From contig NZ_ATTE01000001.1 of assembly GCF_000419525.1 (NCBI RefSeq), positions 248,001 to 312,000 on the forward strand: a stretch of 64,000 bases of DNA, given 5' to 3'. Source of the stretch: Leucothrix mucor DSM 2157 (GTDB lineage: Bacteria > Pseudomonadota > Gammaproteobacteria > Thiotrichales > Thiotrichaceae). Within the stretch, counting starts at the first letter, position 1. Each line of letters starts with the position of its first letter. The notes beneath the pieces were generated by a model that made no database searches, had not been told where the DNA came from, and worked only from the letters and a program-made list of their open reading frames with translations. The position numbers and the translations under genes are program-made. This document shows, one piece after another, positions 1 to 64,000 of the stretch.

Positions 1-382
1 TTAATCTTACAAATAGGTCTGATTTTATCCAGTTAAAGAACTAATCCTATTTTTAAAGCTCAATATTAATGTTTGAACCACCGAAAACTTATTAATTCGA
101 TAACAAAATAAGTTATAGTTATGTCTATTTACTAGACATTTGATAGTCACTAGGATCGAATAACCAAAATGGATGAGGCTTAATGTGTCTTGCTTCATCC
201 TAACCAGAGCCCGTTTCCTGCTTCTACCGCTGTGTGTTTTACCCCAAGCCCACACCGTCTTCATTAGAAATTAAGCAGCTCGAGACAAGCAATTGACGAC
301 GAATATGTTGTTCTGTGCGCCATGCCATTGCTGTCTGTTTCAGGTGCTCCAATAAAAAAACATCGACTTCGGAGATGATACG
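1..382. other. Intergenic region, nothing recognised
   Basis: AT-rich stretch at the window edge. A 79-codon minus-strand frame lies at 25-264, but its product resembles nothing and I see no ribosome-binding site that would support it. A GGAGATGA-type Shine-Dalgarno at about 371-378 belongs to the gene starting at 383. Any gene entering from the left edge is not visible. Confidence 0.5.
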
Positions 383-1006
383 ATGAAGCACAATTATACC
401 CCCGCAATTCCCCACTCACATGCCCGTAGGAATAAAGCCCTTAGTTTGTTTGGCGCCTTAATGCTAAGCAGTACTGGCTTTGCCTCGGTTACGCCTGACA
501 CTCGGCCTACTTCGACGGCTTATACCAAAGCGACATTTGTAGAGTCACACGCCATGCTATCCCGTGCTGTGGAGCGTCCTAGCTATGCAGTTGCCGGTCG
601 GCCACAAAACAAGGCCACCTCTGGAGCTCGTCCAGACCCGCGCCAGTTATTAGATGCCAGCCTGCGTGGCGATTTAGCCTTGGTGCAGGAGCTCGTGCGC
701 CAAAAGGTGAATATTCAATTTGCCAATGAAGATGGCGAGCGTGCACTACACATGGCGGCCTCGCGTGGTCATTTAGCGATTGTGATCTTTTTGATCAGTC
801 ATGGTGCGAATATGAATGCCCGTACGGTGAATAACTGGATTCCGTTGCATCATGCCATTCGCTTTAATCATCCGGTAGTGGCTAATTATTTGCTGGCGAA
901 AGGTGCACCACCATACTTTCGTACGGCTGATGGCGTGAACTCTCTGCAGATTGCCGAAACCATGCGTAACCAAAAAATGATTAGCTTGGTCATGAAGTAT
1001 ATGTAG
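383..1006 (+). CDS. Secreted ankyrin-repeat protein
   Basis: A 207-residue protein. The N-terminus has a basic stretch (ARRNK, residues 14-18) and a hydrophobic core ending in TGFA, so a signal peptide cleaved near residue 34 is likely. Residues about 40-85 are low in structure. From about residue 86 to the end come ankyrin repeats, with repeat signatures such as ALHMAASRGHLAIV and PLHHAI. Ankyrin repeats mediate protein-protein contacts; export to the periplasm is inferred from the signal. The start ATG has a GGAG ribosome-binding site about 8 bases upstream. The partner is unknown and the neighbours give no clue. Confidence 0.8.
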   Translation: MKHNYTPAIPHSHARRNKALSLFGALMLSSTGFASVTPDTRPTSTAYTKATFVESHAMLSRAVERPSYAVAGRPQNKATSGARPDPRQLLDASLRGDLALVQELVRQKVNIQFANEDGERALHMAASRGHLAIVIFLISHGANMNARTVNNWIPLHHAIRFNHPVVANYLLAKGAPPYFRTADGVNSLQIAETMRNQKMISLVMKYM

Positions 1007-1067
1007 GCATAGCCTTTCTGACTGAGCCATTCTATGATGCTCGCCTTAAATACTTAAGGGTGTAAGC

Positions 1068-1832
1068 ATGGAGCAGGTTCAGTCATTGGCGACTCACTGG
1101 TTATTGATTCTGGTCGTTGTCGCCTTTTTTGCCGGTTATGTGGATGCTATTGCTGGCGGCGGCGGGATGATTTTGATTCCGGCGCTGCTATTTGCAGGCA
1201 TTCCGGCAGTCGCGGCAATGGCGGCTAATAAAATCGTAGCCATGTCAGGTACTGCAATCGCAGTCGTTAAATTTGCCTTAGCTCGCCAAGTGAATTGGAA
1301 GGTTGTAGCCTGGAGTGCATTGCCGTGTTTATTGGCATCCTACTTAGGTGGTCGGGTGGCTTTGCATATGAGTGATGAGCTGTTAGCTTGGGCTATTCTG
1401 ATCTGTATTCCTATCGCTTTGTACTTTGTCTTGCGTGGTAAACAAGCGATTAAGGCAGAGGAAGGCGCATCTGCAAAAAAATCTCCCTTAGCATTAGCAC
1501 CGATCGGTTTTTATGATGGATTATTAGGGCCGGGGACGGGCACTTATATGACCATCGCAATGCGCCGAGTATTGAGCTTGGATTATTTGCAGGCGACGGC
1601 GACGACTAAGCCATTAAACCTGCTAACCAATGTAGGGGCTGCAATTGCATTTTTATTTGCAGGAAAAGTGATCTGGAGTCTGGCACTGCCGATGCTGCTG
1701 GCCAATATGGCCGGTGCGTGGCTGGGTAGTCATTCTGCCATTCGCAATGGTGAAAAATTCATTCGGTATATGCTGATCGTGGTGCTAACGGTGATGTTGG
1801 TTGCGAACTTATTTAAGCTGCTAATGGAATGA
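1068..1832 (+). CDS. TauE/SafE family membrane exporter
   Basis: A 254-residue protein made almost wholly of hydrophobic helices (about eight), the usual size for the TauE/SafE (YfcA) family. The family signature lies near residues 20-60, with a glycine-rich AGGGGMILIPAL motif and AANKIVAMSGT. A second conserved half begins near residue 146 with GFYDGLLGPGTGT. Members move sulfite, sulfoacetate or other organic anions across the inner membrane. A sulfur-compound substrate would fit the Sox genes at 47 kb, but that link is inference. An AGGG site precedes the ATG. It converges on the gspN end of the type II secretion operon. Confidence 0.85.
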   Translation: MEQVQSLATHWLLILVVVAFFAGYVDAIAGGGGMILIPALLFAGIPAVAAMAANKIVAMSGTAIAVVKFALARQVNWKVVAWSALPCLLASYLGGRVALHMSDELLAWAILICIPIALYFVLRGKQAIKAEEGASAKKSPLALAPIGFYDGLLGPGTGTYMTIAMRRVLSLDYLQATATTKPLNLLTNVGAAIAFLFAGKVIWSLALPMLLANMAGAWLGSHSAIRNGEKFIRYMLIVVLTVMLVANLFKLLME

Positions 1833-1926
1833 TTCTGGGATGGAGTTCTTAGAGTCGCGACGGGCATTTTGAGAGTGGCAGTGTGTAAAAGAGGCAGTGT
1901 CTATGAGTATTTGTGCAGTTTTTTTG

Positions 1927-1964
1927 GTATAGGCCGTCAGATTAAATAGTCTGACAGCCTATAC
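1927..1964. terminator. Inverted repeat between convergent genes
   Basis: A stem of about 15 pairs with one mismatch or wobble (left arm 1927-1941, right arm 1950-1964) and an 8-base loop sits between the stops of the TauE-like gene and gspN. The T tract lies on the left side of the stem, so neither strand has the usual T run after the stem. It may still act as a bidirectional stop or 3'-end stabiliser. Confidence 0.45.
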
Positions 1965-1971
1965 TTATCGC

Positions 1972-2736
1972 TTAGTAAAGCTGCATTTTCGGCAGCGCAC
2001 CTTTGCGATTAATCAGGAAGGTACCATCAGGGCCGGGGTTGCCACCTTGTGAGCGCAAAAAGCCCTTAGCAACCGGATTCATATTTGCCTGTGGCTTCGC
2101 TGAAATATTAACCTGGTATTTCCAGTCATTTTGCAGTGTCAGCTTGCCATTGATATCCAGTGGCGCGCTGGCATTGGTGATTTCAGCAACCAGTGTATCG
2201 TTTTCAGAGCTAATATCTGCACGGTAATTGCCGGGGTCCAGTCTAACGGGTGCAAGGATTTCTCCCTGGCTAAAATTCAACACGCCATTGATTACAGGGA
2301 ATCCTTCTGGATAAATCTCAGCATGCTCAATTAGCCCCTGAAATTCACCACCCAATTGTGCAAAGCGTTGTACTCGTGAGAGTAGGCTGGCATCGGCTTC
2401 AAAGTTGGTGTTATCCAGTTTAATGCCACGATCTAGTCCGTAACTGGCTTGTCCACTGGCTTTGAGTTGTGGGCTATCAATAGTCACATCGCTGACTAAA
2501 GATAAGCTTAGTAAGCTTTTAATCGGTAGCACTGTCCAATTAACCCGGCCTAAATCAAAGCCATTCACGCGAGCATTAGTTGCCTGACCTGACCAAATGG
2601 TACCACTGCTGCCAGTCAGCTGGACATTAGGTGCCATGCGCTCAATATGAGGTTCAACAAATGCCGCTGGGGTTAGCCATAGGGCGGTGATAATGAAGGT
2701 AATCAGACCTAATAAAATCAGCTTAACCGTTTTCAT
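1972..2736 (-). CDS. gspN: Type II secretion system protein N
   Basis: A 254-residue protein with one N-terminal membrane segment (about residues 5-25) and a periplasmic beta-rich remainder, matching GspN (T2SSN family). Family features include the NVQLTGSSGTIWSG region near residue 40 and the C-terminal LRSQGGNPGPDGTF stretch. GspN is an accessory inner-membrane component of type II secretion and is absent from many systems. Its start overlaps the end of gspM by 4 bases, so the two are translationally coupled. It is the last gene of the slt-gspKLMN unit. Confidence 0.88.
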   Translation of the reverse strand: MKTVKLILLGLITFIITALWLTPAAFVEPHIERMAPNVQLTGSSGTIWSGQATNARVNGFDLGRVNWTVLPIKSLLSLSLVSDVTIDSPQLKASGQASYGLDRGIKLDNTNFEADASLLSRVQRFAQLGGEFQGLIEHAEIYPEGFPVINGVLNFSQGEILAPVRLDPGNYRADISSENDTLVAEITNASAPLDINGKLTLQNDWKYQVNISAKPQANMNPVAKGFLRSQGGNPGPDGTFLINRKGALPKMQLY

Positions 2737-3218
2737 TTGGCCTCCAGTGTAACGACAGCAGTGGAGGTACCCACTTCTTTACCAGGCTTCATCGACAACT
2801 CTTTTACCGTAAAGCCAAACTTGGTTTCGGCATCGTATAGAAAGCGCATGACGTTATCGGCTTCCGCGCTGCTTTTCAGATCAAGTTTGACCGTATTGCT
2901 GGCGATGGTGCGCATTTCATTTAAGTCGGAGCGTAAGCGCCATGTTCTGAGCACACTTTCGATTTTCTGCTGTGGATTGCCACGGTTAGTTGAGGCTTGG
3001 CGACCGCCACTAGCGCGTAATTGCTTAATCTGAGTGCTTTGCTGGCGTACTTTTTCTAAAATCGTCAACCGGTCTTCTATCTGCTGTTGCAGAGCTGCAT
3101 GCTCTTTAATCATCGGCTGCAAAAACAGCAACCAGATTAATAGAATGGGCACCACGATAGCCGCCACACTCACTAATGTTTTTTCGCGCGAGCTCAGCAT
3201 CATAAACCACTGTTTCAT
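2733..3218 (-). CDS. gspM: Type II secretion system protein M
   Basis: A 161-residue bitopic protein. A short cytoplasmic N-terminus is followed by one membrane helix (about residues 17-37), a coiled-coil-like segment (residues 38-65) and a small ferredoxin-like periplasmic domain. This is the GspM plan. GspM pairs with GspL and helps connect the cytoplasmic ATPase GspE to the pseudopilus. Overlaps of 4 bases with gspL upstream and gspN downstream show tight coupling. Sequence identity in this family is low, so the call rests on topology and position. Confidence 0.88.
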   Translation of the reverse strand: MKQWFMMLSSREKTLVSVAAIVVPILLIWLLFLQPMIKEHAALQQQIEDRLTILEKVRQQSTQIKQLRASGGRQASTNRGNPQQKIESVLRTWRLRSDLNEMRTIASNTVKLDLKSSAEADNVMRFLYDAETKFGFTVKELSMKPGKEVGTSTAVVTLEAK

Positions 3219-4417
3219 AATGCCTCCTGCACAGTCAGTGTCGAGGTCACATTATTGGCCGTCGTCTTTGATGAGCCAATGCTCACACTCAATTGATTTT
3301 TTGAGGCCGCACTTTTAAAGTTTTCCAGCATACTGAGGTTTGGTGCCTCGACATTGATTTCGACTTTATTACGTCGGAAACCCAGTTCTTTAATGGTCAT
3401 TTCCTGAAACTGTTTAAACAATGGGGCAACCTTGGCAATCGTCGGAAGCGGTGAAGTGCCACTCACTTCTGAGCCACCTTCAAGAATCGATAAAGTACTG
3501 GTCATTGAAGAGAGTTGCGCATCGGCTTCGGTGAGCCTGCCACCGCTAATGGTTGAGCGATACACGCTACCAATCTGATCTTCAACCGACTCCAGTTGTT
3601 GTTTTAATTGATGATTTTGCCAAGTGAACATGCCAACCCATGTCAGTAATAATAAACCGGCAATCACCGCAACCGGTTTCCATGGTGACCAGTTGATGCC
3701 GTTTAAAGCGCTTTCGCCACGGCTGTAATTATTGAGGAGATTGAGTTCTAAAGTGGGAGCAATGTCATTGTATTGAAGCAGGCCTGTGGCATTACCCGCG
3801 CGAATTTCAATATCCTGATCTTGTAGCAAGCGCGTCAATCGCAAGCTATCACCACTCACATACAGTGCTTCAGGTGGGTCTTGCTCAAGCTGTGGCGGTA
3901 ACAAGAAATCAAGCGTATCAACATCGCAGGCAAAGCCTTTAAACATTGATTGGCGAATTTGCGCTTCCTGCTCACCAATTAATACTGACCAACCATCGCT
4001 AGGGACGGATAAGGCAAATACGCCGGGCAGTACATAATTGACGGTAAGATCTTGTGATTTGAGTGCATCAACCCAAACGCCTAAACGCTCGTGATTGATG
4101 ATCGCGGCCTGTACCGGGTCGCTTTCCGTGGCGCGATAGGCACTGAAGTGCAAGTCTTCAATGTCTTCAGCCAGCGTTTCTTCCAAAGCATAGGGCAGGG
4201 CTTGTAGCATCTGCTTTTTATTTTTGCTGGGAATATGAGTTTCGGCCAGTAACACCTCATCATCAGGAATCAGCAGTAGTACCTTTCTACCACGCTGTTG
4301 TTTGCGGACGTCGTCCCAAGTGCCTTGAACAAAAGATGCTTCAGTCTGCTTATTACTTATACAAGCAAATAGCGGGGCATCCTCCGGACTTGATAGTTTG
4401 ATGATAAGCAGCTGCAT
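3215..4417 (-). CDS. gspL: Type II secretion system protein L
   Basis: A 400-residue protein with an actin-like cytoplasmic half, a single membrane helix at about residues 247-266, and a periplasmic ferredoxin-like domain after it. The ALPYALEE motif near residues 73-80 is typical of GspL N-terminal domains. GspL anchors the secretion ATPase GspE to the inner membrane and binds GspM. It starts 2 bases after the gspK stop and overlaps gspM by 4 bases. Length and architecture agree with the family. Confidence 0.92.
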   Translation of the reverse strand: MQLLIIKLSSPEDAPLFACISNKQTEASFVQGTWDDVRKQQRGRKVLLLIPDDEVLLAETHIPSKNKKQMLQALPYALEETLAEDIEDLHFSAYRATESDPVQAAIINHERLGVWVDALKSQDLTVNYVLPGVFALSVPSDGWSVLIGEQEAQIRQSMFKGFACDVDTLDFLLPPQLEQDPPEALYVSGDSLRLTRLLQDQDIEIRAGNATGLLQYNDIAPTLELNLLNNYSRGESALNGINWSPWKPVAVIAGLLLLTWVGMFTWQNHQLKQQLESVEDQIGSVYRSTISGGRLTEADAQLSSMTSTLSILEGGSEVSGTSPLPTIAKVAPLFKQFQEMTIKELGFRRNKVEINVEAPNLSMLENFKSAASKNQLSVSIGSSKTTANNVTSTLTVQEAL

Positions 4418-4419
4418 TG

Positions 4420-5529
4420 TTATTCTGATTCTAAGAGTTGTTGGTTGCTAAAATCGCGCGAAATGACGTTAACTTTACCATCATTTCGGTGCAAAATACT
4501 ATTGATATAGATCCGAGCGGTACCGATGTTGATCTCACCTTGCAGCAAAAAATAGCTACTGGTAATCGAAATATCATGCCCGTAAACCAACACATTGCCA
4601 TCGGCATCAGGCTGCATGGCAGGCTCGACCACGGCTAATCGCAAAAACTCTTCCAGTGCTTCAAATGGCGTATCATCACGAACTGAGACAATGTTTTCAG
4701 CGGCTTCTGGGGTAAAGCCGAGCGCTTGAATTACCTCATAGGAGGCGGTATTCACATTGACGCTAGTCATTTCAGGTAGGGCAGTGAAGTATTTACGCAG
4801 CAGCTTGTAGCCATCTTTATCGATGCCTTTTAGCAGGCGCAATTCCGTTGGGCTAACCATACGGCTATTGGCAGTGCTGTAAGCGATTTCTTGTGAGCGA
4901 TAATGGTCAGATTCAGCGCCACCTTCAAGGGTGTTTTGATCTTCATCGATCCAATCTTGTAATACATCAACCACATTGATCGGTACACCCAGCGTTTCGT
5001 CAGGGTCAGCGACTACGACCATATTGGCGACTCGCTGCCTAGCAATAATATAGCGGTTGTGTTCCCGAGCCTGTGCAGCATCTTCAGGAGATAGCGGCTC
5101 GTTATCCGCATCCACTGTTTCGCTGACGACTTCATCCACTTCTGGAATCGGATTTTCAGGCGGGTAAACATTATTCACATTGATCAGCGCTTGCAGGTCA
5201 TACAATCGACCAGTCATGCTGCCGCCGGGGATTGGAATCGGTGGGATTTCAGTGGCCCATGGCTCGGTTAAATTATCTGTTTCCGGCGCTTCTTCCGAGT
5301 CACGCGCGAGAATTGTTCGCGTCCAGTCTTCAATACCCGTAGCGTAAATATACGCTTGCTCCAGATTGTTGATATTGCTGGATAAGCGAGTATTTAACTG
5401 CTGGCGAAATAAGATATTCGCCGAAATCGTCACCGCAATCGTCATAATCACCAGCGCAATAATCAGCGCTGCGCCTTGCTGTTCGCGGGGTGATTTCTGG
5501 TTAAAACGATTGCGGTGAGAAGGGTGCAT
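4420..5529 (-). CDS. gspK: Type II secretion minor pseudopilin K
   Basis: A 369-residue protein with a prepilin-type leader. Cleavage is expected after Gly19 in EQQGAALIIALVIM, followed by a hydrophobic helix. The position-5 glutamate found in other pilins is replaced by Ile, which is characteristic of GspK. The large globular domain carries the helix-hairpin-like VNVNTA motif seen in GspK (T2SSK). GspK caps the pseudopilus tip with GspI and GspJ. It begins 1 base after the slt stop. The other pseudopilins and the ATPase are not in this window. Confidence 0.92.
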   Translation of the reverse strand: MHPSHRNRFNQKSPREQQGAALIIALVIMTIAVTISANILFRQQLNTRLSSNINNLEQAYIYATGIEDWTRTILARDSEEAPETDNLTEPWATEIPPIPIPGGSMTGRLYDLQALINVNNVYPPENPIPEVDEVVSETVDADNEPLSPEDAAQAREHNRYIIARQRVANMVVVADPDETLGVPINVVDVLQDWIDEDQNTLEGGAESDHYRSQEIAYSTANSRMVSPTELRLLKGIDKDGYKLLRKYFTALPEMTSVNVNTASYEVIQALGFTPEAAENIVSVRDDTPFEALEEFLRLAVVEPAMQPDADGNVLVYGHDISITSSYFLLQGEINIGTARIYINSILHRNDGKVNVISRDFSNQQLLESE

Positions 5530-5530
5530 A

Positions 5531-7438
5531 TTAAGGTTTTATTGGCGCTAGGCGTTCACTCAAGCGAGTCACTGGTTGGCCCGGTCCATTGAGCTTATAT
5601 TCATAAATAACCATATAACTCATCACGGCCTGAACATAGTTGCGTGTTTCATTATACGGAATGCTCTCAATCCAACGAGCAGCTTCCAACGGATAATCCG
5701 GTGCCCATCTTGGCATGCGGTGTGGGCCAGCATTGTATGAAGCGGTCGCTAGTGCATAGTTGCCATCAAAACGCTTAAGTAATGATTTTAAGTAGCTTGC
5801 GCCGAGCAGCACATTGGTTTCAGGCTCAAAGACTTGTCTAGTGCTCAGGCGTTTAAGCCCCAGCTCTTTAGCCACTTGTTTAGCGGTCGGTGGAATCAGC
5901 TGCATCAAGCCTTGCGCTTTAGCACTAGACACAATATTGGGGTCAAAAGCACTTTCACGACGTGCCACACCATAAATCAATGATGCTGGTACGCCTTGTT
6001 TAGCTGCCGTTTGGCGAATGATTGATTCGTAAGCCATTGGGAAGCGTAGGCCAACCTCATTCCAATCTTTAGCACGTGAAATGGTCAAAATAGCGGTAAA
6101 GTGATAGCCACGATCTTGTGCCAGTTTTGCAGCCGCGAGCATTTGCTCTTTATTGCGGCCTTCAAGCACATGAAACCACTCAGCCCGAGCTTCGGTTTTC
6201 ATATCCAGTGCCAGCAATTCCAGTGCACGTTGAATACCGGGTACTGTGAGTAACCCGGGAATCAAGTGATCTAAGGCAGGAGTCGTTCTGTCTAGGCTGG
6301 TGTATGGCTGCCCAAGTTGATCGGCGGATAAAAAGCCATAGAAAGAAGCATTCTCAGCAACTTTTTGGTAAATCGCTTTAGCCGCTTCGGGCTGCTTCTC
6401 GGCCTCTAGGGCGCGAGCCTTCCAATACTGCCAGCTGCTTTCTTCTTGCTGCTCAGCAGGCATCGCCTCAATGGCTTCCAACAGTACTCGCCAATTACCT
6501 TGACGAACCGCTAAGCGAGCCAGCCAGTTATTGGCATCGGTATCGCGATATTCTTCTGGAATAGCCGATAGCGAGGTGAGCGCATGATCTTCATGATCCA
6601 GTGCATCACGTACGGCGATATAGCGGCTGATTTCTGCTTGTTGCGGAATGCTGAACTTGTATTTCTTTAGTGCATTCTGAAATTCGTCGCGTGCCGACTC
6701 AGTGTCATTACGAGCCAAGCGCTTAATCGCATAGGCCGCGACTTCACGAGTGCGCGGCGTATCCTTATTCATTAACTTGGATGACAATGCAGACTGCGGT
6801 TTGCTGCGCGCAGTAATCCAAAGTTTCACTAGTTGTTGATCGCTTTTGGAGAGCGGACGGGAAATACTTTTGGCGAGCGAGGTTGCACCCCGATCAATCG
6901 CTAACTTAATACGCGCCCAGTAATCATCACGTTTTAACTGACCATTACTTTTAAGTTGTGCAAATAGGGCATCACACTGTTTTGGACGGTCACGACCCGA
7001 CATCCAGATCGTTTTGCCTTCTTCCAGCGCTTTTTCTTTATCGCCTAGTTCGACACGTGCTTGCAGGTGTAAGCAGCGTGCTTTAATACTGTCATTGACT
7101 CCCTGATACTCGGTGAAGGTTTGACCCCATTGCCCTTCAACGTTGTAGCGCTGCATTAGGCTGACTTGTAGGTCTTTACTCAGTGGAGAGTCGCTGTTGT
7201 CACGAAGAAACTGCGTCAGTGTCTTAGTTGATGTGCCCGACAAGTTGTTAGTAAGACTCTGGTACTCAAGGTACGGGTACAGAATATAGTTTTTCAGCGA
7301 GCTGATATTCGCTGTCTTTCCTGCCTTTAATTGGGCGTAAGTGTCTTTAAATAGCGCACGGTCGCTCGCCTCGTCAGCCACGGCAGTGCCGGAGAAAACG
7401 ATTAACAGGGAGAAACAAAGAGTACGAAAAGCAGGCAT
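5531..7438 (-). CDS. slt: Soluble lytic murein transglycosylase
   Basis: A 635-residue periplasmic enzyme with a signal peptide cleaved near residue 21 (AVA/DEA). A long alpha-helical superhelix (residues about 25-470) precedes the C-terminal SLT catalytic domain. The catalytic glutamate is Glu495 in the ARRESAF motif, followed by GLMQLIPPTAKQ and the ASYNAGP motif. It cleaves the MurNAc-GlcNAc bond of peptidoglycan, forming 1,6-anhydro ends. Length agrees with Slt70. The next gene, gspK, starts 1 base beyond its stop, so the enzyme is probably co-expressed with type II secretion parts and may open the cell wall for them (inference). Confidence 0.93.
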   Translation of the reverse strand: MPAFRTLCFSLLIVFSGTAVADEASDRALFKDTYAQLKAGKTANISSLKNYILYPYLEYQSLTNNLSGTSTKTLTQFLRDNSDSPLSKDLQVSLMQRYNVEGQWGQTFTEYQGVNDSIKARCLHLQARVELGDKEKALEEGKTIWMSGRDRPKQCDALFAQLKSNGQLKRDDYWARIKLAIDRGATSLAKSISRPLSKSDQQLVKLWITARSKPQSALSSKLMNKDTPRTREVAAYAIKRLARNDTESARDEFQNALKKYKFSIPQQAEISRYIAVRDALDHEDHALTSLSAIPEEYRDTDANNWLARLAVRQGNWRVLLEAIEAMPAEQQEESSWQYWKARALEAEKQPEAAKAIYQKVAENASFYGFLSADQLGQPYTSLDRTTPALDHLIPGLLTVPGIQRALELLALDMKTEARAEWFHVLEGRNKEQMLAAAKLAQDRGYHFTAILTISRAKDWNEVGLRFPMAYESIIRQTAAKQGVPASLIYGVARRESAFDPNIVSSAKAQGLMQLIPPTAKQVAKELGLKRLSTRQVFEPETNVLLGASYLKSLLKRFDGNYALATASYNAGPHRMPRWAPDYPLEAARWIESIPYNETRNYVQAVMSYMVIYEYKLNGPGQPVTRLSERLAPIKP

Positions 7439-7509
7439 TCTGCCCCCAAATTTTTATAATAGATTTATCCCATCATCGCACCCGGCGCAATCCGGAGCAA
7501 TATGGAAAT

Positions 7510-8406
7510 TTACATACTGTTCAGTGCTGCAAGATAGCGTTCATAGCGTCGAGGTGAGATTTCTTCAGCCTCTGCTGCTGCCCGTATCGCACACTGAGGT
7601 TCATGATTATGCGTACAGTTGCTGAACTTACACTGATTCATATACGGTTTGAACTCACGATATCCATTGGCCAACTGAATTTCGCTAAGATTGTCCAAGG
7701 CATAATCACGAACACCCGGTGAATCAATCAGATAAGCCCCATCTGATAATTCATACAAGTTTGCAGTGGTCGTGGTGTGTCGTCCTTCGCCCGAGCCTGA
7801 AATATCCGAGGTTAGAATCTCGGCATCCGGCATAATTTTATTGGCAATTGATGATTTTCCAACGCCAGAGCGACCCAATAAAATATTCGTTTTGCCACGC
7901 ATGACTTCATTGAGCTGCTCGCCGCTAGCATCATCCAAGGCATTGATATGCATAATGGAGTAACCAATGGCTTCATAGTCAGCCAGTGCTTGCCAGTCAA
8001 CATCAGTCGCCAAGCCTGACAGGTCACTCTTATTCATAATGATAACTGCATCGGCAGATAAGCGCTCAGCAGCAATTAAATAGCGATCAACCAATTCCCA
8101 AATAGGCACTGGCAACCAGGCGCTAACAATCAGCAGCTGATCGACATTGGCCGCAATGGTGCGCGGCTTGCCCCGATACGTGGAGCGGGTAATGTCATTC
8201 TTGCGCGGTAGAATTTTGTCGATGCGCGCCGTACCCGTTGGGTTACTTTGCCATTCTACCCAGTCGCCACAGGCTACATTATCCAGCTTGCGCTTAGTGG
8301 TACAGCGCAAGCTAGTGCCGTCAGCGCATTGCACCAATAATTCGGCACCGAACCGGGTGATAACCCGACCGGTGCCTTGAGTTTGCACATGAGTCTCGTT
8401 GCTCAT
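7510..8406 (-). CDS. rsgA: Ribosome small-subunit GTPase RsgA
   Basis: A 298-residue circularly permuted GTPase. An OB-fold occupies residues about 10-70. The G motifs then come in the order G4 (NKSD, 125-128), G1 (GRSGVGKSS, 178-186), G2 (HTTT, 210-213) and G3 (DSPG, 228-231). A zinc-binding end follows, with Cys259, Cys264, His266 and Cys272. RsgA is a late 30S assembly factor that releases RbfA and senses ppGpp. It is somewhat shorter than the E. coli protein because the N-terminal extension is short. It lies upstream of slt on the same strand, with 71 bases between them. Confidence 0.95.
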   Translation of the reverse strand: MSNETHVQTQGTGRVITRFGAELLVQCADGTSLRCTTKRKLDNVACGDWVEWQSNPTGTARIDKILPRKNDITRSTYRGKPRTIAANVDQLLIVSAWLPVPIWELVDRYLIAAERLSADAVIIMNKSDLSGLATDVDWQALADYEAIGYSIMHINALDDASGEQLNEVMRGKTNILLGRSGVGKSSIANKIMPDAEILTSDISGSGEGRHTTTTANLYELSDGAYLIDSPGVRDYALDNLSEIQLANGYREFKPYMNQCKFSNCTHNHEPQCAIRAAAEAEEISPRRYERYLAALNSM

Positions 8407-8441
8407 GATTGTAAAAACTTATGCATGGTGCGTAATGCGCA

Positions 8442-8735
8442 TTATTGTGCCTCGGAATCCGGGAATTTGTAGTACTGCTTATTCAGATAAGCGACTACAT
8501 CATGTATTTCTGTATCAAACCAATTAGTGTTCAAGTTTGAATCACAGAGTCTAACTTGTGCGTCGAGCGCTTTCAAACTTTTCACTTTGCGATCTTTGCT
8601 CACAAATACTTCAGTACCATGGCAAGATTGGCATTGTGATCCAGCAAACAGTTTAGCACCGTTTGCTGGATCGCCGGCGGCGAACGTGGTTCCTGCAAAA
8701 GCTAAAGTCATCGCTGCAAGGATTATTCGAAACAT
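8442..8735 (-). CDS. Small periplasmic monohaem cytochrome c
   Basis: A 97-residue protein when started at the ATG at 8735, which has a GGGAGA site 6 bases upstream; a longer frame exists but lacks such a site. A signal peptide covers residues 1-20. One haem site, CQSCH, lies at residues 35-39. There is no methionine anywhere after the haem site, so the usual His/Met ligation cannot apply. An extra cysteine lies in RLCDSN. The C-terminal WFDTEIHDVVAYLN resembles the last helix of class I cytochromes. Its electron partners are unknown. It lies between the M48 protease gene and rsgA. Confidence 0.82.
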   Translation of the reverse strand: MFRIILAAMTLAFAGTTFAAGDPANGAKLFAGSQCQSCHGTEVFVSKDRKVKSLKALDAQVRLCDSNLNTNWFDTEIHDVVAYLNKQYYKFPDSEAQ

Positions 8736-8801
8736 TTTTTTCTCCCAAATTTTATGAACCACGCTGCCTTGCACTACAAAAGTCAGTGAAGCCGGTAGCC
8801 T

Positions 8802-10040
8802 CTATTGCCTTCTTAAATGGGCAATACGAATTGAGGCAGGTGGGTGTGAATCGTAAAACGCTGAGTACAGTGGATCGGGTGTTAATGTACCGGCGTTCTT
8901 TTTGTATAGACCGACGAGGGCACTGATGAGTTCCTCAGCACTGGATTCTTTTGCGGCAAAAGCGTCGGCTTCAAACTCGTGTTTGCGGGACCACCATGAC
9001 ATGACAGGACCGATAAAAAAAGTAAATACCGGACTAACGAGGAGAAACAACAGCAGAGCCATATGGGTTGACTGATTCTGTACGCCAAGTTGCTGGTAAA
9101 ACCATTCCTGCTTCATTAAAAAGGCCAATAACATAAAGCCAAGCAGGGTGCTTAGCACCGATACGATCATGCCTTTAAAGACGTGTTTATGTTTAAAATG
9201 ACCGAGTTCATGAGCTAATACGGCTTCAACTTGCTTAGGTGTCAGCTGCTTTAGCAGGGTGTCGAAAAACACAATCCGCTTGTTTTTACCAAAGCCGGTA
9301 AAGTAGGCATTTCCATGACTGGAGCGGCGCGAGCCATCCATCATAAACACGCCTTGAGAGCTGAAACCATTGCGCTCTAACAAGGTGGTAATCCGGTCCA
9401 GTACTTCGCCTGATTCCAGCGGGGTAAATTTATTAAATATCGGTGCAATAAATTTTGGATATGCCCACATCATCACTAATGAAAAGGCGGTAATTGCTAG
9501 CCAAGCATAGAACCACCACAAGGAACCGGCTGAATTCATTAGCCACAGCACTAACATGATAAGCGGTACGCCGATCACTAATGACAGCATCAGGGTTTTG
9601 ACTAAATCTACGGCTAATGTTTTGAGCGTGGATTTGTTAAAACCAAATTTTTCCTCTATCACGAAGGTGCGATACAGTGAGGTTGGAATGTCCAGCAGGC
9701 TGGAAATCACCATAAAGCTTAGAATCACGGCGGTACCGCTTGCCAGTTCCCCCCATCCGCTATCAGCCCACAAGCTATTTAGCCACTGTAAGCCGCCACC
9801 TAAGGTCCAGATCAGCAATAGAACGGTACTAATAATCAGCTCAATGCGGCCCAGTTTACCTTTAGCCTGCGTGTAATCCGCCGCTTTTTGGTGCTCTTTT
9901 AGCGTGATGGACTCGGCAAATTCTGCCGGTACTGCAGGGCGATGTTCTGCCACATATCGGGACTGGCGAAATGATAGCCAGAGTTGAGTGCCGATAGTCG
10001 CGATTATTGCTAAGATAAATATCAACGTGAAGGTAGGCAT
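8802..10040 (-). CDS. Ste24-type M48 membrane metalloprotease
   Basis: A 412-residue multi-helix membrane protein of the M48A (CAAX prenyl protease 1, Ste24) type. The zinc motif HELGH lies at residues 277-281, and the third ligand is likely Glu355 in HEFEADAFA. An N-terminal DUF-type domain with KGKLGRIELI precedes it, as in Ste24 homologues. Bacterial members are thought to take part in membrane protein quality control, since bacteria lack the prenylation substrate. It is separate from the periplasmic M48 protease at 45 kb. It is divergent from orn with 46 bases between starts. Confidence 0.88.
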   Translation of the reverse strand: MPTFTLIFILAIIATIGTQLWLSFRQSRYVAEHRPAVPAEFAESITLKEHQKAADYTQAKGKLGRIELIISTVLLLIWTLGGGLQWLNSLWADSGWGELASGTAVILSFMVISSLLDIPTSLYRTFVIEEKFGFNKSTLKTLAVDLVKTLMLSLVIGVPLIMLVLWLMNSAGSLWWFYAWLAITAFSLVMMWAYPKFIAPIFNKFTPLESGEVLDRITTLLERNGFSSQGVFMMDGSRRSSHGNAYFTGFGKNKRIVFFDTLLKQLTPKQVEAVLAHELGHFKHKHVFKGMIVSVLSTLLGFMLLAFLMKQEWFYQQLGVQNQSTHMALLLFLLVSPVFTFFIGPVMSWWSRKHEFEADAFAAKESSAEELISALVGLYKKNAGTLTPDPLYSAFYDSHPPASIRIAHLRRQ

Positions 10041-10086
10041 TTGCTAAGATACATCCTGAATTCAAAACGAGAAGAAAGTATAAACC

Positions 10087-10632
10087 ATGCATGTAGACAA
10101 CAATAATTTAATCTGGATTGATCTGGAAATGACCGGTCTGGATACTGTGAATGATCAGATCATCGAAATTGCGACGGTGATTACCGATAAAGAACTGAAC
10201 ATTTTGGCAGAAGGGCCAGTGATCGCCATTCATCAATCCGATGAGATCATGGCGGGAATGGACTCCTGGAACCAGAAACAGCATGGATCGTCCGGTTTGA
10301 TTGAGCGAGTGCGTAACAGTACGCATACCGAAGCGATGGCTGAAGCGGAAACGATTGCGTTCCTGAGTCAGTACATTGATGCGGGCAAGTCGCCAATGTG
10401 TGGCAACAGCATTTGTCAGGATCGTCGCTTTATGGCGCGCACGATGCCGCTATTGGAAGATTTCTTCCATTACCGCAATTTGGATGTCAGCACATTGAAA
10501 GAGTTAGCAGTACGCTGGAAGCCGGAAGTAGCCAAAGGCTTTAAAAAGAAAGGCTCGCATTTGGCCATGGATGACATTGTGGATTCTATTGCTGAGCTAC
10601 AGTATTACCGCAAAGAAATCATGTCGATCTGA
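10087..10632 (+). CDS. orn: Oligoribonuclease
   Basis: A 181-residue DEDDh-type 3'-5' exonuclease, exactly the size of Orn. Asp12 and Glu14 in [10 protein letters not shown] form the first acidic motif, and [16 protein letters not shown] and [10 protein letters not shown] carry the later ones. It degrades 2-5 nucleotide RNA, including pGpG from cyclic-di-GMP breakdown, and is usually essential in gammaproteobacteria. Its TGA shares one base with the ATG of the next gene, so the two are coupled. Confidence 0.96.
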
Positions 10633-12503
10633 TGCTGGTATTCTCTGATATTTCATTGCGCCGTGGTGGGCGCGAGCTGATTGGTAGCAGTACCTTTAGC
10701 ATTCATCCGGGCCAAAAAGTCGGCCTGACGGGTGCGAATGGCACCGGTAAATCGAGTTTGTTTGCCTTGATTCGGGGGGAGTTGTCCCTAGAGTCCGGAC
10801 AGTTCTCCATGCCGCCCAATTGGGTAATGGCGCATGTGGCTCAGCACACACCTTCAAGCGAGCAGACCGCACTGAGTTATGCGCTGGAAGGCGATATTGA
10901 ATTTGCCTCTTTGCAAGTCCAGATGAAAACCGCCGAAGGTGAGCATTTAGCCTCATTGCTAGGACAGCTGGAAGCGATCGATGGTTATACCACTGAAAGC
11001 CGCGCTGCGACCTTGCTGCAAGGCCTTGGCTTTAAGCAGGAGCAGATTAGCCGTCCGGTGAGCAGTTTCTCCGGTGGTTGGCGCATGCGCTTAAATCTGG
11101 CGCAGGCATTGATGTGCCGTTCCGACTTGTTATTGCTGGATGAGCCGACCAATCATTTGGACTTGGATGCGGTGATCTGGCTGCAGCAGTGGCTGATTCA
11201 ATATCCGGGCACTTTGGTGCTAATTTCGCACGATCGCGAGTTTTTAGATGCCGTGACCAGCCACATTGCGCATGTGGAACATCAGAAAATTACTTTGTAC
11301 ACCGGTAACTATTCGGCTTTTGAACACTTACGAGCTGAGCGTTTATCGCAGCAACAAAGCACCTTTGAGCGTCAGCAACGCGAAGTCGCGCATATTCGTA
11401 AGTATGTGGATCGCTTTCGGGCGCAGGCAACTAAGGCTCGGCAGGCGCAAAGTCGCTTAAAAGCCTTGGAGCGGATGGAGCTGGTATCGCAAGCGCATAT
11501 CGATTCACCGTTTAAATTCAGCTTTTTCGAGCCGCGTAAATTGCCAGACCGCTTGTTGAATCTCACCGAAGCTTCGGTGGGGTATGGCGGCGCACCGATT
11601 ATTGAGAAGGTCGACTTTCAATTAATGCCGGGGCAGCGTATTGGTTTAATCGGGCCAAACGGTGCAGGTAAATCAACGCTGATTAAATGCTTGGCGGGTG
11701 AGTTGCCTGTGTTGGCAGGCTCCATGTGGTCTGCGCAGGATTTGCATCTTGGCTATTTCGCACAGCATCAGGTGGAACAGTTACATATTGACCAGTCGCC
11801 ACTGGACCATATGCGCGCTTTAGATAAAGAAGCACGTGAACAGGATTTGCGTAATTATCTGGGTGGCTTCGGTTTTCAAGGCGAGCGTGTTGATGAAGCG
11901 GTTCAGCCATTTTCAGGTGGTGAGAAAGCGCGGCTGGTTTTGGCTTTATTAGTGTACCAACGGCCAAACTTATTGCTACTGGATGAGCCGACCAATCATC
12001 TTGATTTAGACATGCGTCATGCGTTGAGTATGGCACTGCAAGCCTTTGAAGGCGCTATGGTTATTGTCTCGCACGATCGACATTTGCTAAAATCAGTCAC
12101 TGACGATCTGGTATTGGTGGATTCCGGCAAAGCGACTGTGTTTGAGGGCGATCTGGATGATTATTCGCTATGGTTGAAAAACCGCGAGCAGGCGCAAAAC
12201 GCGCCAAAAACGGAAGATAGACCTGATAATCGTAAGGATAAACGCAAGCAAAATGCAGAACAACGCAAACGATTGCAGCCCCTAAAACGGATCGTTGATA
12301 AGCACGAAAAAGAGATGGATACTTTGAGTAAAGGCTCAGCTGAACTTGAAAAGCAGCTCGCTGACCCTGATATTTATAGCGAGCATAATAAAGAGAAGCT
12401 AAAAGCATTGCTGCTGAAGAAAAGCGAAATCGACGGTAAGCTTGAAGAAGTGGAACTTGCATGGATGGAAGCTGCCGAAGAGTACGAGCAAGCGATGAGT
12501 TAA
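10632..12503 (+). CDS. ABC-F family ATPase (YheS-like)
   Basis: A 623-residue soluble protein with two ABC ATPase domains and no membrane helices. The first Walker A (GANGTGKSS) is at residues 34-42 and the first signature is SSFSGGW; the second set is GPNGAGKST and PFSGGEKARL. Both Walker B sites read LLLLDEPTNHLDLD. Between them lies the basic, helical ABC-F linker. A charged coiled-coil tail (about residues 530-623) closes the protein. ABC-F proteins act on ribosomes with stalled or unusual peptides. Order and length match YheS best, while Uup is the alternative. It is coupled to orn by a TGATG overlap. Confidence 0.93.
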   Translation: MLVFSDISLRRGGRELIGSSTFSIHPGQKVGLTGANGTGKSSLFALIRGELSLESGQFSMPPNWVMAHVAQHTPSSEQTALSYALEGDIEFASLQVQMKTAEGEHLASLLGQLEAIDGYTTESRAATLLQGLGFKQEQISRPVSSFSGGWRMRLNLAQALMCRSDLLLLDEPTNHLDLDAVIWLQQWLIQYPGTLVLISHDREFLDAVTSHIAHVEHQKITLYTGNYSAFEHLRAERLSQQQSTFERQQREVAHIRKYVDRFRAQATKARQAQSRLKALERMELVSQAHIDSPFKFSFFEPRKLPDRLLNLTEASVGYGGAPIIEKVDFQLMPGQRIGLIGPNGAGKSTLIKCLAGELPVLAGSMWSAQDLHLGYFAQHQVEQLHIDQSPLDHMRALDKEAREQDLRNYLGGFGFQGERVDEAVQPFSGGEKARLVLALLVYQRPNLLLLDEPTNHLDLDMRHALSMALQAFEGAMVIVSHDRHLLKSVTDDLVLVDSGKATVFEGDLDDYSLWLKNREQAQNAPKTEDRPDNRKDKRKQNAEQRKRLQPLKRIVDKHEKEMDTLSKGSAELEKQLADPDIYSEHNKEKLKALLLKKSEIDGKLEEVELAWMEAAEEYEQAMS

Positions 12504-12588
12504 TAATTTGTCACTCAGTATTATTGGTTTCCATATATACTGATTGTTATCACAATAAAGATATTTTTTTATACTTAGGAGATTGTTT

Positions 12589-13299
12589 ATGAGTTTTTTA
12601 GATGTGGGTTCTGGCCAGATTGTTGCCAATGCTGCAGAAAGTGAGCGCGCGGCGTTTATTCAGCGCACTTACCTGCACTTAGGCGGCGCGATTGTTGCCT
12701 ATGCAGTAGCAGTGACCTTTTTCCTACAAACTGGAATCGCTAATGCCTTTATGGGCGTACTAGCTGGTTCTTCCTGGATGTGGCTGCTGGTAATGGCTGC
12801 ATACATGGGTATTTCAATGTTGGCAGATAACTGGGCACACTCCGGTGTTTCTCGTGAGCGTCAATACATGGGACTCGGTTTGTACGTGGTGGCATTTGCC
12901 TTCCTGTCGACCTTACCAATTACACGCGCACTGATGACAGCGCCAGACACATTGACTTACGCGGTAGTCATTACTGCTGCGCTGGTGGGTGGACTGACGT
13001 TCACTGCGTTCTCAACCAAGATTAACTTCTCTTTCATGGGACGCTTCCTGATGATCGGTGGTTTCGTGGCAATGGGTGTTATCGTTGCAGCGATTCTGTT
13101 TGGTTTCTCATTAGGCCTGTGGTTCTCTGGTGCGATGATTCTGTTTGCAGCGGCTTCTGTCTTGTACAGCACGTCAAACATCATTCATGAGTATCACACT
13201 AACCAGCACGTAGCAGCGTCTTTGTCATTGTTCTCAAGCGTTGGTTTGTTGTTCTGGTATGTACTTCAGTTCCTGATGGCATTCATGGGCGACGACTAG
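12589..13299 (+). CDS. Bax inhibitor-1/YccA family membrane protein
   Basis: A 236-residue protein with about seven membrane helices, belonging to the BI-1/TMBIM family (YccA/YbhL type). The start is taken at the ATG at 12589, because TAGGAGA sits 6 bases before it; an in-frame TTG at 12583 lies on top of that site. The family's conserved acidic residues in the last helices appear to be replaced here in part by YVLQFLMAFMGDD at the end. YccA modulates the FtsH protease, whereas other relatives leak calcium. A strong terminator follows. Confidence 0.88.
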   Translation: MSFLDVGSGQIVANAAESERAAFIQRTYLHLGGAIVAYAVAVTFFLQTGIANAFMGVLAGSSWMWLLVMAAYMGISMLADNWAHSGVSRERQYMGLGLYVVAFAFLSTLPITRALMTAPDTLTYAVVITAALVGGLTFTAFSTKINFSFMGRFLMIGGFVAMGVIVAAILFGFSLGLWFSGAMILFAAASVLYSTSNIIHEYHTNQHVAASLSLFSSVGLLFWYVLQFLMAFMGDD

Positions 13300-13321
13300 T
13301 CACTACTGAACGTTAAGCTAT

Positions 13322-13353
13322 AAAAAAAGCCCCGCATGATGCGGGGCTTTTTT
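13322..13353. terminator. Bidirectional Rho-independent terminator
   Basis: A perfect 7-bp GC stem (GCCCCGC 13329-13335, GCGGGGC 13341-13347) with a 5-base loop is flanked by seven A on the left and six T on the right. It serves the BI-1 gene on the plus strand and amtB on the minus strand. Confidence 0.95.
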
Positions 13354-13378
13354 GTATCTGACGTTTATCTAAAATCAA

Positions 13379-14677
13379 TCAAAGATCGTAACCACGCTCT
13401 TCGTGATCCACGATATCCAGACCTTGTGCTTCCTCATCATCAGAGACTCTCACACCATTGGTGATCATGCCGACCGCCTTGAAAATTAGGTAAGTCACAA
13501 CCGCTGTGTATAAGCCCGTTGCGATAATACCGACTAGCTGCACGCCCATTTGATGCATCATGCCACTGATATTTTCAGCATAGCCTTGGCCGCTGAATAC
13601 ACCCAGTTGATCGGATGCAAAAATCGCCGCAAGGAAGGTTCCTAAAATACCGCCGACGCCATGCACTGGGAATACATCCAGTGAGTCATCGATTTTGTAT
13701 TTTTGCTTGATCAGCAGGGTCGCATTAAAGCAGACGATACCGGCTAATAAGCCAATAATCAGTGCGCCGCCAGGGCCTACAAAACCGGATGCCGGAGTAA
13801 TCGTACCTAAGCCTGCAACCATACCGGTTACTGTTCCCAGTGCGGTAGGCTTGCCGTATTTTTTCCACTCGTAGAACATCCAGGTCAACGCACCAGTGGC
13901 GGCTGAGATGTGAGTGACCAGCATTGCCATGGCTGCGTCGCCATTCGCTGCCAGCGCTGAGCCGCCGTTAAAACCAAACCAGCCAACCCACAACATACCA
14001 GCACCAGTAATGGTCATTGTCATATTATGAGGTGCGGCATTTCCACGGACAAAGCTCTTGCGTGGGCCGATCATAATGGCCGTAACGAGTGCAGCAACAC
14101 CTGCGGTAATGTGGACAACGGTTCCGCCAGCAAAATCCAGCAGTCCCATTTGTTGTAACCAGCCGCCACCCCAAACCCAGTGCGTGACCGGCGCATACAC
14201 AAATGCCAACCAAATGGTGCTAAAGATTAATACCGCAGAGAACTTAATTCGCTCAGCAAAGGCACCAATAATCAAAGCGGGTGTAATGACGGCAAAGGTC
14301 ATTTGGAATAGGGCAAATAGCGATTCTGGAATGTCGCCGGACACCGAGCCTTCGGTGACGCCATTGAACATAAACTTAGAGAAGTTTCCAATGAATGCAC
14401 CGTCGCCATTAAAGGCTAAGCTGTAACCCATGACTAACCAAAACACGGAGCCAATGCCGGCAATCGCAAAGCATTGCATGAGGATGGATAGCACGTTGCG
14501 GCTTTTAACCAACCCGCCATAAAACAAGGCTAACCCGGGTAATGTCATAAACAAAACCAAGGCTGTTGAGGTTAAAATCCAGGCAGTATTAGCACCATTG
14601 ACCAAGGGGGCCTCATCTGCGAGCGCAGTGAGGGGGGCCAGCATTAAAAGTAGTGCTGGCAATAAAAAATGTTTCAT
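13379..14677 (-). CDS. amtB: Ammonium transporter AmtB
   Basis: A 432-residue inner-membrane channel with a cleavable signal peptide (residues 1-20, ending in LADEA) and about eleven membrane helices. The DFAGGTVVHITAG segment holds the Asp and first pore histidine. The second pore histidine lies in VFPVHGVGGILGTF. It conducts ammonium and is plugged by GlnK when nitrogen is plentiful. It lies 26 bases after glnK on the same strand, behind a GGAGAGGAA site, which is the classic glnK-amtB operon. Its C-terminal tail ends with DHEERGYDL. Confidence 0.96.
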   Translation of the reverse strand: MKHFLLPALLLMLAPLTALADEAPLVNGANTAWILTSTALVLFMTLPGLALFYGGLVKSRNVLSILMQCFAIAGIGSVFWLVMGYSLAFNGDGAFIGNFSKFMFNGVTEGSVSGDIPESLFALFQMTFAVITPALIIGAFAERIKFSAVLIFSTIWLAFVYAPVTHWVWGGGWLQQMGLLDFAGGTVVHITAGVAALVTAIMIGPRKSFVRGNAAPHNMTMTITGAGMLWVGWFGFNGGSALAANGDAAMAMLVTHISAATGALTWMFYEWKKYGKPTALGTVTGMVAGLGTITPASGFVGPGGALIIGLLAGIVCFNATLLIKQKYKIDDSLDVFPVHGVGGILGTFLAAIFASDQLGVFSGQGYAENISGMMHQMGVQLVGIIATGLYTAVVTYLIFKAVGMITNGVRVSDDEEAQGLDIVDHEERGYDL

Positions 14678-14703
14678 CTAGCAGTTTCCTCTCCGGGGTT
14701 AAC

Positions 14704-15141
<438 letters not shown>

Positions 15142-17097
15142 TTATGGATTCAGGTACATGACGGGGGCACGTTGCTGCTGGGTCAAGGTTGGAATATCCA
15201 ATCCCTCGATGGTCAGGTCTTCCGGTATCTCATCTGCGGTAATTAGCAGATAGAGTTTATCGGTAGCACGTGTCATTGCCATGTGTAGCAGGTGAGTATT
15301 TTCCAGCTTCAGACTGCGACGCTCGCGGCTATTTAACGCGGGATTGTCCTCATCATCAAAAATACGTTCCAGTCCGGTGATAAACACAACTTTGCTCTCT
15401 AGGCCCGTAGCCGATTCAATATCGCACAGGGTAATAGCTTCAACGTCATTCACACTGCCGGTTAGCGTGACCGTGGGAATATCGAGCGCTTTGCGGATGT
15501 CTTGTGCCAAAAAACGAGTCGTTTGCTTGTTGGCATTGATAATCAGAATATCCTGTGGTGCGCAGCCATTTTGTACCAACTGGTGCAGCTCGCTGAGCAG
15601 GCGCTTTTGCTGATATTCCTTACCTGAAAAATGCAGTAACTGCGGGTGCTGCTCGGAAGGAATCGGATCAACCTGATTCATGGAGTACAGCGGGTGGCGT
15701 ACTTCTTCCATCAGGCGGTGCAGTCTGAAGTTATCCACCACGCGAGCAATGCCTTGGTTGCAACGATAGCTATGCTTCAAGCGAATGGTGTGGCCACGCA
15801 GATCAAATCCGGTTTCTTGCCAGTTCAGACTACGATTGCAAAAGCCTTGATCTTCATCGGCGGTCATAAATAACTGGGCGTGCGGCGACATAACGCGCTT
15901 GATGAGCTCAAACCAAACCGGTGCAAAATACTGTGCCTCATCAATCAGAACGTAGTCGTAAGGCTCGAAGATTTTTCCATCATCCAGTGCTTGCAGCAAA
16001 ATGGCTGGCGCATCACCCCACAAATGGCTATTGCGATCTTTCAAATGCGTATCGATTTGAATCATGGCCTGCCAGACACGTTTACGCACTGGGTTAGGCA
16101 GGGCATAGCTACGACTGGAGCGCAGGGTACCCATGTATTCGGTTTCGGTTTGAATGCGGCGATCTTTAATGAAGTTAATTTCGCGAATCAGGCCGTGTCT
16201 GGACAGCTCGCCGACTTCAAAGTGGCGCTTGATCATTAAGTCGAGTAGCTCTGTTTCCTGGTCTTCGTAAACGAACTTCCAAGTGCCACCCAATAATTTG
16301 CGACACCACTCCATAAAGGGATGGCATTGAATTTTGGCTTGCTTAGGTGTTGAACATGAAATTTCATGTTTTAACTGATTATTGATGGCTTTATTATAGC
16401 TAAGTATTAAAATGCGGCTGTCTGGATGACTTTTGCACAGCTGTTTTGCATGCTCAATCAGTACTTTGCTCTTGCCGCTGCCCGATAAGCCGGTCACTAA
16501 ACGTAGAGAGAATGGCTTACCATCGCTGTTGTTTTCATCAACTTTTAAGCTGGCTAGCTGCTCGGCGTCGAGCCGTTGCTCAGTATCGCTGGCTTCAGGA
16601 CAAAAGCTGTTGTGAATGTAGTCTATGACCGTCTCAGAGGCCGCCAAGCCATAAAGTCGGTCGGTGACCAATTGCATGGCACCATCCATTAGCGCTTTAC
16701 CAATCGCCAGTAATTTTGGAGATTTCAGATAAAGTGTTTGGCGAGCTTCAAGGTTATCCGGTAAGGCTAGTACGATCGGTAGCAGATGGTGAGTATGACC
16801 TTGCATAGCGGCAGGTAGTAGGGCATCACGTTCGGCAATGATACTTTTAACGGCGGGGTGTTCGGCGAGCGTTTCCGGCGTTAGTAGCATCGAGCGTGGG
16901 ATGGCTCCGGCAGGCAGTGTGGCGAGCAATAATGACTGAGTGCCTTTAGTGAGCCAGTAGCGTAAGCCGTCGCTGGTTGGGTCAGCGCATTGGCTTTGGT
17001 AGGCCGTCACATCTTCTGGCAACTGCTGCAGACAGCTATGAAGTTGTGGTGCCGGATAGCTGGTCGTCAGCGATTCTTCTGGTATGATCAGTGCCAT
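15142..17097 (-). CDS. SF1 (UvrD-like) helicase-type ATPase
   Basis: A 651-residue protein. Residues 1-195 form a distinct N-terminal domain I do not recognise. The helicase core follows, with Walker A GLSGSGKS at 203-210, Walker B IDEAQ at 385-389, a motif III-like FMTADEDQGF near 412-421, and LLHMAMTRATDKLYLL near the C-terminus (motif VI-like). This is the order of superfamily 1A enzymes. Helicase polarity and substrate cannot be read from the sequence. It is slightly shorter than UvrD and lacks an obvious nuclease domain. It lies 99 bases upstream of glnK on the same strand. Confidence 0.8.
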   Translation of the reverse strand: MALIIPEESLTTSYPAPQLHSCLQQLPEDVTAYQSQCADPTSDGLRYWLTKGTQSLLLATLPAGAIPRSMLLTPETLAEHPAVKSIIAERDALLPAAMQGHTHHLLPIVLALPDNLEARQTLYLKSPKLLAIGKALMDGAMQLVTDRLYGLAASETVIDYIHNSFCPEASDTEQRLDAEQLASLKVDENNSDGKPFSLRLVTGLSGSGKSKVLIEHAKQLCKSHPDSRILILSYNKAINNQLKHEISCSTPKQAKIQCHPFMEWCRKLLGGTWKFVYEDQETELLDLMIKRHFEVGELSRHGLIREINFIKDRRIQTETEYMGTLRSSRSYALPNPVRKRVWQAMIQIDTHLKDRNSHLWGDAPAILLQALDDGKIFEPYDYVLIDEAQYFAPVWFELIKRVMSPHAQLFMTADEDQGFCNRSLNWQETGFDLRGHTIRLKHSYRCNQGIARVVDNFRLHRLMEEVRHPLYSMNQVDPIPSEQHPQLLHFSGKEYQQKRLLSELHQLVQNGCAPQDILIINANKQTTRFLAQDIRKALDIPTVTLTGSVNDVEAITLCDIESATGLESKVVFITGLERIFDDEDNPALNSRERRSLKLENTHLLHMAMTRATDKLYLLITADEIPEDLTIEGLDIPTLTQQQRAPVMYLNP

Positions 17098-17260
17098 ATA
17101 ATAAGGTGATCCTAATTGGCTTCTGGCCGATTTTATAAAATCGAAAAATATTTAAGCTTTGGGGGCTATTTTGCCCGAAGCTGAGAACAATTTTAACATA
17201 AATTCTACTTTAGAATCGCCTCGATTCTGGATTGATAAGATTAGGAATACAGATAAGGCT

Positions 17261-18070
17261 ATGGCTATCTACGCAGTTGGAGATTTACAGGGGTGTTACA
17301 CTGCATTTCAGCGATTATTGGACAAAGTCCAGTTTTCACCGGAGCAGGATACCCTGTGGCTCGCCGGTGACTTAGTGAGTCGTGGAAAGCAGTCGTTGGA
17401 AGTGTTGAGGGCGGTTAAAGATTTGGGTGATTCTGCTGTTGCGGTGCTGGGTAATCATGATATTAGCCTGATTGCTGCCCATTATGGGGTAGTTAAAGCA
17501 CACAATTCCTTGCAGCCGGTCATGAAAGCCCCTGATCGCGAAGAGCTGATCGAGTGGCTACGTTTTCGCCCCATCTTGCATGTTGATTCGGAGTTGGGCT
17601 ATTGCATGGCGCATGCCGGTGTTTATCCGTTGTGGAATTTGAATCAGGCACAGCAGTTTGCTCGTGAAATTGAGGTTCCGATCCGTGGGGCGACCATTAA
17701 GCGCTGGCTAAAAAATGTGTATGGCGACAAGCCAGAGCTGTGGAATGAGTCATTAAAATCCTATGACCGTCATCGCTTTATTCTGAATGCCTTTACTCGA
17801 ATGCGAGGCTGCCAACAAAATGGCGGGCTCAACTATTCGGTCAAGGGGACTGCCAGCGATCACCAAGCGGCAGGTTTGTATCCCTGGTTTCAGGTGCCAC
17901 AACGGGTTTTATTACCCTACAAAGTAGTGTTTGGTCACTGGTCGGCGATGGGCTTTTATGAAAATAATCAGGTGGTTTCGCTGGATACTGGCTGCGTGTG
18001 GGGCGGAAAATTGACCGCTGTGCGCTTGGACAGTGATATCATCCAACCGATTCAGGTTGCTTGTAAGTAG
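17261..18070 (+). CDS. apaH: Symmetrical diadenosine tetraphosphatase
   Basis: A 269-residue calcineurin-type phosphoesterase when started at the ATG at 17261 (MAIYAVGDLQGCY); an in-frame TTG at 17159 would add 34 residues with no family likeness. The metal motifs are GDLQGCY, GDLVSRG and LGNHD, and later histidines lie in MAHAGVYP and VFGHWS. It splits Ap4A into two ADP, controlling a stress-linked dinucleotide and RNA 5' Np4 caps. Length is close to E. coli ApaH (280). Its usual neighbour apaG is at 35.4 kb instead. Confidence 0.94.
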   Translation: MAIYAVGDLQGCYTAFQRLLDKVQFSPEQDTLWLAGDLVSRGKQSLEVLRAVKDLGDSAVAVLGNHDISLIAAHYGVVKAHNSLQPVMKAPDREELIEWLRFRPILHVDSELGYCMAHAGVYPLWNLNQAQQFAREIEVPIRGATIKRWLKNVYGDKPELWNESLKSYDRHRFILNAFTRMRGCQQNGGLNYSVKGTASDHQAAGLYPWFQVPQRVLLPYKVVFGHWSAMGFYENNQVVSLDTGCVWGGKLTAVRLDSDIIQPIQVACK

Positions 18071-18079
18071 GTTGGTGGC

Positions 18080-18730
18080 ATGAAGACCACAAGTATTTTT
18101 GGTGTGTTTGCTTTGCTCGGTAAAGGTAAGCCACCCATTGATGAAGACGTCCCCACTGCGCCGGTAACGACTGGCAATGATGATGGCGAGGCGTCGGGAA
18201 AAGCAATTTTGGAAAAACCGAAAGTTACCGTGATTTCCGCGAATGGCTCGTTAAAAGTCTACGTGCGCGGCATTGAGTATAATCTGCGGGTAACCAAGCC
18301 AGCGCATGGCGTTGGAGTGAGTGAGCTTAAGCGGTCGCTGGACCGTAACCGTGAAATGCTGGGCCAGAGTTTTGACTCGATGGTCGAGATTTATCAGGCA
18401 TATTGTTTGAACCCTGACCCTTTTGTTGAGTATAACGAGGGTGCGTTTCGAACCGCGACGAAGAATGCACTGGTTGCTAGGGCGAATATCGATGTGTTAA
18501 TTCCGTTGATTAATATTCGTGGCGGGGATGCGGAGTATTGTGGTGCGGGCGAAGGACTGCCGATTGAGCAGCATGTAGAGTCGCTCCGTAAGCGCGCAGA
18601 AAAGCTGGTGGATGATGAGCTGGGTGTTGAGCTTGAAGAAGAGCCAACCGGTGAAGTTGAATGGCAGTCTGTGTTTATTGCGGGGGTGGTTGTGGTGCTG
18701 GTGGTGATGTTGTTGAAGGTTTTTTTGTGA
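18080..18730 (+). CDS. Unknown protein with C-terminal membrane anchor
   Basis: A 216-residue protein of no family I recognise. It has no signal peptide. Residues about 20-45 are acidic and likely disordered. A folded part follows (about 47-175), including the KVTVISANGSLKVYVRG strand-like segment and a helical stretch with AYCLNPDPF. After an acidic linker (ELEEEPTGE), a single hydrophobic segment covers the last 20 or so residues (FIAGVVVVLVVMLLKVFL), so it looks tail-anchored with the body in the cytoplasm. It starts 9 bases after apaH and is probably co-transcribed with it. Confidence 0.65.
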   Translation: MKTTSIFGVFALLGKGKPPIDEDVPTAPVTTGNDDGEASGKAILEKPKVTVISANGSLKVYVRGIEYNLRVTKPAHGVGVSELKRSLDRNREMLGQSFDSMVEIYQAYCLNPDPFVEYNEGAFRTATKNALVARANIDVLIPLINIRGGDAEYCGAGEGLPIEQHVESLRKRAEKLVDDELGVELEEEPTGEVEWQSVFIAGVVVVLVVMLLKVFL

Positions 18731-18776
18731 TGCGACTGCTCGCAGAATTACTTGAGCAGCCGACCCTGTCAGGATG

Positions 18777-19439
18777 TTATTTCACGTCAAACTGGTAACC
18801 TAACATCATTATATCCCGCTTAAAGTGCTCCGCGACTTGCTCTGCTACATCGTCATCATAGTAAGTACGGAAGTCCTTTTTACGATCTCCTGCTTTGCGC
18901 TTGTGCGGCAGCTCTATTGCCGGAATACCGACTGTTTTGCATATATGCGAGAAGTCCTCATTCAGCGACTCGTAATGCCCTAGATAGTTGACCTGCTTCA
19001 CGCCGTGAAGGTCCACTAAATAATCCGACTGCAATGATAAAGAGGTATCAATATGGTATTGATACGGGCGTTCTGGGTTGAATTTCCAACGCATAAACTC
19101 ATTAAAGTCAGTAATGCCATTCATGTATTGAGGGCGCTCACGAAGAATATGGTGGAACGAGCTGACCTGTAAATCCCAAGGGTTACGTACAAACGCAAAT
19201 TTAAACAAGCCATCATAAAACTCAGCTGGCAACATTTCTTTAGCTGCGATTATGTGTGAGTGTCTAGGAAAGCGAGTCCCCAGTTTGTGCCCGGTCAAAC
19301 CACTAAGGCGATGACAAGGCCACATCAGGTAATACATCGGGTCTTGCCAGCGCAGTTTGTTTAATGCCGAGCGCACACTGGTGCCTCCGGTCTTGGCGAT
19401 ATGAACAAACAGAAAGTTATGTTTATGGGATAGCAGCAT
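18777..19439 (-). CDS. Sulfotransferase family protein
   Basis: A 220-residue protein of the carbohydrate sulfotransferase type (Sulfotransfer_2). The 5'-phosphosulfate loop is FVHIAKTGGTS at about residues 11-21. The 3'-phosphate site is FAFVRNPWDLQVSSF near residues 81-95. Such enzymes move sulfate from PAPS to a sugar or other acceptor. It follows an amidotransferase and two glycosyltransferases on the same strand, so a sulfated surface glycan is the likely product (inference). An AAGGAC site precedes the ATG. It converges on the unknown gene ending at 18730. Confidence 0.85.
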   Translation of the reverse strand: MLLSHKHNFLFVHIAKTGGTSVRSALNKLRWQDPMYYLMWPCHRLSGLTGHKLGTRFPRHSHIIAAKEMLPAEFYDGLFKFAFVRNPWDLQVSSFHHILRERPQYMNGITDFNEFMRWKFNPERPYQYHIDTSLSLQSDYLVDLHGVKQVNYLGHYESLNEDFSHICKTVGIPAIELPHKRKAGDRKKDFRTYYDDDVAEQVAEHFKRDIMMLGYQFDVK

Positions 19440-19493
19440 TTTATTGTCCTTCAGATAGGCCTTTATTGGCCATGAGTTACCGGCTTGAACAGT

Positions 19494-21305
19494 CTAAATC
19501 CAATCCAAAGGTTTTTCACGTGTCGTTGGAATTGAGCTTCTGCCTTCAACAAATAGACCGTGCCAGATCGCAAACTGCATCATGCCCCAAATTTCACGGC
19601 TAAATGATTTCCCAGCCTTTTGTAGTGTGAAGATTTTGCGGCATTGTTGCACATCAAACCATTCATTGATTGCCTGATTCTGCATTAGTTTTGTTTCGAG
19701 CTGTTCCAGAAATTCACCCGACAGCCAGCCGGCTACCGGCACATGAAAACCTCGCTTTGGCAGGTTTAGGTGATCTTTGGCTAGTACCTTCTCAGCCCAT
19801 CGTCGAATTAGGAATTTACCTCGCCCTTGCTGATACTTCACTTCATCAGGAAGTGATAATCCAAATTCAACCAATCGGTGATCTGAGAAGGGGACTCTGC
19901 CTTCCAAGCCATGAGCCATCAGAATTCGATCGGACTTCACTAATAGGTTATCTGGCAGGGATGTCGTTAAATCGACATATTGCAGCTTTTGCATCTTTGA
20001 CCAATGCGAGGGGGCATCAGCCCAGGCCTGCTTAAAGACATCGCGCGGTGAGGTCTGCCGAAGTAGCGGGTTACGGGCTTTTGAGGTCTGTCTTCCTGTT
20101 GACCATTGGCCACGAGACTTAACGCCGCCACTCCCAAAAACCAGTGATTTCAGTTTACTTTCGATAGAGTCGGAATAGCGTCGGTAACCAGCGAAAGCCT
20201 CGTCACCGCCTTCACCAGAGAACACAACTTTCAGATCTTTAGATGCCACATCTGACAGCATCGCCAAGGGCAGGCAGGCATAGTCTCGCATCAGCTCATC
20301 GGTGGCCCAGACCATATACACAATCCGCTCAAACATATCCTGATTGGTAAGAACCAGCGGAGTGTGCTCTGTTCCAAATTGTTTGGCCAGTACGTTAGCT
20401 TGGCTTAATTCGTCTTTGCCATCCGGAAACCCAATCGAGTAGGTACGCAAGGGTTGGTCATATTTCTCGGTCAGTTCGGCAAGTAGTACGCTGGAGTCAA
20501 TCCCGCCAGATAAAAACAACCCAAGCGGAACATCTGAACGCAAGTGCTCTTTCATTACTTGGTGGAATAGGGGCTCAAACTCCTCAATGGCTTCATCGAC
20601 GGTCACTTGTCGCGACACGACTGTTTGCGCGGTCCAATACTGATGTTCTATGATTTTGCCATCAGCATGAATTTCTAAGCATTGCCCTGGTAATACTCGT
20701 TTAACTTGCTTGAATATGGTGTCTTTGCCGCCATGAAATTGATAATCCAGAAAACCGCTTAAGGCTTCCGGTTCGATTTGAGGCTGCTCATTCAATAAAG
20801 GACGGATTCCTTTTAATTCGGATGCAAACACTACTCCATCAGAGGTTTTGGCATAAAATAGCGGCTTGATTCCTAGTCGGTCACGCACTAAGAGAACACG
20901 CTCATTCCGCTCGTCATAGAGCGCGAAAGCAAACATTCCATTGAGCTGTTTAAAACCCTCGATACCATTACGTTGATAGACTTGCAGTATGGACTCGCAG
21001 TCTGAACCGGTTAAGGGTCTAAACGCGTGCTCCTTATTTTGATGAAGATCGGTGCGGCGTAACTCGGGGTCATTATAAACCTCACCGTTTGCTATCAAAT
21101 GCAGGTGTCCATCTGGTGAGTGTAACGGTTGATCGCCACCGGCTAAGTCAACAATCGCTAAGCGCGTATGTACCAGCCCCACTTGTTTGTGGGAGTAGAC
21201 GCCAAAACCATCCGGTCCTCGATGTTCTAGTGCTCTCGCTGAGCGCTGTAAGCGCTGCTCATCTAGCTTGCCTTTGAAATAATAGCCACCAGCAATCCCA
21301 CACAT
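19494..21305 (-). CDS. Asparagine synthase-type amidotransferase
   Basis: A 603-residue two-domain enzyme. Cys2 of MCGIAGG is the glutaminase nucleophile of the N-terminal Ntn domain (about 1-210). The C-terminal ATP-pyrophosphatase domain has the SGGIDSS loop near residue 266 and GEGGDEAFAGY further on. Family members make asparagine or amidate sugar acids in surface glycans. The glycosyltransferase and sulfotransferase neighbours favour the second role. Its ATG shares one base with the TGA of the glycosyltransferase before it. It differs clearly from the asparagine synthase at 59.9 kb. Confidence 0.88.
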   Translation of the reverse strand: MCGIAGGYYFKGKLDEQRLQRSARALEHRGPDGFGVYSHKQVGLVHTRLAIVDLAGGDQPLHSPDGHLHLIANGEVYNDPELRRTDLHQNKEHAFRPLTGSDCESILQVYQRNGIEGFKQLNGMFAFALYDERNERVLLVRDRLGIKPLFYAKTSDGVVFASELKGIRPLLNEQPQIEPEALSGFLDYQFHGGKDTIFKQVKRVLPGQCLEIHADGKIIEHQYWTAQTVVSRQVTVDEAIEEFEPLFHQVMKEHLRSDVPLGLFLSGGIDSSVLLAELTEKYDQPLRTYSIGFPDGKDELSQANVLAKQFGTEHTPLVLTNQDMFERIVYMVWATDELMRDYACLPLAMLSDVASKDLKVVFSGEGGDEAFAGYRRYSDSIESKLKSLVFGSGGVKSRGQWSTGRQTSKARNPLLRQTSPRDVFKQAWADAPSHWSKMQKLQYVDLTTSLPDNLLVKSDRILMAHGLEGRVPFSDHRLVEFGLSLPDEVKYQQGRGKFLIRRWAEKVLAKDHLNLPKRGFHVPVAGWLSGEFLEQLETKLMQNQAINEWFDVQQCRKIFTLQKAGKSFSREIWGMMQFAIWHGLFVEGRSSIPTTREKPLDWI

Positions 21306-22432
21306 CAGCGGTCACCTAGTAATAGTTGAAGATAATGTTTGGCGCTAATATCCGAGCGGTATTCGGCTACTGCTTCCTGTAGTGTCTCCCGACTGTGTGG
21401 AGCGCGTAAGGTTTTAAGCATCGCTGCTGCCAACTGATCAACATCCCCGACCGGAACGAGTTCACCATATTTACCTTCTGCCAGTACTTCATTAGGCCCA
21501 CTAGGGCAACGAGTTGAAACCGACGGTACACCCAGAGCCAACGCTTCGGTGAGTACATTCGGCGAGCCTTCCCAACGTGACGATAGGACAAACAGGTCAG
21601 CCTGTTTTAACCAGCTATAAATGGATGACTGAAATCCCGGTAAGCTGACTTTGTCTTTCAGTTGGAGTGTTTTTAGTTGTATTTCTAAGTCTGCTCTCAG
21701 GCTTCCATCACCCAGAATGATCAGGCGACAAGGTTCTTCTTTAACCACTTTAGCAAAAGCACTGAGTAGGGTGGCGAAGTCTTTCTGTTTGCTCAGTCGG
21801 CCTGCACCCATTACAACTGGCAATGTTTTATTGTCGAGCCAGTCATGGGTTTTGATGGTTGGAAGTTCTAACATTGAATCCGTGATCACTGGATTGCGAA
21901 CCACTGTTACTTTGTTCTCTGCAATTCCGGTGATTTTTAACGTGTCCTGGCGCACGCCTTCTGAAACTGCGATCACCTTATCGACCCATGGATAAATTAC
22001 TCGCATGGGTGCAGTTCGCCACCAGCGACTGAGTGCTGATTTATGCTCTAGTGCAGTGGATAAGTTCGTGCCTAAGCGAATAACAATGCGAGTGTCGACC
22101 TTTGCTAGTTTACGTGCCATCAGAGCTGCACGACCTGCTCGATCTTTGGCTACCAGCATGGCGTCCGGTTGATGCGTTTTGAGGTAGGTTTTCAGCTCAG
22201 GGACAGCAGTTAATGTGTGTCCTGCCTTTAATTCTATTTGACGCACGTTATCCGGAATGTCGCGCAGGTGAGGGCCTTTAGCGCGGATCATCAATAAATC
22301 AATGTCAATATCAGGTCGCTTAGCAAACTCTCGTACCAAGTTCATTACCATGCGCTCTACGCCACCGGCACCTGAGAATGACAATAGTACGGATAGTTTT
22401 TTACGATCCTGCTGTTTGATTTGGTTGTCCAT
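21305..22432 (-). CDS. GT4 family glycosyltransferase
   Basis: A 375-residue GT-B enzyme. The N-terminal glycine-rich loop is SGAGGVERMVMNLV. The C-terminal nucleotide-sugar domain contains GRLSKQKDFATLLSAF and the EGSPNVLTEALALGVPSVST motif with the retaining-enzyme glutamates. It probably adds a sugar to an LPS core or surface polysaccharide at the cytoplasmic face; donor and acceptor cannot be told. It is coupled to the downstream amidotransferase by a one-base overlap and lies 54 bases after another GT4 gene. Confidence 0.88.
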   Translation of the reverse strand: MDNQIKQQDRKKLSVLLSFSGAGGVERMVMNLVREFAKRPDIDIDLLMIRAKGPHLRDIPDNVRQIELKAGHTLTAVPELKTYLKTHQPDAMLVAKDRAGRAALMARKLAKVDTRIVIRLGTNLSTALEHKSALSRWWRTAPMRVIYPWVDKVIAVSEGVRQDTLKITGIAENKVTVVRNPVITDSMLELPTIKTHDWLDNKTLPVVMGAGRLSKQKDFATLLSAFAKVVKEEPCRLIILGDGSLRADLEIQLKTLQLKDKVSLPGFQSSIYSWLKQADLFVLSSRWEGSPNVLTEALALGVPSVSTRCPSGPNEVLAEGKYGELVPVGDVDQLAAAMLKTLRAPHSRETLQEAVAEYRSDISAKHYLQLLLGDR

Positions 22433-22486
22433 TTAAACCCTGTCTAAGCTCTAAAATTGTGAAATAGCAAAAGCGAGTGCTATTTA

Positions 22487-23551
22487 TTAGCCTTTCGATT
22501 GTGTATCTAATAATTTTTGAAATAATTGCTGGTAAGCTTGTACAACACAGTCCGCCGAAAACGAGGTATCAAGCTTTTGTCGCCCATTTTTAATGAGCTG
22601 CTCAGCAAGCTTGGGTGATTCTTTTAGTTTGCGTACCGCCGCTTCAAACATCGCCTCATTATCTTTTTCACACAATAATCCATTAACCTCATGGTCGATT
22701 AGCCACGCAGGTCCCTCGATATCTGAAGTGATAATTGGGACTTCCTCCCTCCAAGCTTCAACGACAACATTCCCGAAAGGCTCAGAGCGAGTCGGAAATA
22801 AAATAACGTCGGCCGCGGAAAAAACTTCACCCATCTTACGGTGCCAACCCAAGAAGCGAACCCGATCAGCAACCCCCAAAGATTCTGCTAACCGTGTCAG
22901 TTCAGTCCGCTCAGAACCCTCTCCGGCAATTAATAGATATAGCCATGGAATGCGCACCGCAACACGAATCGCCAGGTCATGACCTTTTACCTGATGCAGT
23001 CGGCCGATACTGGCGGCTACAAAATAGTGTTGTGAGATCTTAAACTGTTGTCGAATTGCTTGAGTATCTGATTGCGAGTGAGGTAAAGCGTCTGAAAAAT
23101 TGGGAATTAATTGAGTCTTTTCCCTCAAAACACCGCCTGCCACAAGGTGGTCAATTAGTTGAGGGGCATTGACGACCACTTTATCAAACCGAAGAAAATA
23201 CTTACTTTTATAATAACCACCAACTCTAACCAGCTTTGCGAGGCCTTTGATATTTGGAATTGCATCAGCGCCACGACTCATCCAGCCCATTGCGATATTG
23301 CTATCTGTTTCTCTGATAATTCTGGCGATTGCCCAGCGAGAAAAATGCTTACGCCAACCGTTTAAGCGTACAACGCGAACATCACAGCCTGCATCGCGCA
23401 ATTTTTGCTCGCGCGCTTTGTGTGGTTGGATAACCAAGACTTGGCGGATTCCTCGTTGCTGAAATGCAATGGCTAGCTTTTCAAAGAATGTTTCCGCGCC
23501 GCCATCACCAGAGGCGAGCATCACTTGGGTTAATCTAATATCTTTGGTCAA
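22487..23551 (-). CDS. GT4 family glycosyltransferase
   Basis: A 354-residue GT-B glycosyltransferase. The N-terminal motif is SGDGGAETFFEKLAIAF. The C-terminal domain has IGRLHQVKGHDLAIRV, the GEGSERTEL loop, and the SEPFGNVVVEAWREEVPI motif. It is the first gene of a minus-strand set (two glycosyltransferases, amidotransferase, sulfotransferase). The EPFGNVVVEAW type is frequent in LPS glycosyltransferases, but the linkage it makes is not readable. Its start faces a divergent methyltransferase gene 251 bases away. Confidence 0.87.
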   Translation of the reverse strand: MTKDIRLTQVMLASGDGGAETFFEKLAIAFQQRGIRQVLVIQPHKAREQKLRDAGCDVRVVRLNGWRKHFSRWAIARIIRETDSNIAMGWMSRGADAIPNIKGLAKLVRVGGYYKSKYFLRFDKVVVNAPQLIDHLVAGGVLREKTQLIPNFSDALPHSQSDTQAIRQQFKISQHYFVAASIGRLHQVKGHDLAIRVAVRIPWLYLLIAGEGSERTELTRLAESLGVADRVRFLGWHRKMGEVFSAADVILFPTRSEPFGNVVVEAWREEVPIITSDIEGPAWLIDHEVNGLLCEKDNEAMFEAAVRKLKESPKLAEQLIKNGRQKLDTSFSADCVVQAYQQLFQKLLDTQSKG

Positions 23552-23802
23552 ATAAATATCACTCAGGACGGTAGAGGTGGATGCTACAACTGTAACAAAT
23601 ACTCACCTTAAAACGTATGCTCATACCAAACTTCCTCTATAAATAAGTTAAGTAGTGCTTGTTTTTGAGTATCCTAATGCATAACAAATGATGATTTAAT
23701 TTGAAGCTATAATTGATCATTAAGCGTGTTGTTGATTTTAGTGATCAAGAATCTAACAGTGTGATACATTTGCACACTTCATAAACTTACTCCGGGGATA
23801 AT

Positions 23803-24429
23803 ATGTACTTCCAGCAATCACGACCTGAGATGTGTGCATTTCTTCCCGAGAGCTACACGCGAGTTCTCGAAATAGGGTGTGGAGAGGGGACTTTTAGCAA
23901 GAATTTAGACTCAGGTCAGGTTGTTGAACTTTGGGGGATTGAGCCATCCAAAGATGCAGGATCCGTTGCAGAGACACAAGCTTACAAAGTGTTGTATGGG
24001 ACATATGAAGACTGCTTCGATTTGCTACCAGATAACTTTTTTGATTTGGTTGTCTGCAATGATGTAATAGAACACATGGTGGATCATGACCATTTTTTCA
24101 GCTCTATCAAGAAAAAAATGCAAAAAAAAGGATTTATCACCGGCTCAATACCTAATGTTCGATATTATAGAAACTTGAAAAGTTTGTTGCTCAAGAAAGA
24201 CTGGCAATATCAAAATTCAGGGGTCTTAGACAGAACGCATCTTCGATTTTTTACCGAGAAGAGTCTGTTAAGAACCTTTAAAGAGCATGATTATGTTATC
24301 AGTTCTTTTTCGGGGATCAACAAGGCACGAGGCTTCAAACTATTTATTATTCTGGCACTTGTTTTCAGTTTCTTCAGTTGGAAAGATATTCAATATACTC
24401 AGTTTGGGTTTCGTATTAGTCCTAAGTGA
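23803..24429 (+). CDS. Class I SAM-dependent methyltransferase
   Basis: A 208-residue protein with the Methyltransf_23-type fold. Motif I is VLEIGCGEGTF at residues 21-31, and the post-motif region is FFDLVVCNDVIEHM near residue 81. A hydrophobic stretch near the C-terminus (LFIILALVFSFFSW) may touch the membrane. A Shine-Dalgarno CGGGGATA precedes the ATG. By eye the gene is richer in A and T than its neighbours, which may mark transfer. In this place it probably methylates a sugar in a surface glycan (inference). Confidence 0.8.
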   Translation: MYFQQSRPEMCAFLPESYTRVLEIGCGEGTFSKNLDSGQVVELWGIEPSKDAGSVAETQAYKVLYGTYEDCFDLLPDNFFDLVVCNDVIEHMVDHDHFFSSIKKKMQKKGFITGSIPNVRYYRNLKSLLLKKDWQYQNSGVLDRTHLRFFTEKSLLRTFKEHDYVISSFSGINKARGFKLFIILALVFSFFSWKDIQYTQFGFRISPK

Positions 24430-24540
24430 TCTTCTCTTATATTCTAAAAGTAACTCATGGATACAGTAACGTTAGCTATGGCCTGCGTCAGACTGGACCT
24501 CATAAACCAGTTTACAAGCCATTTTCACTATGATTTTATG

Positions 24541-24546
24541 TATAAT
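24541..24546 (+). promoter_or_regulatory. Candidate -10 element before the GT9 gene
   Basis: TATAAT at 24541-24546 lies 36 bases before the GT9 start, in the 152-base gap after the methyltransferase. No good -35 lies at 16-18 bases. A TG directly precedes the hexamer, close to but not exactly an extended -10. Confidence 0.35.
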
Positions 24547-24581
24547 TAATCCATACCATCAATCACCCATGCCAGAGTCGA

Positions 24582-25637
24582 ATGCCAAACAATAACAAAA
24601 TCAATAACATCCTGATCGTTCGTCTAAGTGCGATTGGTGATATTGTGATGGCATCAGCCATTATCGCGCCTCTAAAGAAAAAATACCCGGATGCCAATAT
24701 TTATTGGCTAGCGCAGCCCGAAAGCCGAGCCTTGCTAGAACATCATCCTGATATTAAGGGCGTTATTCCATGGCCTCGCTCAGAATGGTTGTCATTATGG
24801 AAGGCTAAGGAATATGGCAAGTTGTGGACAGTATTCCGTGCGTTTAGGCAGCAGCTACTGCGATATGATTTTGATCTGGCGCTGGACTTGCAGGGCTTGT
24901 TAAAAAGCGGTTTATTTACCCGTGCATCCGGGGCAAAGAAACGCATTGGGCTCGGGGCCCGTGAAGGCTCGCAATACTTCATGCATCAGGTGGTGTCTCG
25001 TAATAAAGGCAACACGCGCTTGATCGGATCAGAGTACCGCTATTTAGCTGAGCAGCTAGGACTTGAAAGTGAGCCATGGCTAATGCGGGTGGAGTATGAT
25101 GATCAAGCTGCACAAAAAGCCAAAACAATACTGGATGAATCCACTAATGGACAGCCATTCCTTGTTATTTGTCCATTTACTACTCGCCCGCAAAAGCACT
25201 GGTTTAATGACTATTGGGTGGAGCTGATTGAAAAGCTTAAGACTACATACCAACTGCCAGTCGTCATGCTGGGAGGCCCGGCGGATTGTGAGGCGGCTAA
25301 ATCGATCAGTGAGAATTCGGACGTTATTGACCTGACAGGCAAGACCTCGCTTACGGTTGCCACTGCAATTATTAATCAGTGTCACTTGCTGGTAGGAGTT
25401 GATACGGGATTGACACATATGGGTCATGCTGCACAGGTGCCGACGGTTGCCTTATTTGGTTCTACCCGACCATATCTTGAGACCGGTCTTGCTAGTAGCC
25501 ATGTCATCTATCACGAAAGAGAGTGCTCACCTTGTAAGCGTAAGCCGACTTGTGATGGGCGCTTTGACTGCATGCGCGAAATTACACCGGACGAAGTGGT
25601 GGCTACTGCGCTTGCTCTAACGGGGCCTGTCCAATGA
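24582..25637 (+). CDS. GT9 heptosyltransferase-like LPS glycosyltransferase
   Basis: A 351-residue GT9 (heptosyltransferase) protein. The N-terminal ILIVRLSAIGDIVMASAII and YWLAQPE motifs and the C-terminal LVGVDTGLTHMGHAAQVPTVALFG motif are typical. A cysteine-rich end (ECSPCKRKPTCDG) is common in this family. Such enzymes transfer heptose from ADP-heptose to Kdo or heptose of the LPS inner core. hldE, which makes ADP-heptose, is two genes downstream, which fits. Which heptosyltransferase it is cannot be settled. It overlaps the next gene by 4 bases. Confidence 0.88.
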   Translation: MPNNNKINNILIVRLSAIGDIVMASAIIAPLKKKYPDANIYWLAQPESRALLEHHPDIKGVIPWPRSEWLSLWKAKEYGKLWTVFRAFRQQLLRYDFDLALDLQGLLKSGLFTRASGAKKRIGLGAREGSQYFMHQVVSRNKGNTRLIGSEYRYLAEQLGLESEPWLMRVEYDDQAAQKAKTILDESTNGQPFLVICPFTTRPQKHWFNDYWVELIEKLKTTYQLPVVMLGGPADCEAAKSISENSDVIDLTGKTSLTVATAIINQCHLLVGVDTGLTHMGHAAQVPTVALFGSTRPYLETGLASSHVIYHERECSPCKRKPTCDGRFDCMREITPDEVVATALALTGPVQ

Positions 25638-26749
25638 AAATTTTACATGTGGAAACGGGGCAGCACCTTTATGGTGGAGCCAAGCAGGTTGAGTTTTTAC
25701 TGGATGGCTTACAGAAAAAGGGATTGGATAACGTGCTTTGCGCGCCGAAAGGCAGCGAGATTGCTAAGCGTGCAATGGCAAACCATATTCCTTGCCGGAC
25801 AACGGATTCGGCCGGAGATGTTGATCTGAAGTTCTTATGGCAAATAAGACGTATTATGGCTCAGGAAAAGCCTGATGTCGTTCACTTGCATAGTCGACGT
25901 GGTGCCGATGTATTAGGTGCTTTGGCCGCAAGATCATTAGGTTTACCGACCGTTTTATCGCGCAGGGTAGACAACCGAGAGGCTAAATGGGTCGTTAATC
26001 TCAAGTACAAGATGTATGACCATATCATCACAATATCCAGAGGCATCTTGGATGTTTTGCTCGATGAGGGTGTTGACCCTCGAAAAATCACCTGCGTTCA
26101 TAGTTCTGTTGATGCTTCTCAATATCAGCAACCCGCTACTCGTAAAGCGTTTTTGCAGGAGTTTAATCTGCCAAAGCAGTCGCTAACGGTCGGTGTCATT
26201 GCTCAGCTCATTCAGCGCAAAGGGCATCGTTACTTGCTCGATGTGATGCCGAAACTGATTGAGCAACATCCGCAATTGCAGGTGCTGATTTTTGGCAAAG
26301 GGCCGTTGGAGGCTGAGTTAAAAGCTAAGGTGCTGGAGCAAGGGTTGCAGGGGCATGTCCACTTCACTGGCTTCAGAGATGACTTACGCCATTGGTTGGG
26401 GTGTCTCGATTTAGTGGTTCATCCTGCAGATATTGAAGGGCTGGGAGTTTCATTGCTACAAGCTGCGGCCGCAGGCGTTCCTATCATCGCTAGTCGTACT
26501 GGTGGCATTCCGGAAATTGTGCACCATCGGGAAAATGGGTTACTCATCGATGTTGGTGATAAACAAGCACTACAAGCTGCGATCAGTGAGTTGGCCGGTG
26601 ATCCGGTAACTCGCAAAGCAATGGGTGAAAAAGCGCAAATGATTGTCATGCAATCGTTTTCACTGCAGCAAATGATCGATGGAAATTATGCAGTTTATCA
26701 ACGGGTATTGTCTGAGCGACGCCACTCCAATAAGAACAAGCAGGGCTAA
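25634..26749 (+). CDS. GT4 family glycosyltransferase
   Basis: A 371-residue GT-B enzyme. The N-terminus has YGGAKQVEFLLDGL, the middle VVHLHSRRGADVLGA, and the C-terminal half IAQLIQRKGHRYLLDVMPKL, FGKGPLEAELK and DIEGLGVSLLQAAAAGVPII, the retaining glycosyltransferase signature. It is coupled by an ATGA overlap to the heptosyltransferase-like gene and sits 5 bases before hldE, so it probably adds an LPS core sugar. Confidence 0.88.
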   Translation: MKILHVETGQHLYGGAKQVEFLLDGLQKKGLDNVLCAPKGSEIAKRAMANHIPCRTTDSAGDVDLKFLWQIRRIMAQEKPDVVHLHSRRGADVLGALAARSLGLPTVLSRRVDNREAKWVVNLKYKMYDHIITISRGILDVLLDEGVDPRKITCVHSSVDASQYQQPATRKAFLQEFNLPKQSLTVGVIAQLIQRKGHRYLLDVMPKLIEQHPQLQVLIFGKGPLEAELKAKVLEQGLQGHVHFTGFRDDLRHWLGCLDLVVHPADIEGLGVSLLQAAAAGVPIIASRTGGIPEIVHHRENGLLIDVGDKQALQAAISELAGDPVTRKAMGEKAQMIVMQSFSLQQMIDGNYAVYQRVLSERRHSNKNKQG

Positions 26750-26754
26750 ATACT

Positions 26755-28194
26755 ATGCATATCAAACTCCCGGATTTCACTCAAGCACGCGTTTTGGTCG
26801 TGGGCGACTTGATGCTGGATCAATACTGGTATGGCAATAGCAAACGAATTTCTCCAGAGGCGCCAGTGCCCGTAGTTCATGTGCGGAAAAATGAATTGCG
26901 CCCTGGGGGGGCGTGCAATGTTGCGTTGAATATTAGTGCTCTCGGTGCGCAGGTAAACTTATTAGGCCTCACTGGTGCAGATGACAATGCAGAAAAGCTA
27001 CAGAATTTACTGGAAGGTAAAGGCATTGAGTGCCACTTCCAACGATGCCCTGAGCAAGATACCTGCGTTAAATTGCGTGTTATTGCCCAGCACCAACAAA
27101 TGATCAGGCTAGACTTTGAAGATGAGTTTCAGTGTGTTGAAAAAGACACAATGTTCGAGCACTACAAAGCACAATTAGCGGATGCAGACATTGTTGTCCT
27201 TTCTGACTACAACAAAGGGACTCTGAGTAATGTTGACCAATTAATTGAGTTAGCTCGCAGTCAAAATAAAGCAGTCATTGTTGACCCGAAAGGGAGTAAC
27301 TTTGATAAGTATAGTGGTGCTACTTTAATCACGCCCAATCGCAGTGAGTTTGAAACGGTGGCAGGTACCTTTAACGACAATGCTAGCTTAGAACAACAGG
27401 GCTTGGCATTTTGTGAGCGGTTGATGCTGGATGCAATTCTTGTAACGCGTGGTGAAGAAGGAATGACGTTACTACGCCATGATGGGCCAGCGGTTCATTT
27501 ACCCACACATGCACGCGAAGTCTTTGATGTGACAGGGGCTGGCGATACGGTGGTGGCTACCTTAGCGACTGCGATGGCTGTTGGTATGAATAAGAAAGAT
27601 GCGATGTATTTGGCGAACATTGCTGCGGGATTGGTCGTGCGAAAACTCGGAACGGCTAGTGTTACGCCGATAGAAATTCAACAAGCGCTCGCCACTCATA
27701 AATCGCCTGCTGGCATCGTAGATGAAGAGCAATTAAAGCAATTAATTTTACAAGCTCAGCAACAAGGTGAGCGTGTGATTATGACGAATGGTTGTTTTGA
27801 TATCCTTCATGCCGGTCACATTAGCTACCTACAACAAGCACGGGAGCTTGGCGATCGTCTTATCATCGCTGTTAATACCGATGAGTCTGTGAGTGAGCTA
27901 AAAGGTCCTCAGCGTCCGGTTAATAATCTTCATAGCCGTATGACGGTGTTAGCAGCACTGGGTTGTGTGGACTGGGTTGTTCCATTTTCTGAAGAGACGC
28001 CAGAGCGTTTGTACTGTCATGTTTTACCTGATGTTATTGTAAAAGGTGGTGATTATGAGGAGCATGAAGTAGCAGGTGGTGATTGTGTGAAGGCGGCCGG
28101 TGGTGAAGTGCAAATATTATCATTTCTGAGTGGTCACTCTACGAGCGGTGTGATTGATAAAATTATTCGCTCACAAATAACCACCGACGGATAA
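26755..28194 (+). CDS. hldE: Bifunctional heptose kinase/adenylyltransferase
   Basis: A 479-residue fusion. Residues 1-330 are a PfkB-type kinase with GGACNVALNI and the catalytic GAGDTV loop at about 261-266. Residues about 340-479 are a nucleotidyltransferase with TNGCFDILHAGH near 344-355 and VKGGDYEEHEV. It phosphorylates heptose-7-phosphate at C1, then makes ADP-heptose after GmhB removes the 7-phosphate. gmhB (29.9 kb) and gmhA (31.2 kb) complete the route. Length equals the E. coli enzyme to within a few residues. Confidence 0.96.
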   Translation: MHIKLPDFTQARVLVVGDLMLDQYWYGNSKRISPEAPVPVVHVRKNELRPGGACNVALNISALGAQVNLLGLTGADDNAEKLQNLLEGKGIECHFQRCPEQDTCVKLRVIAQHQQMIRLDFEDEFQCVEKDTMFEHYKAQLADADIVVLSDYNKGTLSNVDQLIELARSQNKAVIVDPKGSNFDKYSGATLITPNRSEFETVAGTFNDNASLEQQGLAFCERLMLDAILVTRGEEGMTLLRHDGPAVHLPTHAREVFDVTGAGDTVVATLATAMAVGMNKKDAMYLANIAAGLVVRKLGTASVTPIEIQQALATHKSPAGIVDEEQLKQLILQAQQQGERVIMTNGCFDILHAGHISYLQQARELGDRLIIAVNTDESVSELKGPQRPVNNLHSRMTVLAALGCVDWVVPFSEETPERLYCHVLPDVIVKGGDYEEHEVAGGDCVKAAGGEVQILSFLSGHSTSGVIDKIIRSQITTDG

Positions 28195-28198
28195 GTGC

Positions 28199-28939
28199 AT
28201 GGTAAGTCGTAAGAAATCCCGAATTGAACAGTGGCTGTCATTTAACCAGTATCGTAAGCGATTTGGCGCGGGAGCTGTTTTAGATAAAAGTGAATCCATT
28301 GACTTTGGTGCCTTGAAACAACAAGTGGTTGAGGGTGATGAATGCGTTTACAACTTAGGTGCTAGTCGTGATATTCAACAACATCTGAGCAATTTGCGGA
28401 CAGAGTTTGCAGGACGCTCTGAGCTACTCTACCATCATGCCCGAATGATTGTTTTAATCCGTCGAGACTACAAAGTAGGCCAAAATTTTAAAAAGTTTGA
28501 GTTTCTTTGGGAGCAGGAGATGGAATATCTGCTACGGGAAATGAATTTACGTTGGCTGGTTTCTGCCGCGGATACGTTTGCAGATCATGCGAAAGAGCCT
28601 TTAGTTCGGGCGCTCACATTGAATGTATCACTCCTCTTTAACACCGTCAAAATGCAGGAGACCGAACGCTTTCTGCAGGAGTCCGAGCACTTTAAAGACA
28701 GCACGGAGCGCCAAGCAATACTCCAAAATGGGCGTACTGATTTATTTGATGGCACAGCTGCCTTCGTTGTTGGCACGGATGATACCTTGCGTAATATGCG
28801 CTGGCGCATAGATGAAGTGGCGGAGCTACATCCGGTTGGGAAAATTCTGCAGGAAGTTTTCAGGCGCTTGCAGAATGAGGATACGGTCTATGGGCGTTTT
28901 CGGAAAAGGCATACAAAAACCAAAACTGCGTGGTGGTGA
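28199..28939 (+). CDS. Unknown protein in the LPS core operon
   Basis: A 246-residue soluble, mostly helical, charged protein. No signal peptide, membrane helix or familiar motif is visible. It is rich in Glu, Arg and Phe, with a WEQEMEYLLREMNLRW stretch mid-protein and a basic end (RFRKRHTKTKTAWW). It starts 4 bases after hldE and ends 1 base before the next gene, so it is inside the unit. A role in making or regulating the LPS core is inference from location. It could be a diverged member of a known DUF that I cannot name. Confidence 0.65.
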   Translation: MVSRKKSRIEQWLSFNQYRKRFGAGAVLDKSESIDFGALKQQVVEGDECVYNLGASRDIQQHLSNLRTEFAGRSELLYHHARMIVLIRRDYKVGQNFKKFEFLWEQEMEYLLREMNLRWLVSAADTFADHAKEPLVRALTLNVSLLFNTVKMQETERFLQESEHFKDSTERQAILQNGRTDLFDGTAAFVVGTDDTLRNMRWRIDEVAELHPVGKILQEVFRRLQNEDTVYGRFRKRHTKTKTAWW

Positions 28940-28940
28940 T

Positions 28941-29894
28941 ATGGCTAACACACCCTCGGAGTCGCAGGTTTTTTTCGTTGGGTTTTGGCCCGATTATGAA
29001 ACTTACTTTCTGAACGCAGCGAACCAAGGTGCCTGTAACTATACACTGGTGAACCCGAAGGATAACCTTAAACGCCTAAGCGGTTTTCGATGGCTTCCTC
29101 GAGCTATACAAAATGCCTTCGTTGTTCGGGTAATCAAAAAAATATTCCAAAAGTACCCAAATGCGTTATTCATTTTCCAAGGTGATACAACATTGCTTAC
29201 ACTTCTAAGTAAGCAAAAAGACTTACCAAAGGTTGCTGTTTTGATGCGTAACATTATCTCAGCAGAAAGCCAGCCGGCTTTGCTCCTACATGAGCTGAGT
29301 AAAAGAAGTGTACCTATCTTCAGTTTTGATCAGCAAAACTGTAAGCAATTCAACTTTAGCCACTATCAACAGTTCGCAGAAAAGCTACCTCTGGCAGAAC
29401 AAAAAGTTGATTATGACTTTTGCTTTATAGGGCGAGGAAAAGGGCGTCAGACATTGTTGAAGACGATAAAGCACGAGTCTGAGAAGCTCGGATTTAGAGC
29501 GAACATTGAGATACTGGGTGTTAAAAAAGTCCAAACAAAGACTGGTGTAAAGCCTAAGCGGATATTGGACTATCAGGAATATCTGAAGCGACAATTAAAC
29601 TGTCACTGCATTATTGACATAAACCAATCAGAACAGCTTGGTTTGACATTACGTCCTATTGAAGCGATGTTGTATGAGAAAAAACTGCTGACTAATAACG
29701 AAAGTATTCGACATGAAGCATTCTATCGCCCTGATAACATTTTCATTATTTCAGAGGATATGGACTATCACGATGTTAAATCATTCATGGCAAAGCCCTA
29801 CATCAAAATACCGACAGAAGTGATGGAGCAATACCAAGCAGCTCCTGTCATCAGCGACATCATTCAACAAATCGAGCTTTCGTATAATAGCTGA
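28941..29894 (+). CDS. Glycosyltransferase-like protein of unknown family
   Basis: A 317-residue protein when started at the ATG at 28941 (MANTPSESQVF), directly after the previous stop; the frame is open further upstream but overlaps that gene. The C-terminal half carries CHCIIDINQSEQLGLTLRPIEAMLYEKKLLT, the kind of segment seen in GT-B sugar transferases that use RPxEA-type ends. No signal peptide or membrane helix is present. The gene looks more A/T-rich than hldE. It probably acts on LPS core or capsule; donor and linkage are unknown. Confidence 0.6.
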   Translation: MANTPSESQVFFVGFWPDYETYFLNAANQGACNYTLVNPKDNLKRLSGFRWLPRAIQNAFVVRVIKKIFQKYPNALFIFQGDTTLLTLLSKQKDLPKVAVLMRNIISAESQPALLLHELSKRSVPIFSFDQQNCKQFNFSHYQQFAEKLPLAEQKVDYDFCFIGRGKGRQTLLKTIKHESEKLGFRANIEILGVKKVQTKTGVKPKRILDYQEYLKRQLNCHCIIDINQSEQLGLTLRPIEAMLYEKKLLTNNESIRHEAFYRPDNIFIISEDMDYHDVKSFMAKPYIKIPTEVMEQYQAAPVISDIIQQIELSYNS

Positions 29895-29943
29895 TGCGTC
29901 ACCCAATTCTGCTGAGACAGCCAGATCTTAATTAGGAGAAACC

Positions 29944-30498
29944 ATGAAGCTTGTCATTTTGGATCGCGACGGTGTTATTAATCATGACTCTGATCAATAC
30001 ATTAAGTCGGTAGATGAATGGATACCAATTGACGGCAGCTTAACTGCAATCGCTAAGCTCAATAGGGCTGGGGTTAAGGTGGGGGTCGCTACTAATCAAT
30101 CGGGCATTGCACGTGGATATTATGGTGAAGATACGCTTCATGCCATGCACGACAAAATGTTCGAACTGTTACAAGTTCAGGGCGGGAGGGTTGATCAATT
30201 ACGCTTTTGTCCTCATGGGCCAGATGAGGATTGTTTGTGTCGAAAACCAAAGGCTGGAATGTTGCTCGATATTATGTCTGCAGAAAGGGTTGATGCGACA
30301 GAGACTATATTTGTTGGCGATACGGTTGGAGATCAAAAGGCGGCTGCCGGTGCAGGGGTTGAGTTCGCATTGGTGAAAACAGGAAAAGGTCAACGAACTC
30401 TTCAGGCACATCCAGATCTTTTTGCTGGAGTTCCTGTTTATGAAAACTTGGCCACTTTTGCTGCTGAGTTGATAGCAAAAGAGTCAGGCAACGGGTAA
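29944..30498 (+). CDS. gmhB: Heptose 1,7-bisphosphate 7-phosphatase
   Basis: A 184-residue HAD phosphatase. LDRDGVINHDS at residues 4-14 gives the Asp nucleophile and acid/base. ATNQSGIARGYY follows, and the zinc loop CPHGPDEDCLCRKPK has three cysteines and a histidine. IFVGDTVGDQKAA closes the active site. It removes the C7 phosphate from heptose bisphosphate, between the two HldE steps. An AATTAGGAG site precedes the ATG. It is the last gene of the plus-strand LPS set. Confidence 0.95.
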   Translation: MKLVILDRDGVINHDSDQYIKSVDEWIPIDGSLTAIAKLNRAGVKVGVATNQSGIARGYYGEDTLHAMHDKMFELLQVQGGRVDQLRFCPHGPDEDCLCRKPKAGMLLDIMSAERVDATETIFVGDTVGDQKAAAGAGVEFALVKTGKGQRTLQAHPDLFAGVPVYENLATFAAELIAKESGNG

Positions 30499-30597
30499 TT
30501 CAGATCGCAGCCTAGTAAAAGGCTTCATGGGATCTAATAATAGCGCGCTCAGAAGTCGCAGCTTCAGGGTTGCAAAGGAATTGAGCAACGTACTCTT

Positions 30598-31179
30598 TTA
30601 TAGTAATTGACCTTTCGCTGCCTTATCGGCTTGTCCGCACCACCAATGAGCGACAAGAATATGCACTTCCTGAACTCTAGCAGTCACTCGGCTTGGTGCA
30701 GAGATGTTGATATCAACTAACTCCTTCAATGCGCCCCCATGCTCCCCCGTCATACCTATCACAGACATTCCTCGAGCCTTAGCTTGCTTGACTGCAGCAA
30801 TGATATTCTCACTGTTTCCAGAGGTAGAAATAGCAATCAAGCAATCACCTGATTGAGCAAGCGCCTGAACCTGACGTGAGAACACCGTGCTAAATTCAAA
30901 ATCATTGGTGTGAGCAGTTAGAATTGAAGTATCCGTCGTCAATGCAATCGCGGGAAGTGGCCTACGATCTTCCTCAAAGCGAACCATAAACTCTGCCGCT
31001 ATATGCTGGCTATCCGCGGCACTACCGCCGTTACCGCACAATAAAAGCTTATTTCCAGCTGCAAAGGTTTTGATAATTAAATCACTGGCATCAAGGACAG
31101 ATTGATGATTGTTCGCAAGTTTAGCAATAACATCAGAATGCTCTTCGATTGCGGAGATAAACGTACTGTTTGTAGTCAT
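30598..31179 (-). CDS. gmhA: Sedoheptulose-7-phosphate isomerase (phosphoheptose isomerase)
   Basis: A 193-residue SIS-domain protein when started at the ATG at 31179; an upstream in-frame TTG at 31194 would add five residues. LLCGNGGSAADSQHIAAEF is the sugar-phosphate loop and ISTSGNSENIIAAV the second SIS motif. VQEVHILVAHW near the end carries the catalytic histidine region. It makes heptose-7-phosphate, the first step to ADP-heptose. The last 15 residues differ from the usual GmhA end. It follows lptG by 25 bases, an uncommon partner. Confidence 0.93.
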   Translation of the reverse strand: MTTNSTFISAIEEHSDVIAKLANNHQSVLDASDLIIKTFAAGNKLLLCGNGGSAADSQHIAAEFMVRFEEDRRPLPAIALTTDTSILTAHTNDFEFSTVFSRQVQALAQSGDCLIAISTSGNSENIIAAVKQAKARGMSVIGMTGEHGGALKELVDINISAPSRVTARVQEVHILVAHWWCGQADKAAKGQLL

Positions 31180-31204
31180 GAAAAATGAATCCAAAATTAT
31201 TTAA

Positions 31205-32269
31205 TTATCTTATTCGCCTAAGCGCAATAATGCTCACGCCAAGAAACACTAACGCTGGCGTAAATGCACTCAACATCGGGGATAAACCATAAACACTTCC
31301 CAGCTCATTCAGTACCTTATTAATCAGGAAAAACGCAATCCCTGCAATGATACCAATAAACACCCGCTGACCTGCACCGCCGCCACGCTGTGAGCCAAAC
31401 AAAAACGGCATGGCTAAAATTAGCATAATTAACGCAGATACCGGTGCCGAGAAACGCTTCCAATAGGCTAATTTAAACTTATCGGCATTGAGCTTATTCG
31501 CTTCTTGATAGCTGATCAATTCTGATAGTTCAGCAATCGAGAGCTGCTCTGCTTGTACCGAGGCAATCGAAATAAACTTAGGGTCTAACAAATCAGGATC
31601 GATACGACGCTCTGTTTCTTTAGTGACCACGCCATTGTCTGTAAACGTTTGCTCGATAATATTTTGCATTTCCCAGCCCTCAGGCGTGGCTAATATTGCC
31701 TCAACCTGAGAGAGCGACTGTAAGCCGGTATAGTTTGGCTTAATGGCGTAGATGGTGACATCGGTCAGTTTTTCTTCTGACCAAACCTGTCCGATATGGA
31801 AGATGCGTTGCTTATCTTTAACCCATAAGCTAGCACCACGCACCATCACGATATTCTTCGTATTGAGTGATGACTTGAAATTACGTCCCGCTAAGTCAGC
31901 CTGAGGTACAACATACTCACCCATCAGAAAAACGGCAATCACTAGCACTACACCCAGCTTTAGCACCGAGACGATAATATTAGCAATGGAAATACCCGCT
32001 GCGCGCATGGCGATAAATTCGGAATTGGCCGCCAGATTACCCAGTCCCAATAAGGTGCCAATCAGCATGGCAGTGGGGAATAGCTCATACAACCTGCTTG
32101 GAATAGAGTACAGCAGGTAAATAATGGCCTGTAAGCTGGAGTAATTCTCGTTGACCTTGCCTGACTCACTGATGAAGTCAAAAAACAACAGTAGGGTTGT
32201 CAACGCAAACCACGCCATAAACAAACCTAAGAAAACAGACTTCCAGAGGTAGCGATCGATAATATTCAT
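31205..32269 (-). CDS. lptG: LPS export permease LptG
   Basis: A 354-residue LptF/LptG-family permease when started at the ATG at 32269 (MNIIDRYLWKSV), which overlaps the lptF stop by 4 bases; a longer frame lies inside lptF. Three membrane helices at each end flank a periplasmic jellyroll domain (about 125-265). With LptF and the LptB ATPase it pulls LPS out of the inner membrane onto the Lpt bridge. The AANSEFIAMRAAGIS coupling helix contacts LptB. Length fits the family. Confidence 0.94.
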   Translation of the reverse strand: MNIIDRYLWKSVFLGLFMAWFALTTLLLFFDFISESGKVNENYSSLQAIIYLLYSIPSRLYELFPTAMLIGTLLGLGNLAANSEFIAMRAAGISIANIIVSVLKLGVVLVIAVFLMGEYVVPQADLAGRNFKSSLNTKNIVMVRGASLWVKDKQRIFHIGQVWSEEKLTDVTIYAIKPNYTGLQSLSQVEAILATPEGWEMQNIIEQTFTDNGVVTKETERRIDPDLLDPKFISIASVQAEQLSIAELSELISYQEANKLNADKFKLAYWKRFSAPVSALIMLILAMPFLFGSQRGGGAGQRVFIGIIAGIAFFLINKVLNELGSVYGLSPMLSAFTPALVFLGVSIIALRRIR

Positions 32270-33333
32270 CGCAAGCCACCATAGCGTCGCCAAACCAACC
32301 ATAAAGCTAAGATGACAAAGGGGATATGCACCCACCACAAGCCTAAAAAGCCTGGAATTTTGCCATCTTCCAGCATCGACTTACCGGTAATCATGAGGTT
32401 GGCATAGACCGCATACAGCAAAATGCCTACGGCTAGTTTGCCAAATCGACCTTGACGCGGAGTGGTGTAACTCAAAGGGAAGGCTAGTAAAGCCATAATG
32501 GGGGCCGATAAAATGATCCCAAAGCGCCAGTGTAATTCAGCATTGCTGGGGGCGTCGGTGGCTTTCAATAACGCTAAAGTCGGAGCTGCTGAAAGCTCCT
32601 GATCAACACCTGAAATCAGCGATGGCACGCGAATGCCATGCTCGCTAAAGGTAAATAGGGTGAAGCTACCATCAGATATTTTCTGATCATAGCGGCTGCC
32701 ATTATTAATTTGCAGCACTCGCTCGCCACTAGCTTGGTCAATAAATAGCAACGCTTGTTCCGCCATCATGACGCGCTTTTCTTTGCCATCATCGGTTTGC
32801 ATAAAGAAGTTATTCATCACCACATTTTGCTCATTAAGCGATTCAACAAACAATGTGAATGAGCGACCACCTGACTGACTATGCATAAACTCGCCTACCG
32901 GAATGCCGGATGACTCTGGTCGTTGCTTAATTTCGGAGGTGATGGATTTTTGTGACTGCTCAAGTAGTGGAAATACGTACAACACTTGCACAGCCAAAAA
33001 CAAAGTAAGCGGCAGTAATAAAAGAAAAATGGCCTGATAAAACTGTCCGGGCCCAATGCCAGAAGCATGCATGGCTGAGACTTCGTTATCCCGATACAAA
33101 CGGCCAAATGCCAACATCATACCGATTAATAAGGCCACTGGAGCTAGCTGAATAGCACCTTTGATTGAGCCAATTAATACCAAAATACCCAAGGCATCGA
33201 CGGGCAGCTGGCCCGAGCTAACGTTACCTAGCAGGCGCGCCACGGTGTTACCCACAATAATGAGTAGTAAAACCAGCAGGGTCGCCAAGAAGGCTTGGAG
33301 TATTTCTTTTATAAGATAGCGATTAAGTATCAT
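32266..33333 (-). CDS. lptF: LPS export permease LptF
   Basis: A 355-residue permease with the YjgP/YjgQ plan: three helices, a periplasmic domain (about 120-255), then three more helices. The N-terminal MILNRYLIKEILQAF and the DNEVSAMHASGIGPGQF coupling helix are characteristic. It overlaps lptG downstream and the acyltransferase upstream by 4 bases each, so lpxL-like, lptF and lptG form a coupled set. Confidence 0.94.
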   Translation of the reverse strand: MILNRYLIKEILQAFLATLLVLLLIIVGNTVARLLGNVSSGQLPVDALGILVLIGSIKGAIQLAPVALLIGMMLAFGRLYRDNEVSAMHASGIGPGQFYQAIFLLLLPLTLFLAVQVLYVFPLLEQSQKSITSEIKQRPESSGIPVGEFMHSQSGGRSFTLFVESLNEQNVVMNNFFMQTDDGKEKRVMMAEQALLFIDQASGERVLQINNGSRYDQKISDGSFTLFTFSEHGIRVPSLISGVDQELSAAPTLALLKATDAPSNAELHWRFGIILSAPIMALLAFPLSYTTPRQGRFGKLAVGILLYAVYANLMITGKSMLEDGKIPGFLGLWWVHIPFVILALWLVWRRYGGLR

Positions 33334-34259
33334 TCAGCGGTGTCGTGGTTGGCATACCATTTGTATAAATCGATTCCGTCAATCTGGCAGCCTTTGTAGC
33401 GCTTATGGGTCCAGAGATATTGCTCGGGATACTGTGTTATTTGCTGCTCTACCAGTTGGCTAATACGTAGTGTATCACTATTAATATCATCGCCCGGAAA
33501 ATTTTCCAGTGCTGGCATCAGGTGCAAGGTATAGCCTGGTGTTGAGGATTCACTGCGGGTGCAATAAATCGGAATGACTTGTGCATTGGTGAGCTTTGAC
33601 AATCGGGAGGTGGCTGGGTTAGTTGGCGCATCTACACCAAAAAACGGCACCATAATGTGGTTTTTGCCGCGGAAGTTCTGGTCGGGCGCATACCACACTG
33701 CAACCCCTTGCTTCAGGATACGCACCATATCGCGGATATTGTCTTTAGCAATGGTTCGGCCAAAACGGGCTTCACGGCGTTGAATGCTGATCGTATTGAG
33801 TAGGGCGTTTTGGTGAGGTCTAAAGACAAAGCAAGAACTGAGTCTGTCCGCAATAATGCTGCCGCTGACTTCTAAACTGGTAAAGTGAGTACTTAGAAAG
33901 ATGATTGGGCGTTTATTTTCCAAAGCTGTCTCTAAGTGCTCTAGCCCATCAATATGCGAGAGCTTACGCAGTGAGTCTAATCGTCCCCACCAGCTAAATG
34001 AGGCATCCATCAGGCCTTTGCCTAAAGAGCGGAAATGCGCTTTATTGAGTGCAGTAAGTTCTGCTGCTGATTTTTGCGGATAGGCGATGCGTAGATTGGT
34101 CTGACAAACTTGCCGACGCTTTGGTAACAGGAGATAAAGCAGGCCTCCCATTGCCCCGCCGATAGTCATTTGCCAGCGCCAAGGGAGCTGGCTCATTAAC
34201 CAAAGAAGGCCAATGCCAAACCAGCTTAGCCAATATTTAGGATGTAGAAATTGCGTCAT
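33330..34259 (-). CDS. Lipid A late acyltransferase (LpxL/HtrB family)
   Basis: A 309-residue membrane-anchored acyltransferase. One hydrophobic segment lies near residues 12-50. The HX4E catalytic motif is HFTSLE at about residue 126-131. The WYAPDQNFRGKNHIMVPFFGV segment and TSRLSKLTNAQVIP follow as in LpxL and LpxM. It adds a secondary acyl chain to Kdo-lipid A; chain length and position cannot be read. It leads the minus-strand lptF-lptG-gmhA unit, linking lipid A finishing to export. Confidence 0.9.
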   Translation of the reverse strand: MTQFLHPKYWLSWFGIGLLWLMSQLPWRWQMTIGGAMGGLLYLLLPKRRQVCQTNLRIAYPQKSAAELTALNKAHFRSLGKGLMDASFSWWGRLDSLRKLSHIDGLEHLETALENKRPIIFLSTHFTSLEVSGSIIADRLSSCFVFRPHQNALLNTISIQRREARFGRTIAKDNIRDMVRILKQGVAVWYAPDQNFRGKNHIMVPFFGVDAPTNPATSRLSKLTNAQVIPIYCTRSESSTPGYTLHLMPALENFPGDDINSDTLRISQLVEQQITQYPEQYLWTHKRYKGCQIDGIDLYKWYANHDTAE

Positions 34260-34339
34260 GCCAGCTATTTAAAAGAACAATCAACTCGCCAGCATACACG
34301 CTGTCATATGCGAACTCTAGTGTTTAGCCGCTGCTTATA

Positions 34340-35044
34340 TTATAAGCCAGCCGTCTTCAGGCGTTTATATTCTGCCATGATAGTTTTCACATAATGCTGC
34401 GTTTCGCGATAGGGCGGTATACCACCGTATTTATCTACTTTCCCCGGGCCTGCATTATAGGCTGCCAGTGCAAAGGACTTGTTGCCGTTGAAGCGCTTCA
34501 ACATCCATGACAGGTACTTAACGCCGCCTTGAATATTCTGCTCAGGGTTCCAGGGGTTTTTAACCTTCAAATGGGATGCTGTGCCCGGCATGAGCTGCAT
34601 TAAGCCGATTGCACCCGCACGAGAGAGTGCTTTTTCATTAAAGCAGGACTCTTGTTTTACCACCGAATGGACTAAGGCTTCATCAACACCATATTTCGCC
34701 GCGTAATGGCGGATAGTATTTTGATAAGTCTGTTTTTTGCGTTGCAGGTAAGCGGCGCTGGCACATTGCTTGCGCAGCTGTTTTCCGGATGGGATACCTT
34801 TGCTTGTTGCCGCCGTACGAGTGACCGCTTTACTCGCGGCTGGCTTTGTCAACGGTGCGATACGCGGTGTTTTGTAGGTTTTAACTAAGCGGAAGTGCTT
34901 ATCGTTAAGACGTTTGTCGGTGAGAATCCGCTCACCATTGGCACCATGATAGGCGTAAACATCTGCAAAAGCAGGCGTTGTGCTAACTGCAGCACATACG
35001 ATCAGACCACACAGGCCTGATATAGCAGTAAGAGAAGATTTCAT
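34340..35044 (-). CDS. Secreted SLT-domain lytic transglycosylase with DUF4124
   Basis: A 234-residue exported protein. A signal peptide ends near residue 27 (AFA/DVYAY). A DUF4124-like segment (about 28-60) with GERILTDKRLNDKHF follows. The SLT domain spans about 115-225, with the catalytic glutamate in VKQESCFN, then GLMQLMPGTASHL and AAYNAGPGKV. It cleaves peptidoglycan glycan strands. It is much smaller than the Slt at 5.5 kb. It stands alone, with a long leader region on its 5' side. Confidence 0.92.
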   Translation of the reverse strand: MKSSLTAISGLCGLIVCAAVSTTPAFADVYAYHGANGERILTDKRLNDKHFRLVKTYKTPRIAPLTKPAASKAVTRTAATSKGIPSGKQLRKQCASAAYLQRKKQTYQNTIRHYAAKYGVDEALVHSVVKQESCFNEKALSRAGAIGLMQLMPGTASHLKVKNPWNPEQNIQGGVKYLSWMLKRFNGNKSFALAAYNAGPGKVDKYGGIPPYRETQHYVKTIMAEYKRLKTAGL

Positions 35045-35406
35045 GAGTCATGACAGGTTTGTCTTGAGCGCTAACAAGTACAGGTACTTTAGGGGGCGCT
35101 AGCGAGTCGCCGACAAACATCCTTTATAAGTTTTATTATTTCCAGAGTATAAACTCCGGCATTAGTCATCTTCGAGTGTATGGCGTGCTGAGAAAATGAG
35201 CTAGTAACTTGCGACGAATGGCTCTGTCTTTGAATTTGCACCGTTGTTCCGAATCGGCTGGTGCTGAGTGTGGGTAACTCGTAATGTGGATTCGTGGTCA
35301 GCGCTGCGACACCGCTGGCTGATCAAGCTTGTGATTACTCATAAGGATTTGATGATCACAGACCCCCTGGAGCTATCTTAGGATAGCTCCACTTTTTTAT
35401 CTGCAA
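35045..35406. other. 362-base intergenic region with possible small RNA
   Basis: It lies between the 5' end of the SLT gene and the 3' end of apaG, both on the minus strand. No convincing frame is present. A plus-strand terminator sits at 35368-35398 although no plus-strand gene precedes it. A TATAAA at 35148-35153, with a weak TTTATA 19 bases upstream, could start a plus transcript of about 240 bases. A local hairpin (GTCAGCG with CGCTGGC near 35310-35330) adds structure. A small RNA is a guess that would explain the terminator. Confidence 0.35.
35368..35398 (+). terminator. Plus-strand Rho-independent terminator
   Basis: A perfect 10-bp stem (TGGAGCTATC 35368-35377, GATAGCTCCA 35382-35391) with a 4-base loop is followed by six T (35393-35398). 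On the minus strand the stem is followed by G residues, so it does not serve apaG. Confidence 0.85.
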
Positions 35407-35790
35407 TTAATGAAGAACGCCCGGAACCGCCAGGGTGAATGGTGCAATCACTGCATCAAACGTGTGGCCATCATCGGCTTGCATCTGATAACTCCCCTGC
35501 ATAGACCCCACTGGTGTTTCAATCATCGTACCGCTGGTATATTGGAATGACTCCCCATGTTTCAAATGTGGCTGCTCACCAATCACTCCCTTGCCTTTCA
35601 CCTCTTGTACCCGGTTCTCAGCATCGGTGATAATCCAATGCCGCGATAATAGCTTCGCTGCTACCTCGCCATGGTTTTCAACCGTAATGGTGTAGGCAAA
35701 CACAAATCGATTAGTGTCTGTATCTGACTCAGAAGGCAGATATTCTGTTTTCACGCTCACGCGGATGTCGTATTGTTTTATTTCACTCAT
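35407..35790 (-). CDS. apaG: ApaG protein
   Basis: A 127-residue protein with the fibronectin-like DUF525 fold. RHWIITDAENRVQEVKGKGVIGEQP is the family signature, and GSMQGSYQMQADDG lies near the end. ApaG (CorD) has been linked to magnesium/cobalt tolerance, and its biochemistry is unsettled. In many relatives apaG lies beside apaH; here apaH is 17 kb away. Its start faces trmO with 24 bases between, so their promoters must overlap. Confidence 0.94.
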   Translation of the reverse strand: MSEIKQYDIRVSVKTEYLPSESDTDTNRFVFAYTITVENHGEVAAKLLSRHWIITDAENRVQEVKGKGVIGEQPHLKHGESFQYTSGTMIETPVGSMQGSYQMQADDGHTFDAVIAPFTLAVPGVLH

Positions 35791-35814
35791 AGCCGTGCAG
35801 TATAATCCCTTTTA

Positions 35815-36546
35815 ATGAATAATTTTACTTTTTCACCGGTTGCCACAATCGCCTCCTGCTTTAAGGATAAGTTTACCATTCCCCGTCAACCAGGGTTAGT
35901 GACCGCAGTGACTGCCGAGGTGGTTTTGCTGAAACCTTATGCAACGCCTGAGATTGTCAGAGGCTTGGAAGGCTATTCGCATTTGTGGATAATATTTGCA
36001 TTTCACGCGATTCCACTGGGGCAATGGCGGCCAACGGTTCGACCTCCAAGGTTGCAGGGTAAACAACGCTTGGGTGTATTTGCCACGCGCTCTACCCATC
36101 GACCTAATCCAATTGGCTTATCCGTGGTTAAATTGTTGGATATCCAGATTCGAGACGGGGATGTCCGGTTAATTCTCGAAGGTTGCGATCTACTAGATGG
36201 GACTCCGGTGCTGGATATCAAGCCCTACCTGCCTTATGCTGACGCGATAAGTGATGCTCGCGGGGGCTTTGCCACCAGTATTCCGGATAGACGATTGCGG
36301 GTGGAGTTTAGCGAGCAAGCAGCGGCCGAATGTGCGGTGATTAGTCAGGAACTATCAAAGGACATTGCTCTGCTTATTCGCCAGTTATTGGAAATGGACC
36401 CACGACCTCATTACCAAATGGGAAAATTGGGGGATCGAGTTTATGCGACCCAGTTATATGATTTTAATTTACGCTGGCGCTATCTGCAGCCAGAAGTCGT
36501 TGAAGTGATTGAGTTATCTTCTGAGCTACCGTCTAAGGAATTCTAA
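35815..36546 (+). CDS. trmO: tRNA m6t6A37 methyltransferase TrmO
   Basis: A 243-residue TsaA/TrmO protein. The N-terminal beta-barrel has the SAM-binding family marks LEGYSHLWIIFAFH, RPNPIGLSVV and LDGTPVLDIKPYLPYAD. The C-terminal extension includes QMGKLGDRVYATQLYDFNLRW. It methylates N6-threonylcarbamoyladenosine at position 37 of threonine tRNA. Length matches the E. coli protein (235). It leads toward dacB, which starts 5 bases after its stop, so they are likely co-transcribed. Confidence 0.93.
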   Translation: MNNFTFSPVATIASCFKDKFTIPRQPGLVTAVTAEVVLLKPYATPEIVRGLEGYSHLWIIFAFHAIPLGQWRPTVRPPRLQGKQRLGVFATRSTHRPNPIGLSVVKLLDIQIRDGDVRLILEGCDLLDGTPVLDIKPYLPYADAISDARGGFATSIPDRRLRVEFSEQAAAECAVISQELSKDIALLIRQLLEMDPRPHYQMGKLGDRVYATQLYDFNLRWRYLQPEVVEVIELSSELPSKEF

Positions 36547-36551
36547 TAATA

Positions 36552-38048
36552 ATGCAATATTTTGCGTCTCGATGCCTGCTAAGTAGTGGTCTCGCATTAC
36601 TGTTAAGCGCTGGAGCGACTCAGGCAGATACCACCACAGCACTGTTGTCTCCTAAGCCTGCGCTAGCGCATCAAACCATCAATGAATCAACTCAGGCAGA
36701 GTTGCCGGAAGCGGTTTTGCAGTCGCTCAAAGAAAATAGAGTGCCGGCTGAAAATATCAGTATCTATGTTCGCGACCTGTACGCTGACCAAGCCATGTTG
36801 GCGCACAATGTCGACCTAATACGGGCACCGGCATCCACTATCAAGTTAGTCACTACCTATGCGGCACTCAAGCAGCTTGGGCCAAATTATGCCTGGCGTA
36901 CCGAAGCGTGGCTGCGCGGTAGCTTGCAGGATGGCGTTTTGGATGGTGATTTGATTTTAAAAGGCTATGGCGACCCGTTTTTAGTCTATGAGCGCTTTTG
37001 GAAGTTTCTTCACGAGCTTCGGGAGCAAGGCTTACAGCAGATCAATGGCGATATTATCATTGATAATCAGTACTTTGATATTCCAGAGCATGATCCCGGT
37101 GCGTTCGATGGCCAGAGCTATAACGTGTATAATGCAGGTCCATCACCTTTGATGTTCAACTTTCAGGCATCTCGCATCTTAATAAAGGCCTCGGCGGATG
37201 AAGCAGCCACCCAGCCGGATGTGATGTTGGAGCCGGCATCCTCTCAAGCGATAGACAATCGGGTGACTTTGGTACAAGGGCGTTGTAAGCGAATGCATAG
37301 CCGACCTAAATTAAGTCGCGATGCGGATGGTCGGTTGGTTGTCGAAGGCAGTTTTTCCAAGAGCTGCGAACCACAGTCTATAATGCGCGTAGTCTCTGAG
37401 CCTGATCAGCATGTGTTCGATGCATTTACTGAGTTCTGGGCTGACTTAGGCGGGAGCTTGGGTGGCGGGCTTGAAATTGGACGAGTGACTGAAACCGACG
37501 AACTTTTTCATACGTACGCGTCACCTACCTTAGCCGAGCAAATTCGCTTGATTAATAAGTGGAGTAACAACGTGATGACCCGGCAGCTGATGTTGACTGT
37601 CGGAGCCAATCGTTTTGGTGCGCCAGCGACGTTGGATAAAGGGCGTAAGGCTGTGTTGGAGATCTTGCAAGAGCAGGGAATTGATACACAGGGAATCGTG
37701 ATTGATAATGGCTCCGGCTTGTCGAGAAATACAAGAATTTCGGCACGACAGATGGCACAATTGCTGGAGACGGCTTATCGGGATGCGTTTATGCCTGAGT
37801 TTATGTCGTCCCTATCGGTTCCAGGGCTTGATGGAACACTGGTATCACGGTTTAGAAAAGAAGATATGGCGGGGCGTAGCCATTTAAAAACCGGAACATT
37901 GAATTACGTGACAGCAATTTCTGGCTACATGCTTAATCGTCAAGGACGGCGTTTAGTCATCGTCATACAACAAAATGGCCCTCGTGCTTCGGCAGCGGTG
38001 GGCGCTAAGATTCAGGATGAAATACTGCGTTGGGCATTTGAACAATAA
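36552..38048 (+). CDS. dacB: D-Ala-D-Ala carboxypeptidase/endopeptidase (PBP4)
   Basis: A 498-residue class C penicillin-binding protein with a signal peptide ending near residue 25 (TQA/DTT). The three active-site motifs are SxxK (Ser95-Lys98, in APASTIK), SxN (Ser338-Asn340) and KTG (446-448). Domains II and III are inserted between SxxK and SxN, which distinguishes PBP4 from PBP5. It trims and opens peptide cross-links in peptidoglycan. It sits between trmO and tamA. Confidence 0.94.
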   Translation: MQYFASRCLLSSGLALLLSAGATQADTTTALLSPKPALAHQTINESTQAELPEAVLQSLKENRVPAENISIYVRDLYADQAMLAHNVDLIRAPASTIKLVTTYAALKQLGPNYAWRTEAWLRGSLQDGVLDGDLILKGYGDPFLVYERFWKFLHELREQGLQQINGDIIIDNQYFDIPEHDPGAFDGQSYNVYNAGPSPLMFNFQASRILIKASADEAATQPDVMLEPASSQAIDNRVTLVQGRCKRMHSRPKLSRDADGRLVVEGSFSKSCEPQSIMRVVSEPDQHVFDAFTEFWADLGGSLGGGLEIGRVTETDELFHTYASPTLAEQIRLINKWSNNVMTRQLMLTVGANRFGAPATLDKGRKAVLEILQEQGIDTQGIVIDNGSGLSRNTRISARQMAQLLETAYRDAFMPEFMSSLSVPGLDGTLVSRFRKEDMAGRSHLKTGTLNYVTAISGYMLNRQGRRLVIVIQQNGPRASAAVGAKIQDEILRWAFEQ

Positions 38049-38086
38049 GTCATTTTGCTCTTTTGGGCGGTTCATGAGGTAGGTAG

Positions 38087-39844
38087 ATGTTGGTCAAAAC
38101 AATTGTACGTCGTACACCCGTTATTGCTGGTTTAATCGTGTTTATTTCTGCAGCATCGGTCTTTGCTGCTGAGAGTAAACCGCTAGCCAAGCTGACTATT
38201 AGCGGCGTCAGTGGCGACCTCAAAGAAGGGCTGGAAAGACACCTGCCCGTTAATATGCCTGAATGTACGGCCTCTAAAGAAACGGTCAGCGACTATTTCC
38301 GAACGCTGAAAACTAGCTTAGTCAAAGGTGGTCGGGCACTTGGTTACTACAATGCCGAGTACACAACGGGCGGAAAGGTAGTTGAGAACTGCTGGCAACT
38401 GACCATGGCGATAAAGCCGGGCGAGCCGGTGCGCGTTGTGAGCCAATTAATCGAAGTAGTTGGCTCGGGGTCGAATGATAGGCCGTTTATCAATGCCATG
38501 CGCACACCACCTTATCAGCAGGGTGACGTTCTCAATCATCAACTGTATACCGACTTTAAAGATAATTTAACCGATGTTGCGGAGTCACGTGGCTATCTGG
38601 ATGCGGTCTATGAGCAGCATGCGCTGACTGTTGATCCGGAGACTAATCAGGCCCGCGTAAATTTGGTTTTAAACACCGGCCCGCGTTACACCTTTGGCGA
38701 TATCAAGATTGAACAGGATGTTATCAGTGATCGCTTGATGACGCGCTTTATCAAAATAAAACCGGGTACGCCTTATAGTACTAATGGCGTGCTTGAGCAG
38801 CAGCAAATTCTACAAAAAAGTGGCTACTATTCTGATGTCATCGTGAATGTCAATATTAAGAATGCCAAAAACCAGCAAGTGCCGGTGAGTATCAAATTAA
38901 CACGCGCAAAGCGTGACAAGCTTAAGTTTACTTTAGGTTATGGTACCGATACGGGAGCGCGTGTTAAGACCGAGGCGTTACGCCGATTTACCGGCTCAAA
39001 GGGCCGCAGCGTTGAGGCCAAAGCACAGTGGGCTGAAACCCTATCCAAAATCGAACTTAAGCTAATCGAGCCGCGTGAAAACCCTGATTATGATGCGCTG
39101 AGCTACATGATCGACTGGACTTATGACACGGCTAACGATGTCGACAGTGCGAGTATCACTTTGGGTGCAGAGTACAAGCGCAAGTTGAGCAGTAACTGGG
39201 AGCAAGCCATTTTTATTAATGCGCTCATGGACCGAACTAGCAGTAATGGTAGCGATACTGATAGCTCCTATCTAACCTTGGTCGGTGGACGCTTGTCTAA
39301 AACAAAAACCAATAGTGAGAAATTCGCGAGCTCTGGTTGGAGTGTTTATATGCAAGCTCAGGCGGCAGTTGATAATTTGCTGAGTGACCAGAGCATTTCG
39401 CAGTTTGAATTTAAATCCAAGTATATTTTCCCGTTTGGTAAAGGGCGCTTGGTTAATCGTCTCGACTTAGGGCTTACCAGCGCCGGAGATCTTGAGGATT
39501 TACCTAAGAGTCTGCGTTTCTTTGCCGGTGGTGGAAGCAGTGTGCGTGGTTACGACTTTGAATCAATTGGTGAAGAAAACAGTTCTGGCTCGGTGATTGG
39601 TGGTAAGAACTTGTTAGTGGGCAGTTTGGAATACGAACACCCGATTAAAGATGCCTGGAGTATTGCCGCCTTTATTGATGCGGGTGATGCTTTTAATGAG
39701 TGGAATGACATTGATCTGGAGATTGGTGTTGGTTTTGGTGGGCGCTATCGCTCACCAATTGGACCTGTTCGGGTTGACGTAGGCTTTCCTGAAGGCCGAG
39801 TGGGGGATGCAACGTTTCACTTAAGTGTTGGGCCTGATCTGTGA
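38087..39844 (+). CDS. tamA: Translocation and assembly module outer-membrane protein TamA
   Basis: A 585-residue Omp85-family protein. A signal peptide ends near residue 28. Three POTRA domains cover about 30-275. A 16-strand barrel fills the rest, with the VRGYDFE motif (residues about 487-493) of barrel loop 6 and the VDVGFP-containing final strands. TamA works with TamB to place some outer-membrane proteins and to move lipids between membranes. It overlaps tamB by 4 bases (GTGA). Length fits the family (577 in E. coli). Confidence 0.95.
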   Translation: MLVKTIVRRTPVIAGLIVFISAASVFAAESKPLAKLTISGVSGDLKEGLERHLPVNMPECTASKETVSDYFRTLKTSLVKGGRALGYYNAEYTTGGKVVENCWQLTMAIKPGEPVRVVSQLIEVVGSGSNDRPFINAMRTPPYQQGDVLNHQLYTDFKDNLTDVAESRGYLDAVYEQHALTVDPETNQARVNLVLNTGPRYTFGDIKIEQDVISDRLMTRFIKIKPGTPYSTNGVLEQQQILQKSGYYSDVIVNVNIKNAKNQQVPVSIKLTRAKRDKLKFTLGYGTDTGARVKTEALRRFTGSKGRSVEAKAQWAETLSKIELKLIEPRENPDYDALSYMIDWTYDTANDVDSASITLGAEYKRKLSSNWEQAIFINALMDRTSSNGSDTDSSYLTLVGGRLSKTKTNSEKFASSGWSVYMQAQAAVDNLLSDQSISQFEFKSKYIFPFGKGRLVNRLDLGLTSAGDLEDLPKSLRFFAGGGSSVRGYDFESIGEENSSGSVIGGKNLLVGSLEYEHPIKDAWSIAAFIDAGDAFNEWNDIDLEIGVGFGGRYRSPIGPVRVDVGFPEGRVGDATFHLSVGPDL

Positions 39845-42800
39845 AGTCTCCAATTAGTGATTATCTGTTTTCGCCACTGGTTTGGATTCAGATAGTACTG
39901 CTTTTTTTACTGATGACCTTGTTGGCGTTGTTACTCACGCCACTCGGCCCATTGTTGGGCGCATGGACAGCTACTACGCTGGTTAAAGAGCTAACCATCG
40001 AAGGGGTGAGCGGTAGTCTGCTAAGCGAGGTCAAAGTCGAGAAACTCGAGTGGCGCGATGGTGATGTAACAACGCTCAATAACATCACGTTGGAACCCGG
40101 TCAGCAGGATTTCAGTAGTAGCGGTATTAGAATTAAAACCCTGAATGTTGACTCCTTACAGCTAGCGTTGGCAGAAGGTACTCCCGCGCGTCCGCGTGGC
40201 GAAAAGGTTGATATTGGTGATTTTGGTATTGACCCGCTCAATCTATTTGTAGAGTCAGGCAAGCTTGGTCAATTTCTGGTAACCGAAGGCGAGACTAACT
40301 TATTTGAATTGTCGGATGTCAGCTTGGATGGCACCGAAATTGTTGATAATAAAATCAGTCTGAAAGACGTTAGTGCGCAGATGACGATGGACCCTGAGCC
40401 GATTGCTTTAACGGTCTCATCATTTAGCATGGACATGTTAGAGCCTCACGCAATGGCCGTGCAGGCAAATGCTCAGTGGCAGCATCCTGATATTGGCAAA
40501 ATCAATGCGGACGTGGTTGGCGGAGGCTTCCTGCAAGCCTATACGCTAGATATCAAAGGCGATATCGATAATCCCGATGTTGGCAAACAATCATTCAGTG
40601 CGCTCGGAAAGGGTGACTTTGACTTTATTGATATCAGCGCACTGAATTTGGATAGTGACAGCGGCAGCATGACCGCCACCGGCGAATTAGCTTGGGTGCC
40701 GGATGTCTCTATTGACCTGGATGTTGATGCTAAGTCATTTAACACCACGCAGTTTACTCCAGAGTGGCCTGCTGAGCTAACCGGTAAAGTGAAGCTTAAA
40801 GTCGCTATTCAGCAGGATAAGTTACGTGGTGCGCTGGATATTGTAACGTTGAACGGTAAAGTGCGTGGTTATCCGTTCTCTGGTAGTGGCCAAGTGTCAT
40901 TACTGGATGATGATTTTCAGTTTAAAAATTTACAACTGGTTGCTTCTGGCAATCGGGTGAATGTGAATGGGCAAGCCAGCGAGCCGTTTGACTTAAGCTG
41001 GGAAGTAGATGCTAAAAATATATCCAAACTAGCGCTTGGCATTGATGGCAGTGTGACGGCCAATGGAACGCTGACCGGTAGTGTGGCGAACCCAATTTTA
41101 AACGGTAAGCTACGTGCCAATCGACTAGCATTCCAAGGGCAGCGTTTAGAGTCTGCTCAGGCAGATATCAGAACGGCTGATGGTCAATATTTCCTGGATG
41201 GCAAGTTGCAAGGTTTGCTGGTGAATGGCGAGCGCTTTAGTAGCGCAACCGTAGTTGGTCGTGGTGATGTTGATAAGCATGAAGTCGATTTATCGGTTAA
41301 TCATGCCCAAGCCAAGCTTAAAGCTTCGTTAGAAGGCGCATGGCTGGGTCAGGAATGGCAAGGTACTTTAAAATCCACCAATATCAGCGATACTGCCGTG
41401 GGCAGTTGGCGTTTATCAAAGCCTGCGAAGTTAACGGTTTCCGCTGAGGGCTTTAGTGGCGATGAGATTTGTTTGGAATCTAGAGATGGTAAAGCATGCT
41501 CGCTTGCCAATTACTCAACCCAAGATGGACTTAAAGCCTCAGGGAATCTAAGTGGTGCGCCGTTGCAATGGATTAATCCATTTTTACCTGAAACGCTGGC
41601 GGTTAAAGGTCGTGTTGGTGGTGACTACGCGGTTACCTTAAACCCTGAATTAAAAGGCAGTGCTAATCTGCAATTCCAGCCGGGCGAAGTAGCCGTCACT
41701 CAAGATGGCAAGGTTCAACGTTTTGCCTATCGCCAAGGGATGCTAAAAGCGGAGATTGATGGCAATAATATCGATGCAGAAACCAGCTTTAATCTTGCGG
41801 ATGACGGTTTGTTGTCGGCGACTGCTGCAGTCAAGTTATCACCCGCAGACGGCAATCATGAGATCAATGCGCAAGGCGAATTTAAAGCGGTTCCACTCCA
41901 GTTAGCGCAAACGTTCTTACCTGAAGAGTTGGGTTTGTCCGGCAAAATAGATGGCAATTTTGATGTTGTTCAAAATGGCAGTGGGCGCTCTGGAAAAGTA
42001 AAAATTAACAGTACGGATGTCCAGCTCGCCTATAACGATGCGGAGTATGGCAATCAGCGCTATCGCTTTAACCAGCTGGCAGTTGATGCCACCTTGAATG
42101 GCGATAATGTGGTTGCAGAAGCACAGTTAGCTTTGCGAGATGGTGGAAGTTTCAGTGGGCGCGCTTCAGTTGACTTGAGCAAGCCAGATTTGGTGAAATC
42201 AGTCACCTCCGATGGAAAATTCAATGCGATGCCACTGGCATTAGCAAGGCCCTATTTACCGCCCGATGTGGGTGTGGATGGCTTGATTAGTGGTGAGTAC
42301 TCCGTGCGACAAGAAGCGGCAGGCACCGTTGGCCGGGTCGATATCGCCTCTAATAATGGTAGCTTCAGTTATAAAGCCGAGGGCAGTAGTCGCCAAACCT
42401 ATGCTTATACCAGCGCCAAGGTGCAAGCCACCATTCAAGGCGATACAGTACAGGCAGATGCCTCATTAGAATTAAAAGATGGTGGCTCTCTAACGACTCG
42501 TGTTGGTGTTGATCTCTCAGTTCCAAATAAAGCCACTGCAATCACCGCAGAGGGTACGGTTAAAGATATGCCAATGCTGTTGGCGCAGGCATTTATGCCA
42601 GAAGGTCTAACGCTAAATGGGCGTATCAATGGTCGTTATCAAATACAGCAGCAGGGAACTACAAAAGGCACCGTTAACCTTACCTTCCCAGCGGGCTCGG
42701 TTCGTTATGATGACGGAACCAATGGCGCTCAAACCTATGAATATCGGCAAGCTGAAGTTAATGCCGAAATTAACGGGGATGATGTGGTTGCCGATGCGCA

Positions 42801-44808
42801 ATTTGTTCTGCGTGATGGCGGCACCTTTAGCGGTAAAGGGCGTTTAAACTTATCCAAAGCTGACAATTTGTACGACTTTGAAGGTGAGGGTCAGTTAAGC
42901 GCCTTGCCTCTCTCTTTAGCTGAGCCTTACATTCCCGCTGGGATTCGTTTCAGTGGCGCGGTGAATGGTAGCTATCAATTATCACAGCGCGGTGGGCAAC
43001 AGGGGCAAATTAAACTAACTCTACCTGCCAGCAGCGTCAGCATTACTGATGCCAGTGGCAAGCTACAGCGCTTTGCTTATGAGACCAGCAAAATCACTGC
43101 GGTCGTCAAAGGCTCTGCGATTACGGCGGATGCGCGCTTAGTGTTGAAAGACGGTGGCGTGCTGACCAGCAATGCGAATGTCACGCTGGGCGCTAGCATG
43201 AAAGATCATCGTATTAATGTTGAGGGACAGCTAATTGCTGTGCCATTGGCCTTAGCCGCACCGTATTTAAGTGAAGATGTATCGTTCCCCGGTAAGGTGA
43301 ATGGCAATTACAACTTTGCGCAAGTCGGTGGTCGCCAAACCGGAAAAGTTAGTCTGAATCTGCCGAATAGCTATTTCAGTATTTTGACGCAGTCTGGTGA
43401 TCAGCAGCCATTTCCATATGAAAATGGCTTGTTAAATGCCACGATTGATGGCGACCGCATCAATATCGATACCTCACTGATCTTTAAAAACCGTGGTGAT
43501 TTACGGGCGAGTGCGCAGGTAACGCTGCAGAAAACAGGGTCTCCGCTAATCAATGGTAATTTGGATATTAATATCCCGAACATTTACTGGGCGCAAGCTT
43601 ATGTGCCATACAGCCGCGGACTGCGTGGCGAAGTGGTCGGAAAGGTTAGCTTTAGCGGCACGGTGGATAACCCTCGGGTTGTGGGTCGGGTTGATTACCG
43701 AAATGGTTACTTGCGATTGCCGCAGGTGGGAACTGAGCTCACGGATATAACTTTAAGCATCCAGACCAACCGGGCGAATGAGGCGGTCATAACCGGTAGT
43801 ATGATCTCCGATGGTGGAATTATCCGAGCCAATGGCAGCATGTCACTGGCAGATATTAAAAACTGGTCTGCAAAAATGAGCTTAGTAGGTGAGAACGTCA
43901 AGTTTGTTGATACCTTTGAAGCCAAAGCGTATATGACGCCTAACTTACAGATTACTGCGGGTCCGCAAGCGATTGTCATTACCGGCACAGTGGATATTCC
44001 CAAGGCTGATATCAATCTGAAAGATTTACCAGAGCTTAGTATTGATGAGTCTGATGATGCGATTGTTGTGGGTGAAAAAGGCGCTTCTGATACCATTAAT
44101 GCCGTTAAGGTGCAGCCCAATATTCTGGTGCGCTTAGGCAATGATGTACGCTTTAAGGGCTTTGGCTTTGCAACGCGCCTGAGTGGCTCTCTGCGCATTA
44201 CTAATAGCCGGAATACCATTGTGACCAATGGGTCGCTATTTATCATTGACGGGCGTTACCAGGCCTATGGTCAGGATCTAAAGATCGATTACGGACGTTT
44301 AGTGTTTAATGGTCCGCCTAAAAATGTGGGTGTGGACGTAAAAGCAGTGCGTGAAGTGGAAAGCGGTGAAGTGGGTATTCAATTATCTGGAACTCTGCAA
44401 CGACTGACTTCAACGATTTTCTCCAATCCAGCCATGGAAGAAACCGATGCGCTGAGTTACCTGCTAACAGGACACAGCTTGTCGACAGCGACTGGTCGTG
44501 AGACCGCATTATTAATGCAGGCAGTGCGTGGCTTTGGTATTGATGGTAGCGATGGTCTGATTCAGCGATTAGGTAACTCACTGGGCTTGGATGACCTGAG
44601 CATTGTGACCAAGGAAGACTTTAAGGAAAGTGAATTGCAGCTGGGTAAGCGCTTAGGCTCAAAGCTTTATGTGCGTTACTTGGTTGGTTTGTTTGATTCA
44701 GCCCACCGACTTGCGGTGGACTATAAAATCAACAAATTCCTAAATCTTGAGGTACAGGTTGGTGAAGAGCAGAGTGTGGATTTAATCTATCAGATCGAAA
44801 TGAACTGA
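39841..44808 (+). CDS. tamB: Translocation and assembly module protein TamB (enlarged)
   Basis: A 1655-residue AsmA-like bridge protein starting at GTG, overlapping tamA. One N-terminal membrane helix lies at about residues 12-35, and the rest is periplasmic beta-rich sequence. The conserved DUF490 end contains RLGNDVRFKGFG, the DALSYLLTG motif and the LGKRLGSKLYVRYLVG tail that contacts TamA. E. coli TamB has 1259 residues, so this one is about 400 longer. The extra length matches a block of 112-residue repeats (568 to about 1240). TamB-type grooves shuttle phospholipid between membranes, so a longer groove could mean a wider periplasm (inference). Confidence 0.95.
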   Translation: MKSPISDYLFSPLVWIQIVLLFLLMTLLALLLTPLGPLLGAWTATTLVKELTIEGVSGSLLSEVKVEKLEWRDGDVTTLNNITLEPGQQDFSSSGIRIKTLNVDSLQLALAEGTPARPRGEKVDIGDFGIDPLNLFVESGKLGQFLVTEGETNLFELSDVSLDGTEIVDNKISLKDVSAQMTMDPEPIALTVSSFSMDMLEPHAMAVQANAQWQHPDIGKINADVVGGGFLQAYTLDIKGDIDNPDVGKQSFSALGKGDFDFIDISALNLDSDSGSMTATGELAWVPDVSIDLDVDAKSFNTTQFTPEWPAELTGKVKLKVAIQQDKLRGALDIVTLNGKVRGYPFSGSGQVSLLDDDFQFKNLQLVASGNRVNVNGQASEPFDLSWEVDAKNISKLALGIDGSVTANGTLTGSVANPILNGKLRANRLAFQGQRLESAQADIRTADGQYFLDGKLQGLLVNGERFSSATVVGRGDVDKHEVDLSVNHAQAKLKASLEGAWLGQEWQGTLKSTNISDTAVGSWRLSKPAKLTVSAEGFSGDEICLESRDGKACSLANYSTQDGLKASGNLSGAPLQWINPFLPETLAVKGRVGGDYAVTLNPELKGSANLQFQPGEVAVTQDGKVQRFAYRQGMLKAEIDGNNIDAETSFNLADDGLLSATAAVKLSPADGNHEINAQGEFKAVPLQLAQTFLPEELGLSGKIDGNFDVVQNGSGRSGKVKINSTDVQLAYNDAEYGNQRYRFNQLAVDATLNGDNVVAEAQLALRDGGSFSGRASVDLSKPDLVKSVTSDGKFNAMPLALARPYLPPDVGVDGLISGEYSVRQEAAGTVGRVDIASNNGSFSYKAEGSSRQTYAYTSAKVQATIQGDTVQADASLELKDGGSLTTRVGVDLSVPNKATAITAEGTVKDMPMLLAQAFMPEGLTLNGRINGRYQIQQQGTTKGTVNLTFPAGSVRYDDGTNGAQTYEYRQAEVNAEINGDDVVADAQFVLRDGGTFSGKGRLNLSKADNLYDFEGEGQLSALPLSLAEPYIPAGIRFSGAVNGSYQLSQRGGQQGQIKLTLPASSVSITDASGKLQRFAYETSKITAVVKGSAITADARLVLKDGGVLTSNANVTLGASMKDHRINVEGQLIAVPLALAAPYLSEDVSFPGKVNGNYNFAQVGGRQTGKVSLNLPNSYFSILTQSGDQQPFPYENGLLNATIDGDRINIDTSLIFKNRGDLRASAQVTLQKTGSPLINGNLDINIPNIYWAQAYVPYSRGLRGEVVGKVSFSGTVDNPRVVGRVDYRNGYLRLPQVGTELTDITLSIQTNRANEAVITGSMISDGGIIRANGSMSLADIKNWSAKMSLVGENVKFVDTFEAKAYMTPNLQITAGPQAIVITGTVDIPKADINLKDLPELSIDESDDAIVVGEKGASDTINAVKVQPNILVRLGNDVRFKGFGFATRLSGSLRITNSRNTIVTNGSLFIIDGRYQAYGQDLKIDYGRLVFNGPPKNVGVDVKAVREVESGEVGIQLSGTLQRLTSTIFSNPAMEETDALSYLLTGHSLSTATGRETALLMQAVRGFGIDGSDGLIQRLGNSLGLDDLSIVTKEDFKESELQLGKRLGSKLYVRYLVGLFDSAHRLAVDYKINKFLNLEVQVGEEQSVDLIYQIEMN
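41542..43890 (+). repeat. Seven imperfect 112-residue repeats inside TamB
   Basis: Repeat units begin at residues 568, 679, 792, 905, 1017, 1129 and 1239 of TamB, that is at bases 41542, 41875, 42214, 42553, 42889, 43225 and 43555. Spacing is 110-113 residues each time. A typical unit starts G-x-L-x-A-x-P-L-x-L-A-x-P-Y, then L/I-P, then G-x-(I/V)-N/D-G-x-Y, then Q-x-G and a K-V-x-L-x-L-P strand. Units differ at the base level, so the duplications are old. The last unit (GNLDINIPNIYWAQAY) merges into the conserved TamB end. Confidence 0.85.
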
Positions 44809-44813
44809 GGATA

Positions 44814-45143
44814 TTAAAGTGCGGGTTTGACAACCTCGCCGCCTGCGTGATGCCAAGCAATAATGCCGCCACGCAGGTTGATCGCTTTAATATTCGCCTG
44901 CTCAGCCAGAAACTGACAAGCCTGACCTGAGCGCATGCCGCTGCGACAATAAATGATATTGGTGACGTCGTCTGAGAACTCATTCACTTTCAGCGGTACC
45001 GTGTGCAGTGGCATAAACTCACCACCGGCAATGATTCCCTGATTGAACTCTTCCTGCGAACGAACGTCAACAAGGCGGATGTTCTCACCATTGGCGAGGC
45101 GTTGCTTCAGTGTTTCAGCATCGATTTCTTCGATCATTGACAT
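44814..45143 (-). CDS. Rhodanese-like domain protein
   Basis: A 109-residue single rhodanese domain (GlpE/PspE size) with no signal peptide. The active-site loop is YCRSGMRSGQA, whose cysteine carries sulfane sulfur. The N-terminal IRLVDVRSQEEFNQGI is the CH2A motif. It moves sulfane sulfur from thiosulfate or persulfide to an acceptor. It converges on tamB with 5 bases between stops and has no shared terminator. Nearness to the Sox genes (46.8-48.9 kb) suggests sulfur metabolism but does not prove it. Confidence 0.9.
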   Translation of the reverse strand: MSMIEEIDAETLKQRLANGENIRLVDVRSQEEFNQGIIAGGEFMPLHTVPLKVNEFSDDVTNIIYCRSGMRSGQACQFLAEQANIKAINLRGGIIAWHHAGGEVVKPAL

Positions 45144-45292
45144 GGTGATTAGTCCTTAAAAAATTAAGGCAGAATGGTAGCCTCACCAGCGTGTTCGGTC
45201 AAGCGAGGGGCTGGTTTACCAAAGTTTAATAGAGCGCTGGGCTGATTTGGTATTTACTAAATAAAATGGCCAGCGTTAAGGGAGTCACCTTT

Positions 45293-46684
45293 TTGAAAAC
45301 GAATTTATTAGTCGCCGGTATGCTGGTGGCAGCGATGAGCATCGCTCATGCAGAATTAAACCTTGAGTTACCGGAGACGTTTAAACCGTCCGGAACCATT
45401 GCTCCGCCGGTTGCGGCCACTATCGATTTCACCAGCCTTGGAGTGAAACGACTGCGTGCGGTTCGCAAGCGTTCCAATGTGGTTGAAGATCCAGAGCTGA
45501 GTAGTTGGATTCAAAGCTTAGGGCGTAAACTAGTGGCTCAGACCGGACAGTCAAGTAGCCCATTTTACTTTGTTATTGTGCGCGATGATGATGTGAATGC
45601 CTATGCCACTCAGGGTGGTTTAATTGTGATTAACTCCGGTCTTATTTTGCGCTCAGATACTGAAAGCGAATTGGCTGCGGTTGTTGCGCATGAAACGGCT
45701 CACGTTACGCAGCGACACATTGACCGAATGATTGAACAGGCCAAGCGTAGCTCCGTTGGAACGACTGCGGCAATGCTGGCGGGCCTAATTGTTGGTTCTC
45801 AAGACCCAACCGCAGGGCAAGCCATTGTGACTTCGGCAATGGCGGTTGATGCCCATCAAAGCTTAACCTTTAGCCGCTCTGCTGAAACGGAGGCTGACCG
45901 TGAAGGTTTAAGAATTCTGGCTAATGCCGGTTTTAATCCTCAAGGTATGCCCGCATTTTTACGTAAATTAGCCGATGGCGTTGACCCTCGTTATGCGGAT
46001 ATCAGCCGTTACTTATCCAGCCATCCATTGAGTAATCAGCGTTTTAATGATGTTGGCGAGCGGGCAGCACGTTATGGTCGTTATAATGGTCGTGAGAATA
46101 GTGATTTCTTCTATTACCGTGAAAAGCTACGTCAACTGACGCGCAGTGCGGCACAGGTTGAAAATACTCCAGCGGCTATTCAAAAGTACGCCACAGCACA
46201 ACAGTATTTGCAGCAAGGTGCGGCTCGTCAAGCTATTCAGGCTTTGCAGAATCCGGGCAATCGAATGCCAGAAGTGGTGTTATTAGCCAATGCTCAAAAC
46301 CAAGCAAGGCAATATCAACAAACAGTGCAGTTATTGCAGCCACATCTAGCGCGTTCGCCTGCTGAGGAGCGATTGATCATTCCTATGGCTGAGGCATTAG
46401 CAGGCCTTAATCGTACTGAAGAGGCATGGAAGTTGATGGCGGGTGTGCGTTTGAATGAGCAAACCAGTCTGGAATTTTTGGAGAGTCGGCAAAGCATAGC
46501 CAGCCAAGCGAAGAAGTTAGGGCAGGCTTACTACTCGATTGCAGAGCGTAATATTCGTATTGGAGAGTATACGAATGCCATTACTCAATTGAAGCTCGCT
46601 TTGAAACAACCCGAGCTAATGCCCTATGAGCGCCAAGATATAGAACAGGCCATTTATCGGGCGGAACGCTTTAAAAAGTCTTAA
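45293..46684 (+). CDS. bepA: Periplasmic M48 metalloprotease with TPR domain (BepA-like)
   Basis: A 463-residue protein when started at the TTG at 45293, which has an AAGGGAG site 8 bases before it and gives a clean signal peptide (KTNLLVAGMLVAAMSIAHA). The ATG at 45266 is the other choice and lacks a good site. The zinc motif HETAHVTQRH lies near residue 147, with the third ligand in AETEADREG. A TPR region (about 320-460) follows. BepA clears misassembled outer-membrane proteins such as LptD. It stands between tamB/rhodanese and the sox operon. Confidence 0.92.
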   Translation: MKTNLLVAGMLVAAMSIAHAELNLELPETFKPSGTIAPPVAATIDFTSLGVKRLRAVRKRSNVVEDPELSSWIQSLGRKLVAQTGQSSSPFYFVIVRDDDVNAYATQGGLIVINSGLILRSDTESELAAVVAHETAHVTQRHIDRMIEQAKRSSVGTTAAMLAGLIVGSQDPTAGQAIVTSAMAVDAHQSLTFSRSAETEADREGLRILANAGFNPQGMPAFLRKLADGVDPRYADISRYLSSHPLSNQRFNDVGERAARYGRYNGRENSDFFYYREKLRQLTRSAAQVENTPAAIQKYATAQQYLQQGAARQAIQALQNPGNRMPEVVLLANAQNQARQYQQTVQLLQPHLARSPAEERLIIPMAEALAGLNRTEEAWKLMAGVRLNEQTSLEFLESRQSIASQAKKLGQAYYSIAERNIRIGEYTNAITQLKLALKQPELMPYERQDIEQAIYRAERFKKS

Positions 46685-46710
46685 ATACCCACGGCGAGCT
46701 TAATGGTAGC

Positions 46711-46738
46711 TTGGAAAATATCTGATATGGGATATATT
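46711..46738 (+). promoter_or_regulatory. Candidate sox promoter with operator-like repeat
   Basis: TTGGAA (46711-46716), a 16-base spacer and TATATT (46733-46738) form a good sigma-70-type promoter, 80 bases before soxX. The inverted repeat ATATC-N8-GATAT (46718-46735) sits between and over the -10. Sulfur-responsive ArsR-type repressors of sox genes bind short AT-rich inverted repeats of this kind, so repression at this site is plausible. Confidence 0.45.
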
Positions 46739-46818
46739 GTCCGTTATACCTATACTAAATTGTATCCGCTATCCTAAAAATGGTTGCTTAAAGCGACTAA
46801 ATCTGGAGGAAACACACT

Positions 46819-47175
46819 ATGAAGAACATATCTTGTATGTTGTCTGCTATCGCTTTGTTGGGGATATTCTCATTGCCCGTGACTGCGACCACAGATGATG
46901 CCAGCATGATTGAAGCCGGTAAAAAGGTTTCACTCAACAAAACAAAAGGTAACTGTTTGGCATGCCATATGATTGTTGGCGGCGATATGCCCGGCAATAT
47001 TGGCCCACCGCTAATTGCGATGAAAGCCCGTTTTCCTGATTTGGCTAAGCTGAGAGCGCAAATTGCCGATCCTCGTGAGATAAATCCGAATTCGATCATG
47101 CCACCGTTTGGTGCGCACGGTATCTTAACGGATGCGGAAATTGATCAGGTTGCTGCATACATTCACAGCTTATAA
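46819..47175 (+). CDS. soxX: Sulfur-oxidation cytochrome c SoxX
   Basis: A 118-residue periplasmic cytochrome. A signal peptide covers residues 1-23. The haem motif CLACH is at 46-50 and the likely methionine ligand is Met94 in SIMPPFG. GNIGPPL and the DPREINPNSIMPPFG stretch are SoxX-typical. SoxAX joins thiosulfate to the SoxY cysteine and passes on the electrons. A strong CTGGAGGA site precedes it. It leads soxX-soxY-soxZ-soxA. Confidence 0.94.
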   Translation: MKNISCMLSAIALLGIFSLPVTATTDDASMIEAGKKVSLNKTKGNCLACHMIVGGDMPGNIGPPLIAMKARFPDLAKLRAQIADPREINPNSIMPPFGAHGILTDAEIDQVAAYIHSL

Positions 47176-47193
47176 CGAAATGATTTGAGGACT

Positions 47194-47667
47194 ATGCGAA
47201 TAATGAAACGTAGAACATTTTTAAGAAATACCCTGGCGGTGAGCGCAGCGGGTGCCGCATTGGGCACTGGCTTAGTAGCGCCTGGCGTTGCATTGGCAGA
47301 TGATGAGCCGGTGAATCCGTTTAAGGTCGGCACGTTGGAAGAAGCATTGAAAGCCGCTGGTGCCGAAGGCTATGAAGAGACTGATAAGGTTGTTGTAACC
47401 GCGCCTGATTTAGCCGAAAACGCAGCGGTTGTTCCTGTTGAAATATCATCTGAGCTGGAAGGCGTCACCGAGATTGTTATTTTGATTGCGAATAATCCAA
47501 CCCCTTATGCGGCAAAGTTTGCAATCGGCGAAGGGTCGGATGCATTGGTCAAGTGCCGCTTCAAAATGGGTGAGAGTAGTGATGTGATTGGCATTGTGAA
47601 AGCAGGCGATAAATATTACGGCGCTAAGAAGGCGGTTAAAGTAACTAAAGGCGGCTGCGGCGGTTAA
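47194..47667 (+). CDS. soxY: Thiosulfate carrier protein SoxY
   Basis: A 157-residue exported protein when started at the ATG at 47194 (another ATG is at 47203; an in-frame TTG at 47185 overlaps the GAGG site). The leader has a twin-arginine motif (KRRTFLRN), so export is by Tat, probably as a folded SoxYZ pair. The C-terminal GGCGG ending holds the cysteine that carries thiosulfate through the Sox cycle. soxX ends 18 bases before and soxZ starts 18 bases after. Confidence 0.95.
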   Translation: MRIMKRRTFLRNTLAVSAAGAALGTGLVAPGVALADDEPVNPFKVGTLEEALKAAGAEGYEETDKVVVTAPDLAENAAVVPVEISSELEGVTEIVILIANNPTPYAAKFAIGEGSDALVKCRFKMGESSDVIGIVKAGDKYYGAKKAVKVTKGGCGG

Positions 47668-47685
47668 GGGCTAAAGGAGTTTTTC

Positions 47686-48000
47686 ATGGCTAATGAATAT
47701 AAAACACGTCTGAAAGTGAAGCTTGAAGATGGCAAAGTAAATGTGAAAGCGATTATCTCTCATCCGATGATCACAGGTTTGACCAAAGATAAAAACGGCG
47801 AGACGATCCCTGCACATTTTATTAATGATGTGAAAGTCACAGCAAACGACAAGTTGATGATGAATGCCACTTGGGGCGTTGCAGTCTCTAAAAACCCTTA
47901 TATATCCTTTGATTATAAAGGTGAGTCTGGTGATGTGGTCAAGCTGTCATGGACGGATAATATGGGAAACACGGGTGGCGCTGAGGCAAAGGTTAAGTAA
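47686..48000 (+). CDS. soxZ: Sulfur-oxidation protein SoxZ
   Basis: A 104-residue immunoglobulin-like protein with no signal peptide, so it rides out with SoxY. RLKVKLEDGKVNVKAIISHPM and the VAVSKNPYISFDYKGESGD stretch are SoxZ signatures. It wraps the SoxY carrier. An AAAGGAG site lies before the ATG. It is intact and of usual length. Confidence 0.95.
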   Translation: MANEYKTRLKVKLEDGKVNVKAIISHPMITGLTKDKNGETIPAHFINDVKVTANDKLMMNATWGVAVSKNPYISFDYKGESGDVVKLSWTDNMGNTGGAEAKVK

Positions 48001-48033
48001 ATCCGTGTCAACGAAACATTGAGGGAATTGTCT

Positions 48034-48879
48034 ATGAAAAAAACAGCAATGACGACATTGGGATTACTGGCGTTGGGAGCAGGCTTTCTATTTGGCTCAG
48101 TGGCGAATGCGTCACCAGAGGAAGATCAAAAATCCTTCCAGACGTTTTTTAAGGAGCGCTTTGCCAGTACTGAGTTCAGTGATTTTCAGAATGGGGTTTA
48201 TTCTATCCATCCTGATTCTCGTAAGCAGTGGGAGTCTATTGAAGATTTTCCACCGTATGAGTTGGCTGTAGATCAAGGGCGTGAAATATGGGAAAAGCCG
48301 TTTGCGAATGGTAAAACGTATGCTGATTGCTTTGGCGGTGAGCTGTCTGAAATTCGTGCGCGTTATCCTTACTACAATGCTGAAAAAGATACCGTGCTGA
48401 CGCTGGAAGCCGATATCAACGATTGTCGCGAAGCAAATGGTGAAAAGCCTTTTGGCTGGAAAAAGGGCGCTATTGCTGAGCTATCTGCATTTATTGCCTA
48501 TGAGGGTCGTGGTAAGCCGGTGCAGGTGAAAATGCCTGAAACCGAAAAAGAACTGGCTTGGTATGATAAAGGTAAGCAGTTTTTCTATGCTAAACGCGGT
48601 CAACTGAATATGGCTTGCGCTGACTGTCATGTGTACTACTCTGGCAGAATGATTCGCTCAGAAACCTTGAGTCCTGCACTAGGTCATACGACTCATTTCC
48701 CCGTGTATCGCTCGAAATGGGGCAGTATGGGAACGTTGCACCGTCGCTATGCTGGTTGTAATGAAAACATTCGTGCCAAGTCGTTTAAAGCGCAGAGTGA
48801 TGAGTATCGTGCATTAGAATACTTCCAGACAATTATGTCTAACGGGCTTGCCTTTAATGGCCCGGGCGCACGTAAGTAA
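48034..48879 (+). CDS. soxA: Sulfur-oxidation cytochrome c SoxA (monohaem)
   Basis: A 281-residue protein started at the ATG at 48034 with GAGGG 8 bases upstream; an in-frame TTG at 48019 is discounted. A signal peptide covers about residues 1-25. One haem motif, CADCH, lies at 195-199. Cys242 (AGCNENIRAK) is the persulfide ligand and active-site cysteine. The N-terminal haem site of dihaem SoxA is absent; Cys99 and Cys131 remain and probably form a disulfide, as in other monohaem SoxA. It joins thiosulfate to SoxY together with SoxX. Confidence 0.94.
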   Translation: MKKTAMTTLGLLALGAGFLFGSVANASPEEDQKSFQTFFKERFASTEFSDFQNGVYSIHPDSRKQWESIEDFPPYELAVDQGREIWEKPFANGKTYADCFGGELSEIRARYPYYNAEKDTVLTLEADINDCREANGEKPFGWKKGAIAELSAFIAYEGRGKPVQVKMPETEKELAWYDKGKQFFYAKRGQLNMACADCHVYYSGRMIRSETLSPALGHTTHFPVYRSKWGSMGTLHRRYAGCNENIRAKSFKAQSDEYRALEYFQTIMSNGLAFNGPGARK

Positions 48880-48886
48880 GATCAGT

Positions 48887-48928
48887 ATACCCCTTGAGCT
48901 TGGCTATCTGGCTAGGTCTAAGGGGTAT
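48887..48928. terminator. Inverted repeat after soxA
   Basis: ATACCCCTT (48887-48895) pairs perfectly with AAGGGGTAT (48920-48928) around a 24-base loop that can fold a little further. It lies between the stops of soxA and the small secreted protein gene. No T run follows, so its action as a terminator is uncertain. Confidence 0.45.
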
Positions 48929-48948
48929 CTAAGCATTTGTTTGAAGCT

Positions 48949-49191
48949 TTAATCTTCCTCTTTAGTAAAGAAGTTAAAGTTAATTGAGAAGCCCAAACCC
49001 TGTTCATCTGGTGCCACCAAAGTCACCAGTCTTTGAATCGCGGTCTCTAGCCTGATTTTTAACGGCAGGTCATCATCAGCCAACGCATAATCAATATCCA
49101 TTGCTTCACTGTAGTAGGAATCACTCAGCGCCATCGCCTGATGATTACATGCCAACAGTAGTGCAATTGTAGTCGCCCTTACATACTTCAT
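48949..49191 (-). CDS. Small secreted protein of unknown function
   Basis: An 80-residue protein when started at the ATG at 49191, with GGGCG upstream. A signal peptide ends near residue 21 (QAMA/LSDS). The mature part is acidic (DIDYALADDDLPLK) with an IRLETAIQRLVTLV helix, and ends in SINFNFFTKEED, which could be a final outer-membrane-type strand. I do not recognise it. It converges on soxA. Confidence 0.6.
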   Translation of the reverse strand: MKYVRATTIALLLACNHQAMALSDSYYSEAMDIDYALADDDLPLKIRLETAIQRLVTLVAPDEQGLGFSINFNFFTKEED

Positions 49192-49289
49192 GGTTTCGCC
49201 CTTTTTTGCTGGTGTGTGATTTTTGTTTTTTGCGTGTTGCTTATAATTGTTTTTTATCGCGCTATTATTACAAATTGTTATACCACAAA

Positions 49290-49325
49290 CAATCACAAAG
49301 CGCTGCGGACAACGCCTTGTGATTG
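49290..49325 (-). terminator. Hairpin downstream of xthA
   Basis: CAATCACAA (49290-49298) pairs with TTGTGATTG (49317-49325), continued inward by GCG with CGC after one mismatch. It lies 28 bases past the xthA stop; on the minus strand it is followed by TTTGTGG, a weak T tract. Confidence 0.55.
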
Positions 49326-49352
49326 GATTTAAGGGGAGGGCTGGAGCCGTGT

Positions 49353-50129
49353 TTAGAGGTCTAGATTTCTGAATTCTGCGACGGCTGGTGCGTGGTCAGA
49401 AGGGCGCTCCCAAGTGCGGGGCACTTTGTCGATATAGCTGGCAATACATTGTTCGCTGAGCAAGTTGCTGGTTAGGACAAGATCGATTCTTAATCCTTTG
49501 TTGTTCTCCAAGCCACCGCTGCGATAGTCCCACCAGCTCCAAAGTTCATCCTCTTGCTCAAACAGGCGAAAAGAGTCTGAAAAACCCAAATCCAGAATCT
49601 TTTTAAGCGCATTACGCTCGGGTGTGGAGCACAAAATCTTCTCGTGCCAAGACTTTGGGTTGTGTACATCGCGATCAGTCGGGGCGATATTAAAATCTCC
49701 CAGAATAATAAACTTCTGATGCTGTTGAATCTTTTCCTCAACCCATGCGGTGACTTTTTCCAGCCAGTCCAGTTTGTAAGCAAACTTTTCAGAGCCAACT
49801 TCAGAGCCGTTAACCACATACAGATTAAGTACCTGCAAATCACCAAAACGTGCTGCGACGATTCGGCGCTGTGGGTCTTCCAATCCGGGTAAATCAAATA
49901 ACACATCTTCAGCAGGAATCTTGCTGAGCACGGCGACACCGTTATAGGTTTTCTGGCCATTAAAAACGACTTCGTAACCGGCTTCCCGAATGGCTGCTTC
50001 GGGAAACTGATCATCTGTCATTTTAGTTTCCTGCAATACCAGAATATCTGGCTTGGCAGAGGCTAACCAATCTAATACATGAGGCAGCCGCACTCGTAGA
50101 GAGTTTACGTTCCAGCTGGCAATCTTCAT
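49353..50129 (-). CDS. xthA: Exodeoxyribonuclease III
   Basis: A 258-residue Mg-dependent AP endonuclease/exonuclease of the EEP fold. Motifs are SWNVNSLRVRL at the N-terminus, LVLQETKMTD with the metal-binding glutamate, ILGDFNIAPTDRDV, and the SDHAPAVAEF end with the catalytic Asp-His. It repairs abasic sites. It overlaps the oligopeptidase gene by 4 bases (ATGA), so it depends on prlC expression. Confidence 0.95.
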   Translation of the reverse strand: MKIASWNVNSLRVRLPHVLDWLASAKPDILVLQETKMTDDQFPEAAIREAGYEVVFNGQKTYNGVAVLSKIPAEDVLFDLPGLEDPQRRIVAARFGDLQVLNLYVVNGSEVGSEKFAYKLDWLEKVTAWVEEKIQQHQKFIILGDFNIAPTDRDVHNPKSWHEKILCSTPERNALKKILDLGFSDSFRLFEQEDELWSWWDYRSGGLENNKGLRIDLVLTSNLLSEQCIASYIDKVPRTWERPSDHAPAVAEFRNLDL

Positions 50130-52171
50130 GCCGCTTCCTCGCTTAAGCCGTTGTGGCGGAGTAAGGCCGCAACATCTGGCTCACGGCCACGGAAGGCAAC
50201 AAAAGAGTCCATCGCAGGGCGTGAGCCACCTTGTTGCAGGACTTGCTCCAGAAAGTCATTACCCACGGTAGGTGAGAATAGTCCTTCTTCTTCAAAGCGG
50301 CCAAAAGCGTCTGCTGACAGTACTTCAGCCCACTTGTAGCTGTAGTAACCCGCTGCATAACCACCGGCAAAAATATGCGAAAAGCTGTGCTGGAAGCGAT
50401 TAAATACAGGGGCCGGAATCACTGATACCTGTGCACGCGTCTCATCCAGAATTTGCTGAACTTGATCGGCTGTTTTAATCTCAGTATCCATGTGAATGCG
50501 GATATCAAAGATTGAGAACTCCAGCTGTCTAACCATCGCCATGCCTGACTGGAAGTGCTGTGCCTTTTTGATTTTGTCGAACAGCTCATCCGGAATCTTT
50601 TCACCGGTTTCATAGTGTGCGGCAAACATATCCAAGGCTCCACGCTGCCAGCACCAGTTTTCCATAAACTGGCTCGGTAGTTCGACCGCATCCCACTCCA
50701 CGCCACTGATACCTGAAATACTCAGATATTCAACTTTGCTCAGCATGTGGTGTAAACCGTGGCCAAACTCGTGGAATAGGGTGATGACTTCATCGTGAGT
50801 GAACAGTGCTGGCTTATCGCCGGTGGGTGATGAGGAGTTGCAAGTCATGTAAGCGACGGGTGTTTGTACTGAGTCGCCATCATCAAAGCGGCTGCAATAG
50901 CTGCCCATCCATGCACCACCACGCTTATTTTGGCGAGCGTATAGGTCAAAATAGAACTGAGCAACTAGCTCGCCTGACTGATCAAAAATCTCATAAAAAC
51001 GAACATCGGAATGCCATACATCAACATCGGTACGTTGGCGAATGCTGATGTTGTAAAGCGATTCAACCAATTTAAACAGGCCTTTAATGACCGTATCGGC
51101 GGGGAAGTAGGGCTTTAAGTCTTCACTGCTGAAATTAAATAATTGCTGCTTTAGTTTATCGCTGGCATAAGCCACATCCCAAGCTTCCAGCTGTGGAATG
51201 TTCAGCTCATCGGCGGCAAAGGTTTTAAGCTCATCAAACTCCTTCTGTGCGTAAGGGCGTGACTTTTCAGCAAGCTCTTGCAGGAAGGTGAGAATATGCG
51301 CTGGAGACTCGGCCATTTTTACATCAACGGAGTAATCGGCGTAGTGTTCAAAACCTAACAGCTGTGCCTCTTCCTGACGCAGTTGGAGAATCTCAACCAT
51401 CAGCTCGCTGTTATCTTGTTCTGGTGCATCTGCCTGATCAGAGGCGCGGGTGGTATATGCTCGGTATAGTGTTTCCCGTAAAGCACGGTCATTGGCATAA
51501 GTCATCACGGCGTGGAAGGATGGGAACTCCAGTGTCAGCAGCCAGCCTTCTTGCTCGCGTTGCTTGGCACTTTGCGCCGCAGCTGCCATTGCGCTTTCTG
51601 GCATTCCTGCAAGCTTCGATACATCATCAATCGCCAGAGTCCAGTTATTGGTTGCATCCAAAACATGGTCTGAAAATGTAGAGGTTAACTGTGATAAACG
51701 TTGGCTGATCTCACGAAAACGCTGCTGCTTGCTTTCATCCAAATCGATTCCAGAGCGGCGGAAACCTTGCAAAGCATCTTCCAGACTTTTGCGCTGAGCA
51801 TCATTTAAGCCGAGTGCATCCTGATTGTTCTGAATTGATTGCATAGCTTCAAAGTAGGCTTTGTTTTGGCCCATCTCTGCACCGTACTCGCTGAGTTTTG
51901 GCAAGCTGGCGTTGTAGGCTTCACGCATTTCTGGCGTATTCACAACTGCATTCATATGGCCTACCGGAGAGAATATTTTGCCGAGTCGGTTATCAGCAAC
52001 TTCCAGCGGCTGAATGAAATTGTACCAGTTTGGTTCTGGCGTATTTTCCAATAAACGATTTAGCAGAGCCCGGTTGTCCTGCAAGCATTGGTCAAGGGCA
52101 GGGCCGACATCACTGGCGGTGATCTTGCTAAATGTAGGCAGGTTTTGGGTTTCCAGTAAGTAGTTCGTCAT
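50126..52171 (-). CDS. prlC: Oligopeptidase A (M3 family)
   Basis: A 681-residue thimet-type zinc peptidase. The zinc motif HEFGH lies at residues 467-471, within TLFHEFGHGLHHML. A long helical N-terminal half and the late YYSYKWAEVLSADAF segment are typical. It degrades signal peptides and other short peptides in the cytoplasm. Length agrees with E. coli OpdA (680). It is the first gene of prlC-xthA. Confidence 0.96.
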   Translation of the reverse strand: MTNYLLETQNLPTFSKITASDVGPALDQCLQDNRALLNRLLENTPEPNWYNFIQPLEVADNRLGKIFSPVGHMNAVVNTPEMREAYNASLPKLSEYGAEMGQNKAYFEAMQSIQNNQDALGLNDAQRKSLEDALQGFRRSGIDLDESKQQRFREISQRLSQLTSTFSDHVLDATNNWTLAIDDVSKLAGMPESAMAAAAQSAKQREQEGWLLTLEFPSFHAVMTYANDRALRETLYRAYTTRASDQADAPEQDNSELMVEILQLRQEEAQLLGFEHYADYSVDVKMAESPAHILTFLQELAEKSRPYAQKEFDELKTFAADELNIPQLEAWDVAYASDKLKQQLFNFSSEDLKPYFPADTVIKGLFKLVESLYNISIRQRTDVDVWHSDVRFYEIFDQSGELVAQFYFDLYARQNKRGGAWMGSYCSRFDDGDSVQTPVAYMTCNSSSPTGDKPALFTHDEVITLFHEFGHGLHHMLSKVEYLSISGISGVEWDAVELPSQFMENWCWQRGALDMFAAHYETGEKIPDELFDKIKKAQHFQSGMAMVRQLEFSIFDIRIHMDTEIKTADQVQQILDETRAQVSVIPAPVFNRFQHSFSHIFAGGYAAGYYSYKWAEVLSADAFGRFEEEGLFSPTVGNDFLEQVLQQGGSRPAMDSFVAFRGREPDVAALLRHNGLSEEAA

Positions 52172-52255
52172 ATTGTTTTTGGTCGCATCAGATTAGTTGC
52201 GCTAATCATAATGCTTTTTGCGAATGCTTGCATGAAACCTAATTCACTTATGGGA

Positions 52256-52290
52256 ATAAAAAAGCCCTCGTGTAGTTCGAGGGCTTTTTG
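52256..52290. terminator. Bidirectional Rho-independent terminator
   Basis: AGCCCTCG (52263-52270) pairs with CGAGGGCT (52278-52285) around a 7-base loop, with A-run on the left and T-run on the right. On the minus strand it ends the Ig-repeat lipoprotein transcript. Confidence 0.92.
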
Positions 52291-52315
52291 TGTGTTGCTA
52301 TTAGAGAAAGGTTAA

Positions 52316-54268
52316 TTAATCAGCGCTTAGTTTTGGCGATGGGGTCTCACATGAGCCTGTACCATAAGGGCTACGCACATTTGGAGGGCTGTTTTCGCCA
52401 GTAACATCTGCAGCCAATACTGGCAGAGTTAAGTTTAGCTTTTCAATATACTCAGTTCCGCCAACTGTTACCTGCGCGGTAATTTGGATGGTTTCCCACC
52501 AAGCATGGTTTTGAGGGTAGCTGATTTGAACCGTTGCCTGTCCTGACTCATCGGTGATGCTGTTACCACTTATCGTAGTCGAATTAGTCGGCTCTAAGGT
52601 GCCATTGTTGTTGTAGTCTTCATTTTCATCCAACCAGCCATCTCTATCCAGATCTTCTGCACTACATTCTGCATCGGTGTATTGGCCCCAAGCCGCAGCA
52701 TCCTCATCATAGAAAAGCTGCCCTTTGGCATAATCGGTTGATACAACTGTGAAGTCAACCTGCTTGCCTGAAACTGGGTTTCCCGCATTGTCCGTCACAA
52801 TGACGCCAAATGTTTTCTGGTAGAACGGGCTATTTTCTTCAATCAACTCATCAAAACCAAAAGCCAGTCGCATCGCATCGCCACCAACGGTCAGGGTAGT
52901 GGTATCTTCAATATCAGAAGCGCCTTCAATGTGTGACGTAATCACAACACCATCTTTGGCACTCACAGCTTTACCAGCGGTATACACAATACTTGCGCTA
53001 CCTGAGGAGTCTGTTTCTGCTTTTGAGCTACTGATTTTTCCGTCAACCGTGTCATTTAGGTTGAATACAACCACCTGACCTTTGACCGGATTATCATTGA
53101 TGTCACGAACCTGCGCCAAAATAGAACTGCTACCCAAGGCGGCAATAATTGAAGGATCTGCCTGAATGTTTAAGTAATGTGGGTCGGTTGCGATGTACTC
53201 CATTGCAAGGCTAGTCGATAGGTAAGTCGTGTTATCGGTTGCGGTGATTACCGTACCACCGGCGGTTGCTGATTCAATATCGAAAGTAGCGTTACCGCTG
53301 GCATCAGTCGTTACTTGCCCAACCTCAACGCCGCCCACTGAGATTTTTCCGCGAGTTGCGCTAAGGTGTATGGTTTTTCCAGCCTGAGGCACACCATCTG
53401 CGGTCCATGCCAATGTGATTGCTTCAGTCGTATTAACCGGAATTTCTGTATTGCCACTGCTTAGATTGAATGCATTGGGTGATACAGTAATGATTTTGCT
53501 TGTGATTGCGCCGAGTGCTTCGGCAGTAATTGTGTACTCGCCACCAACGCTAGGCTGCAGTTCAAACTGTGCTTCACCTTCAGAGTCAGTCACAAGTGTG
53601 GAGTTTAATAGTGATGAGCTGATGGTAACAGACTGCTGAGATAAACCTTCATCGGCCGCATCTTTTAGCTTTACGGTATAAGTTGTCGGTTTATCCATTG
53701 AGATGCTTTCAGCACCATCAATTTGTACTGTCGTACCGATAATATCAATCGACAGGGTTTCCGTGATGTCGCCCGCTGTTACCGATACATTGACGCTCTG
53801 ATTGCGAGGCTCATCCGGCACTAAATTCCATGTCGTTAAAATACCGTCAGAGCTAACCGTACCAGGTAATAAGGTGGCGCCATTATCAACAGAGGGTGTA
53901 AAAGTGATTCCGCTTAGCGCGATATTGTTACTGTCTTTTGCCATCATATAGATGGTGACTGGGTCTGAGCCTTCGGTCGCATCATCTGAGTCTGCATCAC
54001 TTAAAAGTGAGCGCGAACTAGCATAAATTACCAAAGAGGCAACTTCGGCGGTGCCTGTTTCTGTTTCATTAGTCGTATCCGTACTTGTGTCGCTGGTATC
54101 AGTGTCTGTGTCGGTAGATGTATCAGTCGAAGCTCCTACAATAAAGCCGGTGTCAGTGCTTGAACTGCTGCTAGAAGAGCCGCCGCTACCGCCGCCTCCA
54201 CACGCTGTAAGTGCCAATGAGATCGCTAATGGGAGTGCGAGTTTCAGAGTGGTCTGGGTAAGTGACAT
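52316..54268 (-). CDS. Large lipoprotein with Big-1-type Ig repeats
   Basis: A 650-residue protein when started at the ATG at 54268, with AAGGG upstream. The lipobox LTAC puts the lipid on Cys23. A flexible linker of Gly/Ser and then Asp/Ser/Thr repeats (about 24-75) follows. Four or five bacterial Ig-like (Big-1/invasin type) domains come next, with phrases such as SVDNGATLLPGTVSSDG and VVFNLNDTVDGKISSSKAETDSSGSASI. Near residue 540 a DLDRDGWLDENE loop looks calcium-binding. It is probably a surface or outer-membrane adhesin-like protein. Terminators flank it on both sides. Confidence 0.85.
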   Translation of the reverse strand: MSLTQTTLKLALPLAISLALTACGGGGSGGSSSSSSSTDTGFIVGASTDTSTDTDTDTSDTSTDTTNETETGTAEVASLVIYASSRSLLSDADSDDATEGSDPVTIYMMAKDSNNIALSGITFTPSVDNGATLLPGTVSSDGILTTWNLVPDEPRNQSVNVSVTAGDITETLSIDIIGTTVQIDGAESISMDKPTTYTVKLKDAADEGLSQQSVTISSSLLNSTLVTDSEGEAQFELQPSVGGEYTITAEALGAITSKIITVSPNAFNLSSGNTEIPVNTTEAITLAWTADGVPQAGKTIHLSATRGKISVGGVEVGQVTTDASGNATFDIESATAGGTVITATDNTTYLSTSLAMEYIATDPHYLNIQADPSIIAALGSSSILAQVRDINDNPVKGQVVVFNLNDTVDGKISSSKAETDSSGSASIVYTAGKAVSAKDGVVITSHIEGASDIEDTTTLTVGGDAMRLAFGFDELIEENSPFYQKTFGVIVTDNAGNPVSGKQVDFTVVSTDYAKGQLFYDEDAAAWGQYTDAECSAEDLDRDGWLDENEDYNNNGTLEPTNSTTISGNSITDESGQATVQISYPQNHAWWETIQITAQVTVGGTEYIEKLNLTLPVLAADVTGENSPPNVRSPYGTGSCETPSPKLSAD

Positions 54269-54398
54269 GTGCGAGCCCTTATCATTATTATTGTTAGCTG
54301 GGATTTTATTGAGTTTAACTTTATCACCGAATTTCACCAGAGGGTAAATTCGCTGGACAAGTGGTTACTCACCAGACTAAGGGCAGTTTATAGCAGGC

Positions 54399-54423
54399 AA
54401 AAAAGAGCCGCGTAAAACGCGGC
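54399..54423 (-). terminator. Rho-independent terminator after amiC
   Basis: Read on the minus strand, a GC stem (54407-54412 with 54418-54423, 5-base loop) is followed by a run of six T (54399-54404) interrupted by a C. It lies 35 bases past the amiC stop. Confidence 0.85.
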
Positions 54424-54457
54424 CAAGTCACATCGAATACTGTTTTCCGGTCGATGT

Positions 54458-55720
54458 TTAACCGGATTGATGCTCGGACTGAGTCGTTGCATAACGTGGA
54501 TCACGGGCTTCCAGGGCCAGCTTATAACTACGAATTCCCCGATATACCGCGCTAGCCAATTTCTCTTGGTAGTGTGGTGTTTTCAGTTGTTTCTCTTCAC
54601 GAGGATTCGAAATAAATGCAGTCTCAATCAGCATGGATGGAATATCTGGTGAGCGCAACACACCAAAGTTCGCACTTTCCACTACCTTACGTGCCAGGCG
54701 GTTAACCGTTCCAAGCTCAGACAATACTTCTTTCGCTAAATCAAAACTGTCATCCAAAGCAGCAGACTGTGTTAGATCCAGCAATACTTCAGACAGTACG
54801 CGGTTATCAGACTGCAGCGTGGTACCAGCCATTTCAACGCCGCCACCATTCTCACTTTTTGCCAACCAATAAGCCATCTCACTGGATGCGCCTTTGTCAG
54901 ACAATATATACACAGAAGAGCCAGTCACTGTTTTGTTGGTGTTAGCATCTGCGTGTACAGAGATAAATAAGTCAGCACCATTAGCGCGAGCAATCTCGAT
55001 ACGCTTACGCAAAGTAATGTACTTGTCGCTATCGCGTGTTAAGAAAGCCTTCATACCTTTGGTATTGTCGATGTGCTTTTTCAGTCGACGAGCGATCTGC
55101 AGTACAACATCCTTCTCATAAGTACCGTGCTTGCCTACCGCGCCAGAATCATATCCACCGTGGCCAGGATCAATCGCAACATTAAAGTTACGTGAGCCGG
55201 CTTTTGCTTGGCTGGCAACAGGTTTTAGCGCTTGCTTAGGTGCAGGAGCGGCTGCCGCAGCAACGACCGCTGCAGAAGCGGTACTATTGTTATCATCCAG
55301 TACAATCTCTAACAGGTACTTACCTGAGGACTGACTGAGTGATGCTTTAGCTTTAGTCTTTTGTGCCATATCCAGCACAATTCTCAGATCATCGTCGTTA
55401 CGCATTGCATAACGCAGACGGCTAACTAAGCTGGTGGGTCTGTCACTATTAAGCTTCAATGCGCCGGCTGCCTTAGCACCCTTAAGGTCAAGAACAACGC
55501 GGTTAGGCGAGCTTAATGTAAATAATTTGTGCTCAATCGAACGATCAAGTTCGAACACGATGTGTTGTTGGTTTCGACCATTACGCATCGAAACTGACTT
55601 AACCAATGCTTTGCTATCCTTAGCTGCAAGGTGAGGGGCATAGACCATGGTTCCTAAGACACCAACTGATTTTGCCAGTGTCAGAACGAAATCCCTTCTT
55701 TTCTGATTGTTAACTTCCAT
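54458..55720 (-). CDS. amiC: N-acetylmuramoyl-L-alanine amidase (AmiC type)
   Basis: A 420-residue cell-separation amidase. The leader carries a Tat motif (KRRDFVLTLAKS) and hydrophobic core, as in E. coli AmiC. An AMIN domain (about 38-145) targets the septum or outer membrane. A linker rich in Ala follows, then the Amidase_3 domain (about 180-405) with IDPGHGGYDSGAVG, FISVHAD and MLIETAFISNP holding the zinc ligands and catalytic glutamate. It cuts the peptide stems from peptidoglycan during division. It follows tsaE on the same strand with a 111-base gap. Confidence 0.93.
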   Translation of the reverse strand: MEVNNQKRRDFVLTLAKSVGVLGTMVYAPHLAAKDSKALVKSVSMRNGRNQQHIVFELDRSIEHKLFTLSSPNRVVLDLKGAKAAGALKLNSDRPTSLVSRLRYAMRNDDDLRIVLDMAQKTKAKASLSQSSGKYLLEIVLDDNNSTASAAVVAAAAAPAPKQALKPVASQAKAGSRNFNVAIDPGHGGYDSGAVGKHGTYEKDVVLQIARRLKKHIDNTKGMKAFLTRDSDKYITLRKRIEIARANGADLFISVHADANTNKTVTGSSVYILSDKGASSEMAYWLAKSENGGGVEMAGTTLQSDNRVLSEVLLDLTQSAALDDSFDLAKEVLSELGTVNRLARKVVESANFGVLRSPDIPSMLIETAFISNPREEKQLKTPHYQEKLASAVYRGIRSYKLALEARDPRYATTQSEHQSG

Positions 55721-55831
55721 TTGGACCGCTCTATAGTATTACCAGACTTACAGTGCATAAGATAAACGCATTAGCCTGATAAGATCAAGTAGATTTTACA
55801 TTAAATCTATAAGTCTATGTTTTTTATTGAA

Positions 55832-56281
55832 TTAAGGTGTTTCGATTGTGGCAGTTCGGCCATCACCCGCATAGCTTAAAGTTACGACAATATCGGCCTT
55901 GGGTAAAAAGCCTTTGGCTTGGTCGGGCCACTCAATTAAACACAGTGCATCTGGCCTGAAATAGTCGCGCACACCGAGATACTCCAGCTCTTCTGGGTCG
56001 GACAGACGGTATAAATCAAAATGGTAAATGTCGCGTCCTGCCAGACTATAGGGCTCAACCAGAGTATAAGTGGGGCTTTTCACCGTTCCTTCAAGCCCCA
56101 AGGATCTGAGAAGGCCACGCACTAAGGTAGTTTTGCCAGCGCCAAGATCACCGTGCAGTAGCACTAAGCCACCCACCGGTAACAGACAGGCAAGTTGCCC
56201 GCCAAGTTCCATCATAGATTGTTCATCGGCTAAATTTAGTGTGCAGGGGATCTGCAAATTACAGGCTGTATTCGGGTTCAT
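55832..56281 (-). CDS. tsaE: tRNA t6A biosynthesis ATPase TsaE
   Basis: A 149-residue P-loop protein. The Walker A loop is HGDLGAGKTTLVRG near residues 43-56. SPTYTLVEPY and HFDLYRLSDPEELEYLG are family signatures. TsaE drives the TsaB-TsaD complex that makes t6A at tRNA position 37. This is the modification that TrmO (35.8 kb) then methylates. The order tsaE-amiC is common in gammaproteobacteria. It is divergent from queG (63 bases). Confidence 0.95.
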   Translation of the reverse strand: MNPNTACNLQIPCTLNLADEQSMMELGGQLACLLPVGGLVLLHGDLGAGKTTLVRGLLRSLGLEGTVKSPTYTLVEPYSLAGRDIYHFDLYRLSDPEELEYLGVRDYFRPDALCLIEWPDQAKGFLPKADIVVTLSYAGDGRTATIETP

Positions 56282-56344
56282 AACTTGGTATCTGGATAGA
56301 GATGCTCCATACTATCGCGAAAATCTTAATAGTTCGAGACCGGC

Positions 56345-57424
56345 ATGACGTCATTAGCATCGCAATCAGATCGGCAAGGCTTTGTTGAACGCTTGCAGGA
56401 ATGGGGGCGGGAGCTGGGTTTTCAGCAGTTGGGCATTAGTAATACAGAGCTTTCTGAAGAAGAGCTGCGTCTGCAGGATTGGCTGGATAAGGGCTATCAG
56501 GGTGATATGGCTTGGATGGGCTCGCACGGGGTTAAGCGTAGCCGGCCAGCGTTATTACATGAAGGTACTCGCAGTGTGATTAGCGTGCGAATGGATTATT
56601 TGCCCACCGCCAGTACCGATTCTGAAATGGTTTTGAATCATCCTGAGCTTGCTTTCATCTCACGCTATGCGTTAGGGCGTGATTACCACAAAGTACTCAA
56701 GAAAAAATTACAGCAGTTAGCGCTACAAATACAAGATGAAATTGGGGCGTTTGGATTTCGGGTATTTGTCGACAGTGCACCGGTGCTAGAAAAGCCGATT
56801 GCTGTCAAAGCGGGCTTAGGTTGGGTTGGAAAACACAGCAATATTCTGAGTCGGGATGCCGGTTCATGGTTCTTTCTTGGCGAGATATATGTCGATTTGG
56901 AATTGCCGGAAACTGGAGCTGTTCAAGAGCACTGTGGCAGTTGTACCGCGTGTATCGATGTATGTCCGACACAAGCCATTGTTGCGCCATATGTCGTGGA
57001 TGCCACTCGCTGTATTTCCTATCTGACTATCGAGTTAAAAGGCGTGATTCCTCCGGAATTTAGAGGAGCCATTGGCAATCGTATTTATGGCTGTGATGAT
57101 TGTCAGTTAATCTGCCCGTGGAATCGTTTTGCCCAGCAAAGTGATGAGCCGGATTACGAAGTTAGGCACCAGCTGGATAGCGCAAGATTACTGGATTTGT
57201 TTGCTTGGTCAGAACCCGTATTTTTAGACAAAATGCAAGGCTCTGCTATTCGACGAATCGGTTATACCCGTTGGCAGCGAAATATCGCGGTCGCATTGGG
57301 CAATGCACCGTACCACCAACGAATAATTACCGCCCTTATGGAGCAACGCGCCAGCGCCTGTGAACTGGTTGCCGAGCATATCGATTGGGCATTAGACCAA
57401 CAAAAAACAAAGAGTCAGCACTGA
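56345..57424 (+). CDS. queG: Epoxyqueuosine reductase QueG
   Basis: A 359-residue cobalamin- and iron-sulfur-dependent enzyme. The first 4Fe-4S set is CGSCTACIDVCP near residue 200 and the second is CDDCQLICPWN near 255. KAGLGWVGKHSNIL near residue 155 is part of the cofactor site. A HEAT-like end (QRNIAVALGNAP) follows. It finishes queuosine in the wobble position of GUN tRNAs. Next to tsaE, as in many relatives. Confidence 0.95.
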   Translation: MTSLASQSDRQGFVERLQEWGRELGFQQLGISNTELSEEELRLQDWLDKGYQGDMAWMGSHGVKRSRPALLHEGTRSVISVRMDYLPTASTDSEMVLNHPELAFISRYALGRDYHKVLKKKLQQLALQIQDEIGAFGFRVFVDSAPVLEKPIAVKAGLGWVGKHSNILSRDAGSWFFLGEIYVDLELPETGAVQEHCGSCTACIDVCPTQAIVAPYVVDATRCISYLTIELKGVIPPEFRGAIGNRIYGCDDCQLICPWNRFAQQSDEPDYEVRHQLDSARLLDLFAWSEPVFLDKMQGSAIRRIGYTRWQRNIAVALGNAPYHQRIITALMEQRASACELVAEHIDWALDQQKTKSQH

Positions 57425-57525
57425 TGTTATAAATTATCTGCATCGGCGATTTATTCCTGCGTTATAGGGAATCATTGCTTTTGTGATGTTTGTGGGTGCC
57501 AGCTTGAATAGGAGAGAACAACCGG

Positions 57526-58782
57526 ATGTTACGCCGTTTTTTAATATTACTAATTGGCTGTGCCTTACTTAGCCCCTCGTATGCCATTACGGATACCTCG
57601 ATCATTTATGAAGAGGTTGAAGGTTCAGTTTATCAGATTCGTGTGATAAATGATGAGACTGGTAAAAAGGTGTCAATTGGCTCCGGTTTTGTGGTTGGAG
57701 AAAACAATGTATTGGCCACTAATTATCATGTGGTCAGCGAGTATGTAAACGAGCCGGATGTTTTCCGCTTGGAGTACCTCTCAACTAAAGGCGAGTCTGG
57801 CCCGTTGGAGTTGCTCGACCTTGATGTGACGCATGATTTGGCGGTGCTTAAAAGCCAAAAGCCAATGGGCAAAGTGCTGAATATCGCCGCCGTACCTGAT
57901 AAAGGCGCGCGCTTATACTCCTTAGGAAATCCCTTAGACTTGGGTTTTTCGATCGTTACTGGCACCAATAATGGCATTATGACGCAGGATCAGGATGGTA
58001 ATATTCTGTTCTCGGGCAGCTTGAATCAAGGCATGAGTGGTGGACCCGCTTTAGATGAAGCGGGCAATGTCATCGGAATCAATGTGGCGACACAGGGTAA
58101 TTCCTTAGGCTTTTTAGTGCCGGCCAATTATTTGGCGACTATTTTGGATGGCTTAAAGAAAACTGATTATGCCGCTGTTAAAAACCGTTTTGTGCGCATT
58201 TCTGAGCAATTAGCTGAAAGTTCAGCCCGAACCATTAGCCGTTTGTCTTCCAACTCTTGGGGCAGCACTAAAATCGGTAAGTTGATTGTACCCGCTGAGT
58301 TAGACAAGTCGATGCGTTGCTGGGATGCCAGCCGTACACCGAAGAAAGATGATTTATTCCGCTCTTTCCTCACCAGTTGCTCTAATCAAAACGACACCTA
58401 CTTATCCCGACACTTATCCTTGGGCTCAATCAATTACGAGTACCATTGGCTCGATACTGAAAAGCTGAATCCGCTACGTTTTTATGATCGCTATGAGAAG
58501 GTGAATAGCAGCTTTATTGAGAATAATGTCGATAAGTCGGATGTCACCAACTTCGCTTGCCATACCGGCTTTACTCTGATTGCAGACCAGCAATTCAAGT
58601 CGACGGTTTGTCGTCGGGATTATCTGAAATATACCGGATTAAGCGACATGCTATTTACGATCGTCTTGGTTGGTCATGAAGATCAAGGGGCGATGTTCAA
58701 TCTGGATATTACCGGTACCAATGCTGATGCAGCATTTGGCCTGTTTCAACAAATGGTGGAGAAGTTCCAATGGCAAAGCTAA
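57526..58782 (+). CDS. Secreted trypsin-like serine protease
   Basis: A 418-residue protein with a signal peptide ending at about Ala20. The N-terminal half is a trypsin-fold domain with a full triad: His68 (TNYHVVSEY), Asp104 (THDLAVLKS) and Ser171 (GMSGGPALD). There is no PDZ domain, so it is not a DegP-type enzyme. Residues about 210-418 form a second domain I do not recognise, with several cysteines. Its last 13 bases overlap the FHA gene, so the two are coupled. Its substrate is unknown. Confidence 0.82.
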   Translation: MLRRFLILLIGCALLSPSYAITDTSIIYEEVEGSVYQIRVINDETGKKVSIGSGFVVGENNVLATNYHVVSEYVNEPDVFRLEYLSTKGESGPLELLDLDVTHDLAVLKSQKPMGKVLNIAAVPDKGARLYSLGNPLDLGFSIVTGTNNGIMTQDQDGNILFSGSLNQGMSGGPALDEAGNVIGINVATQGNSLGFLVPANYLATILDGLKKTDYAAVKNRFVRISEQLAESSARTISRLSSNSWGSTKIGKLIVPAELDKSMRCWDASRTPKKDDLFRSFLTSCSNQNDTYLSRHLSLGSINYEYHWLDTEKLNPLRFYDRYEKVNSSFIENNVDKSDVTNFACHTGFTLIADQQFKSTVCRRDYLKYTGLSDMLFTIVLVGHEDQGAMFNLDITGTNADAAFGLFQQMVEKFQWQS

Positions 58783-59744
58783 TCCTGGAAACAACCCATC
58801 GTGGTAAGCGTACTTTTTATAAGTTGGATTCCTTGCCTGCAACGGTTGGACGCGGTTTACACAATGATGTCATCGTTACTGATGAAACGGTCTCTCCAAG
58901 CCATCTACGGATTGAGCAGACTGATCAAGGTGTTATCGTTAAAAATTTGTCGGATGAAAATGGCACACTGTTAAACGCTAAAGTGTTGGATGAGGCCGTT
59001 ATTGATCTAAACTCTCCCGCCATGCTCATGATGGGCGATTTAAAAGCACGTTTGATGTCCTCGGATATGCCGGTGGCAGCTACTCGGTTAAAAGCCCAGA
59101 AGAGTGCATGGGGGGCGTTTCTGATGAGCCCGTTTTGGGCTGGCTTATTGATGACCTGTGCGGTTATCAGCATTTTTATGTTCAAGTACATCGGCACGCC
59201 GGTGGTACAGGAGCCATTGGTCTATTTGAGTAAAGTGTTGCCGGGTGTTTTGCTGCTATTTGGTGTGGCATTTATGATCTCTGGGGTGAGTCGTTTATCG
59301 GCACATCGCTGGGCATTTATTCCGGCGCTCAGTATTGCAGCGTTATTCATTTTAATGCCTCAGCTACTGACGTACGTAGGGCACTTTTTGAGCTACTTCT
59401 TCACGTCTGATACTCCGGCGATGCTGCTGGATAGCGCGTCTAACTTCCTGCTGCTGCCGATCTTATTGGTGTTGTATATGGTTAAGGTGCATTACACACG
59501 CCTGCTGCCTGCAGTTGGGGTTGCTCTGTTGGTGACATTGCCGATTAGTGCGTTTTACGCCTCTGACTTGGTTGACCAGATTTCTACCAGCTCTGGCTTC
59601 TCGCCAATGCCTTCTTACAGTAAAACCTTGAGTTCGCTGGATGTCAAAATGGACAAGCCAGTTGAGGTTGCTGACTTTATAGAGCAATCACGCCAAGCGT
59701 TAGATGGTAGAGTTCAGCAGTTATTAGAAGAAGCAAAAGAGTAA
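58770..59744 (+). CDS. FHA-domain membrane protein
   Basis: A 324-residue protein. Residues about 15-95 form a forkhead-associated domain with TVGRGLHNDVIVTDETVSPSHLRI, keeping the Gly-Arg, Ser and His that bind phosphothreonine, then NLSDENGTLLN. About five membrane helices lie between residues 110 and 270, and a soluble C-terminal tail follows. The FHA domain should sit in the cytoplasm. It overlaps the secreted protease gene by 13 bases, which suggests a shared task across the membrane. No kinase or phosphatase gene is adjacent. Confidence 0.85.
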   Translation: MAKLILETTHRGKRTFYKLDSLPATVGRGLHNDVIVTDETVSPSHLRIEQTDQGVIVKNLSDENGTLLNAKVLDEAVIDLNSPAMLMMGDLKARLMSSDMPVAATRLKAQKSAWGAFLMSPFWAGLLMTCAVISIFMFKYIGTPVVQEPLVYLSKVLPGVLLLFGVAFMISGVSRLSAHRWAFIPALSIAALFILMPQLLTYVGHFLSYFFTSDTPAMLLDSASNFLLLPILLVLYMVKVHYTRLLPAVGVALLVTLPISAFYASDLVDQISTSSGFSPMPSYSKTLSSLDVKMDKPVEVADFIEQSRQALDGRVQQLLEEAKE

Positions 59745-59847
59745 ACGGCATGTTTCAGGCATCATTAAATGCTTGAAAGTACATTACTTTGCCATCAAAA
59801 AGCTTGATCACATAACTTGTTTTTTTTTGAGCGAAGCCGAAACAAAA

Positions 59848-59877
59848 ACGGGGCTCCAATTGGTGCCCCGTTTTTTA
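59848..59877. terminator. Rho-independent terminator
   Basis: ACGGGGC pairs with GCCCCGT around an 8-base loop and is followed by a T run, with A residues on the other side. It lies between the convergent FHA and asparagine-synthase genes and can serve both. Confidence 0.9.
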
Positions 59878-59893
59878 TGGCCTAAGTTATCAC

Positions 59894-61666
59894 TTAGAGC
59901 TTATGTGTTTGTAACCAATGCTCTAACAAAGTCATATGCCAGATCTTACTGCCTTGAATACGCGTTAGATATTCATCCGGCTTAGCCAGTAACTTATCAA
60001 CATAGCTACGTTGATACAGGCCGCGCTCACGGCAAACCTGTGAGTTTAATGTGTCTTGCATAAACTCTAAAAACTCACCTCGCACAAACTTGAGTGCTGG
60101 TACTGGGAAATAACCTTTAGGGCGGTCGATAACGCTATCTGGAATCAGGCCACGTGAAATTTGCTTCAGTACGTATTTACCGCCATCGCGCAGTTTCATT
60201 TCCGGAGGCATTTTAGCGGCCAACTCAACCAGCTCATGATCCAAGAATGGAACACGTGCTTCCAAGCCCCAAGCCATGGTCATGTTATCAACCCGCTTAA
60301 CCGGATCATCAACGATCAATGTGGTGGTATCGGCACGTAGTACAGAATCAACAAATTGATCGGCCTTTGGCGCTTCCAGTAAGTCTTTCATGAGTTCAGA
60401 TGTGAAATCTCGGCTGATGTATTTTGGCGTCAGCATCTCCATCATTTCATCATGATCGCGGTCGAAGTAATACGGGCGGAAACGTTCCAAAGCGCTACCG
60501 GTAGCCGCCTGCATCTGTGGGTACCAGAAGTAGCCGCCAAACACCTCATCCGCACCTTGGCCAGACTGCACTACTTTAACTTCTTTGGAGACTTGCTCAG
60601 AGAGTAAGTAGAAGCCGATCGCATCCTGACCAAACATTGGCTCGGACATATTTTCAATGGCTTCTGGTAAACGGGTTAGGGTCTGCTCGTTCGGGATGTG
60701 GACTTTGTGATGTTTAGTATTGAAGTGCTCAACTACCGCATCGGAGTACTCATATTCACTTCCTTTTTCTTCCGGCTGGTCATCAAAGCCGATAGTGAAA
60801 GTGCGAATGTCTTCAATGCCGATTTCATCCAATAAACCGACCAGCAAGCTTGAATCCAAGCCGCCGGATAGCAATACACCAACGGGCACATCAGACACAT
60901 TATTACGGCGTTTTACGGCTAATTTAAGCGCTTCGTGAATTTTATCAGTCCATTCTTCGTCGCTGAATTTCTCAGCAGGGCGCGTGGCATCCAGCTCCCA
61001 GTAGCGCTCCAGCGTGTGCTCGCCATTCTCATGAATGGTCAGGCTGTGGGCTGGCTCTAATTTGCGCACACCTTTTAGGATGGTGCGGGGAGCCGGCACT
61101 ACCGCATGCAGAGTAAATAGGTTGTGCAGCGCGGCAGGGTCTAGCTCAGTATCGATATCCGGAGTTGCCAGCAAAGCAGGCATGGATGATGCAAAGCGAA
61201 TTCCTTGCTTACCAAAGGAGTAATACAACGGTTTGATGCCCATGCGATCGCGCGCCATGAACAAAGTCTTCTTTTTGAGGTCCCATACTGCAATGGCAAA
61301 CATTCCTAGGAAGCGTTTGACGCAGTCTTTGCCCCATTCAGCATAGGCTTTGAGGATGACCTCAGTGTCACCGGTAGAGAAAAAACGGTGGCCACGAGCG
61401 ATCAGTTGCTCACGCAGTTCCGGGTGATTGTAGATGGTACCGTTAAATACCAATGCCAGACCAAGTGTGGGGTCAAGCATCGGTTGATTGCCTTTTTCAC
61501 TGAGATCAAGAATGGATAGACGTCGGTGACCGAACGCTAAGGGGCCGTCTGAGTAGCTGCCTGAACTGTCTGGGCCACGCTTTTCCAGCTTGTCCATCAT
61601 TAACTGGATGCTGCTAAGCTGAGGTTGACTGCCATCCAGTCTGTATTCGCCGCAAATTCCGCACAT
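59894..61666 (-). CDS. NAGGN-type asparagine synthase-like amidotransferase
   Basis: A 590-residue enzyme. MCGICGE begins the glutaminase domain with Cys2 as nucleophile. The ATP-pyrophosphatase loop LSGGLDSSLLVG and the phrases HAVVPAPRTILKGVRKL, MSEPMFGQDAIGFYLLS and VVQSGQGADEVFGGYFWYP match the family that makes the osmolyte N-acetylglutaminylglutamine amide (TIGR03104-type, AsnO). The fit is from memory of that family. Its usual partners, a GNAT/ATP-grasp synthetase and an M42 peptidase, are not beside it. It would amidate a dipeptide for osmotic protection. Confidence 0.8.
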   Translation of the reverse strand: MCGICGEYRLDGSQPQLSSIQLMMDKLEKRGPDSSGSYSDGPLAFGHRRLSILDLSEKGNQPMLDPTLGLALVFNGTIYNHPELREQLIARGHRFFSTGDTEVILKAYAEWGKDCVKRFLGMFAIAVWDLKKKTLFMARDRMGIKPLYYSFGKQGIRFASSMPALLATPDIDTELDPAALHNLFTLHAVVPAPRTILKGVRKLEPAHSLTIHENGEHTLERYWELDATRPAEKFSDEEWTDKIHEALKLAVKRRNNVSDVPVGVLLSGGLDSSLLVGLLDEIGIEDIRTFTIGFDDQPEEKGSEYEYSDAVVEHFNTKHHKVHIPNEQTLTRLPEAIENMSEPMFGQDAIGFYLLSEQVSKEVKVVQSGQGADEVFGGYFWYPQMQAATGSALERFRPYYFDRDHDEMMEMLTPKYISRDFTSELMKDLLEAPKADQFVDSVLRADTTTLIVDDPVKRVDNMTMAWGLEARVPFLDHELVELAAKMPPEMKLRDGGKYVLKQISRGLIPDSVIDRPKGYFPVPALKFVRGEFLEFMQDTLNSQVCRERGLYQRSYVDKLLAKPDEYLTRIQGSKIWHMTLLEHWLQTHKL

Positions 61667-61977
61667 AGTAGATACACTTAATGGTAATTATTCGTGGCAG
61701 GGATTATGGCAGATAATAAGCGCTACCGTGAGAAACACTAAAAAGGCTCCATAGAATAAGTCAATCAGCCTGATAAATTAATATACTTTTCAAGTAGTTA
61801 ATCTGTTAGGTAATGGTTATTCACGTTGCATTAAGGTTGTTGGTAAATTATACTAGTAAGCAGTTTGTATATGATTTAATCAATAAAATCATAATCGTGT
61901 CCGAATGGATGATGGGCACGGAAGTACTTCAATACACATAGCCTCTATTCGAATTCTGAGGTTTTATAAGGAATAAT
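61667..61977. other. Intergenic region with promoter and hairpin
   Basis: A 311-base AT-rich gap between the asparagine synthase start and a small secreted protein. It holds a promoter-like pair (61826-61854) and, just after the expected start of transcription, a perfect 8-bp inverted repeat (TATGATTT 61870-61877, AAATCATA 61886-61893). No coding frame is convincing. Confidence 0.5.
61826..61854 (+). promoter_or_regulatory. Candidate sigma-70 promoter
   Basis: TTGCAT (61826-61831), a 17-base spacer and TATACT (61849-61854). Transcription from about 61861 would give a 120-base leader with a hairpin at its 5' end before the small secreted protein gene. Confidence 0.45.
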
Positions 61978-61980
61978 GTG

Positions 61981-62298
61981 ATGAAAAAGGTCAATAGAGT
62001 TAAGTTTTTGACGACCGGTTTAGTTGCAGTCGTTGGTTTTGGTTTGACTGGTGCAAGCTTTGCTGCGTCAGCGAAGGACTACAAGTTGGTTCATGCTGAT
62101 GGCGGACAAATTCGCGGTGCACACGTTGCCGTTGCCGTCAGACGTGGCTTTCCAGGTGTTAAGCCAGATGTCGTAAAGATGGCATCCGCCGCTGCTCCTA
62201 ATTGTTACCACGTTCGTTTCATCTACAAAGGGGTGCTAAAGCAAGTTACCTTTAACTGCAGTAACGGACAACGCGAGCTAACAATGCTAACGCGTTAA
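61981..62298 (+). CDS. Small secreted protein of unknown function
   Basis: A 105-residue protein started at the ATG at 61981, behind an AAGGA site (a GTG three bases upstream is possible). The signal peptide ends near residue 28 (SFA/ASAK). The mature part is basic with two cysteines (APNCYHVRFIYKG, VTFNCSNG), probably a disulfide. The layout, a helix then a two-strand hairpin, recalls PepSY-like small periplasmic proteins, but I see no firm match. It precedes a PhoQ-like sensor kinase and ends in a strong terminator. Confidence 0.65.
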   Translation: MKKVNRVKFLTTGLVAVVGFGLTGASFAASAKDYKLVHADGGQIRGAHVAVAVRRGFPGVKPDVVKMASAAAPNCYHVRFIYKGVLKQVTFNCSNGQRELTMLTR

Positions 62299-62324
62299 AG
62301 CTCAAATCTGACAACTGTCTAGAT

Positions 62325-62361
62325 ACCCGCCACAGGAATAAAATCCGGTGGCGGGTTTTTT
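62325..62361 (+). terminator. Rho-independent terminator
   Basis: ACCCGCCAC (62325-62333) pairs perfectly with GTGGCGGGT (62348-62356) and six T follow. It closes the small secreted protein gene. Confidence 0.93.
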
Positions 62362-62688
62362 GTTTCCCGAAAATCCTTTCCCTGAATAAAAATTCATCAT
62401 ATACTCAGGCTTGGTTCAGCTTGTGATGGGCATGTAATTCTGCTGGTAATTTGAGCGATAGCATAGAATTACACTCACATATATTCAAAATAACTAGGGA
62501 CATCAGGCTTCTTTTAAGTCTAGGTGGTCGCAAGTGATACCAGAGGGGCTTCTATGTCGGCGGATCAGGGCTACGTGATTGGCAGCAAACATAGGACATG
62601 AGCTTAAAAAGAATTACCAAAACTACTGTCAGGTCATGGATTGATCCCGGTTGCTAGTGTTGGTGATGACTATAAAAAAATATAAGTT
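62362..62688. other. Intergenic region before the sensor kinase
   Basis: A 327-base stretch with no intact gene. One frame has coding-looking pieces broken by stops (around 62554-62600 and 62605-62685), which might be gene debris, though this is weak. No clear promoter for the kinase was found, and no response regulator is present on this side. Confidence 0.35.
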
Positions 62689-64000
62689 ATGAGTTATTCC
62701 GAAGCAGCCATACCACCATCGATGCCTTTAAATAAGGGCACTGTCACCAGTTCATTAAAAGTACGTCAACTCATTAGCATGCTGATTGTTGTTGCTATGG
62801 GGATTTCTTTATTAGGAGGAGGTTACCTGAGTGTTTATAGCGCTAACGCAATGGATGCCGTAGGAAAGCAGCAGCGTTTAGTTGCAGAGGCATTGATTCT
62901 TAAAGTGCCCGTGTTAATTGATGATGACAGCTATCCCGATACAAAGTTATTTCTGCTGAAAGAGTTTCTTGATAAGGAGCGCTTTAGTCACGGCTTTGAT
63001 GATGATGGAACGGAGCATGAGTATTATGCTTACTTTGAAGATCCTGAAACCGGCTTGATTGTTTGGCAAAGCAAGTTCCCAGAGCTCAATATGCGCACTG
63101 AAAACCGCCACGGTAGGGGTGGTTTTGTAAAGAAGTTTAAGTTCAGTAATGAACTCGGCACAGAACCCGAACTTAAAGAGCGCCTGTTACCCAGTTATAA
63201 AGAAAACAGCAGCGACCAGTTAAAGTTCATCGTTTATACCCGTATGATTGAGCGGCAGGACCTGAAGCCTCTGCGCTTGGTCTTGGCCAAATCAGCCATC
63301 GCGTTTAACAACGACTGGGCCAATGTACAGACCACGATTGTTGTTTTATTCTTCTCCACACTAGCACTAGTGCTAGTCTCTCAGCTCATTAGCAATTACT
63401 TCATTATCACCCCAATTCGTGACTTTGAAGAAGAAGTGCGCTCCATTGAATCCGGCGCTCAGGATGCAATTACCAAAGCTTATCCTGTTGAGTTAACGGA
63501 AGTGAAGGGCGCAATCAACACCCTGATTAATGTCGAGAAAGGTCAGAAAAAGCGCTACCGGGAATCCTTGGATAACTTGGCGCACAGCCTTAAAACACCG
63601 CTGGCTGAGATTCAATCCACGGCGCTGTCAAAATACAATCTGAAAGAAGAAGATAAAGATCATCTGATGGATAAGATTAGTCAGATGAGCGACATCGTGG
63701 CTTATCAGTTAAACCGTGCAGCTGTGAGCACTCCCAATGCCATTATCAAGAGCCAGCCTTTGCGCCCGATACTCTATCGTCTGCGGGATTCGCTGAAAAA
63801 AGTGTATCACCATCAGGATTTTGAAATTGAGATTCATGTTGATGATATTGATACCGTGCGCATGGAGTACGATGACCTGATGGAGCTATTCGGTAATTTG
63901 ATGAACAACTCCTGCCGTTTCTGCGATTCGGTAGTGGATGTTAATGCAACTCGCGAGGCGAATTTCCTGGTCGTCAATATTGATGACGACGGCATGGGTT
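62689..64000 (+). CDS. PhoQ-like sensor histidine kinase (cut by window end)
   Basis: At least 437 codons are visible before the window ends. A stop just before the ATG at 62689 fixes the upper limit of the start. A membrane helix at about residues 30-50, a periplasmic sensor domain rich in Asp/Glu, and a second helix near 220-240 are followed by a HAMP-like stretch. The phosphorylation motif DNLAHSLKTPLAEI matches the PhoQ H-box. LFGNLMNNSCRFC is the N-box and the DDDGMG G1 box begins at the edge. The acidic sensor region suits PhoQ-type sensing of cations or peptides (inference). Confidence 0.88.
   Translation, partial: MSYSEAAIPPSMPLNKGTVTSSLKVRQLISMLIVVAMGISLLGGGYLSVYSANAMDAVGKQQRLVAEALILKVPVLIDDDSYPDTKLFLLKEFLDKERFSHGFDDDGTEHEYYAYFEDPETGLIVWQSKFPELNMRTENRHGRGGFVKKFKFSNELGTEPELKERLLPSYKENSSDQLKFIVYTRMIERQDLKPLRLVLAKSAIAFNNDWANVQTTIVVLFFSTLALVLVSQLISNYFIITPIRDFEEEVRSIESGAQDAITKAYPVELTEVKGAINTLINVEKGQKKRYRESLDNLAHSLKTPLAEIQSTALSKYNLKEEDKDHLMDKISQMSDIVAYQLNRAAVSTPNAIIKSQPLRPILYRLRDSLKKVYHHQDFEIEIHVDDIDTVRMEYDDLMELFGNLMNNSCRFCDSVVDVNATREANFLVVNIDDDGMG

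Follow-up and report, generated by a model that had tools for sequence, protein, structure and literature searches.

The RBG bridges VPS13, ATG2 and their relatives form a lipid groove from repeated beta units, each with some five strands plus a segment that crosses over, and the number of units sets the length of the bridge. Among bacterial proteins, the closest described system is TamB of E. coli, for which phospholipid transport between the membranes has been claimed from genetics (PMC8593681, PMC8912898). Its partial structure (9xdc) is described as comprising residues 705-1169, with 24 strands and a U-shaped hydrophobic core (PMC12800296), and a length of 150-200 Å from AFM and light scattering is cited in PMC5719984. 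The E. coli protein has also been judged too short to bridge the membranes alone (PMC6791001), and according to a 2015 survey TamB length varies rather little, apart from a small number of very long proteins (PMC4494059). At stake is whether TamB-like bridges are matched to the gap between the membranes or whether lipids are handed on. A second bridge, PqiB, is described as a hexameric lipid channel of three MCE rings and a coiled-coil needle that in E. coli measures ~230 Å and is believed to reach across the periplasm (PMC10897342), and a study of RcsF in E. coli reports that an altered periplasm size was met by a lengthened spanning protein (PMC5736177). Among the papers listed by searches of the open-licence literature, none dealt with unit-step variation in TamB or with its link to PqiB or TolA length.

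The window, a 64,000-nucleotide stretch of the genome of Leucothrix mucor DSM 2157, whose family consists of filamentous sulfur bacteria, contains a tamA-tamB pair with the following features (window positions, with TamB residues as aa):

38087 to 39844, forward strand: tamA, 585 aa, with POTRA and Omp85 domains and a 4-base overlap with tamB
39841 to 44808, forward strand: tamB, 1655 aa, GTG start, N-terminal hydrophobic anchor, PF04357 match of 209.7 bits
40921 to 41190, forward strand: module A (aa 361-450), a single match of 51 bits to the 95-aa module profile
41542 to 41874, forward strand: module B unit 1 (aa 568-678), 1:1 orthologue in three congeners, support 1.0
41875 to 42213, forward strand: module B unit 2 (aa 679-791), orthologue support 0.989, modelled
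42214 to 42552, forward strand: module B unit 3 (aa 792-904), relatives multiplied in congeners, modelled
42553 to 42888, forward strand: module B unit 4 (aa 905-1016), orthologue support 0.998, modelled
42889 to 43224, forward strand: module B unit 5 (aa 1017-1128), orthologue support 0.975, modelled
43225 to 43554, forward strand: module B unit 6 (aa 1129-1238), the last before the C-terminal part, orthologue support 1.0
43555 to 43893, forward strand: seventh unit of the initial annotation (aa 1239-1351), a very weak match (7 bits) that begins the C-terminal part
43804 to 44799, forward strand: conserved C-terminal TamB domain (aa 1322-1653), the best PF04357 stretch

The locus is like that of E. 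coli in its C-terminal domain, its gene order, its N-terminal anchor and the module B stretch that corresponds to part of 9xdc. The PF04357 score at the C-terminus stands against a cut-off of 22.4 bits, and this domain resembles the solved E. coli TamB structures 9xdc, 23sp and 5vtg; tamA lies immediately 5' of tamB, and a hydrophobic run suited to an inner-membrane anchor is visible by eye at about aa 14-36. The NCBI models score below their naming cut-offs for both proteins (NF047952 on TamB, 651 against 825 bits; NF047950 on TamA, 413 against 625 bits). The difference lies in module B, of which the window's TamB (1655 aa) has six copies and the E. coli protein (1259 aa) one. Cysteines at aa 544 and 553 (window 41470-41499), which perhaps form a disulfide, directly precede the repeat array and are invariant in a nine-sequence alignment (A2). 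The gene 5' of tamA (36552-38048) is, by its look, presumably a D-Ala-D-Ala carboxypeptidase, and the tam loci of two other genomes (G045 and G071) hold cut-off frames with a C-terminus similar to that of its product. Further along, two TTG-start reading frames at 47185-48879 resemble what we take to be the sulfur-oxidation genes soxY and soxA.

Self-comparison of TamB over aa 561-1340 gives peaks at lags of 112, 113, 224, 225 and 337 residues that exceed the 99% level of 500 shuffles, while aa 21-560 and aa 1341-1655 give no peak above their own shuffle levels. The initial annotation had described growth of TamB by seven regular repeats of 112 residues; its coordinates and protein lengths are correct and the periodicity is present, and six of the seven units stand, spanning aa 568-1238 at 110-113 aa each (starts at aa 568, 679, 792, 905, 1017 and 1129; pairwise identity 24-41%). 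The stretch from aa 1239, with its 7 bits to the six-unit profile, is at best a distant seventh unit; the same profile gives 137-150 bits to the six units from which it was built. The longest repeat remaining in tamB at the DNA level is one 78-nt pair (71%), and the copies in the window are therefore old.

AlphaFold2 models were obtained for four module B units of the window (mean pLDDT 88.2) and for five module A units of Thiolinea disciformis (91.1), and in both each unit consists of six strands with a short helical stretch. On average the strand faces differ in hydrophobicity by 3.17 in module B (25 strands) and by 2.99 in module A (29 strands), and shuffles within strands give 1.38 and 1.45 (p 0.0005, the minimum reachable with 2000 shuffles). 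The repeat region is thus predicted to be an amphipathic beta-sheet with a hydrophobic and a polar face, and its groove shape is likewise a prediction. A four-unit profile matches E. coli TamB 9xdc at 731-872 (E 2e-7), within the residues built in that structure. With the module B model Foldseek returned no match at E <= 0.001, and with the module A model it returned ApoB-100 (E 6.8e-4); a second structural alignment with module B ranked ApoB-100 highest (Z 11.7 over 302 aligned residues, rmsd 13.0) and gave TamB 9xdc a Z of 7.5 (170 aligned residues, rmsd 4.1). What TamB would share with VPS13 and ATG2 is a mode of working, a lipid groove whose length grows with its count of beta repeats. The units of the window's TamB differ from RBG units in having six predicted strands and a short helix, with adjacent units similar in sequence, and the fold searches showed no homology to RBG proteins.

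The distribution of module B was surveyed in 53 TamBs, comprising the window's, that of E. coli and 51, not all of them full-length, from the window's family, with a copy counted above 20 bits; a contig search with alignment A2 had given 37 named loci, and one with a single protein no relative. The 105 units found are unevenly spread, with exactly one copy in 43 of the proteins and 3-11 in the other ten. E. coli K-12 TamB belongs to the former, its single counterpart lying at aa 729-840 (25.9 bits, six-unit profile). The single unit is the ancestral state of TamB. The copy number varies only in genus g1 (Leucothrix; 6, 7, 7 and 8 copies), which is taken to include L. pacifica (G003) and L. arctica (G006), and in g8 (3, 3, 4, 6, 7 and 11 copies), whose named members are metagenome assemblies. 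Growth by repeats, as initially proposed, thus holds in the form of one ancestral unit amplified in two genera by steps of 112 residues. In these ten proteins TamB length equals 980.8 + 112.6 x copies (r 0.99996), and subtraction of 112 aa per unit leaves a remainder of 982-990 aa.

When the units are placed in a tree, the 34 from g8 group together in a single clade (support 0.979), and a second clade (support 0.784) holds the 24 units of g1 that remain once the first unit of each protein is set aside, a separation that could also result from concerted evolution after a single shared amplification. Units 1, 2, 4, 5 and 6 of the window each have one orthologue in all three g1 congeners (support 0.975-1.0), and copy number differs within g1 through relatives of unit 3. 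The third and fourth units share 74% identity in G006 and 66% in G003. Three adjacent units of the g8 genome G052 are 95-98% identical, and this array is a recent expansion. From the tree and these identities it follows that units are added within the array and that the outer units are retained.

The step of 112 residues is confirmed in these two genera and is not universal, as modules of ~90-101 or 71 aa are repeated elsewhere in the family, in which complete TamBs span 1017-2489 aa. A step of ~90 aa is found in g6, g4, g2 and one of two TamB types in g3, with up to 15 copies above 40 bits, and length rises by 91.5 aa per copy (r 0.998; 16 hand-picked proteins, L059 excluded); the step is 95-101 aa in g5 and 96-99 aa in g7. 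These g2-g7 steps are versions of one module, of which the TamBs of the window and of E. coli hold one or two: module A of the window corresponds to the module that these other genera have amplified, and the 90-aa module profile gives two weak matches in the window's TamB (aa 287-375 and 376-447). The TamB of G008 has a step of 71 aa (13 matches, 10 of them above 70 bits). Since genera differ in the module they have amplified, TamB length as such would seem to be under selection. The G008 genome (TamB 1954 aa) also carries an AsmA-like frame of 1399 aa (contig C52:71286), compared with 956-984 aa in four congeners, these frames being weak TIGR02099 matches.

The needle of PqiB was used as a proxy for membrane distance. 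Of the 63 family genomes, 44 gave a usable TamB-PqiB pair; those lacking a complete TamB or PqiB were excluded, as were L048 (contig end), L054 and L059 (N-terminus unclear or cut) and L063/L138 (G071, broken frame). The MCE core of PqiB is nearly constant across the 44 genomes (416-437 aa) and the needle ranges from 122 to 294 aa, with steps of 7 or 18 aa in several genera and helical periodicity (z > 3) in 51 of 54 needles. The needles of G052 (L093) and G061 (L106) contain visible tandem coiled-coil repeats, as if similarly lengthened by duplication. TamB and needle length are closely correlated (Pearson 0.869, Spearman 0.921), as are their independent contrasts (r 0.878 at a slope of 0.112 needle residues for each residue of TamB; 30 concordant, 3 discordant and 10 zero), which were calculated on a tree built from the PqiB core and not on a species tree. 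The relationship is also seen within genera (r 0.92, permutation p 5e-5, the minimum for 20,000 permutations), with a rank correlation of 1.0 in g1 (4 genomes) and g6 (6 genomes), and the contrasts stay at r 0.84-0.90 with any single genus removed and at 0.89 in the 25 genomes of no more than ~90 contigs. Needle residues per TamB residue vary by genus, from 0.066 to 0.191 apart from -0.03 in g5, where the correlation is r -0.12 over 6 genomes of narrow range. Across the class, 59 of 329 genomes had a PqiB match at E <= 1e-30; outside the family, 16 pairs from the matches listed cover a narrow range and give r 0.24 (p 0.37). Among these matches G032 has two TamB frames and G259 an odd PqiB of 782 aa, without which r is 0.32 and likewise not significant. 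PqiB was not matched at this threshold in seven picked long-TamB genomes outside the family (G307, G131, G190, G130, G135, G081 and G242).

Because PqiB, an unrelated bridge, changes length in step with TamB, the number of TamB units may be tied to the distance across the periplasm. A match to membrane distance is the best explanation of this joint scaling, and the TamAB lipid bridge has been lengthened by duplication of module B, with the number of units probably held by selection to the span of the periplasm. The match need not be strict, since G015 and G020 each encode two complete TamBs of unlike length (1388 and 1165 aa; 1400 and 1167 aa), which argues against a strict ruler; beside each of the four lies a frame (600-639 aa) whose C-terminus is TamA-like. 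The longer TamB was entered for each of these genomes, and entering the shorter instead gives a contrasts r of 0.89. Two tamA-tamB pairs occur in the uncultured relatives G015, G020 and G049 (L042, L043, L046, L047, L053 and L054), with TamBs unlike in length and in type of C-terminus; the second start in G049 is unclear.

YhdP is held to span the periplasm as well. Clear matches to it occur in 19 of the 63 family genomes (16 of 16 in g2 and 3 of 3 in g7), at 180-511 bits and thus all below the curated cut-off of 519; the best match in the remaining 44 genomes reaches 35 bits, and YdbH was matched in none of the 63. The two genera with clear YhdP both have short TamBs (1017-1298 aa), and the loss of sister bridges may have favoured a long TamB. 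A fuller alternative follows from this pattern, in which loss of YhdP and YdbH left an enlarged TamB as the main bridge, its length reflecting carrying capacity or new partners rather than distance. This account is rather unlikely: it leaves the parallel lengthening of the PqiB needle unexplained, TamB and needle co-vary within genera that have no clear YhdP (g1, g6 and g8), and weak, divergent YhdP-like matches persist in frames of ~1000 aa in g3 and g8. YhdP length itself does not track that of TamB (r 0.02 in contrasts over 16 genomes; raw r 0.43, p 0.09), and the divergent frames show no clear relation either (r 0.34 in contrasts over 9 genomes, p 0.37). The unresponsiveness of YhdP again argues against a strict ruler, though the genomes with a clear YhdP are just those whose TamBs are short and narrow in range.

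The lengths of TamA, ZipA and IF-2, which like those of YhdP were mostly taken from open frames with uncurated starts, bear on a second alternative, namely that recombination changes the arrays without selection on length and PqiB follows through a lineage-wide tendency to repeat expansion. Copy number can change fast, as the near-identical neighbours in G052 illustrate, the G052 and G061 needles have the look of tandem repeats, and the control protein IF-2 has a weak contrast correlation with the needle (38 genomes; r 0.34, p 0.036; with TamB, r 0.29, p 0.08; G041, G049, G053 and G074 omitted for short frames, G023 and G063 without a full match). Such drift is nevertheless distinctly unlikely, given the tracking of needle by TamB within g1 and g6 and the retention of amphipathic strands in the added units, and in contrasts no correlation with TamB length is seen for TamA (r 0.06, 31 genomes), the MCE core of PqiB (r -0.18) and ZipA (r 0.12, 42 genomes). 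That the extra units instead dock secreted or outer-membrane proteins, with TAM as a protein assembly module and no added lipid path, is scarcely credible when genera use modules unlike in length and sequence and when PqiB, a lipid channel by its published description, lengthens in parallel.

Further envelope proteins give a less distinct picture. TolA length is weakly related to that of TamB (35 genomes; Pearson 0.68; contrasts r 0.46, p 0.006; 16 concordant and 14 discordant). Of the 40 TolA stretches, those of G003, G008, G009, G013 and G057 were dropped (absent, TonB-like or cut), G041 was kept and reaches the contig end, and none was taken from G023, G049, G050 or G063 (cut or unmatched); TolA of G053 is short (312 aa). 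Domain II of TolA in gammaproteobacteria is described as typically far longer than the width of the periplasm, and the same source reports a weak length correlation between TolA and TonB (0.28), tentatively tied to periplasm width (PMC12204202). The PqiB needle and TolA domain II resemble TamB in crossing the envelope with a variable span and differ from it in being coiled coil or helix and not a beta-groove. Lpp, as a possible width-setting spacer, had no match in any of the 63 family genomes.

Under the preferred reading of a bridge fitted to membrane distance, one whole groove segment (module B, 112 aa, with six predicted strands, a short helix and one hydrophobic face) would have been duplicated in tandem. 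In-frame recombination between copies would then add or remove whole units without breaking the sheet and, taking place inside the array, would leave both ends of the protein, the membrane anchor and the TamA-binding C-terminus, untouched. Lipids may pass along the added segments. Selection would hold the number of units to the distance spanned, that is, to the periplasm of each lineage, whose width would be the common cause of TamB and needle length.

With a rise of 0.15 nm per helix residue, the needle slope corresponds to 0.015-0.017 nm for each TamB residue and to 1.7-1.9 nm for a whole 112-aa unit; raw regression gives 0.019 nm and 2.1 nm, respectively. The length reported for E. coli TamB, divided by its 1259 aa, yields 0.012-0.016 nm per residue, which resembles the family slope without having been fitted to it, and E. 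coli (TamB 1259, needle ~133, TolA 421) groups with the short-TamB Thiothrix genomes of g2 (e.g., G007, 1201/129). Assuming a span of 23 nm for E. coli PqiB (PMC10897342), a needle of ~133 aa and 0.15 nm per needle residue, the needles suggest spans of ~22-24 nm in Thiothrix caldifontis and T. lacustris, 31 nm in Thiolinea disciformis, 41 nm in the window's species and 47 nm in Leucothrix pacifica; among the titles and abstract openings returned by the literature search, none offered periplasm measurements for these genera.

The family thus provides TamBs in a natural series that starts at 1017 aa and reaches 2489 aa, built in known module steps and matched by an unrelated bridge, through which the bridge idea becomes testable by way of membrane spacing. 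It is about an even proposition that the width of the periplasm varies some two-fold across the family, that its lipid bridges are re-cut by modules to fit, and that the number of TamB units and the length of the PqiB needle can be read as a record of the spacing between the membranes.
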